Shown here: positions 1-34,781 of the stretch, piece after piece
Layout of the letters: every line of letters begins with the position of its first letter
Numbering within the stretch: position 1 is the stretch's first letter
Virus record (IMG/VR): IMGVR_UViG_3300049427_000023
Span: 1 to 34,781 of that record
Length of the DNA stretch: 34,781 nt
Reading direction: 5' to 3' (one strand)
Origin: a virus
Program-made: the position numbers and the translations under genes
The notes under the pieces: model-generated
Databases searched by the model: none
What the model saw: the letters and a program-made list of their open reading frames with translations, nothing else
Told to the model about the DNA's origin: nothing

Positions 1-369
1 CTAATCCGCAGACTGGACCTTCATAATATCCATGAAATGAACCTTTGTTGTCTCACCATTAAACTCTACATGAACTGATTTTGTTCTGGAATCCATTTTT
101 ATAACTTTTCCTTTCACAGGCGCATCCCAATTCCAAACTATAAGTTTTACTAACAATTCCTCCTGCTGAGCCTCCACCAAACGCTCACCCAGCTCCTCCA
201 TTTCAAACTCATCTCTCGTTGGTCGCTTGGGCCCCTTTGCTTTTGCCATGTCTAAATCCTCCTGATCTTTGTTGAATTTGTTAATTGTGATTACATGCTC
301 CGGTAACATCATCCGGCTGCTTGACCACATTTTGTTACTTTGAGGATCGAGCCTATTGACCTTCTTCAT
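1..369 (-). CDS. YolD-like protein
   Basis: The 122-residue product carries the hallmark of the YolD-like family near its N-terminus: a W-S-S-x-R-M-M-L-P-E-H segment at about residues 15-25. A C-terminal beta-rich part (about 75-120) resembles the small SH3-like fold of that family. In Bacillus genomes and prophages, YolD-like genes usually sit directly before a UvrX/UmuC-type Y-family DNA polymerase and are SOS-induced. That gene, if present, would lie to the left of this window. The start codon overlaps the stop of the upstream gene (ATGA), so it is the last visible gene of a translationally coupled three-gene operon. Its exact biochemical role is not known. Confidence 0.8.
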   Translation of the reverse strand: MKKVNRLDPQSNKMWSSSRMMLPEHVITINKFNKDQEDLDMAKAKGPKRPTRDEFEMEELGERLVEAQQEELLVKLIVWNWDAPVKGKVIKMDSRTKSVHVEFNGETTKVHFMDIMKVQSAD

Positions 370-611
370 TTATTCCAGCCCCAAGCCTTCGGATGCTTTT
401 CGGATTCGCGGGTATAAATCACTCGAAATGTATTTGCACCTTTGTCCCATAACACATACCCCTCTTTTACAAGCAAATTAATGGCTTCCTTTACTTGCGT
501 TTCATTTCGCTGGGATCGATGGCACAAATAAGATATATCGATCATGGATGGTTCGTGATGAATTGTATGCCACAATAGCATCAATATTTTACGAGCGTTG
601 TCATCAAGCAT
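366..611 (-). CDS. Small winged-helix-like phage protein
   Basis: This 81-residue protein of unknown function reads like a winged-helix DNA-binding module. Helices at about 4-18, 22-32 and 36-50 (the last containing N-E-T-Q-V-K-E-A-I-N-L-L) are followed by a short beta-wing (G-Y-V-L-W, then F-R-V-I-Y-T). It lies between the WYL-like and YolD-like genes and overlaps both by a few bases, so it belongs to the same SOS-type operon. The fold is inferred from residue pattern only. Confidence 0.6.
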   Translation of the reverse strand: MLDDNARKILMLLWHTIHHEPSMIDISYLCHRSQRNETQVKEAINLLVKEGYVLWDKGANTFRVIYTRESEKHPKAWGWNK

Positions 612-807
612 GTTGTTTAATCAACTCCACATCAATTATGCTCTCAACATTAAATACACGAGGCGCGGATGCATTAAAGCAATAGGCACTGACCTTCCCA
701 TTTCGGACGGACCTTACCTGAATGTCCCTAAAAGAAATATTCCCTTTTCGGTCGTTGTAGATAATTTGAACAGTCCGGCCAACATAGTTTTCAATCATGC
801 CTATCAC
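604..807 (-). CDS. WYL/SH3-like small protein, first gene of the SOS-type operon
   Basis: A 67-residue protein. The pattern I-I-Y-x-D-R-x-G-N-I-S-x-R-x-I followed by A-Y-C and R-V-F-x-V-x-S-I resembles the ligand-binding beta-barrel of WYL domains, without the usual N-terminal HTH. Very small proteins of this kind are common beside YolD/UvrX genes in Bacillus-group prophages. It starts at an ATG preceded by GGAGTGATAGGC and overlaps the next gene by 8 bp. The LexA-like boxes lie 8-45 bp upstream, which makes it the promoter-proximal gene. Function unknown. Confidence 0.65.
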   Translation of the reverse strand: MIGMIENYVGRTVQIIYNDRKGNISFRDIQVRSVRNGKVSAYCFNASAPRVFNVESIIDVELIKQHA

Positions 808-814
808 TCCAATG

Positions 815-859
815 CGAATGTTTGTTCTTATCTTAATACAAACATATGTTCTATATCAA
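815..859 (-). promoter_or_regulatory. SOS promoter with LexA/DinR-like boxes
   Basis: The palindrome CAAACATATGTTCT (839-852) matches the Bacillus DinR/LexA consensus CGAAC-ATAT-GTTCG at all but two outer positions. A second, weaker match, CGAATGTTTGTTCT, is at 815-828. A leftward -35-like TTGATA (854-859) lies just upstream and a TATTAA -10 (833-838) just downstream, so LexA bound at the better box would block polymerase. The downstream operon ends in a YolD-like gene, a typical SOS target. Confidence 0.65.
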
Positions 860-861
860 GA

Positions 862-893
862 CAAAATAAAACCCCAGCATTATTCGCTGGAGT
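862..893 (-). terminator. Intrinsic terminator of the small Xre gene
   Basis: The inverted repeat CCAGC/GCTGG (874-878 and 886-890), extended by flanking pairs, is followed on the minus strand by GGGGTTTTATTTTG. It overlaps the stop codon of the Xre gene and separates that gene from the LexA-box promoter. Confidence 0.6.
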
Positions 894-1098
894 CATTTTT
901 TGTGTACTCAATTAATTCAGTTATATCCTCGATTTCCAATACTCTCATAATACTATCTAAGTTTTCTACGCTCCATCGTTTGCTTCGGTTCTCCATCATA
1001 TCATCAATACTATTCCAACGGATTCCCGTAGCTTCACTAAGCTGCCGAGCATTCCAGCGCTTCTCGAACATTATTTCACGTAATTTAAGTCTCAACAC
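880..1098 (-). CDS. Small Xre-family HTH repressor
   Basis: The 72-residue protein is almost entirely a Cro/C1-type helix-turn-helix. K-L-R-E-I-M is followed by the helix pair R-Q-L-S-E-A-T-G-I-R-W-N-S-I-D-D-M, then V-E-N-L-D-S-I-M-R-V-L and an acidic end, as in YozG/HTH_26-type regulators. I chose the GTG at 1098 because GGGGGGTGATT lies at the right distance; the longer frame to 1146 has no RBS. It is transcribed divergently from the micropeptide operon, and the repeats between them suggest that it represses both directions. Confidence 0.8.
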   Translation of the reverse strand: MLRLKLREIMFEKRWNARQLSEATGIRWNSIDDMMENRSKRWSVENLDSIMRVLEIEDITELIEYTKNDSSE

Positions 1099-1117
1099 GC
1101 TAATCACCCCCCGTTTA

Positions 1118-1206
1118 AATATACAACTTATAACGATTATATTCAACTTTTAATAAAAAATAATTCATCGTTTATCGTTTACATATAACGTTAAACGTTG
1201 TATAAT
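1118..1206. promoter_or_regulatory. Divergent promoters with iterated operator repeats
   Basis: Two near-ideal sigma-A promoters face away from each other. Rightward: TTTACA (1178-1183), 17 bp, TATAAT (1201-1206). Leftward: TTGAAT (1141-1146), 17 bp, TATATT (1118-1123). Between and over them are repeated CGTT-type words: tandem ATCGTTT copies around 1167-1180, tandem AACGTTA/AACGTTG around 1187-1200 (inside the rightward spacer), and ATCGTTATAAGTTG in the leftward spacer. These are the likely operators of the divergent Xre protein. Confidence 0.7.
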
Positions 1207-1230
1207 AAAAATATAGGAGGTGAGAACAAG

Positions 1231-1347
1231 ATGAGCAAAAAGAAAAAGAAGAAGCATAAAGATGAACTAGCTTTGAACATCATGCTAATGACTGCAATCA
1301 TTAGTCTGATAAGCTCGATCATCGCCCTCATCGCCACGTTAAGGTAA
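1231..1347 (+). CDS. Membrane micropeptide with lysine-rich head
   Basis: A 38-residue ORF with an excellent ribosome-binding site (ATAGGAGGTGAGAACAAG before the ATG), 25 bp downstream of a consensus promoter. Residues 3-8 are a run of lysines. From about residue 15 to 36 the chain is hydrophobic (L-N-I-M-L-M-T-A-I-I-S-L-I-S-S-I-I-A-L-I), one predicted membrane helix with the basic head in the cytoplasm. Size and make-up resemble phage small membrane or holin-like toxin peptides, but I see no family-specific motif. Signals for transcription and translation are stronger than for most genes here. Confidence 0.65.
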   Translation: MSKKKKKKHKDELALNIMLMTAIISLISSIIALIATLR

Positions 1348-1361
1348 TCAACACCGGGAAT

Positions 1362-1377
1362 GGAGCCGCAAGGCTCC
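1362..1377 (+). other. GC-rich hairpin with GCAA loop
   Basis: The perfect inverted repeat GGAGCC (1362-1367) and GGCTCC (1372-1377) is closed by a GCAA (GNRA) tetraloop, 15 bp after the first micropeptide stop codon. There is no U-tract, so it is more likely an mRNA processing or stability element than a terminator. The 1348-1446 gap holds nothing else I can support. Confidence 0.5.
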
Positions 1378-1446
1378 TGACCTACCGGGGATGAAATACA
1401 AGGGATGCTTCTTCTTTTAATATCATAACACAAAGGGGCTGTAAAC

Positions 1447-1542
1447 ATGAAGGCAACCGGTAAGCTAATAGCTGCTCGTATAATCCTTGGAATTGCCCTT
1501 GTAGTCGCTCTGTCTGCGCTTGTGATCACACTGGTTAGGTGA
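1447..1542 (+). CDS. Second membrane micropeptide
   Basis: A 31-residue ORF that begins with a short basic head (M-K-A-T-G-K-L-I-A-A-R), followed by one hydrophobic segment (I-I-L-G-I-A-L-V-V-A-L-S-A-L-V-I-T-L-V) and a terminal arginine. The upstream AAAGGGGCTGTAAAC provides a usable RBS. It follows the first micropeptide and precedes the lipoprotein gene in the same direction, with strong hairpins on both sides. No homologue is recognised. Confidence 0.5.
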   Translation: MKATGKLIAARIILGIALVVALSALVITLVR

Positions 1543-1551
1543 AAAACCTTG

Positions 1552-1586
1552 GCCGCCAGACGTAAGCTATTATATCGTTTGGCGGC
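1552..1586 (+). other. Long stem-loop before the lipoprotein gene
   Basis: GCCGCCAGACG (1552-1562) pairs with CGTTTGGCGGC (1576-1586): 11 pairs including one G-U, with a 13-nt loop. No U-run follows. It sits between the second micropeptide and the Shine-Dalgarno GGAGG (1597-1601) of the lipoprotein gene, so it may stabilise or insulate the downstream message. Confidence 0.5.
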
Positions 1587-1607
1587 AACAAATACTGGAG
1601 GATGTTC

Positions 1608-1997
1608 ATGAATACAAAAAATATACTTCCACTCGGAATCCTGGCATTGGTTCTTTTGGCGACAGGTTGTTCAGAATCAAAGCAAATACCTGCAGCAAAG
1701 ACAATAACAACAAATCAAATTGCCCAAGTACAGACTATTAAACACGAACCGACTCAGGAAGAATGGCAAGCCAGTTACAAGAAAATAGCATTAAATGAAG
1801 CAGCGTCATTTATTGAGCTAATTGATAATGGTTCATTGACTGCTGATAGACACGAATCGATGATTAAAGTAACCACACGACAGGCAGAGAAAATCAAAGG
1901 TATTGAAAAGGTAACATTCGAGAACTTAGCCGATGCAGTAGCAAATAGAAATTCTAAAGCCGTTAGAACGTTATACACCCAGCTCGGAGGAGAATAA
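1608..1997 (+). CDS. Small lipoprotein of unknown function
   Basis: The start is taken at the ATG at 1608 because GGAGG lies 6 bp before it; an in-frame ATG at 1602 is too close. The 129-residue product has a short N-terminal signal (M-N-T-K-N-I-L-P-L-G then I-L-A-L-V-L-L-A-T-G) ending in a lipobox-like L-A-T-G-C, with the lipidated cysteine at residue 21. It should therefore be anchored outside the membrane. The rest is helical and charged with no recognised domain. Prophage-borne lipoproteins can act as superinfection-exclusion or conversion factors, but nothing here proves that. It is the third gene after the Xre-controlled promoter. Confidence 0.75.
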   Translation: MNTKNILPLGILALVLLATGCSESKQIPAAKTITTNQIAQVQTIKHEPTQEEWQASYKKIALNEAASFIELIDNGSLTADRHESMIKVTTRQAEKIKGIEKVTFENLADAVANRNSKAVRTLYTQLGGE

Positions 1998-2065
1998 TAA
2001 TTACTTGTAATATACTTCCATCGTCGAATAAGATATGAGTATGTCGAATCTTAAAAGGTGAATCT

Positions 2066-2269
2066 ATGAAGTTCGGTATTAGAAAGCCAAGTCTTAAGAA
2101 GCGTATTGCCGCTAGAACTTCCATTAAGCGTCAAGTCGTTCACCGTCTAGGGGTTAAGATGCCGCGGGGAACAGGCTGGATGAGAGATCCAAAGAAAGCC
2201 GTTTATAATAAAGTCTACAATAAAACCAGTTTCGATATTTTTAAAATGATCAAGAAACTCTTTAAATAG
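2066..2269 (+). CDS. Small very basic phage-associated protein
   Basis: The 67-residue product is very rich in Lys and Arg. Its order of motifs is K-F-G-I-R-K-P-S-L-K-K-R-I-A-A-R-T-S, then H-R-L-G-V-K-M-P-R-G-T-G-W, then D-P-K-K-A-V-Y-N-K-V-Y-N-K-T-S. I have the impression of a conserved small protein found in Bacillus-group prophages and genomes, but I cannot attach a function. AAAGGTGAATCT precedes the ATG. It ends just before a terminator shared with the convergent amidase gene. Nucleic-acid binding is plausible from charge only. Confidence 0.65.
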   Translation: MKFGIRKPSLKKRIAARTSIKRQVVHRLGVKMPRGTGWMRDPKKAVYNKVYNKTSFDIFKMIKKLFK

Positions 2270-2275
2270 CCAAAA

Positions 2276-2333
2276 TCCCAAGCGCTTGGGAAAATAGAAA
2301 AAGAGCCTACCAACCGCAATGGTTAGTAGGCTC
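2276..2333. terminator. Terminator region between convergent operons
   Basis: Two dyads lie between the converging genes. TCCCAAGCGCTTGGGA (2276-2291) is a perfect 16-bp palindrome. The second stem is AAGAGCCTAC (2301-2310) with GTAGGCTCTT (2324-2333), with an inner AACC/GGTT. On the minus strand it is followed by TTTTT, so it is a good intrinsic terminator for the whole leftward late operon. In the rightward direction the U-tract is poor. Confidence 0.75.
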
Positions 2334-2337
2334 TTAA

Positions 2338-3069
2338 TTATTTGGATGCTCTCAGTGCCACGGCCAACGTTCGCCAGCCTTCTACTGTAAATTTAGGATC
2401 GTGAATAATACTGCCTAGATCCATATCCTTGAACTCTTTGCCGAACCATGCAGGAGCCGGTACAAGCTGTTTCAACTCCTCAAGTTGCTTTCCTTGCTCT
2501 TTGACTAATTTCGTCAATTCCTCAAATGCCTTTTTTTCTGCCGCTGTCATTTGTTGATCCTCCTCGTTTTTAGGCTGCATCTTTGCAGCTACCGTTGCTT
2601 TAAACTTTATCCATCCCGCCCAGCTGCCGTCACTATACATTAATCGCGGACAAATCTTGCCGCTCCAATCATAATGACGCCGTAGACGATCTGTTCCCCA
2701 TCCTCGATCCTTAAGCATTTTAGCTACAAGCTCCACAGCATTATCCAGCGTCTTTTCATAGTCACCGCTCTCACATATTTCGATACCAATAGACGTTCGA
2801 TTACCGCTCTTGCTTCCGTTTCCATCGCCAGAGTGCCAAGCATGCTCGTTCAATGGCAAACACTCGATAGCTCCTTGCTCGTCAACCACAATATGATAGG
2901 AAGCCGTGCGTTTATTGGATGTGTTTGTAAGCCAATCTCGTTCGTTCCTCGCTGTACTGGATGGATTCCCAGTGTTGTGTATGGTTAAAGTTGTTGCTGC
3001 CATGGTAAGAGCTGGACGGCGATTAAATTCCGTCCCTTTTGGTATATGGTCAATCGTATATTTAATCAC
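2338..3069 (-). CDS. Endolysin: N-acetylmuramoyl-L-alanine amidase (Amidase_2)
   Basis: The lysis enzyme, predicted to cut the bond between N-acetylmuramate and L-alanine. Residues 1 to about 160 form an Amidase_2/PGRP-type zinc domain. The ligands appear to be H31 (in T-I-H-N-T-G), H132 (R-H-Y-D-W-S-G) and C140 (K-I-C-P-R), with conserved E97 in G-I-E-I-C-E and the H-A-W-H-S-G-D-G segment at 76-83. A charged coiled-coil-like linker (about 174-202) leads to a 40-residue tail that could bind the wall; I do not recognise it. There is no signal peptide, fitting holin-dependent release. It starts at GTG after AAGGAGTGG and overlaps the holin gene by 8 bp. Confidence 0.93.
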   Translation of the reverse strand: MIKYTIDHIPKGTEFNRRPALTMAATTLTIHNTGNPSSTARNERDWLTNTSNKRTASYHIVVDEQGAIECLPLNEHAWHSGDGNGSKSGNRTSIGIEICESGDYEKTLDNAVELVAKMLKDRGWGTDRLRRHYDWSGKICPRLMYSDGSWAGWIKFKATVAAKMQPKNEEDQQMTAAEKKAFEELTKLVKEQGKQLEELKQLVPAPAWFGKEFKDMDLGSIIHDPKFTVEGWRTLAVALRASK

Positions 3070-3550
3070 GTTTGTCCACTCCTTCTTTTTCAGCTCCGCG
3101 TTTACTAGCTCGATCCACCTTTGCTTTCAGTTCGCTTTCGATGTGTGACATGACCGACTGCGGTATCCATTTCCCCCAGCCAGCACGGTAAGCGTTAGCC
3201 GTTAATGATTGCCATGTGTGATAAACAATACCAAGTGTTATTCCATAGAAAAGCAAGCCAGGAACACCGAGCATCGAGTCAAATAGATTCGCGAGCGCTG
3301 GGAGAGAAAGGAGGAACAGCGTTCGCGGCAAACCCTGTCTTAAGCCGTACTCACTGGAAAACGTCATATCTTTCTTTGCTGCCGAAATGCCTGTTATCCA
3401 ATCTAATGCAATTACAATAATTAAAAGCATTATCGGAATTAACCGACCATCTCCGTATATTAATGAAACCCAAGGCGCTATTACCGCGCCGATCCCTGCA
3501 GCTATTGCTCTACCTTCTGTCACGTCTACTGCAAACCATTTTTTATACAT
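3062..3550 (-). CDS. Phage holin (Bacteriophage_holin_4 / toxin-secretion type)
   Basis: A 162-residue membrane protein just upstream of, and overlapping, the amidase gene: the classic lysis cassette. Hydrophobic segments at about 13-30, 38-52, 76-90 and 95-112, the motif A-L-D-W-I-T-G-I-S-A-A-K-K followed by S-S-E-Y-G-L-R-Q-G-L, and a charged C-terminal tail match the holin family seen in many Bacillota phages and in Clostridium toxin loci. It should form lethal membrane holes that release the endolysin at the programmed time. Confidence 0.9.
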   Translation of the reverse strand: MYKKWFAVDVTEGRAIAAGIGAVIAPWVSLIYGDGRLIPIMLLIIVIALDWITGISAAKKDMTFSSEYGLRQGLPRTLFLLSLPALANLFDSMLGVPGLLFYGITLGIVYHTWQSLTANAYRAGWGKWIPQSVMSHIESELKAKVDRASKRGAEKEGVDKRD

Positions 3551-3593
3551 AACCGTTCATTCCCCTCAAATTTCATTTCTATAAAATTCAAAA

Positions 3594-3619
3594 CATAAAA
3601 AGCCCCGCCGTAGCGGAGC
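3594..3619 (-). terminator. Intrinsic terminator between tail fibre and holin genes
   Basis: On the minus strand GCTCCGC, a TACG loop and GCGGGGC (3613-3619 and 3602-3608) are followed by TTTTTATG. The loop is the very stable C(UACG)G type. It lies after the tail-fibre stop and before the lysis genes, so it probably attenuates read-through into lysis. Confidence 0.75.
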
Positions 3620-3636
3620 CAGATGCATGCATGATA

Positions 3637-6600
3637 TTAAAAACTAAAATACGGAATCTGCAAGCTCGATTTCACTAGTATATTCGAAACATAACTAACA
3701 CCGCCTGCCCCCCCTTGCATATCTACCCAAGCTTTAATTTGTACTTTGTCCCCAGTTGAGAAAGTAAACTGTTCTGAATAAACTGCTGTAGTATTCCAGA
3801 CATTGTTATACCTCAACGTACCGTAGGCAACTTCATTTTTAAATATTTGCGCATAAGCTATGAACGCGGTGTTACTAGTTGCTAATCCAAACTCGATCCC
3901 GAAGGTTCCGCCTTTTGTGATTTCCAATACTGCTATAGTGGTCGGGGTAGACCCAAATGAAGGCTTACCCTCTGACTTTGCCTGTACAATGTTACCGGAT
4001 TTATATACCCAATCTTCTATCGCGCTTACTTTAGTTGCCAACTGCGCAAACGTATCGGCTCCAGACGCTGGAATACCCTTGCCAGTAATCGCGGCAGCGA
4101 CAGCCGTTTTACCGTTACTGGCAGAGGTAAAAAGCTCGTTTATAGCCGCGACAGTGTTAGACTTATTATTCGTCAACAACGATGTAATAGACCCTACATC
4201 TGTTTGTGCAGCTTTAGCGTTCCATGCCGCTTTCTCTGCATCTGTTACAAATCGATTACCTGCGTCCTGTGTAATGATAGATGGAGGGTGACTCACTGGA
4301 TGCACGTATTTATTCGCACCTGCTTCAATGCCATCAATCTTTATTTTGTCAGGGATGCTATGAAAGCCTGCTTCTGTTTGAGTAGCAATAGCATGTGAAA
4401 AGCCCCGCGAGCCAATATGCGCTAAGAGATCAAAGCGAGTATTCAAAGCATACGCTTCATCAAGTAATAGCTTCCAATCCTGCACATCATTTTGCGTCTT
4501 AATGTCCGTGATGTCCTGCGTGTTCTTAGCTACTGTACCGCCTAGCGTTGTTTGGTACTTAACTGTCGCATCAATAATATTTGATGTGTAGAGGTGCTTG
4601 TCCAATACGTTATATGTCACTGTGTATTCAGCTGTTGGATCATAATTATATTTTTCGATTCTGACAGCTGCACCGTTTTGAAGATTGGAATTAATGTAAG
4701 GATACCAAAACTTATCTTCAACACCATTCCTGTAAACAGCCAATATTTTATCAACTTTATATTTCAATGGGTTGTCTGTAATGAAGGAAACAACACCTTT
4801 TTCATTTATATAATACCTGTCATTAGCAGAAGTATCTAAAGACGGTATTATTTTCTCTCTTACAATAACACCCTCTAGCAGCTCGATTTGATTCCCACCG
4901 CTCTGCAGCCCAATTGCACCCTCTACAACGTTTGTTTCCTCTGCTGCTGTAGCAAGCTGATAATCCAGCATATATGGTCTGTACTCTTTAGAAGAATAGC
5001 CTGGCGGCACAGTAGCGACATTCAACTCGACATCCCACTCGAAGAAATCCGAATTAACTACGGATGGAGCTACAGAAGTATTTGTCGTTGGCGAGTCAGC
5101 CGTGTTCGTAACAAGTGCGGCGCTTTGTGTATAAGATGTTGTTTTCGTGTTGCTTTGCCTTTTCGTTACGCCTGTAGCTGTGCCGAAATATACATTTGCC
5201 TGATCCGCTCCGATAGGAAGAGTAGGAACGGTAACAACGATATTTTGTCCGGCCGTAATCACGATTGAAGATTGCGGGCTTCGAACCGTCTCCCCGCCGC
5301 CGTTAGTCATCCAAGCGTAATGCACATAATACGTACCTGCTGCAAGCCCGCTACCAGAACCAGAAGCTGATAATGTGGGTGCTACCGCTGGGTTTTCCAA
5401 TGGTCCCGCTGCGTCCGCGTAAACGTTGAAATTCACGAACCCATCACTGTCTATAATGGTCGCAATAGAAGCTGCTGGAATGACATTAGACACCTTCGCG
5501 ATAGTTGCCAAATTGGAGACAACTGGCGCGTTCCATGTATTACTAGATACATTTCGAGAGGCTACACTGATCTTATATCCTGCTGGGCCGCTGCCGTTGA
5601 CATACGCGTGAAGTATTAAACGAGCTATGTTTTGCTGTAACCACAACACTTTTTGCAACAATGTCGTGGATGGCGAAAATTCAAGATTATATTTCCGTGC
5701 CACATGTTCAATTAGATCAAGTTTTACTTTATGTTGTTGGACACTTCCGTTCGTAAACGTGGAATTACTCGCAATTGTCGTTCCATCCAAAATGGATATC
5801 TGATTGTAGGCGGCTGCGGAGAACTCAAACCACGTACCATTAGGCGCGATTAATGCAGCTCCCGCGCCTGCTGCTGCGGTATGAGGATTAGCTACTAAAC
5901 TATTAGGAATCTTGTCCTTAAAGTTTGCTTTAGGACTAACTACAGGTGTCCACTTCTTCGTAGCCCCTCCGTCATAAGGTGTTCCCAGCGTGCCGTTGTT
6001 CATCTGCCACCCATTCATATAAGCTATCAATTCGGCGTTAGAAGGGTTAAATGCATCGCCCCAACCACTATCAGCATTAGCAACAGCTAAATAGATGTTT
6101 CCAGCGCCGCTAATCAAAAAACCTCCTGCCTTCATATTGGCCGCGAGTCCCGAGCTTTCATGTTTAGCTATTGAACCATCAGGTCTTGTAAGTGAACCCG
6201 CCCCGCCTTTAGCCAGTGGAGATGAGGGAGCATAAAAGAATTTCAAACCCGTTCCAATGGTTGCGCCTATCCACGCAAATGATCCGTCTAACACCATATT
6301 TGGCTTCCATCTCCGCGTCACCGTACCCAATGCGCTGTTGTACGTGTCCCGAACGCTACCATCGATGTCAGATGCAAGAGGGGTCGGTAGAAACACGTAA
6401 TCGTCGTTCTGCGCTTGAAACTGAGTCTTTGCAGCGCCGACTTCAATTTGCAAATCAGAAAACTTGTACGTACCCGATGTAACTGCACCGTTACCGATTT
6501 GCAGGGTTGCGCTGACTTCTGTTGCATTTGTAGTAAATGTCCCGGTTACCGTCCTTGTGTATGCTCCCTTAGCATCCCGAAGAATGATTTGCTTAACCGT

Positions 6601-7956
6601 GTTCAATGTAACGTCCGAAGTTGAATTTGAGAGCGTGTAAGTGGTCAAAGGAACTACCTGAATCGTCACCTCTGAGTATTGATAATTGGCTGATGCAATT
6701 AATTCCAACTCGTAAGGCCCCAATGCCTTGGCGTTTGCATGTAACGTCCACGTTGTAAATGGCGGCAGCAGGTTTCTCCCTTTCTTTCTTACCGATGGAG
6801 CCTGTAAATGCTGGACACTGTCCACATAAGGGAATTTTTCAACAAGCTTCTCGCCGGACCATTCGGGATCGACATCTATTTTAGCGTAGTCCGCAGCCGA
6901 TACTTCGTACAATCGTAGCCCATCAAACCAAACCGATCCAATAACCCCCACAGCGTTATAATTCCATAGGTTGATACTCGTAGGGTTCACCGTCGCGGTG
7001 AATTTGATAGTTAACGTCTTGCTCGTTGTGGTCGACTTGCTATCATAATTCGCGCCGCTAATTGTATCAAAAATGTGGAAACGAGCGGTAGATACACCGT
7101 CCGTAAACGCGTCAACGAGCGCGATGTACCGTTTTGTGTTTTCTGTAGCTATTAAGTAAGCGAGCATTCTCGACATAGAACTGTCACTCGCTACCGATGA
7201 GATTCGTTGACTCTTAGATCCGTATAAAGCATTTACAGAATCTAAGGCTGCGACACCAGGATTGGATTTAACAAATCCATTCGCTACACCATCTCCATTC
7301 GAATCAACCTCAAAACTCCCATCCCTGCCCAAAAGATTGACAAGCGTTCGTCCCTGCACCGTATATTCAATTGGAGAGGCTTGCGATGTATTAATAACAC
7401 TAAGGCCTCTTTTAATCGGCGCAGTGATCGTGGCCGCTTCGGTCTGCGCTGCTTTGAGTTCATCAATACTCGACTTTGCCGCCTCTAAAGTAATCGCCGG
7501 CGCAGTCAACGCATTAGATTTCCCTGTAATTCCCTTGATTAGCGTGAATATGCTAGATAGCAATGCGGTCAATGATCCGTTCAATGACGGCGTTACTGAG
7601 TCAGTTGCAGTCCGATTTCCAAGGATTGTATCAGAGATAGCAGCATCCGCGATTTGCCCAGCACCAACCGCCTTATCTGCAATTTTCGCTTGCGTAATCG
7701 CCTTGTCAGCTACTTTACTAGTTTTAACCGATCCGTCAGGATGATCGAGAGTTGAAGCGTTCTTATGATTGTCAATGTCCTCCTTCATAGCCGCCTTCAA
7801 TCGTATTTCAGCCACAACCTTGGACAAACGAGCAAATAACCAGTTGAACCAATCCGCAGGCGGCTTCTCGCCAGGCAAAAACCCAGCTGCTTTCTTGGAC
7901 TCCGGCGGCTCTGTACCTTCGTTCTGCCAGTTAGGTAATTTTTCATTAAATGGCAT
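3637..7956 (-). CDS. Tail fibre / receptor-binding protein
   Basis: At 1439 residues this is the longest product. The N-terminus (W-Q-N-E-G-T-E-P-P, then P-G-E-K-P-P-A-D-W-F-N-W-L) matches the baseplate-attachment end of Bacillota phage fibres. Next is a repeat-like shaft (K-V-A-D-K-A-I-T-Q-A-K-I-A-D-K-A-V) at about 80-110, and long beta-rich modules follow. Around 900-1000 is an Ig/FN3-like module framed by S-G-S-G-S-G-L-A-A-G-T-Y-Y-V. Near 1240 come H-P-V-S-H-P-P-S and V-T-D-A-E-K-A-A-W-N, then N-T-V-A-A-I-N-E-L-F and G-K-G-I-P-A-S-G-A-D-T-F, typical of fibre segments. The last 110 residues look like a beta-sandwich tip, the probable receptor-binding end. RBS AAAGGAGG. Confidence 0.85.
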   Translation of the reverse strand: MPFNEKLPNWQNEGTEPPESKKAAGFLPGEKPPADWFNWLFARLSKVVAEIRLKAAMKEDIDNHKNASTLDHPDGSVKTSKVADKAITQAKIADKAVGAGQIADAAISDTILGNRTATDSVTPSLNGSLTALLSSIFTLIKGITGKSNALTAPAITLEAAKSSIDELKAAQTEAATITAPIKRGLSVINTSQASPIEYTVQGRTLVNLLGRDGSFEVDSNGDGVANGFVKSNPGVAALDSVNALYGSKSQRISSVASDSSMSRMLAYLIATENTKRYIALVDAFTDGVSTARFHIFDTISGANYDSKSTTTSKTLTIKFTATVNPTSINLWNYNAVGVIGSVWFDGLRLYEVSAADYAKIDVDPEWSGEKLVEKFPYVDSVQHLQAPSVRKKGRNLLPPFTTWTLHANAKALGPYELELIASANYQYSEVTIQVVPLTTYTLSNSTSDVTLNTVKQIILRDAKGAYTRTVTGTFTTNATEVSATLQIGNGAVTSGTYKFSDLQIEVGAAKTQFQAQNDDYVFLPTPLASDIDGSVRDTYNSALGTVTRRWKPNMVLDGSFAWIGATIGTGLKFFYAPSSPLAKGGAGSLTRPDGSIAKHESSGLAANMKAGGFLISGAGNIYLAVANADSGWGDAFNPSNAELIAYMNGWQMNNGTLGTPYDGGATKKWTPVVSPKANFKDKIPNSLVANPHTAAAGAGAALIAPNGTWFEFSAAAYNQISILDGTTIASNSTFTNGSVQQHKVKLDLIEHVARKYNLEFSPSTTLLQKVLWLQQNIARLILHAYVNGSGPAGYKISVASRNVSSNTWNAPVVSNLATIAKVSNVIPAASIATIIDSDGFVNFNVYADAAGPLENPAVAPTLSASGSGSGLAAGTYYVHYAWMTNGGGETVRSPQSSIVITAGQNIVVTVPTLPIGADQANVYFGTATGVTKRQSNTKTTSYTQSAALVTNTADSPTTNTSVAPSVVNSDFFEWDVELNVATVPPGYSSKEYRPYMLDYQLATAAEETNVVEGAIGLQSGGNQIELLEGVIVREKIIPSLDTSANDRYYINEKGVVSFITDNPLKYKVDKILAVYRNGVEDKFWYPYINSNLQNGAAVRIEKYNYDPTAEYTVTYNVLDKHLYTSNIIDATVKYQTTLGGTVAKNTQDITDIKTQNDVQDWKLLLDEAYALNTRFDLLAHIGSRGFSHAIATQTEAGFHSIPDKIKIDGIEAGANKYVHPVSHPPSIITQDAGNRFVTDAEKAAWNAKAAQTDVGSITSLLTNNKSNTVAAINELFTSASNGKTAVAAAITGKGIPASGADTFAQLATKVSAIEDWVYKSGNIVQAKSEGKPSFGSTPTTIAVLEITKGGTFGIEFGLATSNTAFIAYAQIFKNEVAYGTLRYNNVWNTTAVYSEQFTFSTGDKVQIKAWVDMQGGAGGVSYVSNILVKSSLQIPYFSF

Positions 7957-7970
7957 TCTATAATCCTCCT

Positions 7971-8609
7971 TTAAATCGGCAAGTCTTCTTCTTCGCTTGG
8001 ACTGTATGCCGCTCCTAGATAACCACCAATTGTTCCCTGTATATTTCCGAATCCTGCGTTATTATCCATTTCCACAGCATCGGGGAAAGAGGAAAACGCA
8101 AATGTACCTACTAGCTCGATTACGCCTACCCGCACACCTGCAATAACTGTTCTCTGCACGATGCGAGCAAATTGATAGGGACTCATGCCCACGGCGTTTA
8201 TTCGATCTAGCGGCAGCTGTATGATACTGATTGCTGCAGGTTCTGGGTTTATCGGGTCGTTATAGCGTTCGGCTATTTTGATTTCAGTTGGTGAAATATC
8301 TAAAGCCATGGACAAGACACTTATAATCGTGTTGATGTCCCCTTTTGAAAGATTTCGTGCAATCTTCGATTTAATTAAGATCCGGTATATTTCATCTGTA
8401 GCGGCCCCACGCGGCTGAACCACATTCGTGCCGATGCGATCCAGTGTTGCACCCTCGGCCTTGTCTATGTCCCGCCATTCGCTCATTCGTTTATGCGTTT
8501 CCTGCACGCGTTCAAGTTCTGCTGAAAAGATGCTCATTAGTTTTCCAATATTGCTGTCAGGATCTTTGCGGTAGACGTCCGTTAGTCGGCTTAATAGTTC
8601 CTTGATCAT
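7971..8609 (-). CDS. Baseplate protein, DUF2313/YmfQ (XkdU)-like
   Basis: The ATG at 8609 overlaps the stop of the baseplate J gene (ATGA); the longer frame to 8687 would overlap by 80 bp. The 212-residue product begins M-I-K-E-L-L-S-R-L-T-D-V-Y-R-K-D and contains A-E-G-A-T-L-D-R-I-G, then the helical I-L-I-K-S-K-I-A-R-N-L-S-K-G-D. Together these are the pattern of the tail proteins that follow gpJ in Mu-like and PBSX-like gene orders. It should link the baseplate wedge to the fibre, whose gene comes next. Confidence 0.8.
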   Translation of the reverse strand: MIKELLSRLTDVYRKDPDSNIGKLMSIFSAELERVQETHKRMSEWRDIDKAEGATLDRIGTNVVQPRGAATDEIYRILIKSKIARNLSKGDINTIISVLSMALDISPTEIKIAERYNDPINPEPAAISIIQLPLDRINAVGMSPYQFARIVQRTVIAGVRVGVIELVGTFAFSSFPDAVEMDNNAGFGNIQGTIGGYLGAAYSPSEEEDLPI

Positions 8610-9781
8610 GTATTCATCACCACAATTTGAGAAGCAGAGGTTTGAGCGACAGCTTGTTGCTGGATGACCACATTTTGTTGTGACCATGTCGATCCGCCGT
8701 TAGTTGACAACTGAATTGCAGCATCTAACACACCCTCGACAGAAAGCGCTATTGCAATCAGACGCGCGTATACTACACTCGATCCCATTGTTAAACCGGC
8801 ATAAATTTGGCCGTCCGTATCCCCGCCGCCAATATACTTCACAAGCGCTGTCTTAATCTGAGCCTCTCCATCAATCGGAAAGCTGCTATTCTTCGTCATT
8901 GTTACCCGTAAAGAAATGGATACGGTTGTAGCATAAGAAAAACGGACCGTGTGGGGATACCCCGCAAGATCCGTTACTGTGACGCTCTCGTTCCCGAAGG
9001 ACTCAATGCCCGCCCCTTTCTTCCCGAAAATGGCTGCCCCAATGTCTGCCGCTTGCCCGCCCAACACATACGATTCGAAGCTTTTGGGCGGACGCCCTTC
9101 ACTATCTACGACATTCGCTGTATTTTCAATGACGGCAGCTGCGCGAACGCCATCGACTGAAAGAAGCGCCCCCCGTATACTATCGACGGTACCCGAACCA
9201 CCAGCAGAAACAGACAACGTAAATCGTTCTCGAAATTCCGTATCGGTTTCTTTGGCGCGGCCGCCACTGGTTGCGGCGGAATTGCTCACGCTGCTCACGT
9301 CCGCATTCGGATTTACAACATCAGTTATCGTACCTGCAGCAACGTTTCCCTCCTGTCCTGGCTCGATGGCCTTGATCGCAACGTTCGCGGTCCCCGATGA
9401 GCCAATCATTATCTCGTCAACCGTTTCGAAATATCGGTCACCTGCAGCCACCCGAAAGCCAGCTTGCACAATATAACCTGGCGTTCCGGTTATCGTAACA
9501 GCGCCAGTAGCATACTGTTCCATAATCCGCGATATGCCCACATGTGGCCCAAGCCTATCAAGACTATTGCCTTCTGCCGTGTTGATATAACCGCTATTGT
9601 ATACTTGCTCGGTATCTTGCCATAACCTCGCAATTACCCACGCCACAACCCGCAAAATTAATCCTAGAGGCGTACGTGCTGAGGTATTGGTCGTTTCCCC
9701 AAATGTTTCTCGCGTCTTAAGCTCCATGCTTGCAAAAACGTCCTCGAATCGCTCTCGTTTGAATCCTGTCCTATCCAGCAC
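8606..9781 (-). CDS. Baseplate J-like protein (XkdT-like)
   Basis: The 391-residue product matches the Baseplate_J family in order and content. An N-terminal helix region ends in A-E-G-N-S-L-D-R-L-G; then come G-T-P-G-Y-I-V-Q-A-G-F-R-V, I-E-P-G-Q-E-G-N-V-A-A-G-T-I and T-D-T-E-F-R-E-R-F, and a C-terminal region with G-V-L-D-A-A-I-Q-L-S. This is a contractile-tail wedge component (gp6-like). It starts at GTG with GGGGAGG upstream and overlaps the gp25-like gene by 11 bp. Confidence 0.93.
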   Translation of the reverse strand: MLDRTGFKRERFEDVFASMELKTRETFGETTNTSARTPLGLILRVVAWVIARLWQDTEQVYNSGYINTAEGNSLDRLGPHVGISRIMEQYATGAVTITGTPGYIVQAGFRVAAGDRYFETVDEIMIGSSGTANVAIKAIEPGQEGNVAAGTITDVVNPNADVSSVSNSAATSGGRAKETDTEFRERFTLSVSAGGSGTVDSIRGALLSVDGVRAAAVIENTANVVDSEGRPPKSFESYVLGGQAADIGAAIFGKKGAGIESFGNESVTVTDLAGYPHTVRFSYATTVSISLRVTMTKNSSFPIDGEAQIKTALVKYIGGGDTDGQIYAGLTMGSSVVYARLIAIALSVEGVLDAAIQLSTNGGSTWSQQNVVIQQQAVAQTSASQIVVMNT

Positions 9782-10130
9782 CCATTGTCGCCTCCCCTCT
9801 AATCAATTCGCCTGCCGTTGTGGTCGCAACAAAGGTAATCAATTGTTTACGACTAGATCGATCTTGCGTAATGCTGATATTCTCCACCGAAGCAATAAAA
9901 TCGTTTTGGTGAATTCCCTCACGCAGCTCCTCTACCATTTCCTCCTCGCTCAGGTTTTTACCTAGAAACACATTGAAATCAATGCCCTTCTCCAAGTCAA
10001 GGAACCACTCGCCTTTATTCGTTGCCAGTGTTATGCTGACGCATTGGGTTTGATCTGCTTCGCCCTCAACCAACGCTAATTCCCCATGTTCAAAAACCAA
10101 ATCCCCATCTACCAATCGTAAAGACTGCAT
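9771..10130 (-). CDS. Baseplate wedge protein, gp25/XkdS-like (DUF2634)
   Basis: This 119-residue protein sits directly upstream of baseplate J, where XkdS or gpW/gp25-like proteins always lie. The sequence T-N-K-G-E-W-F-L-D-L-E-K-G-I-D-F matches the core of that family (a ring-forming wedge protein that starts sheath assembly), followed by helices and a C-terminal beta segment. RBS GGAGGCAAT before ATG. Confidence 0.88.
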   Translation of the reverse strand: MQSLRLVDGDLVFEHGELALVEGEADQTQCVSITLATNKGEWFLDLEKGIDFNVFLGKNLSEEEMVEELREGIHQNDFIASVENISITQDRSSRKQLITFVATTTAGELIRGEATMGAG

Positions 10131-10139
10131 ATTGCCTCC

Positions 10140-10535
10140 TTAAAGCGATACGGGAAAAACCCCGATAATGACCGCATCGTTTTTGTCGTGTCGGCGCTGT
10201 GTATCTGGGCTGGTTACACGTCCAGCCAGTCCGTTTTTTATCTCTTGATCTGCAAAAAGCACAAGGACAACATCGCCTACATGCAACGCAGGCTTATACA
10301 CTTGCTCGACTTGGCTTCCCTCTAGCAATAAACGCTGCCCGATGGCAGGCACGTTTTGTATAGGCGCGGGATCATCTGAGCCGGACCGGATCAACGGCTG
10401 TACGGTCGCTCTGCAGCTGGCCGCATCAAAAGTGAGCACGCGGCAAATATCTGCCACACGTAAACCATCGTTTTGTTTGCTGTTAAAGTTCTTAAGTAGT
10501 TTCGCCATAGACGCTGCTGGATCGGGCTGTTTCAT
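10140..10535 (-). CDS. Gp138-like membrane-puncturing spike (N-terminal domain family)
   Basis: The 131-residue product shows an OB-fold-like core and the end motif R-R-H-D-K-N-D-A-V-I-I-G-V-F-P of Gp138-type spike proteins. H-V-G-D-V-V-L-V-L-F-A-D-Q-E-I appears at about 85-99. In this order (hub, spike, gp25-like) it should tip the tail tube. It is short and lacks the long beta-helix needle of some homologues. Its start overlaps the hub gene stop (ATGA). Confidence 0.7.
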   Translation of the reverse strand: MKQPDPAASMAKLLKNFNSKQNDGLRVADICRVLTFDAASCRATVQPLIRSGSDDPAPIQNVPAIGQRLLLEGSQVEQVYKPALHVGDVVLVLFADQEIKNGLAGRVTSPDTQRRHDKNDAVIIGVFPVSL

Positions 10536-11320
10536 AACACCGCCTCCATCGTCGTAACAAAATCTCCTGTACGACTAAAACTGTGAGAACCACCTCGTAC
10601 ATATAGACGACCTTTAAAGGTCCTGCTGACAAGATCAATCACCGAAGCTGTAGTTATGCGATACTGTAGTTGAGACTTGAGTTGGTAGCCTTTCGACTCC
10701 TCGCCCTCCTGGTATTCCGGCGTCCCGATTAGCCCCGTAGTATCGCTTAGTTTAAAGAGATCGTCCGCACCCCGCCGAAGGTTTCGCACATAAAGTTTAC
10801 TTTTATTAATAAAGACGCTGGTCTTGCAGTCCTTGGCGACCTTGGCGATGATCTCTGTCACTTCACCGGAGGCCGTATAACCATCTGTATAGCGGTAATC
10901 CTGCACTAACTCGAATTGTGCAATGGGTAGCCCGATTTGCCCCGCCATGGCCTTAATAATGTAACTGCCAAGCGTTCCCGCCTTATAGCTCACATCCTTA
11001 AGCGTCCGCTTCGAAAGATCCTCGGAATCCATGACATAAATGCTTGTGATTTTGTTTACGCCTTCCCAAGTTGTCCGAACAGCCGAAACAAAACTGTGCA
11101 GGATAACGCCTACATCGCCCGAATAGCCCGCGTTAACCATGAGCGTTTCTCCACGTTTAATCTTATTAATCGTTTCTGCGCTTAAATTCCATATTCTAAT
11201 CACGGACTCGTTCGGCAGCACATCATCATCAAAGGGCACTTCGCCCTCCATATTGAAATGTTCCATTGAGAACGTCATACCTGCAACCAGCACCTCAACA
11301 ACTCGTCCAAAATTACTCAT
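10532..11320 (-). CDS. Baseplate hub-like protein (gp27 / late control D-like)
   Basis: I placed the start at 11320 (M-S-N-F-G-R) because GAGGAGG lies upstream and the frame to 11359 would overlap the previous gene by 47 bp. The 262-residue product lies between the baseplate-plug gene and the spike gene, the hub position. Features include an early beta-rich domain (N-E-S-V-I-R-I-W-N-L-S), G-Y-S-G-D-V-G-V-I-L-H and R-R-G-A-D-D-L-F-K. The family call is from position and overall pattern; a structure-based search would be needed for more. Confidence 0.65.
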   Translation of the reverse strand: MSNFGRVVEVLVAGMTFSMEHFNMEGEVPFDDDVLPNESVIRIWNLSAETINKIKRGETLMVNAGYSGDVGVILHSFVSAVRTTWEGVNKITSIYVMDSEDLSKRTLKDVSYKAGTLGSYIIKAMAGQIGLPIAQFELVQDYRYTDGYTASGEVTEIIAKVAKDCKTSVFINKSKLYVRNLRRGADDLFKLSDTTGLIGTPEYQEGEESKGYQLKSQLQYRITTASVIDLVSRTFKGRLYVRGGSHSFSRTGDFVTTMEAVL

Positions 11321-11639
11321 CGGCGACTGCCTCCTCGTCGATGATGTACAAAAACACACTCGATGATAGTGTTTGCCAATTCACCGCCGTACTTTCTCCT
11401 GCTAAATCCAGCGGCAGTATAGGAAACGCCGGATAGCGGTTATCTTGTATATCACCAAACAAGGGTACGCCGTAAACTATTTTTATGCCTACGGCCAGCA
11501 CCGCGCCGTTACGCTCCAAATCCACGCTAAAAAAATCATGGTCTGCATTGTAATGGATCTCGAAGGTAAACATTTCATCGGCAAGCGGCACATCGAAGCG
11601 GTAAGGGATGAGTTCTTTTTCAATATCCACGTAATTCAT
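11313..11639 (-). CDS. Baseplate plug protein (DUF6983-like)
   Basis: A 108-residue protein with the pattern E-L-I-P-Y-R-F-D-V-P-L, then F-T-F-E-I-H-Y-N, D-F-F-S-V-D-L, K-I-V-Y-G-V-P-L-F-G-D-I, and near the end W-Q-T-L-S-S-S-V-F-L-Y-I. It agrees with the small 'baseplate plug' family encoded before the hub gene in many Bacillota myophages. RBS GAGGTGAAGC before ATG. Confidence 0.75.
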   Translation of the reverse strand: MNYVDIEKELIPYRFDVPLADEMFTFEIHYNADHDFFSVDLERNGAVLAVGIKIVYGVPLFGDIQDNRYPAFPILPLDLAGESTAVNWQTLSSSVFLYIIDEEAVADE

Positions 11640-11647
11640 GCTTCACC

Positions 11648-12157
11648 TCATGACCATTTGCTTCCGGCAACAAATGTCACCTTCTGCGTGGCTTCCTTTG
11701 CTTTTTTAGTGCTATTCTTTGATTTGCTTGCACCGGTTGATTTTGTTTTTTTGGTCCCCGCATTGATGATCGGTGCCGCCTGCGACTTAACCGCTGCAGG
11801 AAGCTTGCCTGCAGCGGACGTCTCCGCAATCCGGATCTCTCGTAAGGTGAATGAAAACGTGAACCCGTTAGCGATTTTATGGGAATGACTCGTCGCTAAA
11901 CCGCTAATCACACCATTGAATGCAATACGCCCTACATACTTTACTAGCTTGCCATTGTCAGATGCAGAGATAAGATAGGAACGAACTTTTACGGCATCCG
12001 CACCAACAATAACGCCGCTTAAGGCCACCGACCTTGCTTGACGCTGAACATGATCGGATAACGGTACTCCCTTCTCGACAGGCTGGTCGGTTACCTCATT
12101 CGGAAATACCGGATCTTCGGTCTCCACGAGAATATAAAAACCATCTAATTTAGCCAT
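11648..12157 (-). CDS. Dit-like tail/baseplate protein (DUF6046-like)
   Basis: The ATG at 12157 overlaps the tape-measure stop. The 169-residue product follows the tape measure, where XkdP/LysM or Dit-like proteins lie. Residues 1 to about 115 form a beta-rich region (R-S-V-A-L-S-G-V-I-V-G, then G-K-L-V-K-Y-V-G-R). From about 125 to 155 there is a low-complexity Lys/Ser/Thr stretch ending in F-V-A-G-S-K-W-S. I see no LysM repeat where many relatives carry one. Family call moderate. Confidence 0.6.
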   Translation of the reverse strand: MAKLDGFYILVETEDPVFPNEVTDQPVEKGVPLSDHVQRQARSVALSGVIVGADAVKVRSYLISASDNGKLVKYVGRIAFNGVISGLATSHSHKIANGFTFSFTLREIRIAETSAAGKLPAAVKSQAAPIINAGTKKTKSTGASKSKNSTKKAKEATQKVTFVAGSKWS

Positions 12158-14660
12158 TGGTTGCCACCTGCACATTCAGAATACGGCCAGCGCTATCCAA
12201 AATTTCTTGCACTTGGCGTTTGACCTCTGCCGCAATCACATTCGCATTTTGAGCAGCTGCGCCACCATCTCCGCCGTTCACCTTGACCTCGATATTAAAA
12301 ACCATAGGCTGACTCTGGCTGACTGGTACCGCATACCGCGCTGGCGCTTGAGCCGGAGCAGCCGCAGGCATGACTTTACTTTGCCGATTGACTACTTCCT
12401 CACCTAGTCCAGTAGAAGTATTTCCTACGCGTTCCTGCGTCCCTTCAATACCACGGGCCAAGCCCTCACCTGTGAAGAAACCAAGCTCCATCATGACGCG
12501 CGATGGCGAATGGATGCCCAACGCGTCCTTGATGCCGCTTGTAATGCTGTCAGCAACATCCTTGACCTTATTAACTACGGCATCTTTCATGTTCAAGACG
12601 CCGTCTATAAGCCCCTGGATGATGTTCATGCCGATCTCTTTCAAATCAATGCCTTTAAAAAAGCCCATTACGGTACTCCATATGTTTGTAATGGTTGTCC
12701 ATGTGCGATTAAGCGCCCCCGAAATAGTGGAAACCATGTTGTCCCAAGCCGTTTTTATAATGGTGCCGATCGCACTAAATACACCAATTGTGAACATCTT
12801 GATCTGATCCCAATATTTAATAACAAGCGCAACGGCCATAGTGACAGGACCACCGAGCAGGAGCAATATTTTGGGTCCCCATTGTTTGAAGAAATTCACA
12901 ATGCTATTAAAAATGGACACGACAGCCGTTTTAAAAGCTGCCCACTTTTGAGAGAGCCAAGGACCAATCGTACCCCAGTTTTTAAAGATAAGAATTGAGG
13001 CCGCAATCACTGCTATAATACCAACCACGATCCAGGTAATTGGGTTCGCCCAGAATGCAGCGCTCAACGCCCACGTTGCTGCTGTCATTGCCCACGTTGC
13101 CACCGTTGATATGCCCATAGCGATTTTAGACGCCGTCCATGCCACTGTAGTGGCTGTAATGGAGGCAAGTGTTTTCCAACCTTGCGCAGCGTACTTTGCA
13201 ATGGCGACGATTAATCTACCTGTTAACACAGCTGCGGTATGTGTTGCAGCTGCCCCTGCATGTATAAGGCCCATAACAAAACTGGTTGTCATCTTCGCAC
13301 CAGCGATAACCGCCTGTACGCCTGACTTTATGAGCGCTGGCAGAAAGATACCGGTTATGATGCCTGCAACCACAAGGATTGTTGTTTTATTATCCTCTAT
13401 CGCTTGAGTAACAGACTGAAACGCGCCTATTGCTTGGTCTTTAAAAGCAATGATAGCTGGCGTAAGCTCCACAGCTTTGTCATACAAAAAACGTACCGCG
13501 ATAGCAGCTGCATCCAGTCCTTTACCGAGCACATTACCAATCGTGGCTCCTACTGCTGCAATCTGCGGCTTATGCTCTGACAGCCACTGCCCAAATTGCG
13601 TTAGATAAGGCAATACCTTTTCGCCAATCGGAATAAGAATGCCAACCTCAAGCTGCCGCCTGAACATGGCAAAGGCTTCGCCTGGTTTATCGAATTTGAT
13701 TTTGTTTAGTTCTTCCATGCTGGTTGCTGCAGAATCAAATTGACTCATTGCACTGCCCATGCCCGCGACAACACTAGCCTCCAAATCCTCAAATTGTGTA
13801 CCGAGAAGCGCAACGCCAATCTGATTTTTGAGTACAGGATCGGCCACGTCAGAAATCATCTGCAAAATCTGATTGAATCCTTGTTTGGCTTCCGGTCCAC
13901 CCCTGGCAAAGGTCTGCATCATGGCTTCCGCATTTAGTCCAAGCATTTCAAATGCTTCAATGGAAGCCTTACTGCCGTCCTTACTCCGAATGTTAAATTC
14001 TTTGACCGCATCTCCAACCTTGTCCAGCTGAAAAACACCCTCTGCTGATCCGGCTGCAAACACGTCAAACATTTCTTCTGCAGAGAAGCCTAGTGACTTG
14101 AACTGATTGGCATATTCATTGGCCGAATCGATAAGCTCATCGGACTTGTTTAATCCTTGCTGTGCGCCTTGGGCGAGCAAATTCATGGAATCCGTGCTTG
14201 TTATCCCAAATTGTCGCATCATAGTATCCGTTGATTTAACGGACTCGTTAATTTCAAACCCGAATTGATCCCGAAGCAATATGGCATTGCGTGTTGTCTC
14301 TTCTAGCGCTGCTCCGGTCTGTCCGGTGACCTGCTGTACGGCAGATATGGTGCTTCCAAGATCCTTCCAGTCCTCGCCTAGATTTTGGCTGTAGAGGTTC
14401 TTTGCGATTTCTCGCGTTTCTTCCATCTGCTCCGACGCTGAACCGGTTGCACCTTGTACATCCGACATGGCTTTCTCAAATTCGGATGCAGCAGAGACAG
14501 CCGCTACACCGATACCAGCAGCTACGGCGGCTGCAGCTAATCCAAGCCCGACAACACTCTTCGTTAGGTTGCCGATCTTCTTATCCGCATCCCCTACGCC
14601 GCGCGTATTCATTTTAAAGCCTACGGCATACATCAGATTACTGATAACCCCGCCCGCCAC
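12150..14660 (-). CDS. Tail tape measure protein
   Basis: The 836-residue product sets tail length and fills the tube. I chose the GTG at 14660 because AGGAGGTGGGATC precedes it; the TTG at 14684 has no RBS. The N-terminal 350 residues match the PhageMin_Tail family: F-E-K-A-M-S-D-V-Q-G-A-T-G, then L-G-L-N-A-E-A-M-M-Q-T-F-A-R-G-G. Several hydrophobic segments (about 430-640) are candidates for membrane insertion at DNA entry. A C-terminal amphipathic region (L-G-I-H-S-P-S-R-V-M) follows. A strong terminator lies just upstream of this gene. Confidence 0.95.
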   Translation of the reverse strand: MAGGVISNLMYAVGFKMNTRGVGDADKKIGNLTKSVVGLGLAAAAVAAGIGVAAVSAASEFEKAMSDVQGATGSASEQMEETREIAKNLYSQNLGEDWKDLGSTISAVQQVTGQTGAALEETTRNAILLRDQFGFEINESVKSTDTMMRQFGITSTDSMNLLAQGAQQGLNKSDELIDSANEYANQFKSLGFSAEEMFDVFAAGSAEGVFQLDKVGDAVKEFNIRSKDGSKASIEAFEMLGLNAEAMMQTFARGGPEAKQGFNQILQMISDVADPVLKNQIGVALLGTQFEDLEASVVAGMGSAMSQFDSAATSMEELNKIKFDKPGEAFAMFRRQLEVGILIPIGEKVLPYLTQFGQWLSEHKPQIAAVGATIGNVLGKGLDAAAIAVRFLYDKAVELTPAIIAFKDQAIGAFQSVTQAIEDNKTTILVVAGIITGIFLPALIKSGVQAVIAGAKMTTSFVMGLIHAGAAATHTAAVLTGRLIVAIAKYAAQGWKTLASITATTVAWTASKIAMGISTVATWAMTAATWALSAAFWANPITWIVVGIIAVIAASILIFKNWGTIGPWLSQKWAAFKTAVVSIFNSIVNFFKQWGPKILLLLGGPVTMAVALVIKYWDQIKMFTIGVFSAIGTIIKTAWDNMVSTISGALNRTWTTITNIWSTVMGFFKGIDLKEIGMNIIQGLIDGVLNMKDAVVNKVKDVADSITSGIKDALGIHSPSRVMMELGFFTGEGLARGIEGTQERVGNTSTGLGEEVVNRQSKVMPAAAPAQAPARYAVPVSQSQPMVFNIEVKVNGGDGGAAAQNANVIAAEVKRQVQEILDSAGRILNVQVATNG

Positions 14661-14682
14661 GATCCCACCTCCTAACACCAAC

Positions 14683-14705
14683 AAAAAAAGCGCCCCGTAG
14701 GACGC
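14683..14705 (-). terminator. Terminator/attenuator between tail chaperone and tape measure genes
   Basis: On the minus strand GCGTCC-TACG-GGGCGC (14705-14690) is followed by TTTTTTTG. The hairpin begins right after the stop of the chaperone ORF and ends about 23 bp before the tape-measure start. The loop is again C(UACG)G. It should lower tape-measure expression relative to sheath and tube genes. Confidence 0.8.
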
Positions 14706-14930
14706 CTATTTGCGTTTTTCTTGCTTTCTTTGTTGTTCGATGTGTATATCCAGCGCGGCATTGGCTTCGGCTAAGTCATCATCGTCCATGAGTGCCAAAT
14801 CGCTATATGTTATGGACATATCAGATAGCAATAACCGCCATTGCGGCCAATTTTGCCGCGCTCGCTCCTTAGCCTGCTTCTTGCTGATTGGCATCAGCCT
14901 CATCCTCGTCTTTATCTTCTGGATCTTCAA
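14706..14930 (-). CDS. Tail assembly chaperone, T-like downstream ORF (probable frameshift product)
   Basis: This ORF overlaps the end of the G-like ORF in another frame and lies before the tape measure, exactly where phages encode the T part of a G-T fusion. Its frame is open from 14936. The shift needed is +1 (equivalently -2), not the common -1. An independent start is also possible: ATG at 14894 has GAGG 9 bp upstream. The product is charged and helical (K-K-Q-A-K-E-R-A-R-Q-N-W-P-Q-W) and ends in a basic tail. Confidence 0.65.
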   Translation of the reverse strand: MKIQKIKTRMRLMPISKKQAKERARQNWPQWRLLLSDMSITYSDLALMDDDDLAEANAALDIHIEQQRKQEKRK

Positions 14931-15183
14931 CCCCAGTCACAAAATAATACGCGCGGTTCGCCACTTCCATCATGTCCACATACGAATCGAAGCTGTCAAT
15001 GTTCACTTTTGGCTCAACGACGACAAGCTTAAACATTTCATCGCACACCTTTTCTTCGGAGGGTACGCCATGTTTGTTTTTCACACGGTCATTGATCTTA
15101 GTTACCGCACGTACGCCAGGATGCTGCAGCGTGTACACCTTACCGTTTTTAGCTGTGATTTTCTTTTGGTTGAAATTCGTCAT
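14869..15183 (-). CDS. Tail assembly chaperone, G-like
   Basis: The 104-residue product lies between tail tube and tape measure genes. It has a short beta start (K-V-Y-T-L-Q-H-P-G-V), a helical middle (V-C-D-E-M-F-K-L-V-V-V, M-M-E-V-A-N-R-A-Y-Y-F-V) and an acidic tail (E-D-P-E-D-K-D-E-D-E-A), as in XkdN/gpG-type chaperones that coat the tape measure during tail assembly. ATG at 15183 preceded by AAAGGA; the TTG at 15189 is less likely. A GGGG run at 14934-14931 lies where the two frames begin to overlap. Confidence 0.75.
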   Translation of the reverse strand: MTNFNQKKITAKNGKVYTLQHPGVRAVTKINDRVKNKHGVPSEEKVCDEMFKLVVVEPKVNIDSFDSYVDMMEVANRAYYFVTGVEDPEDKDEDEADANQQEAG

Positions 15184-15216
15184 TATCAATCATTCCTTTT
15201 CCATATTGTTTTTTTA

Positions 15217-15615
15217 TTAGCTAAAGAGCATGTCCATGCATTGAAACTCGTACTCGCGATCTTCTGCTTCATTGCCGTAACTGCGAGCTGCAGGCTTTTT
15301 GATAAAGGCCTCCGTTACTGTAATGGTTTCTTTTGGCGTACCGCTGTAGATAATCGTAATGGGGACCAACTCACCCGTATTTGCGATTCTATCGAGAAAG
15401 GGAACCTGCGGACTTGTAGGCAATAAACCAACCGTAGCCGTGCCCAGCGGGTTATTCAGCTTGGTGCGCACCGTATCCCCCTGCGCACCTACCTTTACCT
15501 CAAAATTGTCCTCATCCTTCTCGATTTCGACGATGCTCTCCGCAAATCCCGTTAAATACACACCTTTGACAATGACGCTAACATCCTTGCTATCGTACGT
15601 AGTTGCTTGTGCCAT
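15217..15615 (-). CDS. Tail tube protein (DUF3277-like)
   Basis: The 132-residue product is the inner tube of the contractile tail. It follows the sheath gene and has the small beta-barrel pattern of tube proteins: Y-D-S-K-D-V-S-V-I-V-K-G-V-Y-L-T-G-F at the start, D-E-D-N-F-E-V-K-V-G-A-Q-G-D-T-V near 35-50, then R-E-Y-E-F-Q-C-M-D-M near the end. Rings of it should stack inside the sheath. Confidence 0.88.
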   Translation of the reverse strand: MAQATTYDSKDVSVIVKGVYLTGFAESIVEIEKDEDNFEVKVGAQGDTVRTKLNNPLGTATVGLLPTSPQVPFLDRIANTGELVPITIIYSGTPKETITVTEAFIKKPAARSYGNEAEDREYEFQCMDMLFS

Positions 15616-15631
15616 AATGCCTTATTCCTCC

Positions 15632-16633
15632 TTACAGCCTGATATGGCCGCGAATGGTTGTTTCGTGTATCGCTCCGGCCAGCTCAAACCAAAACTCGCC
15701 ATCGTTATACGTGCGGGCTGCGCGATCCGCTGGATCAACCTGTGCCCGCCCTTTAAAAGTCGTGCCGTATAGCGCCATACCGTCAGCGTCTTTTGCAATA
15801 ATGCCCTGGTTAAAAGCACGCTGCAGCACAGTGCGCACCACGCTCTCAATTTGAGCAATCCCCGTATCGTCATAGCTGATTTTAGGGGCATTGCTCAGCA
15901 ATGTTTGTACGCTGTGTTCGATGCTAAACTTTACATAATCCTTAGCATGGATGTTATCGATATACTCACCGCTGAGCGTCTTGCCTTCGGTGGTCTGAGC
16001 CTTCCCTGCCTTGGTGACATACGTATTCGCGCCCACCGCGTGGATATTAGCGAGTGCAGTCGCGGATAAATCCAGCGGAGCAATACCTGTAAGACCTTTA
16101 AATTTCCATGTTACGCTTCCTACAGGCGCCGATCCTGCACGGCCGATCCATGCGGATTCGGGATAATTTGCAATGTTCGTGTGATAGATGACGGTTGTGC
16201 GACTGTATCCAGCACCTTTCAGGACACCCACATCGACCAAATCATCTGATCTAGTGAAAAACTCGCGTGAATCGTCCTGCTCTACGGCTGCAGCAATTTC
16301 GCCTACGTCCTCAAGGTCAGCTGTTACCGCCAATAAGAAATACCAATCCTTCGTGAAGGCTACCGCCAGCGCATCCGCTAATGTTTGCGCCGTTGCCCCT
16401 GTCTTCCGGCACATAATCGCTATTTCAGCCGGTGAGTCATCACCTTGATTCAGCAGCGCAAAAGCCGCCTTATATTCTTCCGTCGTTGAAGCATAATCCG
16501 CTTTAACGCCCTCCAAATCCACATACGTTTTGTATGCTGCCCCCGCTGTACTGGCACCCAAAATTAATGGTTTACCAAATCCCAGCTTAGGCGTTGGCCG
16601 TTCGATATCGATAATAACTTTCACGTCACCCAA
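15632..16633 (-). CDS. Tail sheath protein (DUF3383-like)
   Basis: The 333-residue product forms the contractile sleeve. G-F-G-K-P-L-I-L-G near the start, R-T-T-V-I-Y-H-T-N and Y-P-E-S-A-W-I-G-R in the middle, then T-W-K-F-K-G-L-T-G-I, and a C-terminal A-I-H-E-T-T-I-R-G-H-I match the short DUF3383 sheath family. It is much smaller than the T4 sheath. TTG start with GGGAG upstream; an in-frame GTG three codons later is an alternative. Gene order sheath-tube-chaperone-tape measure supports the call. Confidence 0.88.
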   Translation of the reverse strand: MGDVKVIIDIERPTPKLGFGKPLILGASTAGAAYKTYVDLEGVKADYASTTEEYKAAFALLNQGDDSPAEIAIMCRKTGATAQTLADALAVAFTKDWYFLLAVTADLEDVGEIAAAVEQDDSREFFTRSDDLVDVGVLKGAGYSRTTVIYHTNIANYPESAWIGRAGSAPVGSVTWKFKGLTGIAPLDLSATALANIHAVGANTYVTKAGKAQTTEGKTLSGEYIDNIHAKDYVKFSIEHSVQTLLSNAPKISYDDTGIAQIESVVRTVLQRAFNQGIIAKDADGMALYGTTFKGRAQVDPADRAARTYNDGEFWFELAGAIHETTIRGHIRL

Positions 16634-17114
16634 TCCGATCCACTCCCTTCAAATTAGCTGTTTCAATGATTTCTCTTGCTTGTTCAATCTGATTGATAGT
16701 CCGAAGCTCCACATCAAACCCGTTTCGCCTCTCCCACTCATCACCGATTTGTATATCACGGTTTTGCGAAGCGCCTACCGTGACCACAACTACATTGGCC
16801 GCATCTTTCAAAACGCGGTGACCATCGGTTAAAAACCAATCTCGCGCTCGATTAGTGAGTGTTACACTGCTAAGACGATCATCGGCGTAGATCTGAAACG
16901 ATACCGCAAGTGTCACGGTGCCGGAGTGAATATATCGATCGTTCACAACGTTAACGGCCATATGACCAGTTGGACTGCCTTCATCGGTAAAGTCATACGT
17001 CAAAAAGGGATACGGCAGTACTTTGCCGATCCCATTCATTTCGATTATCTTTACTTCAAGATGAGAGGCAAGCCCCTCAATCATGACTTGCCGTATCAAA
17101 TCAAACGGGATCAT
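16626..17114 (-). CDS. Tail terminator-like protein (LIC_12616 family)
   Basis: A 162-residue protein whose end overlaps the sheath start by 8 bp. The pattern L-P-Y-P-F-L-T-Y-D-F-T followed by strands (T-V-T-L-A-V-S-F-Q-I-Y-A) and R-A-R-D-W-F-L is that of the neck/tail-terminator proteins encoded just before the sheath, which cap the tail tube and join it to the head. Confidence 0.7.
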   Translation of the reverse strand: MIPFDLIRQVMIEGLASHLEVKIIEMNGIGKVLPYPFLTYDFTDEGSPTGHMAVNVVNDRYIHSGTVTLAVSFQIYADDRLSSVTLTNRARDWFLTDGHRVLKDAANVVVVTVGASQNRDIQIGDEWERRNGFDVELRTINQIEQAREIIETANLKGVDRIG

Positions 17115-17448
17115 GTGTGCTCACCCGCTTCATATTATGTTCATTAACATCACTGTACCCCGACCAATTATCATCCATCTCTATGGTGTACTGTCTGCCT
17201 TCATGCTCAATCACGTCTCCGTTTTGGTGCCGATATCTCGAAAATAGCTTCCGATCATCCTCTGAATAACGCCCGCCATCAAGCTGTAGCAAGCGGTCAC
17301 CCAATGGCTGGATCGATCCACGAAGCGCTATTCTCTCCTTCTCTGGCGGTCGATACACGCCTACCGAGTTGTAGGAACCCTCTCCTTGCCTAACAAGGAT
17401 GTAAGGCAGTTCATACCGCCGCAGCACACCGCCAAAATTAAAGCGCAT
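17101..17448 (-). CDS. Head-tail joining protein (stopper-like)
   Basis: A 115-residue protein between the gp10-like and terminator-like genes. Its beta-rich pattern (Y-R-P-P-E-K-E-R-I-A-L-R-G-S-I-Q-P, then G-D-V-I-E-H-E-G-R-Q-Y-T-I) and its position suggest the head-closure stopper, but I do not recognise the family by sequence. RBS GGAGGCGGTAACG. Confidence 0.55.
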   Translation of the reverse strand: MRFNFGGVLRRYELPYILVRQGEGSYNSVGVYRPPEKERIALRGSIQPLGDRLLQLDGGRYSEDDRKLFSRYRHQNGDVIEHEGRQYTIEMDDNWSGYSDVNEHNMKRVSTHDPV

Positions 17449-17450
17449 CG

Positions 17451-17924
17451 TTACCGCCTCCGTTTCTGGACTACTTTAAATACTATGGCGTCTCGTAATT
17501 CTTTGTCTGCAATAAGCAGCTTCTTGCCTGTCTTAAGCCGCGCATAAATCGGAGATAATCCTGGCTGCTTAATACGGTCAAAGTTTTTAAGCATACGCTC
17601 ATGCCCAAGCTCCCCAATCTCATCCAGCAAAGATTTCACCGTCCGATGACCGAGCGCGATTTCAGTCACGCCCTTTTTAACAAGCTTACTAATTGCTGCC
17701 TGAGCCTTCTTTTTCCCGCTGCCAATGAATGACCGAGCTGGAATGCTCATCTTGACGCTGCCGTATTCGTGGACGCCCGCAATCATAGCTAGCTCCGCCG
17801 ATCCTTCCATACCAATACGGACCTCTTTTTGTGTTAACGGCCTAAACCGTCCCACTAAAGCAGCTAGATCCATGTCGCCAGTGACAACGACATTCGCGCG
17901 TCTGTAGCTTGTGCGCCTGGTCAT
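17451..17924 (-). CDS. Neck/tail completion protein (HK97 gp10 or Mu gpG-like)
   Basis: The 157-residue product has the pattern V-R-I-G-M-E-G, L-A-M-I-A-G-V-H-E-Y-G, then S-I-P-A-R-S-F-I-G-S-G, seen in phage virion-morphogenesis and HK97 gp10-like proteins. Its C-terminus is strongly basic. The ATG overlaps the upstream connector stop (ATGA). Confidence 0.75.
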   Translation of the reverse strand: MTRRTSYRRANVVVTGDMDLAALVGRFRPLTQKEVRIGMEGSAELAMIAGVHEYGSVKMSIPARSFIGSGKKKAQAAISKLVKKGVTEIALGHRTVKSLLDEIGELGHERMLKNFDRIKQPGLSPIYARLKTGKKLLIADKELRDAIVFKVVQKRRR

Positions 17925-18451
17925 ACCCAGCGCCCTACATATGGCGAAATAAGTGATACGACAGCAAAAGGCAAACTTTCTTTGTCATCTGCATAAGCAA
18001 CGCTGATATTACCTACCCGCTCCGATTTTACGCCAGGCTCTCGCATCAGCATTTGAGTATAGAGCAGACATGCAAGCTCCAAGGATTCCGGCAAGGTTCG
18101 CGGTTCTTCCTCTGTTGCATCCTCCGGCAAGACATAACCGCCCATATAACTTACTGCGATGTTATGATCGCCACTCGGCCAGCCGCAAGAGCGGTAAAGT
18201 CTGCCCTCTTCCAAAAGATCAAAATCGCAAGCGCTTGGGATTTCCGAAACACTATGCACGGGATAATTGCGTAAGTTGATATATTTAGATGTTGAATACC
18301 CGCTGACACGCTCGGAATAGACTTGCTTACGAAATGACCGTTTGCAATAATGCTCAATGGCTGCAGAAGCAGCAGCAGCTTGCAGCTTAAGCAAATCTTC
18401 TGGGACTCCTGGCAACAACGATTTGAGACGTTCAATCGTTGTCAGCATCAT
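17921..18451 (-). CDS. Head-tail connector (gp6-like adaptor)
   Basis: The 176-residue product is mostly helical at its N-terminus (L-T-T-I-E-R-L-K-S-L-L-P-G, A-A-S-A-A-I-E-H-Y-C-K-R-S-F), then shows Y-P-V-H-S-V and W-P-S-G-D-H-N-I-A-V-S-Y-M-G-G-Y, the signature of gp6-like adaptors that form a ring under the portal. It is coupled to the upstream gene by an ATGA overlap and lacks its own clear RBS. Confidence 0.85.
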   Translation of the reverse strand: MMLTTIERLKSLLPGVPEDLLKLQAAAASAAIEHYCKRSFRKQVYSERVSGYSTSKYINLRNYPVHSVSEIPSACDFDLLEEGRLYRSCGWPSGDHNIAVSYMGGYVLPEDATEEEPRTLPESLELACLLYTQMLMREPGVKSERVGNISVAYADDKESLPFAVVSLISPYVGRWV

Positions 18452-18672
18452 TTACTTGGAATAATGCCAACCCCACGAAGCGCGGCAAGGATTTCATTTT
18501 GTTTGTTTGCAATTTCCTCACTCGTTGCTGTCTTTGGGTCTGCGTGGCTTACGATTGCCTCTGCCTGCTTCCCATTGGCTGTCTGCTTACCCGCTGGACG
18601 CATATTTATTTCTCCGCTAACAACGAAACGATTACCGCCTTGATCCGAGAAGTTTTTTGTCGCATTGCTCAT
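18448..18672 (-). CDS. Head fibre-like protein
   Basis: A 74-residue protein directly after the major capsid gene. G-N-R-F-V-V-S-G-E-I near residue 13 and a C-terminal helix (E-E-I-A-N-K-Q-N-E-I-L-A-A-L-R-G-V-G-I-I) match the small head-fibre or capsid-decoration family found after MCP genes, where the C-terminal helix trimerises. RBS AAGGAGGATACACA. Confidence 0.65.
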   Translation of the reverse strand: MSNATKNFSDQGGNRFVVSGEINMRPAGKQTANGKQAEAIVSHADPKTATSEEIANKQNEILAALRGVGIIPSK

Positions 18673-18711
18673 TGTGTATCCTCCTTAAAAGGGGAGTGAT
18701 TCCCCCTTTAT

Positions 18712-19878
18712 CTAAGTAATGGTCAACTCTCCGTATACAACTGCATCATCATCAAAGTTTTTAACATCTTCACGTTGAATGGCCCGAACGTCCGTCGAAT
18801 TACGGCCGAAGGACTTGCCCCCGACATTCGTCGAAGCGATAGAATACTGCTGACGGTCGAAAAGAATAATGGCTTCTTTTAAATCGCCAATGATAATAGG
18901 CGCTTTTTTCGTTGTAGTGCCAGCCGTTGGCAACCACCGATTACCAACCACGACAACAGGCTTACCGAACAACAGCTTTTGCGTGGGCTGTGTAGGGTTA
19001 GGTTGCATCAACGCGCGACCATCGCCGTCCTTTAGCAAGTCCAAGAAATTAAAACCGTCTTGATTTGTCAAGATCGTAGCGCCTAATGAAATGGACGGAT
19101 CGAGCGTTACATTAAGTACCTTTTTAATTGCATCCATATCCGCGATAGCGACCTTAGCTTTTGCTGCAAGTAAAGCTAGAATTAATTTATTGCGAGTAAT
19201 GACCGACTTTTTCGCGATCCATTTTGCAATGTACTGCATTAGATTTTGATCCGTATCCTGTAGCAGCGTATTGGATATTGGAAGAATACCTCCCCGATCC
19301 TTGATGTTATAGGAAATGGGCTTGAACTTTGGATTGTCCATTTCGTCCAAGTCTGTCAACTCGGTAATTTCAGCGAATGGCGTAATGTCCGCATTCGTTT
19401 CAATAACTCTAGAACCCGAACGCGTAGATACCGGTTCCACCGTAACGAGTTCTTCCAAGGATACAAACTGCCGTTTCATTTCATGAATCATTGTGCTAAT
19501 ATCCGTCGGCACAATCAAACCGCCATCTTCATCCGTACCGCCCTGCATACCAGCGCGAACTTCTTCAATCGCCGTTTCAATCAGCGCTCGCTCTTCTGCA
19601 TTGAGCGGTTTGTTGCGCAATTCTTTCAGAAATGCACTGCGATATAATGCTGCGTTATCCGTTTGCTTCTCCCGCTTCTCCGGTTCTACTACCGGAGTAG
19701 TTTCACTTGGCGTATCTAACTCTCGCATATCAACGAGCAAATCAATTTGAGCACGCAATTCTTGCGCTGAATCCTTAGCCGTTCGCGCTTCGTCTAGCTT
19801 TCCTTCTCCTGCAAGCGTACGAGCCTCTTCCAACTTAGCCGCCAACCTTTGGCGTAATTCGCGTTCTTTCGGGTCCAT
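18712..19878 (-). CDS. Major capsid protein, HK97 fold
   Basis: The 388-residue product has a charged, coiled N-terminal delta (scaffold) domain (about 1-105: L-R-Q-R-L-A-A-K-L-E-E-A-R), removed by the protease encoded upstream. The shell domain follows. Marks include G-G-L-I-V-P-T-D-I, I-K-D-R-G-G-I-L-P-I-S-N-T-L-L, A-T-I-L-T-N-Q-D-G-F, and F-G-K-P-V-V-V-V-G-N-R near 300. Encoded directly after portal and protease, as usual. Confidence 0.95.
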   Translation of the reverse strand: MDPKERELRQRLAAKLEEARTLAGEGKLDEARTAKDSAQELRAQIDLLVDMRELDTPSETTPVVEPEKREKQTDNAALYRSAFLKELRNKPLNAEERALIETAIEEVRAGMQGGTDEDGGLIVPTDISTMIHEMKRQFVSLEELVTVEPVSTRSGSRVIETNADITPFAEITELTDLDEMDNPKFKPISYNIKDRGGILPISNTLLQDTDQNLMQYIAKWIAKKSVITRNKLILALLAAKAKVAIADMDAIKKVLNVTLDPSISLGATILTNQDGFNFLDLLKDGDGRALMQPNPTQPTQKLLFGKPVVVVGNRWLPTAGTTTKKAPIIIGDLKEAIILFDRQQYSIASTNVGGKSFGRNSTDVRAIQREDVKNFDDDAVVYGELTIT

Positions 19879-19923
19879 GATATAGCCTCCATAAAATTAT
19901 TTTGAAAACAAAAAATCGACACA

Positions 19924-20520
19924 CTAGCCGATGGCTAAGAGGTCGATTTCCAATAGTAATTTTTCTTTTTCTGCTTTACGTTGTTCCTTAGTTTTGATGC
20001 CAAGCCCATCAATGCTGCGTTGGTCCACTTCACTATCTGGATACGCTGGGAACGGCGTGGGAGATACCTCGAACAAATTAACATCCAGTAGCGTACGTTC
20101 GTAAACATCTTCATCCTTAAGGTATTGCCAAGCATCTTGGCGAACATTAAATCCAAAGCTCATACCGTCTACATCGCCACGCTGAATAGATTCAAAAGCA
20201 TCGCGGCCCCATGTACTGTTAGGTAAATCAATATCAAAGCGAAGTCCTGTGCTGTCTTCGTAAAGACGTAGGGTACTATTCTTGCTTGATCCTAGAACAA
20301 AATCGCTACGATGATTCCATAACGCCTTTATTGTATTTTCTTGCAAACTTCGGAGAAAAGCTCCCTTAGCTACTCTTTCATAGAACTCACCCCAAATGAG
20401 CTGACTGCGCTGATTAAACTTTACGACATAACCGCTGATACCAAGTACTTCTCCTTCTTCGGTCCTACTCCGAATTTCGATTTTATCGGCATGCAAATAA
20501 CGAACTTCTTTTTCTCCCAA
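19924..20520 (-). CDS. Prohead protease, HK97 (U35) family
   Basis: The 198-residue serine protease that cleaves scaffold domains during capsid maturation. Likely catalytic residues are H70 (A-L-W-N-H-R-S-D), S121 (G-M-S-F-G-F) and E151 (L-F-E-V-S-P-T-P-F-P-A-Y). The start is the TTG at 20520, placed 8 bp after GGAGG; the GTG at 20529 is itself part of that Shine-Dalgarno. It starts right after the portal stop. The C-terminus is a Lys/Glu-rich helix. Confidence 0.95.
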   Translation of the reverse strand: MGEKEVRYLHADKIEIRSRTEEGEVLGISGYVVKFNQRSQLIWGEFYERVAKGAFLRSLQENTIKALWNHRSDFVLGSSKNSTLRLYEDSTGLRFDIDLPNSTWGRDAFESIQRGDVDGMSFGFNVRQDAWQYLKDEDVYERTLLDVNLFEVSPTPFPAYPDSEVDQRSIDGLGIKTKEQRKAEKEKLLLEIDLLAIG

Positions 20521-20521
20521 A

Positions 20522-21799
20522 TTACTCACCTCCCTTCGCGGTCTCTCCTAGTCCAGCTTTAAGCGCCTGGTATTGGTCCATCTTATCCAAACTGACATAA
20601 TTAAGGCTGACAAAGTGTCTGTCACCCAATTCACCTATACCCGCTTTCTCTTCAAGCTCTAAGACATCATTTATCGTATATACACCCATAGCAATCATTT
20701 CGCGGTAATAAGCAGCGCGGCTGGTACTATCTCCTCGAAGTTCGCCAGTTACATTAAATTTCACGTAGTATTTCTTATGTTCCAGCTCACTAAATAGTTT
20801 GAAATCAATCTCCTGCTCCCAATTCGTAATGATTGGCTGCAGCGTGCTCTTTACATATTCAAGTGACTGATTTTCCATATTTGAGAATTTAACGTCTGTA
20901 AGGCCGAGTTTATAGCCTGGCACTTTGTAAATCTTGGCCACTTCCATAATTCCGAATTTGCTCGTTTCAATGAACTGCGCATCATTAAGTGGCATCCCAA
21001 GGTTTTGATATTCCATCCCCGCATCCAAAATCGCAATGCGATGTGCATTATTTAGGCCGGAGTTTGCCTTTTGCCATTCATCACGTGCCTTGTCTTTCGC
21101 TGGCTTATCAAGAGTTCCATTTGGAATTTTCAAAATGCCTCGCGTTGCCGTCCCATTCGAATAGAACGAGCCAAGAAATTTACGTTGTGACTGTTGCACA
21201 CCAAGCTCCTCGCGAATGACAGATATGGGTGTAATCCCTTTGAGTCCACTTTTGCTTATGCCCTTAAAGTGAAGAATGTCATAATACTTGAGTTTTCTCG
21301 TTTCACCACTAGGAAGTGTTGTGACGTACCAAACCTCACCCGTAAACCCATCGATATGAACATCAGTTTTGGAAGGATCAAGCGGCCAAAGTGCTTTTGG
21401 TCTTCCATTGTTAGGTCCGCTCGTTTCCCATTCAATATTGGCATATGCATTTCCCCACACTGTGACATGCACCTGCATAAGCTCCTTAAAGACGTAGGCG
21501 CTCATATACGGGTTCGAACGCGCTCCAAGCAATTTTGATACCGGATGGTCTCCGTCCTTCTCTATGCCCTTGCTACGCTTCTTAAATACCTGTATTGGAA
21601 GTTTTCCAATATCGCCCCCAAGAATGGATGCGCACGTATAGACGTTGCTGTTCAAGATCGCGTTATCAGTCGTGACAATCTCACCACTCGCCGTATTGGA
21701 CATGCCAAATAAATCGAGCAGCCACTGGGGAGGAGATAGCAAACTCTCGCCCGATGATCGTCGATCCCACCAACGCTGAATTATGTTTCTTCTTTTCAT
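20522..21799 (-). CDS. Portal protein, HK97 family
   Basis: The 425-residue product forms the 12-mer DNA gate of the head. Typical marks: V-Y-T-C-A-S-I-L-G-G-D-I-G-K-L-P, L-L-G-A-R-S-N-P-Y-M-S-A-Y-V-F, W-G-N-A-Y-A-N-I-E-W, L-K-Y-Y-D-I-L-H-F-K, G-I-T-P-I-S-V-I-R-E, and the C-terminal stem region. RBS AAGGAGGTGAAGT. It lies between large terminase and protease, the standard order. Confidence 0.96.
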   Translation of the reverse strand: MKRRNIIQRWWDRRSSGESLLSPPQWLLDLFGMSNTASGEIVTTDNAILNSNVYTCASILGGDIGKLPIQVFKKRSKGIEKDGDHPVSKLLGARSNPYMSAYVFKELMQVHVTVWGNAYANIEWETSGPNNGRPKALWPLDPSKTDVHIDGFTGEVWYVTTLPSGETRKLKYYDILHFKGISKSGLKGITPISVIREELGVQQSQRKFLGSFYSNGTATRGILKIPNGTLDKPAKDKARDEWQKANSGLNNAHRIAILDAGMEYQNLGMPLNDAQFIETSKFGIMEVAKIYKVPGYKLGLTDVKFSNMENQSLEYVKSTLQPIITNWEQEIDFKLFSELEHKKYYVKFNVTGELRGDSTSRAAYYREMIAMGVYTINDVLELEEKAGIGELGDRHFVSLNYVSLDKMDQYQALKAGLGETAKGGE

Positions 21800-21810
21800 A
21801 CTTCACCTCC

Positions 21811-23601
21811 TTAGAAGGAGAAATCTTCGTTCATAATGTGTTCGTTCAAATTGATCCGTCCATCACCAGCCATTGCGCGTACCATTGCATTAAGGATTGC
21901 CGCAATTAAGTCGATCCGCTGACTGTCGTCCTTATGCTTCTTGCTGAGCTTGATATTTCCGTTGTTGTCCTGGACCTCGATAGCATTAGATAAGCACCAA
22001 GTAAGCAGCGGGCTACCGTCATGCACAATTAAGCCTCTAAGAACTAGCTCACGGAAAAACTTTGTCGGCTCAGATAACGTTTGAACGCCTTGCCGGATCT
22101 CTACACGCTCATACCCCTCATCTTCAAGCTGCTGCGTGAAATGTGTGGCATTATACGGATCGTAGCAAATCTCTTTAATAAACCAAGACTCGTTAGTCTC
22201 GTTAAACTGGATGTGCGATTTAATAAAACTGTAATCAACAACTGATCCCGGTGTAAGTGTGCACCACCCGTCCTCAGCCCACTGGCGATACGGTACTCTG
22301 TCGCTGTGTTCGTGTTTGGTTGCTGTCTCCTCTGGCATAAAACCGTGTGCAGTGACCGCATATCGGCCATCCGGTAATCGAAAAACAAATCCAGATCCGG
22401 TTAGGTCCGTGGTCTTGGACAAGTCTAAACCGTTCCAAGTTTCAAATCCGCGAACCAATGCTAAAAAAGCGTCCCGCGACACGGCGAGCGCCTTCCATTT
22501 GTCCATGATGCCGGACATGTATTTGTTTTCGCTATCCGATTGCCAGCGATTGACACGCTTGGTTAAGAATTCGCGGATTTTTGCCGCGTCCCCTGAGTTG
22601 TATGCTTCGTCATGCTCAGCGCGAATCTGTGCCCGCAGCTCCTGTGAGTATTCGTTCTCCTCTTGTAAAATTGGATTCGCTTTAACCCATACGGATTCAT
22701 CATGCGGATCGTCATTTTTTTCAAGCTCCCTAATCATACAGTAATACGTCTCATTCATCGGGCTGTCGCCACGCATCATTTTACACAGCACATCGTATTC
22801 TTTCTTACATGGGCTATTCTCGGAGTCCTTGCCTGCTGTACTGATGATTTGCATGAGCGACTGCAGGCGTTTGCCGAATCCAGAATAAGAAACGTCGAGA
22901 ATTTCACTTGTAGGATGTGCATGATACTCATCGATAATGACCAAGCATGGTGCACCGGAGTCCTTATTCTTCGTATCTTTCGATAAAGGCCGAAGCCAAC
23001 CGCCACGCGTGCGGTGCTCGACATAGGTCTTTTTGATGTTAAGTCTCTTGTTAATATCAGGGCTATTCTCGCCCATTTTTGCCGCATCAAGCCACACCCG
23101 CTTTGCCTGTTGTTTATCAACGGCAGCGCACTCCACCTCAGGGCTGTCCTCGTATCTTTTGATAGATGGATTACCTGGCGGATAAATGCAATCGCCCATC
23201 ATGCCATAAAGCGCTAGCCCACTCATCTCCGTTGATTTAACATTTCCCCTCGCCCGCATATGAAATGCTTTACGGAAACGGCGCTTCCCCGACTCTAAAT
23301 GCACCCACCCATAAACGCAACCAAGATCGAATCTTTGAAACGCCTGCAGCTCAATTAATTCACCGCTGAACGGGCCGCGAACATGCCGGCAGCAGCGTTC
23401 AAACCAATCAAATACTCGATCTGCGCGTGACTCGTCGAACACATACGGAAATTCCGGCGTTGCCTGCCTTTGCAAATCATTTAAGTGTCGCTCGCATGCC
23501 AGTCGCTCCATCTCGCAGCTTGGCCGTATACCCATAACAATTTCAGCAGCGTAGCGGTTAGTTGGATGCAGCTCTTCCCAATTAATCGAAAAGTCCTGCA
23601 T
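21811..23601 (-). CDS. terL: Terminase large subunit
   Basis: The 596-residue packaging motor has an ATPase with Walker A R-A-R-G-N-V-K-S-T (about 116-124) and Walker B C-L-V-I-I-D-E-Y-H-A (D224, E225). A nuclease domain follows with candidate metal-binding aspartates D393 (G-L-D-L-S-K), D481 (C-Y-D-P-Y-N) and D564 (R-I-D-L-I). The P-loop has V before the lysine where many families have G or A. I chose ATG 23601 (GGAGAGG 9 bp upstream) over the longer frame to 23658. It overlaps the small subunit by 20 bp. Confidence 0.95.
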   Translation of the reverse strand: MQDFSINWEELHPTNRYAAEIVMGIRPSCEMERLACERHLNDLQRQATPEFPYVFDESRADRVFDWFERCCRHVRGPFSGELIELQAFQRFDLGCVYGWVHLESGKRRFRKAFHMRARGNVKSTEMSGLALYGMMGDCIYPPGNPSIKRYEDSPEVECAAVDKQQAKRVWLDAAKMGENSPDINKRLNIKKTYVEHRTRGGWLRPLSKDTKNKDSGAPCLVIIDEYHAHPTSEILDVSYSGFGKRLQSLMQIISTAGKDSENSPCKKEYDVLCKMMRGDSPMNETYYCMIRELEKNDDPHDESVWVKANPILQEENEYSQELRAQIRAEHDEAYNSGDAAKIREFLTKRVNRWQSDSENKYMSGIMDKWKALAVSRDAFLALVRGFETWNGLDLSKTTDLTGSGFVFRLPDGRYAVTAHGFMPEETATKHEHSDRVPYRQWAEDGWCTLTPGSVVDYSFIKSHIQFNETNESWFIKEICYDPYNATHFTQQLEDEGYERVEIRQGVQTLSEPTKFFRELVLRGLIVHDGSPLLTWCLSNAIEVQDNNGNIKLSKKHKDDSQRIDLIAAILNAMVRAMAGDGRINLNEHIMNEDFSF

Positions 23602-24067
23602 TCGGATCATCCTCTCCATCTGCTTGTCTTTTCGCGAGACGTGCACGGGATTCTGCATTTAAACCAAGCTTATTTGAATATTGGAGTGCAATGCCTGCAT
23701 AACGCTGTGACAATTGAACGTAAGCATTTGGAACTTGGACACCTGATTTGTTAGTTTCCGTATAACCATGGACATCAATGAGCCTGTTAGATTCTTGGAC
23801 CTTTGAAACGGCATCACAATAAATTCCGAGCACATCCTCATCCACTTTATCCAACACGCCGAACTCTTCCATATCTTTTACGGTTTTTCGCCAGACTTTA
23901 CGAGCGGAATCATCCAACCACTCTGGAATTTTCATCTTAATCCGCTTTTTTCGTTCAAACTTTTTTGCAGCTGCTTCCCTCGATTCGACTTCCTGCTTCG
24001 TCCAGTTCTTTCCGCCGCCTTTTTGACCAACTCGCATATGATTAAAATTAATTACAGAATTACCCAA
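23582..24067 (-). CDS. terS: Terminase small subunit (P27 family)
   Basis: The 161-residue product recognises phage DNA for packaging. The core matches P27-type small subunits: P-E-W-L-D-D-S-A-R-K-V-W, L-D-K-V-D-E-D-V-L-G-I-Y-C-D-A, N-A-Y-V-Q-L-S-Q-R-Y-A, then L-G-L-N-A-E-S-R-A-R-L. The N-terminal 50 residues are basic. I placed the start at TTG 24067, since GGAGGTG lies 5 bp upstream; the GTG at 24100 has no RBS. An HNH gene upstream fits the cos-type partnership. Confidence 0.9.
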   Translation of the reverse strand: MGNSVINFNHMRVGQKGGGKNWTKQEVESREAAAKKFERKKRIKMKIPEWLDDSARKVWRKTVKDMEEFGVLDKVDEDVLGIYCDAVSKVQESNRLIDVHGYTETNKSGVQVPNAYVQLSQRYAGIALQYSNKLGLNAESRARLAKRQADGEDDPNAGLFD

Positions 24068-24176
24068 TTTAACACCTCCACTCGTTCCCGATTTGCCCAC
24101 GGGGACTTTTTTTTGTAATTGAGTCCCACGCGGTCTATTTCTATATATTTTATTTTTTCAAAACCTTGGGGGTATT

Positions 24177-24209
24177 AAAAAGATGGTATTGCACAATAGC
24201 AATACCATC
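24177..24209 (-). terminator. Terminator closing the AT-rich two-gene cassette
   Basis: On the minus strand GATGGTATTGC pairs with GCAATACCATC (24209-24199 and 24192-24182), an 11-bp perfect stem with a 6-nt loop, followed by TTTTTAATA. It lies 16 bp after the stop of the two-TM protein and before the terminase genes. Between it and the small-subunit start the sequence is AT-rich with an imperfect GGGAC/GTCCC dyad. Confidence 0.8.
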
Positions 24210-24224
24210 TCGCAAACAAATATG

Positions 24225-24545
24225 TTAATTACCTCTATTTGAGTTACTTCCAAAAATATAACCTAGGATAGTTGTCAGAACTGGTATAAGTATATTCCAT
24301 AGTTCAGTTGGTGGTGTATTCTCTTTCGGAAAAAACGTATACACGCCAAGAGTGAATACCAAGACAGTTGAAACAGCTCCAACAATATAGGTCGGCACAT
24401 TCGGTGAGGAACCAAATATTTTACCGAGCCAACCGTTCTCACGATTAATTTTCTCTAACTCGTGAGAGTAATCCAATTGCTTTCCAAACAATCTTGTTCT
24501 ACTCCGTTGATTCATTTCTGTATTTGGAGGAGGTGGATTAAGCAT
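24225..24545 (-). CDS. Two-TM membrane protein of unknown function
   Basis: A 106-residue protein. A soluble charged N-terminus (1-48) is followed by two hydrophobic segments at about 52-70 (Y-I-V-G-A-V-S-T-V-L-V-F-T-L-G) and 83-98 (I-L-I-P-V-L-T-T-I-L-G-Y-I-F-G). It overlaps the upstream gene by 8 bp, so the two form a unit. The pair is AT-richer than its neighbours and has its own terminator, which suggests an inserted accessory cassette (moron). I do not recognise a family. Confidence 0.65.
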   Translation of the reverse strand: MLNPPPPNTEMNQRSRTRLFGKQLDYSHELEKINRENGWLGKIFGSSPNVPTYIVGAVSTVLVFTLGVYTFFPKENTPPTELWNILIPVLTTILGYIFGSNSNRGN

Positions 24546-24918
24546 TTGTTCGCTTCTCCTTCTCGAGATACCAAGTATAATGCATAATTATTGGTACTTT
24601 GGGATGTGTACGAGTGATTGCAAAAACCAGATAAAACAACTTATCATTTATCTCGCCTATCTCTAAAGGTCTATCGTCTAAAGAGCCCATTCCATTTTCA
24701 AAATTGTTTAAAACATAATTAGCTTCATGATTCGATATTTGATCAAAATCAATTCTGGGAACGCCAGCTGCATCAGAAGCAAATCTAAAATGAAGTGTAA
24801 TTTCTTCAGATGGATTTCTATGGTGGTCGTTAAGCTTAAACGAAATTGGTTCATCTTTAAATTGCATTACTGATCCACTTGAAAGAATATCAAACCTCTC
24901 TGAATAAAGTGTCTCCAA
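24538..24918 (-). CDS. Unknown protein (possibly DUF6864-like), partner of the two-TM protein
   Basis: The 126-residue product is beta-rich with no signal peptide: F-D-I-L-S-S-G-S-V near the start, E-I-T-L-H-F-R-F, then I-M-H-Y-T-W-Y-L-E-K near the end. The shape reminds me of DUF6864, but that call is weak. A TTG at 24918 is the best start (AAGGTG 7 bp upstream); the GTG at 24927 sits inside that site. It lies between HNH and terminase genes, where an uninterrupted packaging module would be expected. Confidence 0.6.
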   Translation of the reverse strand: METLYSERFDILSSGSVMQFKDEPISFKLNDHHRNPSEEITLHFRFASDAAGVPRIDFDQISNHEANYVLNNFENGMGSLDDRPLEIGEINDKLFYLVFAITRTHPKVPIIMHYTWYLEKEKRTNA

Positions 24919-24998
24919 ATATATCACACCTTCACTAAATTAAGTTTATGATTATCATATTCCCATTGTAGCAGACGATGTTAAACAATATAAGATGC

Positions 24999-25367
24999 TT
25001 AGTACGGATTATTCCCAAATCCTCCGTCCTCGCGTACAGTTTTAGCATCATGGCATGGCTTGCATAGTGCCTGCCAGTTGGCACGATCCCAGAACAGAAC
25101 CTTGACGCCCTTATGTGGCATGATGTGATCGACTACAGTAGCTTCGATGACAAGCCGCTTAGCCAAGCAGTACGTACAAAGCGGATGCTTGCGAAGGAAT
25201 CCTATCCTCACCTTACGCCACTTATTATCATATCCGCGCTGAGCTGCTGTGCCACGTTCCTTGTCATAACGTTGCTGCACAAGCTTTGTATGATCTGCGC
25301 AATGGCGCTCTCTAGTCAGTCTGCCGCAGCCTACTTTGCTACATGGTTTCATAGGAGCTGATGGCAT
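24999..25367 (-). CDS. HNH endonuclease of the packaging module
   Basis: The 122-residue protein has an HNH core: C64-x-x-C67, then V-V-D-H-I-M-P-H-K-G (D80, H81), N97 in R-A-N-W-Q-A-L-C, and C102-x-x-C105-H106. An N-terminal Cys-rich part (C9, C14, C23, H26) may be a further zinc site. HNH proteins encoded beside terminase genes are known in HK97-like phages to work with the terminase in cos cleavage. RBS GGAGGCGTTAAAC. Confidence 0.9.
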   Translation of the reverse strand: MPSAPMKPCSKVGCGRLTRERHCADHTKLVQQRYDKERGTAAQRGYDNKWRKVRIGFLRKHPLCTYCLAKRLVIEATVVDHIMPHKGVKVLFWDRANWQALCKPCHDAKTVREDGGFGNNPY

Positions 25368-25532
25368 GTTTAACGCCTCCTAAATTCTTTACTCAACTAC
25401 AGCAATTGTGAACGTTTGAGTTACTCATAATGGTTATTCTGGGTAATTCGTAAGGGAACTGAATCCCTTTTCTAGTAAAGGAGTTGATGGTATTTCTCCA
25501 AACCAATTACCCCTAGTCTCAATATGGATAAC
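25368..25532. other. Gene-free gap with nested inverted repeats
   Basis: No convincing gene lies here. GGGTAATT (25441-25448) and AATTACCC (25505-25512) form an 8-bp inverted repeat around 56 bp. Inside it AAGGGA (25452-25457) and TCCCTT (25464-25469) form a small hairpin followed by TTTT on the plus strand. The gap lies between the small recombinase and the HNH gene, a plausible place for a late promoter, an activator site or a recombination site; I cannot decide which. Confidence 0.4.
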
Positions 25533-26078
25533 TCACCCAATTTTGAATGACTTCATGGCATGATCCATTGTGTCCTGCAACTCTCCGATATACCGCAAAG
25601 TTACCTTCTCTGTCGAGTGATTAAAGTGGTTCATTAGCATAACAACATCCTTAAATTGTTTGTAATGCCAATAGCCAAATGTTTTTCTTAACGTATGGCA
25701 ACCAATATCATAAAGTCTAAATTCTCTAGCTATTTCCGACATGATTTTATAAGCCATACTCCTACCTATGGGACGATTGAAACCTTCGCGACTCTTGAAC
25801 AAATACTCTTGTGGTTCACGATCTTTGATATATTCAACGAGTGCTCGTTTTAACTCCACTGTGATCTTTGTTGATTTTTCCTTGTTCGTCTTCTTCTCAC
25901 GAATGGTTATATGTGTTTTCCCTACAACATCCCGAACCCTTAACCGAAGAAGATCGCTAATACGTAGTCCTGTATTTATACCGGTCAGGAACAACATATA
26001 ATTACGAGGATGCGGTCTGAGGTAATCTAAGATGTCAGCTATTAACTCAGGATCGCGAATCGGTAAAACTGTATTCAC
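25533..26078 (-). CDS. Small tyrosine recombinase
   Basis: The 181-residue product is a catalytic domain only, without the N-terminal core-binding domains of a full integrase. Conserved residues: R39 (N-T-G-L-R-I-S-D), a lysine near 62, H128 and R131 (C-H-T-L-R-K-T-F-G), H154 (F-N-H-S-T) and Y163 (L-R-Y-I-G). All key residues are present, so it may be active. Similar short recombinases often lie before terminase genes in Bacillus-group phages; their role is unclear. GTG start, AAAGGAG upstream. Confidence 0.88.
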   Translation of the reverse strand: MNTVLPIRDPELIADILDYLRPHPRNYMLFLTGINTGLRISDLLRLRVRDVVGKTHITIREKKTNKEKSTKITVELKRALVEYIKDREPQEYLFKSREGFNRPIGRSMAYKIMSEIAREFRLYDIGCHTLRKTFGYWHYKQFKDVVMLMNHFNHSTEKVTLRYIGELQDTMDHAMKSFKIG

Positions 26079-26196
26079 ATAATCGCTCCTTTCCCCCTAT
26101 CTATTTAATATTTAAAAGCAGGACATTAGCTTTCGTATGTCGAATAATGGAAATTGCTTTAACGGCAAATCCATTAAAAGAGTGGCGGTGAAAAAG

Positions 26197-26442
26197 ATGT
26201 TCAAATCAACAGAACAATTTGACAAAACTATGATTAAAGTTTTGTTGGAAATCCAAAACGGCAATACTACTTTCTTCAATCAGTTTGATGACTATAGCGA
26301 TTTAGATATTGCTGACGTGACGCAAAGAGCAATCGATCTAGGCTATATTCTAGGACTAAAAGTAAAAATTGGTGCTCAAGATGATGTCACTTATTCAGGA
26401 ACTGGACGATTGAGTTATGAAGGATTGCAAGCACTAGAATAA
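26197..26442 (+). CDS. Small protein, possibly YjcQ-like winged helix
   Basis: A rightward gene inside the leftward block. The start is best at ATG 26197 with GGCGGTG 6 bp upstream; the frame is open from 26137. The 81-residue product (I-K-V-L-L-E-I-Q-N-G-N, D-V-T-Q-R-A-I-D-L-G-Y-I, then S-G-T-G-R-L-S-Y-E-G-L-Q-A-L-E) has the pattern of YjcQ-type winged helices, where the final part is usually L-T-x-K-G. Weak family call. Its 3' end overlaps the convergent 58-residue gene. Confidence 0.55.
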   Translation: MFKSTEQFDKTMIKVLLEIQNGNTTFFNQFDDYSDLDIADVTQRAIDLGYILGLKVKIGAQDDVTYSGTGRLSYEGLQALE

Positions 26443-26591
26443 GATTTGTTTCTTGTGCTTGGCAAAATGTTTGATTGCGCTATTACCTTAGCGCGATCAA
26501 ACACTTCTTCCATTGACGAGAAAGTTACATTCTCATGATGAAGTAATTCTAAGACCAGTTTAGCTACAGTATCTATATGTATAGCCGCCAT
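26415..26591 (-). CDS. Conserved-looking 58-residue small phage protein
   Basis: A short ORF with a strong AGGAGGTAAAGGCA before its ATG (26591). The product begins M-A-A-I-H-I-D-T-V-A-K-L-V-L-E-L-L and is helical. It runs toward the rightward gene at 26197 and overlaps it by 28 bp. It likely belongs with the Cys-rich gene just upstream (26615-26752) in one leftward transcript. I do not recognise a function. Confidence 0.6.
   Translation of the reverse strand: MAAIHIDTVAKLVLELLHHENVTFSSMEEVFDRAKVIAQSNILPSTRNKSYSSACNPS
26469..26502. other. 13-bp stem-loop inside the small gene
   Basis: GTTTGATTGCGCT (26469-26481) pairs with AGCGCGATCAAAC (26490-26502) with one G-U and an 8-nt loop. It lies about 27 bp after the stop of the rightward gene and inside the leftward 58-residue gene. 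There is no U-run in either direction. It may mark the 3' end of the rightward message or hinder convergent transcription. Confidence 0.5.
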
Positions 26592-26614
26592 TGCCTTTAC
26601 CTCCTAATAATAAA

Positions 26615-26752
26615 TCACTTGGTTTTTTCTCCATTCTCTTTGGGACACTTTGGAAAACTGCAAATTTGAACCGTATCCTGCCAACGGCCCCATATGCAGC
26701 CGCGGCATTTAACCGGCTGGATAATCGGCGGCGGTTTCTTCTTCGCTTCCAT
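26615..26752 (-). CDS. Small Cys-rich (zinc-ribbon-like) phage protein
   Basis: The 45-residue product begins M-E-A-K-K-K-P-P-P and has K-C-R-G-C-I-W-G-R-W followed by I-C-S-F-P-K-C-P-K, so four cysteines as C-x-x-C and C-x(4)-C. This is a small protein type I have seen in many Bacillus-group phages. GGAG lies 9 bp before the chosen ATG. Zinc binding is inferred from the cysteines. Confidence 0.65.
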   Translation of the reverse strand: MEAKKKPPPIIQPVKCRGCIWGRWQDTVQICSFPKCPKENGEKTK

Positions 26753-26770
26753 TCGATCACGCTCCATTAG

Positions 26771-26800
26771 AAAATAAAAAAGCTGCCCGAATGGACAGCT
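26771..26800 (-). terminator. Leftward terminator before the Cys-rich gene
   Basis: On the minus strand AGCTGTCC-ATTC-GGGCAGCT (26800-26781) is followed by TTTTTTATTTTC. It ends transcription coming from the ArpU side just before the Cys-rich gene, and lies back-to-back with the rightward promoter at 26814-26842. Confidence 0.8.
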
Positions 26801-26813
26801 CAATTAATACTCA

Positions 26814-26842
26814 TTGAATAATGGAATATTTTATAGTATAAT
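26814..26842 (+). promoter_or_regulatory. Strong rightward promoter of RNA unit A
   Basis: TTGAAT (26814-26819), a 17-bp spacer and TATAAT (26837-26842): a near-consensus sigma-A promoter pointing right, in a region where the known genes run left. No rightward ORF with an RBS follows. Confidence 0.75.
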
Positions 26843-26848
26843 ATCTGT

Positions 26849-26906
26849 AAATCCGAAAGCATCGGTCAAAGAGTCGCGGGAAAGAATCCATGCGGCTCTT
26901 TTTTCT
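26849..26906 (+). ncRNA. Candidate small RNA A
   Basis: Starting about 7 bp after the TATAAT, a transcript of about 58 nt would hold a small CCGA/TCGG hairpin (from about 26853). Then AAGAGTCGC (26870 on) pairs with GCGGCTCTT, followed by TTTTTT, a full intrinsic terminator. The unit has no room for a protein. It is antisense to any leftward transcript reading through from ArpU. First of four similar rightward units in this prophage. Confidence 0.6.
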
Positions 26907-26922
26907 GTCTTCATGATTAAAA

Positions 26923-27136
26923 TTGTCTCTTGTTCAGCTGGTCGGACGGTTCCGGCAATCTGAACAAGGGACAAGTCAACCTTGTTAAGGGCATTCAACC
27001 CCACCTCATCATCACACGCCTGGCGACTAGCGCCTAAGGTTGAATAACCCACCGCATGACCGAGTCCTACAATTGATAAAGGTACAGTAGGATCACCCGA
27101 GCTTTCGCTCTTCTTATGATCTAACTGTACCTTTAT
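26923..27136. other. Highly structured non-coding segment: three consecutive nested inverted repeats
   Basis: Three elements follow one another. (1) TTGTCTCTTGTTCAG (26923-26937) with CTGAACAAGGGACAA (26960-26974), 15 pairs with one G-U, around an inner CGGA/TCCG hairpin. (2) TTCAACC (26994-27000) with GGTTGAA (27038-27044), around GGCG/CGCC. (3) ATAAAGGTACAGT (27076-27088) with ACTGTACCTTTAT (27124-27136), a perfect 13-bp stem around GAGC/GCTC. AACAAGG (26963-26969) can instead pair with CCTTGTT (26980-26986), so element 1 has an alternative fold. A leftward reading frame crosses the segment (to 27166) but has no RBS. Could be an RNA of either strand or protein-binding DNA. Confidence 0.55.
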
Positions 27137-27184
27137 GATGCAGACACTTATTGGACGGCGTTTCACTCAAAATGGACATTTATG

Positions 27185-27559
27185 CTAGAGATACAAAAGC
27201 GAGTTTGCAACCGATTCTATGCCCTCTATTATTTTTCGATCAATCGTTTTGTCACAATAATCCCAACCCGAAAACCTAAGTATCGTCGCTGCGCGTGAGT
27301 TTCCTTTAATATAACGATATTCTATTAACGCCCTTACATTAGAATCGACGATTTGGTTCACCGCTCGCTCTATGTTACGAGAACACTGAATTGCCTGCTT
27401 TTGCGTTTTAATCTGTTTTTCCGACTCCGGAGGATTTTTTGCAAAGCCCTCTATCATCACTACCATTTTTTTATATCTGGACAGCAATGATTTTGCTATC
27501 GCAATTTCTTCCTCTGTAGCATCAGCAAGAAAATACATCTGTTCATCGTATGTCGCCAT
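27185..27559 (-). CDS. ArpU-family late transcription regulator
   Basis: The 124-residue product has a helical N-terminus and a C-terminal sigma-region-4-like HTH. The marks are V-R-A-L-I-E-Y-R-Y-I-K-G-N-S-R-A-A, I-L-R-F-S-G-W-D-Y-C-D-K-T-I-D-R-K-I-I-E-G-I. This is the signature of ArpU/RinA-type phage activators, which switch on late genes. Its place between early genes and the packaging module agrees. ATG 27559 has GAGGGG 10 bp upstream; in-frame ATGs further up lie too near their own SD. Confidence 0.85.
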   Translation of the reverse strand: MATYDEQMYFLADATEEEIAIAKSLLSRYKKMVVMIEGFAKNPPESEKQIKTQKQAIQCSRNIERAVNQIVDSNVRALIEYRYIKGNSRAATILRFSGWDYCDKTIDRKIIEGIESVANSLLYL

Positions 27560-27583
27560 TGCCAACATTCCCCTCATCCTCTC

Positions 27584-27657
27584 TGTTATAATAGAAGATG
27601 AGATTTGTCTAAATCCTTCGGAGTCCGTTCCCCAACAGCTACCGAAGGATTTTTTTT
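27584..27657 (+). ncRNA. Candidate small RNA B with extended -10 promoter
   Basis: TGTTATAAT (27584-27592) is an extended -10 element. About 7 bp later a transcript of roughly 59 nt would begin and end in a perfect 11-bp stem, AAATCCTTCGG (27611-27621) with CCGAAGGATTT (27642-27652), followed by a T8 run. No ORF fits. It lies between ArpU and the upstream gene, antisense to the leftward leader of ArpU. Confidence 0.6.
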
Positions 27658-27928
27658 ATTTTGCTGCAGCTTGCTTTGATACCCAATTGAATCCAACCCC
27701 TCCTCTAGTCAGCGGGCTCTCTATGAGATAGGAATTTCCCTTCTTTACGTACTCTCCTGGAACAACTAACAACAATCCATACATTGTATCTACGACTGCA
27801 ACTTCCGCAATCGGTGATTTTGGACAAACCACAAGTTTGATACGATCTATCCTTTTTCCTGATTTTATAATTGGTTTAAGTGCTTCGTTAATCAAAAGCA
27901 TTGCTTTTGGTCCTATATGAGCTGACAC
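27656..27928 (-). CDS. Small phage protein of unknown function
   Basis: A 90-residue protein, GTG start with AGAGGTG 7 bp upstream. It opens with S-A-H-I-G-P-K-A-M-L-L-I-N-E-A-L and continues with beta-type segments (R-I-K-L-V-V-C-P-K, V-A-V-V-D-T-M-Y-G-L-L-L-V-V-P-G). No family recognised. Its stop codon lies inside the T-run of unit B on the other strand. Confidence 0.6.
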   Translation of the reverse strand: MSAHIGPKAMLLINEALKPIIKSGKRIDRIKLVVCPKSPIAEVAVVDTMYGLLLVVPGEYVKKGNSYLIESPLTRGGVGFNWVSKQAAAK

Positions 27929-27957
27929 CTATAATCACCTCTTATGTTCTTCAATAT

Positions 27958-28704
27958 TCATTGAATTACTTCGCCATATCTAGAAACAATCTCTTTAATC
28001 ATATGGCCGTTTCCTTTTTGAATCTGCCCGTCCTCTATTCTGCGAACCGTGTAACGCCAGCTAGAAGCAATTAATTCTTTATTGACAATTACACCTACAA
28101 CAAGCTTTCGACCATCACGTATATATCCACCTAAAAGGGTATTTTCTCTCAGTTTCGGCATGCGAACAGTATCACCGATTGCTGCAGCATTACGCATATA
28201 AGTAATCATTGCACTTCGCTTAATAACTTCTTTCTTAAGCAAACTCTTTTGTTTAACTGGCATTTTAGATGAACAGTAAGCAAACTCCGACAATCGGACT
28301 GATCGCAATGCTACTTCAAATTTCCCACCATTATCGGCGCATTCGTAAGCCAGTTGTTCAACAAGTGCCAATCGATTTTTCCATATAAATTTTCTTGTGA
28401 TTTGAAGCTCATCACTTTCAAGATCATCATTCGCTATTGTTGGAGGCACAACATCAATGCCGAAATGATTCAAAACAATAGAAAATGCCTCACGATCGGT
28501 CAACATTGCCGCTTTTTCTTTTGCAACGGCAGCCATTTCCGACATACATGTTTGAACCGTCTTACCAGGGTCTAGGATCTTCTCAGCATCTTCCGGATTG
28601 TTTTCCAAACGAGTTAAAAGAAACTGGCCGATATAATTCACAAAATCATTGTCCTTGTTGCCATCAATCTCAGCCTGCAGCTTAGCTCTTGCCTGCACTA
28701 ACAT
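27958..28704 (-). CDS. Protein with AcrIIA9/PcfK-like N-terminal domain
   Basis: The 248-residue product starts at ATG 28704 after AAGGAGGATCTAACT. Residues 1 to about 90 match the AcrIIA9/PcfK-like pattern: helical A-K-L-Q-A-E-I, Y-I-G-Q-F-L-L-T-R-L-E-N-N-P, A-E-K-I-L-D-P-G-K-T-V, then L-T-D-R-E-A-F-S-I-V-L-N-H-F-G-I. AcrIIA9 relatives inhibit type II-A Cas9; PcfK proteins occur on conjugative elements with unknown role, so the match alone does not prove anti-CRISPR activity. The C-terminal 150 residues are an extra region, basic and helical then beta-rich, which I cannot place. Confidence 0.65.
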   Translation of the reverse strand: MLVQARAKLQAEIDGNKDNDFVNYIGQFLLTRLENNPEDAEKILDPGKTVQTCMSEMAAVAKEKAAMLTDREAFSIVLNHFGIDVVPPTIANDDLESDELQITRKFIWKNRLALVEQLAYECADNGGKFEVALRSVRLSEFAYCSSKMPVKQKSLLKKEVIKRSAMITYMRNAAAIGDTVRMPKLRENTLLGGYIRDGRKLVVGVIVNKELIASSWRYTVRRIEDGQIQKGNGHMIKEIVSRYGEVIQ

Positions 28705-28727
28705 AGTTAGATCCTCCTTAAAATGAA

Positions 28728-29027
28728 CTAATCCATACATTCAAATCCCTTAACTGACCGAACATCTTCCAATGCAATTCGCTTTGATCTATTTGATTTC
28801 TCTCCCCAACGAAAGCCGATTAGCTGCCTTAGTCGGTATTCGCTAAACGTGTTAATCAGAAGCAAAGCCACTTCTTTCGTCTGTCGCTTAAAATAAGCTG
28901 CTATCTGATGCACCGTATAGCCTTCTTCCCATAACCGCAAAAACTCATCAATCTCTGACTGGTCCCATATATGATTGAGTTCTTCACAAACAATAACTCT
29001 ATTCTTTCTTGCTGCCTCAGCTTGCAT
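28728..29027 (-). CDS. Small HTH-like protein of the replication region
   Basis: A 99-residue protein directly after the replisome organizer. The central W-D-Q-S-E-I-D-E-F-L-R-L-W-E-E-G-Y-T-V-H-Q-I-A-A-Y-F-K-R-Q-T-K-pattern (about 21-52) looks like a homeodomain-type or resolvase-type helix-turn-helix. Ends are charged. AAGGAG lies 12 bp before the ATG. Function unknown; no helicase loader (DnaC) gene is visible, so it could be an accessory replication factor. Confidence 0.6.
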   Translation of the reverse strand: MQAEAARKNRVIVCEELNHIWDQSEIDEFLRLWEEGYTVHQIAAYFKRQTKEVALLLINTFSEYRLRQLIGFRWGEKSNRSKRIALEDVRSVKGFECMD

Positions 29028-29036
29028 TTACTGCAT

Positions 29037-30002
29037 TCACTCCTTCCTCATTTTGCGAATAAATGCTTGATATTCCTCTTCCGTAGGCGGAGGAGCACCA
29101 TCGCTTTTGTGAACCAGATCGCAAAGCTCTCGAATCGCTTCATCGGTCATTTCATCCTTTGGCTGATTAACAGATACAATGTCGATTTGCGGCTTTCCTG
29201 ATCTGCTTTGTGTTTTAACAGACTTCTTAACGGTGTTCCAAGGCTCATCCACGCCGTCAGCTTTATAACGTTCAAGAATTCCCTTAACATAGGTCAAGTT
29301 CCGCTTACCAGCGATAACAGCAGCTTTCATCGCTTCACAAGTCCACCGCTCTCCGTAATCGTCTATGAACATGTTTAACTTATCCGCGATGACCATACTG
29401 ATTGTCCCGAATCCCTCTGCTTCAAAAAGACGAAAAGGATTATAAACAGGATCAATACCACCACTAGCAGGATTTTCTGTTACCGGTTTCTTTTTGGTAC
29501 TGGTTGTGTTCTGTTGGGTCTGGTTAGGTAAGGTCTGGTTAGGTAAGGTAAGGTCAGGTACTGTAGCCCCGTGACCGCTCTTACCGTCACCAAGAGTCAC
29601 GTTTGTGTCACGCGTGACATCTGTGTGACTCTCTTTACCTTTCTTTGCATTCTCGCGTGACTTCCGTTTCCTTTCCTTATTCTTTTCACGGTTGTCCACT
29701 AGCCGTCCAGCGTAATCAAACCAGTCATGTATCGTGACGTCCCCTTCTACTCTGTCGATAAAACCTGAATCAACAAGGGCTTGTAGGAGTTCTTTTGCTG
29801 TCTCAGTAGGCCAGTCTATCGCCTCCGCTATGTCCTCGGGATCATAATCGGAAATGTTGCCATCTTGTGCGTAATCAACAGCCCACCACCACAACATATG
29901 TAAATGCCCAACAACTGCAGGAACGTTAACGCCTAATTTCCGAGATAAACGTTTAGTTTTCGGATGCCTTGCTAGTTCTTGATGACTCTCTATCCATGCC
30001 AA
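29037..30002 (-). CDS. Phage replication initiator (replisome organizer / DnaD-like)
   Basis: The 321-residue product has an N-terminal winged helix (W-I-E-S-H-Q-E-L-A-R-H-P-K-T, then M-L-W-W-W-A-V-D-Y, then G-F-I-D-R) matching Phage_rep_org_N. A low-complexity linker (about 110-185) with L-P-N-Q-T-L-P-N-Q-T follows. Then comes a DnaD/DnaB_2-like C-terminus (Y-N-P-F-R-L-F-E-A-E-G-F-G, W-T-C-E-A-M-K-A-A-V, L-T-Y-V-K-G-I-L-E-R-Y). It should bind the origin, melt DNA and recruit host helicase. The linker DNA carries the repeat cluster described separately. The gene overlaps the upstream one by 13 bp. Confidence 0.88.
   Translation of the reverse strand: MAWIESHQELARHPKTKRLSRKLGVNVPAVVGHLHMLWWWAVDYAQDGNISDYDPEDIAEAIDWPTETAKELLQALVDSGFIDRVEGDVTIHDWFDYAGRLVDNREKNKERKRKSRENAKKGKESHTDVTRDTNVTLGDGKSGHGATVPDLTLPNQTLPNQTQQNTTSTKKKPVTENPASGGIDPVYNPFRLFEAEGFGTISMVIADKLNMFIDDYGERWTCEAMKAAVIAGKRNLTYVKGILERYKADGVDEPWNTVKKSVKTQSRSGKPQIDIVSVNQPKDEMTDEAIRELCDLVHKSDGAPPPTEEEYQAFIRKMRKE
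29521..29661. other. Candidate phage replication origin inside the initiator gene
   Basis: The word GTGAC or its complement GTCAC occurs seven times in 91 bp, at 29571, 29586, 29596, 29607, 29614, 29625 and 29657. It includes the palindrome GTCACGCGTGAC (29607-29618). Beside it is a tandem GGTTAGGTAAGGT repeat (29522-29556). The cluster lies in the low-complexity linker of the initiator, where lambda-type phages keep their origin. Confidence 0.6.
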
Positions 30003-30196
30003 AAACGTCCCCTCCTTTCTTGGCCGACTTGATTGCGCGTTAAGACCTCTGCTACATCTGACGCGAGCATTGGAATCGATTTACCGTCTGAATCACGTTT
30101 AAGGCTCATAAAGGTTCGTGCTCGACCCCATAATTCGATTACTTCGCCCGTATCACCTGATTCCACACGAACCCTATCACCTTTTAACGCGATCAT
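29990..30196 (-). CDS. Small SH3/KOW-like phage protein
   Basis: The 68-residue product contains K-G-D-R-V-R-V-E-S-G-D-T-G-E-V-I-E-L-W and then A-S-D-V-A-E-V-L, the outline of a small SH3-like barrel as in KOW-type modules. GGAGGG lies 6 bp before ATG. It overlaps the replication gene by 13 bp. Function unknown. Confidence 0.6.
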   Translation of the reverse strand: MIALKGDRVRVESGDTGEVIELWGRARTFMSLKRDSDGKSIPMLASDVAEVLTRNQVGQERRGRFWHG

Positions 30197-30253
30197 TATC
30201 AGCCCTCCAATATGATGCCTGCTTGCTCTGCAATGTCCTACTCCTGCAATCTC

Positions 30254-30520
30254 TCACAACATCTCTTTTGGATGTGATACAATAGACAAAACGAGATTCC
30301 TTAGTCGGGTTCTCAACGGTGTCCGCCCTGCCAGGCGGGCATTTTTTATTTCATGCTCAAATTCATAAGCCTCAAATCGAATCAACATTTGCAAATACGC
30401 TTCCATATCCGGCATTTTGCTTTGATCCACCTTATCTGGATTACTCCGAATAAACCTCAAATTGTGTTCAGCGGCTTGTCCAGCTGCGCGAGCTTCTGCT
30501 GCCAAATGATCTCTCGACAT
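30254..30520 (-). CDS. Small helical phage protein; C-terminus shared with RNA unit C
   Basis: ATG 30520 is preceded by AGGAGGGAATTATAC; the longer frame to 30595 has no RBS. The 88-residue product is helical (D-H-L-A-A-E-A-R-A-A-G-Q-A-A, M-E-A-Y-L-Q-M-L-I-R-F-E-A-Y-E) with an Arg/Leu-rich end. The last 30 codons coincide with the rightward promoter-terminator unit C on the other strand. The gene could be shorter in reality, or dual use of this DNA is real. Confidence 0.55.
   Translation of the reverse strand: MSRDHLAAEARAAGQAAEHNLRFIRSNPDKVDQSKMPDMEAYLQMLIRFEAYEFEHEIKNARLAGRTPLRTRLRNLVLSIVSHPKEML
30275..30347 (+). ncRNA. Candidate small RNA C with extended -10 promoter
   Basis: TGATACAAT (30275-30283) is an extended -10 followed by AGACAAAACGAGATT, close to the start of unit B (AGAAGATGAGATT). 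After about 58 nt there is GTCCGCC (30321-30327) paired with GGCGGGC (30334-30340), then ATTTTTTATTT, a strong terminator. Antisense to the end of the 88-residue gene. Confidence 0.6.
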
Positions 30521-30536
30521 GTATAATTCCCTCCTA

Positions 30537-30788
30537 TTAAGCTGCACCAGTGATTTGCAAAACGGTTTGAAGGATCGACGCAGGATCGACTCCATAAAGA
30601 AAAGCTATCCCTGCCTCGACTTGATTAGTCAGCTTTGTCCAATCCCGAAATGTATGTACATCCAATGTCTTTTGGTCTTTCTCGAATTTACTGATACATG
30701 ATTGTGTCCGATTTAGCAGGCGAGCAAGTTTAACCTGGCTTATCCCAGCTTGCTCGCGGCAAATTTTCATAAAAGTACCGGCCGTCAT
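30537..30788 (-). CDS. Xre-family HTH protein
   Basis: The 83-residue product has a full C1-type helix-turn-helix: C-R-E-Q-A-G-I-S-Q-V-K-L-A-R-L-L-N-R-T, then S-C-I-S-K-F-E-K-D, then a helix R-D-W-T-K-L. It ends in a short hydrophobic tail. Third gene of the leftward early transcript after the Cro-like and excisionase-like genes. A regulator of early genes, target unknown. Confidence 0.85.
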   Translation of the reverse strand: MTAGTFMKICREQAGISQVKLARLLNRTQSCISKFEKDQKTLDVHTFRDWTKLTNQVEAGIAFLYGVDPASILQTVLQITGAA

Positions 30789-30853
30789 TGATAAGTCCCC
30801 CTATTATTCCGATTTGGAATATATTCCGATTTAGAATCTCATGGGGAATCTGT

Positions 30854-30953
30854 TGTTATAAAATAAAGTCATACCGTTCCGCTGCATGAAATACTTGCCT
30901 TGTTCAACATTCCCCGACTCGTCCGGCATCAGTGGCCCTGATGTCGGTTTTTT
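30854..30953 (+). ncRNA. Candidate small RNA D with extended -10 promoter
   Basis: In the 184-bp gap between two leftward genes, TGTTATAAA (30854-30862) is an extended -10 element. About 85 nt after the predicted start comes CCGGCATCAG (30923-30932) paired with CTGATGTCGG (30938-30947) and TTTTTTA. No ORF with an RBS lies between. This is the only one of the four units wholly between genes. Confidence 0.6.
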
Positions 30954-30972
30954 ATTCGGGTATTTGGTTCGT

Positions 30973-31170
30973 TTATACAACTGCGTTTTCTTCTAATGCT
31001 GCAGCTTCTTTGTCAGACATCCATTGCTTTAAGGTTTCAATTCTGAAAAAGATCCGAGTTCGAATACGAATGGCCGGTATTTGCTTCAAGCGCACCATGT
31101 CATAAATCAGCCATGCTGATACGCCGATGAAATCAGCAGCCTCTTGAACGTTTAAGGTTTGACGTTTCAA
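30973..31170 (-). CDS. Excisionase-like HTH protein
   Basis: The 65-residue protein is a single HTH_17/MerR-type domain: L-N-V-Q-E-A-A-D-F-I-G-V-S, L-I-Y-D-M-V-R-L-K-Q-I-P-A-I-R-I, F-F-R-I-E-T-L-K-Q-W-M. Proteins of this type serve as excisionases or as small regulators. With an integrase on the right, an Xis role is plausible. TTG start with only a weak GGTG site. Confidence 0.75.
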   Translation of the reverse strand: MKRQTLNVQEAADFIGVSAWLIYDMVRLKQIPAIRIRTRIFFRIETLKQWMSDKEAAALEENAVV

Positions 31171-31224
31171 ATTTGCACCAACTCTCTATTTTTTTTGATT
31201 TCATAAACGTGAAAAGATTAGAGC

Positions 31225-31461
31225 TTATGCACCTTGAAAAGCAGCCTCATCAACTTCGCGTATTGCGTAGCGACTGGCTAAAAAAATTTCATCTCTCTTC
31301 TTTCCATATAAATTTGAAATGTTCTGTGCACGTACAGCACTCACCTGCCTTTGTCCATTTTCAATTTGTGAGAGATAACCAGCCGATATGCCTAATTGTT
31401 TAGCGGCTTCTTCAATACTAAATCCAGCATACAATCGTGCATTCTTTACTTTATTATCCAT
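31225..31461 (-). CDS. Cro-like Xre repressor
   Basis: First gene of the leftward early transcript, with GGAGGCGGTAGC before ATG. The 78-residue product has a C1-type HTH: A-R-L-Y-A-G-F-S-I-E-E-A-A-K-Q-L-G-I-S-A-G-Y-L-S-Q-I-E-N-G-Q-R-pattern at about 8-38. It diverges from the longer repressor gene across a set of operators, so it most likely plays the Cro part of the switch. Confidence 0.85.
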   Translation of the reverse strand: MDNKVKNARLYAGFSIEEAAKQLGISAGYLSQIENGQRQVSAVRAQNISNLYGKKRDEIFLASRYAIREVDEAAFQGA

Positions 31462-31475
31462 GCTACCGCCTCCAA

Positions 31476-31590
31476 CTTTGCATAACGCGTTGTTTATACC
31501 CAGAATATACTACGCATTACGCAAAGTGTCAACGCATTTTGCAAAGTTTAGTTTAAATATGTTTTCGTTTTGCAAAGTGCAAAGTATAAT
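31476..31590. promoter_or_regulatory. Immunity switch: divergent promoters and repeated operators
   Basis: The leftward promoter is TTGACA (31527-31532), 17 bp, TATATT (31504-31509). Operators share ACGCxTTxxGCAAAG: CTTTGCATAACGCGTTG (31476-31492, opposite orientation), TACGCATTACGCAAAG (31511-31526, filling the spacer), CAACGCATTTTGCAAAG (31530-31546, over the -35). Further CGTTTTGCAAAG and TGCAAAG words (31566-31584) abut the rightward -10 TATAAT (31585-31590). The repressor can thus shut the lytic side and regulate its own gene. Confidence 0.8.
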
Positions 31591-31612
31591 TGACGGTAAG
31601 GCGGTGATTTAA

Positions 31613-31993
31613 TTGTATGGTGAGCGTATTAGGGCACTAAGGAAAGAACGCAAATTGACTATGAAAGAATTCGGTAAAAAGTTTAATTTAGCTGAATCAA
31701 CGATCTCTGGATATGAGAATGAAACAAGAAAACCAGATCTTCAAATCATAAATAAGTTCTCAGATTACTTTGGTGTAAACGCAGACTATTTATTAGGTCG
31801 TTCAGACAATCCATCACCTAGCCCATCTCAATCAGATACAGAAAACGAAATTTACATAGCTTACCTTGGTGGACCTCCAGAAGAAATTGATGAGGAAGAA
31901 GCCGAACATCTAAAAAAAGAATTAGAGATGTTCAGAGCATTCAAAGAAAAGCGTAAGCGGGAACGGGACCAAAATAACATTGATAAAAAATAA
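31613..31993 (+). CDS. Prophage repressor, ImmR/CI-like
   Basis: The 126-residue product has an N-terminal HTH (R-I-R-A-L-R-K-E-R-K-L-T-M-K-E-F-G-K-K-F, then E-S-T-I-S-G-Y-E-N, up to D-Y-L-L-G-R-S). A Ser/Pro linker and a highly charged C-terminal helix follow. It lacks a LexA-type peptidase domain. Followed by an ImmA-like metalloprotease gene, it resembles the ImmR-ImmA switch of ICEBs1 and related phages. TTG start after GGCGGTGATTTAA; a nearby ATG is out of frame. Confidence 0.88.
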   Translation: MYGERIRALRKERKLTMKEFGKKFNLAESTISGYENETRKPDLQIINKFSDYFGVNADYLLGRSDNPSPSPSQSDTENEIYIAYLGGPPEEIDEEEAEHLKKELEMFRAFKEKRKRERDQNNIDKK

Positions 31994-32018
31994 TAGCCTT
32001 TCTCGGGCTATATTTTTT
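31993..32018 (+). terminator. Terminator/attenuator after the repressor gene
   Basis: ATAGCC (31993-31998) pairs with GGCTAT (32006-32011) and is followed by ATTTTTT. It should keep most transcription to the repressor and give less of the protease and integrase genes. Confidence 0.65.
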
Positions 32019-32061
32019 ACCCATAGATACGAACATACATTCTCATTCGGAGGGATTCATC

Positions 32062-32688
32062 GTGCATTTTTTCAATTTGGATCTATACAAACCATCAGAC
32101 ATGGAACTTTGGATTAATAAAAAATACCAAGATCATGGAATTCATAGCGCTGCTGATTTGAATATCGATGACATCGGTTCTCTTTTTAACACATACATTG
32201 CTTACTCAGAAGGAGAATCAAAGGTCATTTATGATAGCGATAATGACTGTATGATTTTTATTAACATTCATCTGGAGACATACGAGCAACGTCTTGCCTT
32301 TTTCCATGAATTATGTCATCCAGCCATGCACGTTGGAGATCAGAGAAGCCTCCCTCCAGCTTTTGTGAGCTTACAGGAGTCACAAGCAGCGCTATTCCAG
32401 TTGTACTCTGCTATGCCGGCTTACATGCTTGAGGAGTTCAAACCAATACAACATAGCTCCTACTATCTCAAAATACTATCTGAAGCGTTCAAGCTGCCCT
32501 ATTCATTCGTGAAACAACGTATTGAACAGATACTAGGTCGGATTAATAGAGAACGTCAAGACTCTAATTTACGTGCTCGCTCTACTCCTGCCATGGTTAA
32601 GTATGCTTATACAGATACAACGAACAAAATCCTTGAACAATTAAATAGACAAATATTAAACAAACAAGGAGAAATAACATCACGATGA
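32062..32688 (+). CDS. ImmA/IrrE-family metallopeptidase
   Basis: The 208-residue product has the zinc motif H82-E83-L-C-H86 in F-F-H-E-L-C-H-P-A-M-H, preceded by the strand M-I-F-I-N-I-H. A downstream E in Q-E-S-Q-A-A-L-F-Q-L-Y-S-A-M-P is the likely third ligand. ImmA proteases cleave their partner repressor to derepress the element after DNA damage. The target here should be the repressor encoded upstream. GTG start with GGAGGG 8 bp upstream. The C-terminus (about 150-208) is an extra charged part. Confidence 0.85.
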   Translation: MHFFNLDLYKPSDMELWINKKYQDHGIHSAADLNIDDIGSLFNTYIAYSEGESKVIYDSDNDCMIFINIHLETYEQRLAFFHELCHPAMHVGDQRSLPPAFVSLQESQAALFQLYSAMPAYMLEEFKPIQHSSYYLKILSEAFKLPYSFVKQRIEQILGRINRERQDSNLRARSTPAMVKYAYTDTTNKILEQLNRQILNKQGEITSR

Positions 32689-33065
32689 AAATTTCTGTAC
32701 TATATGATCTCGATATCGATAATGCACGTCTTTTTCCACTTTGGATGATGATCAACTATTTTACTTTTGATTGGACTAAAACAATTTACATAAATATCGA
32801 AACCCCATTCGAGCGCTTTACCTTTGATGAGATCGAATCCGATGTACTAGCTTTGTCTGTTCCGGACCATGTCTATGTTCGACACCCTCATGATCCTACT
32901 CTATTCGGCATTCATCTTCCTTCTCTTAGGAACTTCATCATTAAGACTTTAGATGGCTCCGGTCGGCAGGTTGATTTAAATGACATTCAACGGCTCATGC
33001 TCCGAGTCACTGATATTGAAGATGTATTAGAGGCAGAGATACGTTCGAAAGTTCAATGGAAGTGA
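32685..33065 (+). CDS. Unknown protein of the lysogeny operon
   Basis: The 126-residue product begins at an ATG overlapping the ImmA stop (ATGA), so the two are translated together. Order of features: K-I-S-V-L-Y-D-L-D-I-D, an aromatic stretch (F-P-L-W-M-M-I-N-Y-F-T-F-D-W), V-Y-V-R-H-P-H-D-P-T-L-F-G-I-H, and an acidic helical end. No family recognised. Position suggests a role in control of lysogeny or integration. Confidence 0.65.
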   Translation: MKISVLYDLDIDNARLFPLWMMINYFTFDWTKTIYINIETPFERFTFDEIESDVLALSVPDHVYVRHPHDPTLFGIHLPSLRNFIIKTLDGSGRQVDLNDIQRLMLRVTDIEDVLEAEIRSKVQWK

Positions 33066-33086
33066 ATTAATAACGGAGGTGATTTC

Positions 33087-34271
33087 ATGTCCAGTATAAA
33101 GAAACGCGGACAAAACTCTTGGTTACTGGTTGTTGAACTAGGCTATGATGCCAAGGGAAAAAGAATCCAACGTACTAAAACAGTCAAAATAACCGATCCC
33201 GCGCTCATTCGAGCTCCCAAGAGACTACAAGAGCATTTGAACACCGAATTAACTAAGTTCAAAATTATGGTTGAAACTGGTGTATATCTAAATCCCGGCA
33301 AAATGACCTTTAATGACTTTCTTAAAGATTGGGAACGCAACTTTGTACAAATTGAACTTGAGGAAAAAACAATTGTTAGCTATCTATTTCATTCTAAAAA
33401 GAGAATTGCCCCCTACTTCGGTCACATGTTTATGGAGCAAATTAAATCAATGCATATTCTTAATTTTATGGATACACTCAGGCAGCCTAATGCCCGTTTA
33501 GATGGTTCGGGTCCACTTAAGTCTGCAAGCCTGGTTTATAACTACCGTGTTCTAAAAAGCATTTTCACAAAAGCAGTCGAATGGAAAGTTATCCTAGACA
33601 ATCCTATGACCGGCATCAAAAAACCGAAAGAAGACGACATAAGGGAAATGGAGGTTTACGATGAGAAGGAAATTAAAAAGCTTTTTGAGGCGCTCTCTCT
33701 TGAGTCTCTATCGTTAAGAACTGCAATTACCTTAGCGATTACCACAGGCATGCGTCGAGGTGAAATAGCAGGCTTAGAATGGACTAAAATTAACCTTGAG
33801 CTGGGTCATATCTATATTACTCAAACCATACCTCAAATGAAAAATGGCTCACCGATTTTGAAATCCCCCAAGAATGGTAAGCCGCGTAAAATTGCATTAT
33901 CAGAATCATTACTTATTGAATTGCGTCTGTTTTATGCTGAGCGCGAATCAGAACGTAGCGAACTACAGGACCAATGGGCAGACGGCAAACATTCATTTGT
34001 ATTTTGCCATCCAGACGGTAAGCCGTATGATCCTGGTTGGTTTACTAAACAATGGATTGATTTCCATCGCCGCCACCTACTAAAACCGATTCGCCTGCAC
34101 GATCTAAGGCATACATCGGTTTCTTGGATGATTTATAAGAAAGTTCACTCCGAAGCGATTGCAAAGCGAGTCGGGCATTCTAATATTAAAATGCTCGAGA
34201 TTTATGGTCATATATTTGAAACAGTTGATCAAGCTGCTGCAGCTGTTTTTGATAATATCCAAAATGTATAA
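33087..34271 (+). CDS. int: Phage integrase (tyrosine recombinase)
   Basis: The 394-residue enzyme has a full three-part build. An N-terminal arm-binding part (1-60: I-K-K-R-G-Q-N-S-W and K-R-I-Q-R-T-K-T-V) is followed by a SAM-like core-binding domain (about 73-175). The catalytic domain carries R223 (T-G-M-R-R-G-E), K259 (L-K-S-P-K-N-G-K-P-R), H338 and R341 (L-H-D-L-R-H-T), H364 (V-G-H-S-N-I) and Y373 (I-Y-G-H-I-F). GGAGGTGATTTC precedes ATG. Last gene of the rightward lysogeny operon. Confidence 0.95.
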   Translation: MSSIKKRGQNSWLLVVELGYDAKGKRIQRTKTVKITDPALIRAPKRLQEHLNTELTKFKIMVETGVYLNPGKMTFNDFLKDWERNFVQIELEEKTIVSYLFHSKKRIAPYFGHMFMEQIKSMHILNFMDTLRQPNARLDGSGPLKSASLVYNYRVLKSIFTKAVEWKVILDNPMTGIKKPKEDDIREMEVYDEKEIKKLFEALSLESLSLRTAITLAITTGMRRGEIAGLEWTKINLELGHIYITQTIPQMKNGSPILKSPKNGKPRKIALSESLLIELRLFYAERESERSELQDQWADGKHSFVFCHPDGKPYDPGWFTKQWIDFHRRHLLKPIRLHDLRHTSVSWMIYKKVHSEAIAKRVGHSNIKMLEIYGHIFETVDQAAAAVFDNIQNV

Positions 34272-34355
34272 AAATCATAAAAAAATCGCGAATAAGTGGC
34301 AGTTCCCATGGATTCTGCCACCTGTTAGAATTTATTTGATCATTCTTTAATCAAA
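34272..34355. other. Integrase-adjacent gap: bidirectional hairpin, possible attachment site
   Basis: GTGGCAG (34296-34302) and CTGCCAC (34315-34321) form a 7-bp perfect stem. On the minus strand it is followed, 9 bp on, by a T7 run, so it can terminate the gene to the right. The gap directly after the integrase is the usual place for an att site, but I found no copy of it elsewhere in the window. The left end of the prophage lies outside. Confidence 0.4.
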
Positions 34356-34781
34356 CTATTTTAGTTTCCAATTAAATTTACTTATCTTGTATGCAGGGAT
34401 AACGACGAGCCATACAATACCTATCAAGACTAAAACAAGCAACGCTGCTGTGACACCGATTACCCAAATATTTTTTGTAAACTTATCTAATTGTTCAATT
34501 CCTGTTGTTGAACCAAAAAGTATCAATAAATTTATTGGAGTTATTATTAGGGTTATCATTTGTAAAAGTCGCCTCGTATTATCAATAATCTTGTGTTTAT
34601 TAAAAAGAGAAAGTTGTCTATACTGACTTATTTTTTTTATAAGAGTTCTCTTTAATACATCTAATTCGCCTAAAGCATTTTCAAGGTAAACAAGTGTCCC
34701 ATTTCGAAACTGAAAAAACATTATTTCTTCATTATGCATTACAACTAAAATGTTATTTGAAACGTTTGAAATCAAATACGA
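34356..34781 (-). CDS. Membrane protein, 5' end cut by the window edge
   Basis: The reading frame is open to the right edge, so the true start may lie outside; within the window a TTG at 34775 or a later ATG are weak choices. The visible part (about 142 residues) has a soluble N-terminal region (M-F-F-Q-F-R-N-G-T-L-V-Y-L-E) and two hydrophobic helices (M-I-T-L-I-I-T-P-I-N-L-L-I-L-F near 75-90, and W-V-I-G-V-T-A-A-L-L-V-L-V-L-I near 105-125). No family recognised. Probably host or accessory DNA beyond the attachment site. Confidence 0.6.
   Translation of the reverse strand, partial: SYLISNVSNNILVVMHNEEIMFFQFRNGTLVYLENALGELDVLKRTLIKKISQYRQLSLFNKHKIIDNTRRLLQMITLIITPINLLILFGSTTGIEQLDKFTKNIWVIGVTAALLVLVLIGIVWLVVIPAYKISKFNWKLK

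Follow-up and report, generated by a model that had tools for sequence, protein, structure and literature searches.

The early region of this virus (IMGVR_UViG_3300049427_000023; the 34,781 nt analysed are hereafter called the window) raises the question of why four short units on the plus strand, between positions 26,814 and 30,953, face an early operon that runs leftward on the opposite strand. All of them read rightward and share one layout, with a -10 element followed, after some 50-80 nt, by an intrinsic terminator. The initial annotation took them for a set of small RNAs encoded by the prophage, with antisense control of early messages as one possible role, and the comparative evidence fits that idea, with the exception of its single-family part. 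We favour, with a probability of roughly 0.6, the interpretation that units A to D are phage antisense or trans-acting small RNAs restraining lytic messages by base pairing in the early-to-late switch. Sequence comparison assigns two of the four to candidate small-RNA families that are conserved in a large number of Paenibacillus prophages. The units are the following:

26814-26905, plus strand: unit A, with a -35 TTGAAT (26814-26819), a -10 TATAAT (26837-26842), a terminator stem (26868-26901) and a T6 run from 26899.
27584-27657, plus strand: unit B, with an extended -10 TGTTATAAT (27584-27592), a terminator stem with a 20-nt loop (27611-27652) and a T8 run (27650-27657).
30275-30347, plus strand: unit C, with a -10 TGATACAAT (30275-30283), a 5' hairpin, a terminator stem (30319-30342) and a T6 run from 30342.
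30854-30953, plus strand: unit D, with an extended -10 TGTTATAAA (30854-30862), a terminator stem (30923-30947) and a T6 run (30948-30953).

The -10 elements and terminators of all four units lie where they had been placed. Recomputed distances between the -10 and the T-run were 56, 57, 58 and 85 nt for A to D, which agrees with the original figures for C and D and corrects those for A and B (58 and 59 nt). The four terminators are the strongest on the plus strand of the early region (dG -14.8 to -17.7). Across the early sides of 61 related loci we counted 39 units in antisense and 4 in sense; an earlier locus set comprising 520 kb of relatives gave 40 antisense and 10 sense units, against 1-3 in order-1 shuffles. 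Neither the layout nor its antisense bias is due to chance. The placement of the units opposite leftward early genes holds as well; the plus strand, however, is not otherwise empty, since the lysogeny genes from 31613 onward also run rightward. Similarly, the description of the units as non-coding does not extend to C, which overlaps a conserved leftward ORF (30254-30520) in antisense, inside its 3' end.

Whether the units form one family is a different matter. B and C do have the start AATAGA...GAGATT in common, but a covariance model of C gives only a weak match to B (21.7 bits, E = 0.075) and reaches no other unit, so that the common start is insufficient to place both in one family; B and D have only a motif in common. 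On these comparisons A, B, C and D are separate classes with a common layout. An Rfam search of the four returned no match to any family, RsaE and EAR included, and this result, together with one review of phage small RNAs, agrees with the view that no family with such a layout has been described. The -10, stem and terminator of B, C and D are kept despite sequence divergence, and the three units recur at fixed places across diverged prophages. For B and C, comparison shows promoter, stem, terminator and motif to be conserved at the nucleotide level in a fixed place and orientation, with fewer cases for D.

A search of relatives with the covariance model of C (R1) recovered 81 matches in 73 of 396 Paenibacillaceae genomes, and in all 46 cases with both on one contig C was located upstream of and antisense to the gene of the putative late regulator, arpU. 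Annotated phages showed no nucleotide similarity to C. Covariation reached 0.436, compared with 0.231 in shuffled and at most 0.127 in slid controls; the terminator stem covaries, the 5' hairpin is conserved too, and the most constrained parts are the -10 and the terminator. These have to be read against the gene on the other strand:

30254-30520, minus strand: an 88-aa ORF (PHROG 38589), whose 3' third overlaps C in antisense.

The codons of this ORF that lie over C are frozen, with a same-codon fraction of 0.74 inside the overlap and 0.45 outside it (p = 2.7e-6). The frozen codons include those over the -10, the stem and the T-run, and the rest of the ORF lacks such freezing. At one codon over the -10, changes among Leu, Val and Ile all preserve a plus-strand TANAAT, and in one relative (L204) the stem is compensated despite amino-acid changes (R to Q, R to W). 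A plus-strand micro-ORF over C was also considered and dropped because its frame has no transcribed start codon.

Unit B faces the leader of the putative late regulator:

27185-27559, minus strand: arpU, a putative late transcription regulator (RinA/ArpU-like), to whose leader B is antisense.
27566-27573, minus strand: the arpU ribosome-binding site (RBS) GGGGAAUG, complementary to CGUUCCCC in B and CAUUCCCC in D.
27572-27603, minus strand: the predicted arpU leader hairpin, which sequesters part of the arpU Shine-Dalgarno (SD) sequence and has the -10 of B in its loop.
27627-27636, plus strand: the apical loop motif of B, GUUCCCCAAC, a 3-bp GUU/AAC mini-stem plus CCCC, nearly invariant.

The name of late regulator is itself putative, and comes from weak profile matches and position: arpU matches PHROG 21810, of unknown function, at 2e-29 and, weakly, PHROG 248 'transcriptional activator' at 0.002, and its homologs give weak RinA and sigma-factor matches. 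The B RNA is predicted to start at about 27599 and to be some 60 nt long. Its loop motif is identical in most of about 19 homologs, and the variants AUU/AAU and GCU/AGC preserve the pairs of the mini-stem. The stems differ among phages and their arms covary, own arms pairing better than swapped ones (0/5000), with the T-runs retained on these covarying stems. No covariance model of B was built, because sequence-only alignment misaligned its stems, and an exact IMG/VR search with the start of B gave no match. The arms of the leader hairpin covary as well (6/5000 swaps). Wobble counting via plus-strand folding is biased and a symmetric count was used instead; in plus-strand letters, the leader hairpin shows 36 A-C against 11 G-T, an excess that indicates a structure on the minus strand, and the terminator stem of B shows 27 G-T against 16 A-C, which favours neither strand clearly. 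Stem stability was not used as a proof of strand, since it favours the minus strand for both B hairpins.

The motif that links B with D, ACCGUUCCCC, is found in two otherwise different RNAs, the homologs of D included. In the window, GGGGAAYG occurs four times, namely at the arpU RBS, at the holin RBS (3558-3565) and as the complements of B and D. For the B loop, the arpU RBS ranks between 1 and 5 among 23-52 RBSs in 11 of 19 phages; in L090, L095 and L100 the loop is constant though the arpU RBS does not match. For D, the arpU RBS is the best target among the 43-51 RBSs of the window, with a duplex energy that shuffled D equals in 14-23% of trials, and three relatives do not show this preference, their arpU RBS ranking 4, 5 and 12. 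No common second target with a GGGGAAYG RBS was found across phages, the holin RBS being specific to the window. Exact complements of the motif (GTTGGGGAACGG) occur in host genomes at about chance level outside the units. The surroundings of D are as follows:

30804-30838, no strand: two ATTCCGATTTRGAAT palindromes, probable operators, which adjoin an XRE gene and overlap the -35 region of D.
30873-30915, plus strand: the split motif of D, ACCGTTCC...CAACATTCCCC, of which 30905-30915 is complementary to the late-regulator RBS over 11 nt without mismatch.

The predicted start of the D RNA is at about 30869. Homologs of D are present in four other prophages, three with the -10 and TACCGUUCCCCA and one (L096) with the split form, and TCC-AATT-GGA palindromes similar to those of the window precede D in L086, L096 and L233. 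Matches to TATAA...TACCGTTCCCCA in six related genomes, which proved to be a single conserved chromosomal stretch, and those in L225 and L234 all lack a terminator and are therefore not D units.

Unit A is known from two genomes, the window and P. sinopodophylli (L018), where AAATCCGAAAGCATCGGTC is kept exactly between diverged flanks. It sits between the leftward late operon and a known element:

26988-27098, minus strand: EAR (Rfam epsC, 88.8 bits), a processive antitermination element separating arpU from the late operon.

EAR occupies the same place in relatives and is distinct from A to D.

Put together, these positions suggest how a temperate phage of Paenibacillaceae could use the units as small non-coding RNA genes at control points of its early operon. 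Host sigma-A RNA polymerase would read them from (extended) -10 promoters, and the intrinsic terminators would end each RNA. D would stand beside the XRE operator and C within the gene that follows a cro-like repressor, just ahead of the replication module; B would occupy the arpU leader, and A the stretch separating the EAR antiterminator from the late genes. The B RNA would be fully complementary to the arpU leader adjoining the SD hairpin, and the ACCGUUCCCC motif of B and D may pair with the arpU SD region. We infer that the RNAs are made, that the late switch is their target and that the effect is repression; in this way the units probably help to hold back late (lytic) expression. Only tentatively would we go as far as a coordinated RNA circuit of Gram-positive temperate phages, in which several constitutive or repressor-linked antisense-strand small RNAs converge on a structured late-regulator leader, two of them through the same anti-Shine-Dalgarno motif, before the transcript meets EAR ahead of the late operon.

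Other explanations deserve attention. The units could be insulators, with antisense firing and termination blocking leaky leftward transcription in the lysogen and a short RNA that is itself inert. The fixed antisense orientation, the overlap of the B and C promoters with the SD of the next leftward gene and the strong constraint on the -10 and terminator of C all agree with this, but interference needs neither the B loop, nor the 5' motif of D, nor the 5' hairpin of C, which are also conserved, and we consider it unlikely. Equally unlikely in our opinion, and limited to B, is a role as activator, in which pairing to the hairpin's 5' arm in the arpU leader would release the SD and raise translation of the late regulator. 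The part of the leader covered by B stops at the arm that pairs with the SD, the predicted 5' end of B overlies that arm, and its binding could thus expose the SD and activate translation; moreover, the hairpin around the -10 of B is selected on the minus strand. The CCCC loop could cover the SD as well, however, and an activator read by sigma-A in the lysogen would favour leaky lysis. We give still less weight to the idea that the RNAs use their C-rich UUCCCC motif mainly on host messages or host small RNAs, in the manner of C-rich small RNAs from Gram-positive bacteria: the motif is common to B and D and the B loop stays constant even where the arpU RBS changes, but the chance-level frequency of the exact complement in host genomes argues against it.

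That the plus strand has no function at all, its promoter and terminator likeness being a by-product of conservation in the leftward gene (C) and in the leftward leader structure (B), seems improbable. C does lie inside an ORF, the inverted repeat beside B is selected on the minus strand, and the B stem is equally or more stable there. Against this stand the codon freezing confined to the overlap with C, the compensated stem of L204, the T-runs on covarying stems and the strand bias of whole units. Least credible of all are antitermination signals or decoys of the put/nut type, which the initial annotation had also entertained. The units are near EAR and the late operon, but each has a strong terminator of its own, none matches EAR or another Rfam family or is a terminator-less element upstream of suppressed terminators, and the antitermination element of the region, EAR, is a separate one on the opposite strand.

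To our knowledge, almost all phage antisense small RNAs described so far come from phages that infect Gram-negative bacteria, and the words Bacillus, Paenibacillus and Gram-positive are absent from a 2025 review of phage small RNAs. If the RNAs are made, the restraining small RNAs proposed here would form a conserved set, open to experiment, in temperate phages of Gram-positive hosts, and would point to antisense RNA at replication and late-regulator genes as a means on which unrelated phages have settled repeatedly. B and the leader hairpin would then form a compact riboregulator, with an antisense promoter within the loop of an SD hairpin.

Among known systems, the OOP RNA of lambda is a 77-nt transcript with its own promoter (pO), running against the early operon in the interval from the cro/cII region to the replication genes; it is antisense to cII and acts through RNase III cleavage of the cII mRNA. 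C has the same place and orientation and, as a sequence layout, an own promoter, a short RNA and an intrinsic terminator. It differs in having no detectable sequence relation to OOP, in overlapping the 3' end of an unrelated ORF in Paenibacillaceae phages and in belonging to a set with B and D, and no CII homolog was seen among the genes examined. The aQ RNA of lambda, transcribed from the CII-activated promoter paQ, is antisense to the late activator gene. Its length is about 220 nt (PMC12197685). B would resemble it as an antisense RNA to the leader of a putative RinA/ArpU-like late regulator (weak profile matches), whereas it is only about 60 nt long, has a plain sigma-A extended -10 in place of a CII-activated promoter, stops at a terminator of its own and leaves the coding region uncovered. 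In phage P22, the 68-69 nt sar RNA keeps translation of a lytic regulator from starting (PMC12197685). The complement of D similarly covers the arpU RBS in the window, its presumed target, without any sequence relation between the two RNAs. Beyond phages, the C-rich motifs of RoxS/RsaE and IsrR can pair with G-rich Shine-Dalgarno sequences. The units possess a comparable pairing-capable C-rich motif, but they are phage-borne, lack an Rfam RsaE match and carry the motif (ACCGUUCCCCAACG) on a mini-hairpin. Altogether, the best reading of these comparisons is that the units would work like OOP and aQ of lambda without being homologous to them.

The initial annotation proposed four rightward units opposite the early operon, each a strong -10 followed shortly by a terminator, and all four -10 boxes and T-runs were found at the positions claimed, with -10-to-T-run gaps of 56, 57, 58 and 85 nt for A, B, C and D. 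The window, a complete IMG/VR record of 34,781 bases, comes from a temperate phage whose nearest relatives are Paenibacillaceae prophages. Late genes, terminase, an arpU-like gene, a replication gene and the early genes are read leftward, and the repressor, an ImmA-like gene and the integrase rightward.

Features of the window (+, rightward; -, leftward)
3062-3565 (-): holin gene
25533-26078 (-): short tyrosine recombinase of 181 aa, the second besides the integrase, where the late operon starts
26801-26780 (-): terminator after EAR
26814-26905 (+): unit A
26988-27098 (-): EAR, the antitermination element of the region (Rfam epsC)
27185-27559 (-): arpU-like gene
27584-27657 (+): unit B
30254-30520 (-): ORF overlapping unit C (PHROG 38589)
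30275-30347 (+): unit C
30854-30953 (+): unit D
33087-34271 (+): integrase gene

As sequence, the four units are real. No plus-strand terminator in the early region is stronger than the four that end them. Defining a unit as a strong promoter score with a terminator at most 90 nt away, we counted, relative to the early operon, 40 antisense and 10 sense units across 520 kb of related loci, against 1-3 in Markov shuffles of this set; the early side of 61 arpU-centred loci holds 39 antisense and 4 sense units. None of the four has a match in Rfam; hits short of the threshold were to eukaryotic and leader families with no relation to them. Another class of antisense units, in which approximately NNCCGTAANNTTAATTTTTC stands between a -10 and a terminator, is present in an annotated P. 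larvae phage and in a Christensenellaceae MAG, and the layout is thus not restricted to Paenibacillaceae.

Elements in related loci (L-numbers)
EAR, in many of these phages heading the late operon immediately behind an arpU-like gene: the window; L004, L005, L008, L087, L090, L092, L093, L095, L096, L098, L102, L106, L110
B units upstream of arpU, CCGGCCAAGG-like loop replacing GUUCCCCAAC: L107, L117, L118, L128, L130, L131, L134, L142
NNCCGTAANNTTAATTTTTC-class units, orientation as in the window: L238 (Paenibacillus phage Harrison) 9864-9925; L006 7636; L005 11528; L009 10209; L010 8791; L037 13600

Unit C represents a conserved family. Its covariance model, built from eight members and giving rough E-values, matched 81 times, in 73 of 396 Paenibacillaceae genomes, and most of these matches span the full length with E < 1e-6. 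Across the class Bacilli it matched 10 of 399 genomes: the family search had already turned up nine, and the tenth, absent from that search, has a weak match (E = 3e-4). Wherever both lie on one contig (46/46 cases), C is found upstream of arpU, on the opposite strand and 2-18 kb apart. In its terminator helix 99.7% of cells are paired, with two-sided changes at five of the nine pairs and a covariation score of 0.436, versus 0.231 (sd 0.015) when shuffled and at most 0.127 when slid. Bacillus sp. FJAT-28004 carries several window-related prophage copies (L016, L017, L019, L022) and three copies of unit C.

Since C overlaps a leftward ORF, coding was a possible cause of its conservation, but codon use inside and outside the unit rules this explanation out. 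Where two sequences agree in an amino acid, they also agree in its codon in a fraction of 0.74 inside C versus 0.45 outside (p = 2.7e-6), with invariant Leu CTC (30/30), Lys AAG (26/26) and Ile ATT (29/29) over the unit. The codon making half of the -10 interchanges Leu, Val and Ile, yet the plus-strand TANAAT is kept, and in L204 the stem is altered on both sides at the cost of two arginines. Several ORF members join an unrelated N-terminal half to an identical tail over C, as though any gene placed there had its tail set by the RNA unit. The tail common to the ORFs of L214, L215, L216, L217 and L220, whose N-terminal halves are unrelated, is Arg-rich.

The label arpU is shorthand for a gene so named because of its place as the final early gene ahead of the late operon, its match to PHROG 21810 (unknown function) and weak matches to 'transcriptional activator', RinA and sigma-factor profiles. 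Unit B lies in its leader in the window and in many diverged prophages, with the extended -10 and the T-run retained. The B stems vary freely between phages, their own arms pairing best (0/5000 swaps as good), and carry a nearly constant apical loop, GUUCCCCAAC. Its few variants either retain a mini-stem (AUU/AAU and GCU/AGC) or, in L085, read GUUACCCAAC; about ten other loci have a CCGGCCAAGG-like loop at this place. The terminator loops of C are frequently CUGGCCGG, complementary to that CCGGCCAAGG-like loop. A second hairpin, an inverted repeat around the -10 of B, has covarying arms (swaps: 6/5000) and occupies part of the arpU Shine-Dalgarno. Its wobbles, 36 A-C versus 11 G-T in plus-strand letters, suggest that selection acts on the leftward RNA. 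As this hairpin surrounds the -10, the predicted start of B adjoins its loop, and B is complementary to the upstream arm.

Homologs of D were found in four further prophages (L086, L096, L026/L232 and L233), next to an XRE repressor gene in the cases examined for it, and palindromes overlapping the -35 region of D look like XRE operators. Three homologs carry AUACCGUUCCCCA, the motif of the B loop, close to the 5' end; it is interrupted by an insertion in L096 and the window. The window D further carries CAACAUUCCCC, an 11-nt perfect complement to the arpU RBS, which is its top RBS within the window and ranks 4, 5 and 12 in three relatives. Unit A is common only to the window and P. sinopodophylli, with an identical 5' 19 nt.

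The window has four copies of GGGGAAYG: at the arpU RBS, at the holin RBS and in the complements of B and D. The arpU RBS ranks 1-5 for the B loop in 11 of 19 phages, a preference that partly reflects the C- or G-rich make-up of both; L090, L095 and L100 keep the loop but differ in the RBS. The holin RBS, GGGGAAUGAACGGU, is complementary to the CAUUCCCC and ACCGUU segments of D, a complementarity not kept in relatives.

The EAR lies on the strand opposite to the units, immediately after arpU in the window and in 10 of 16 scanned relatives. Elsewhere this processive antitermination element is linked to exopolysaccharide operons; we found no report of it in phages in the open-access literature, which is weak evidence of absence.

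Judging from sequence, the units most likely regulate the early-to-late switch by base-pairing, and repression would be more likely than activation, more tentatively so for B. Their placement, known here as sequence, resembles that of OOP and aQ in lambda, which lie opposite the region preceding the replication genes and opposite the late activator, respectively (PMC12197685).
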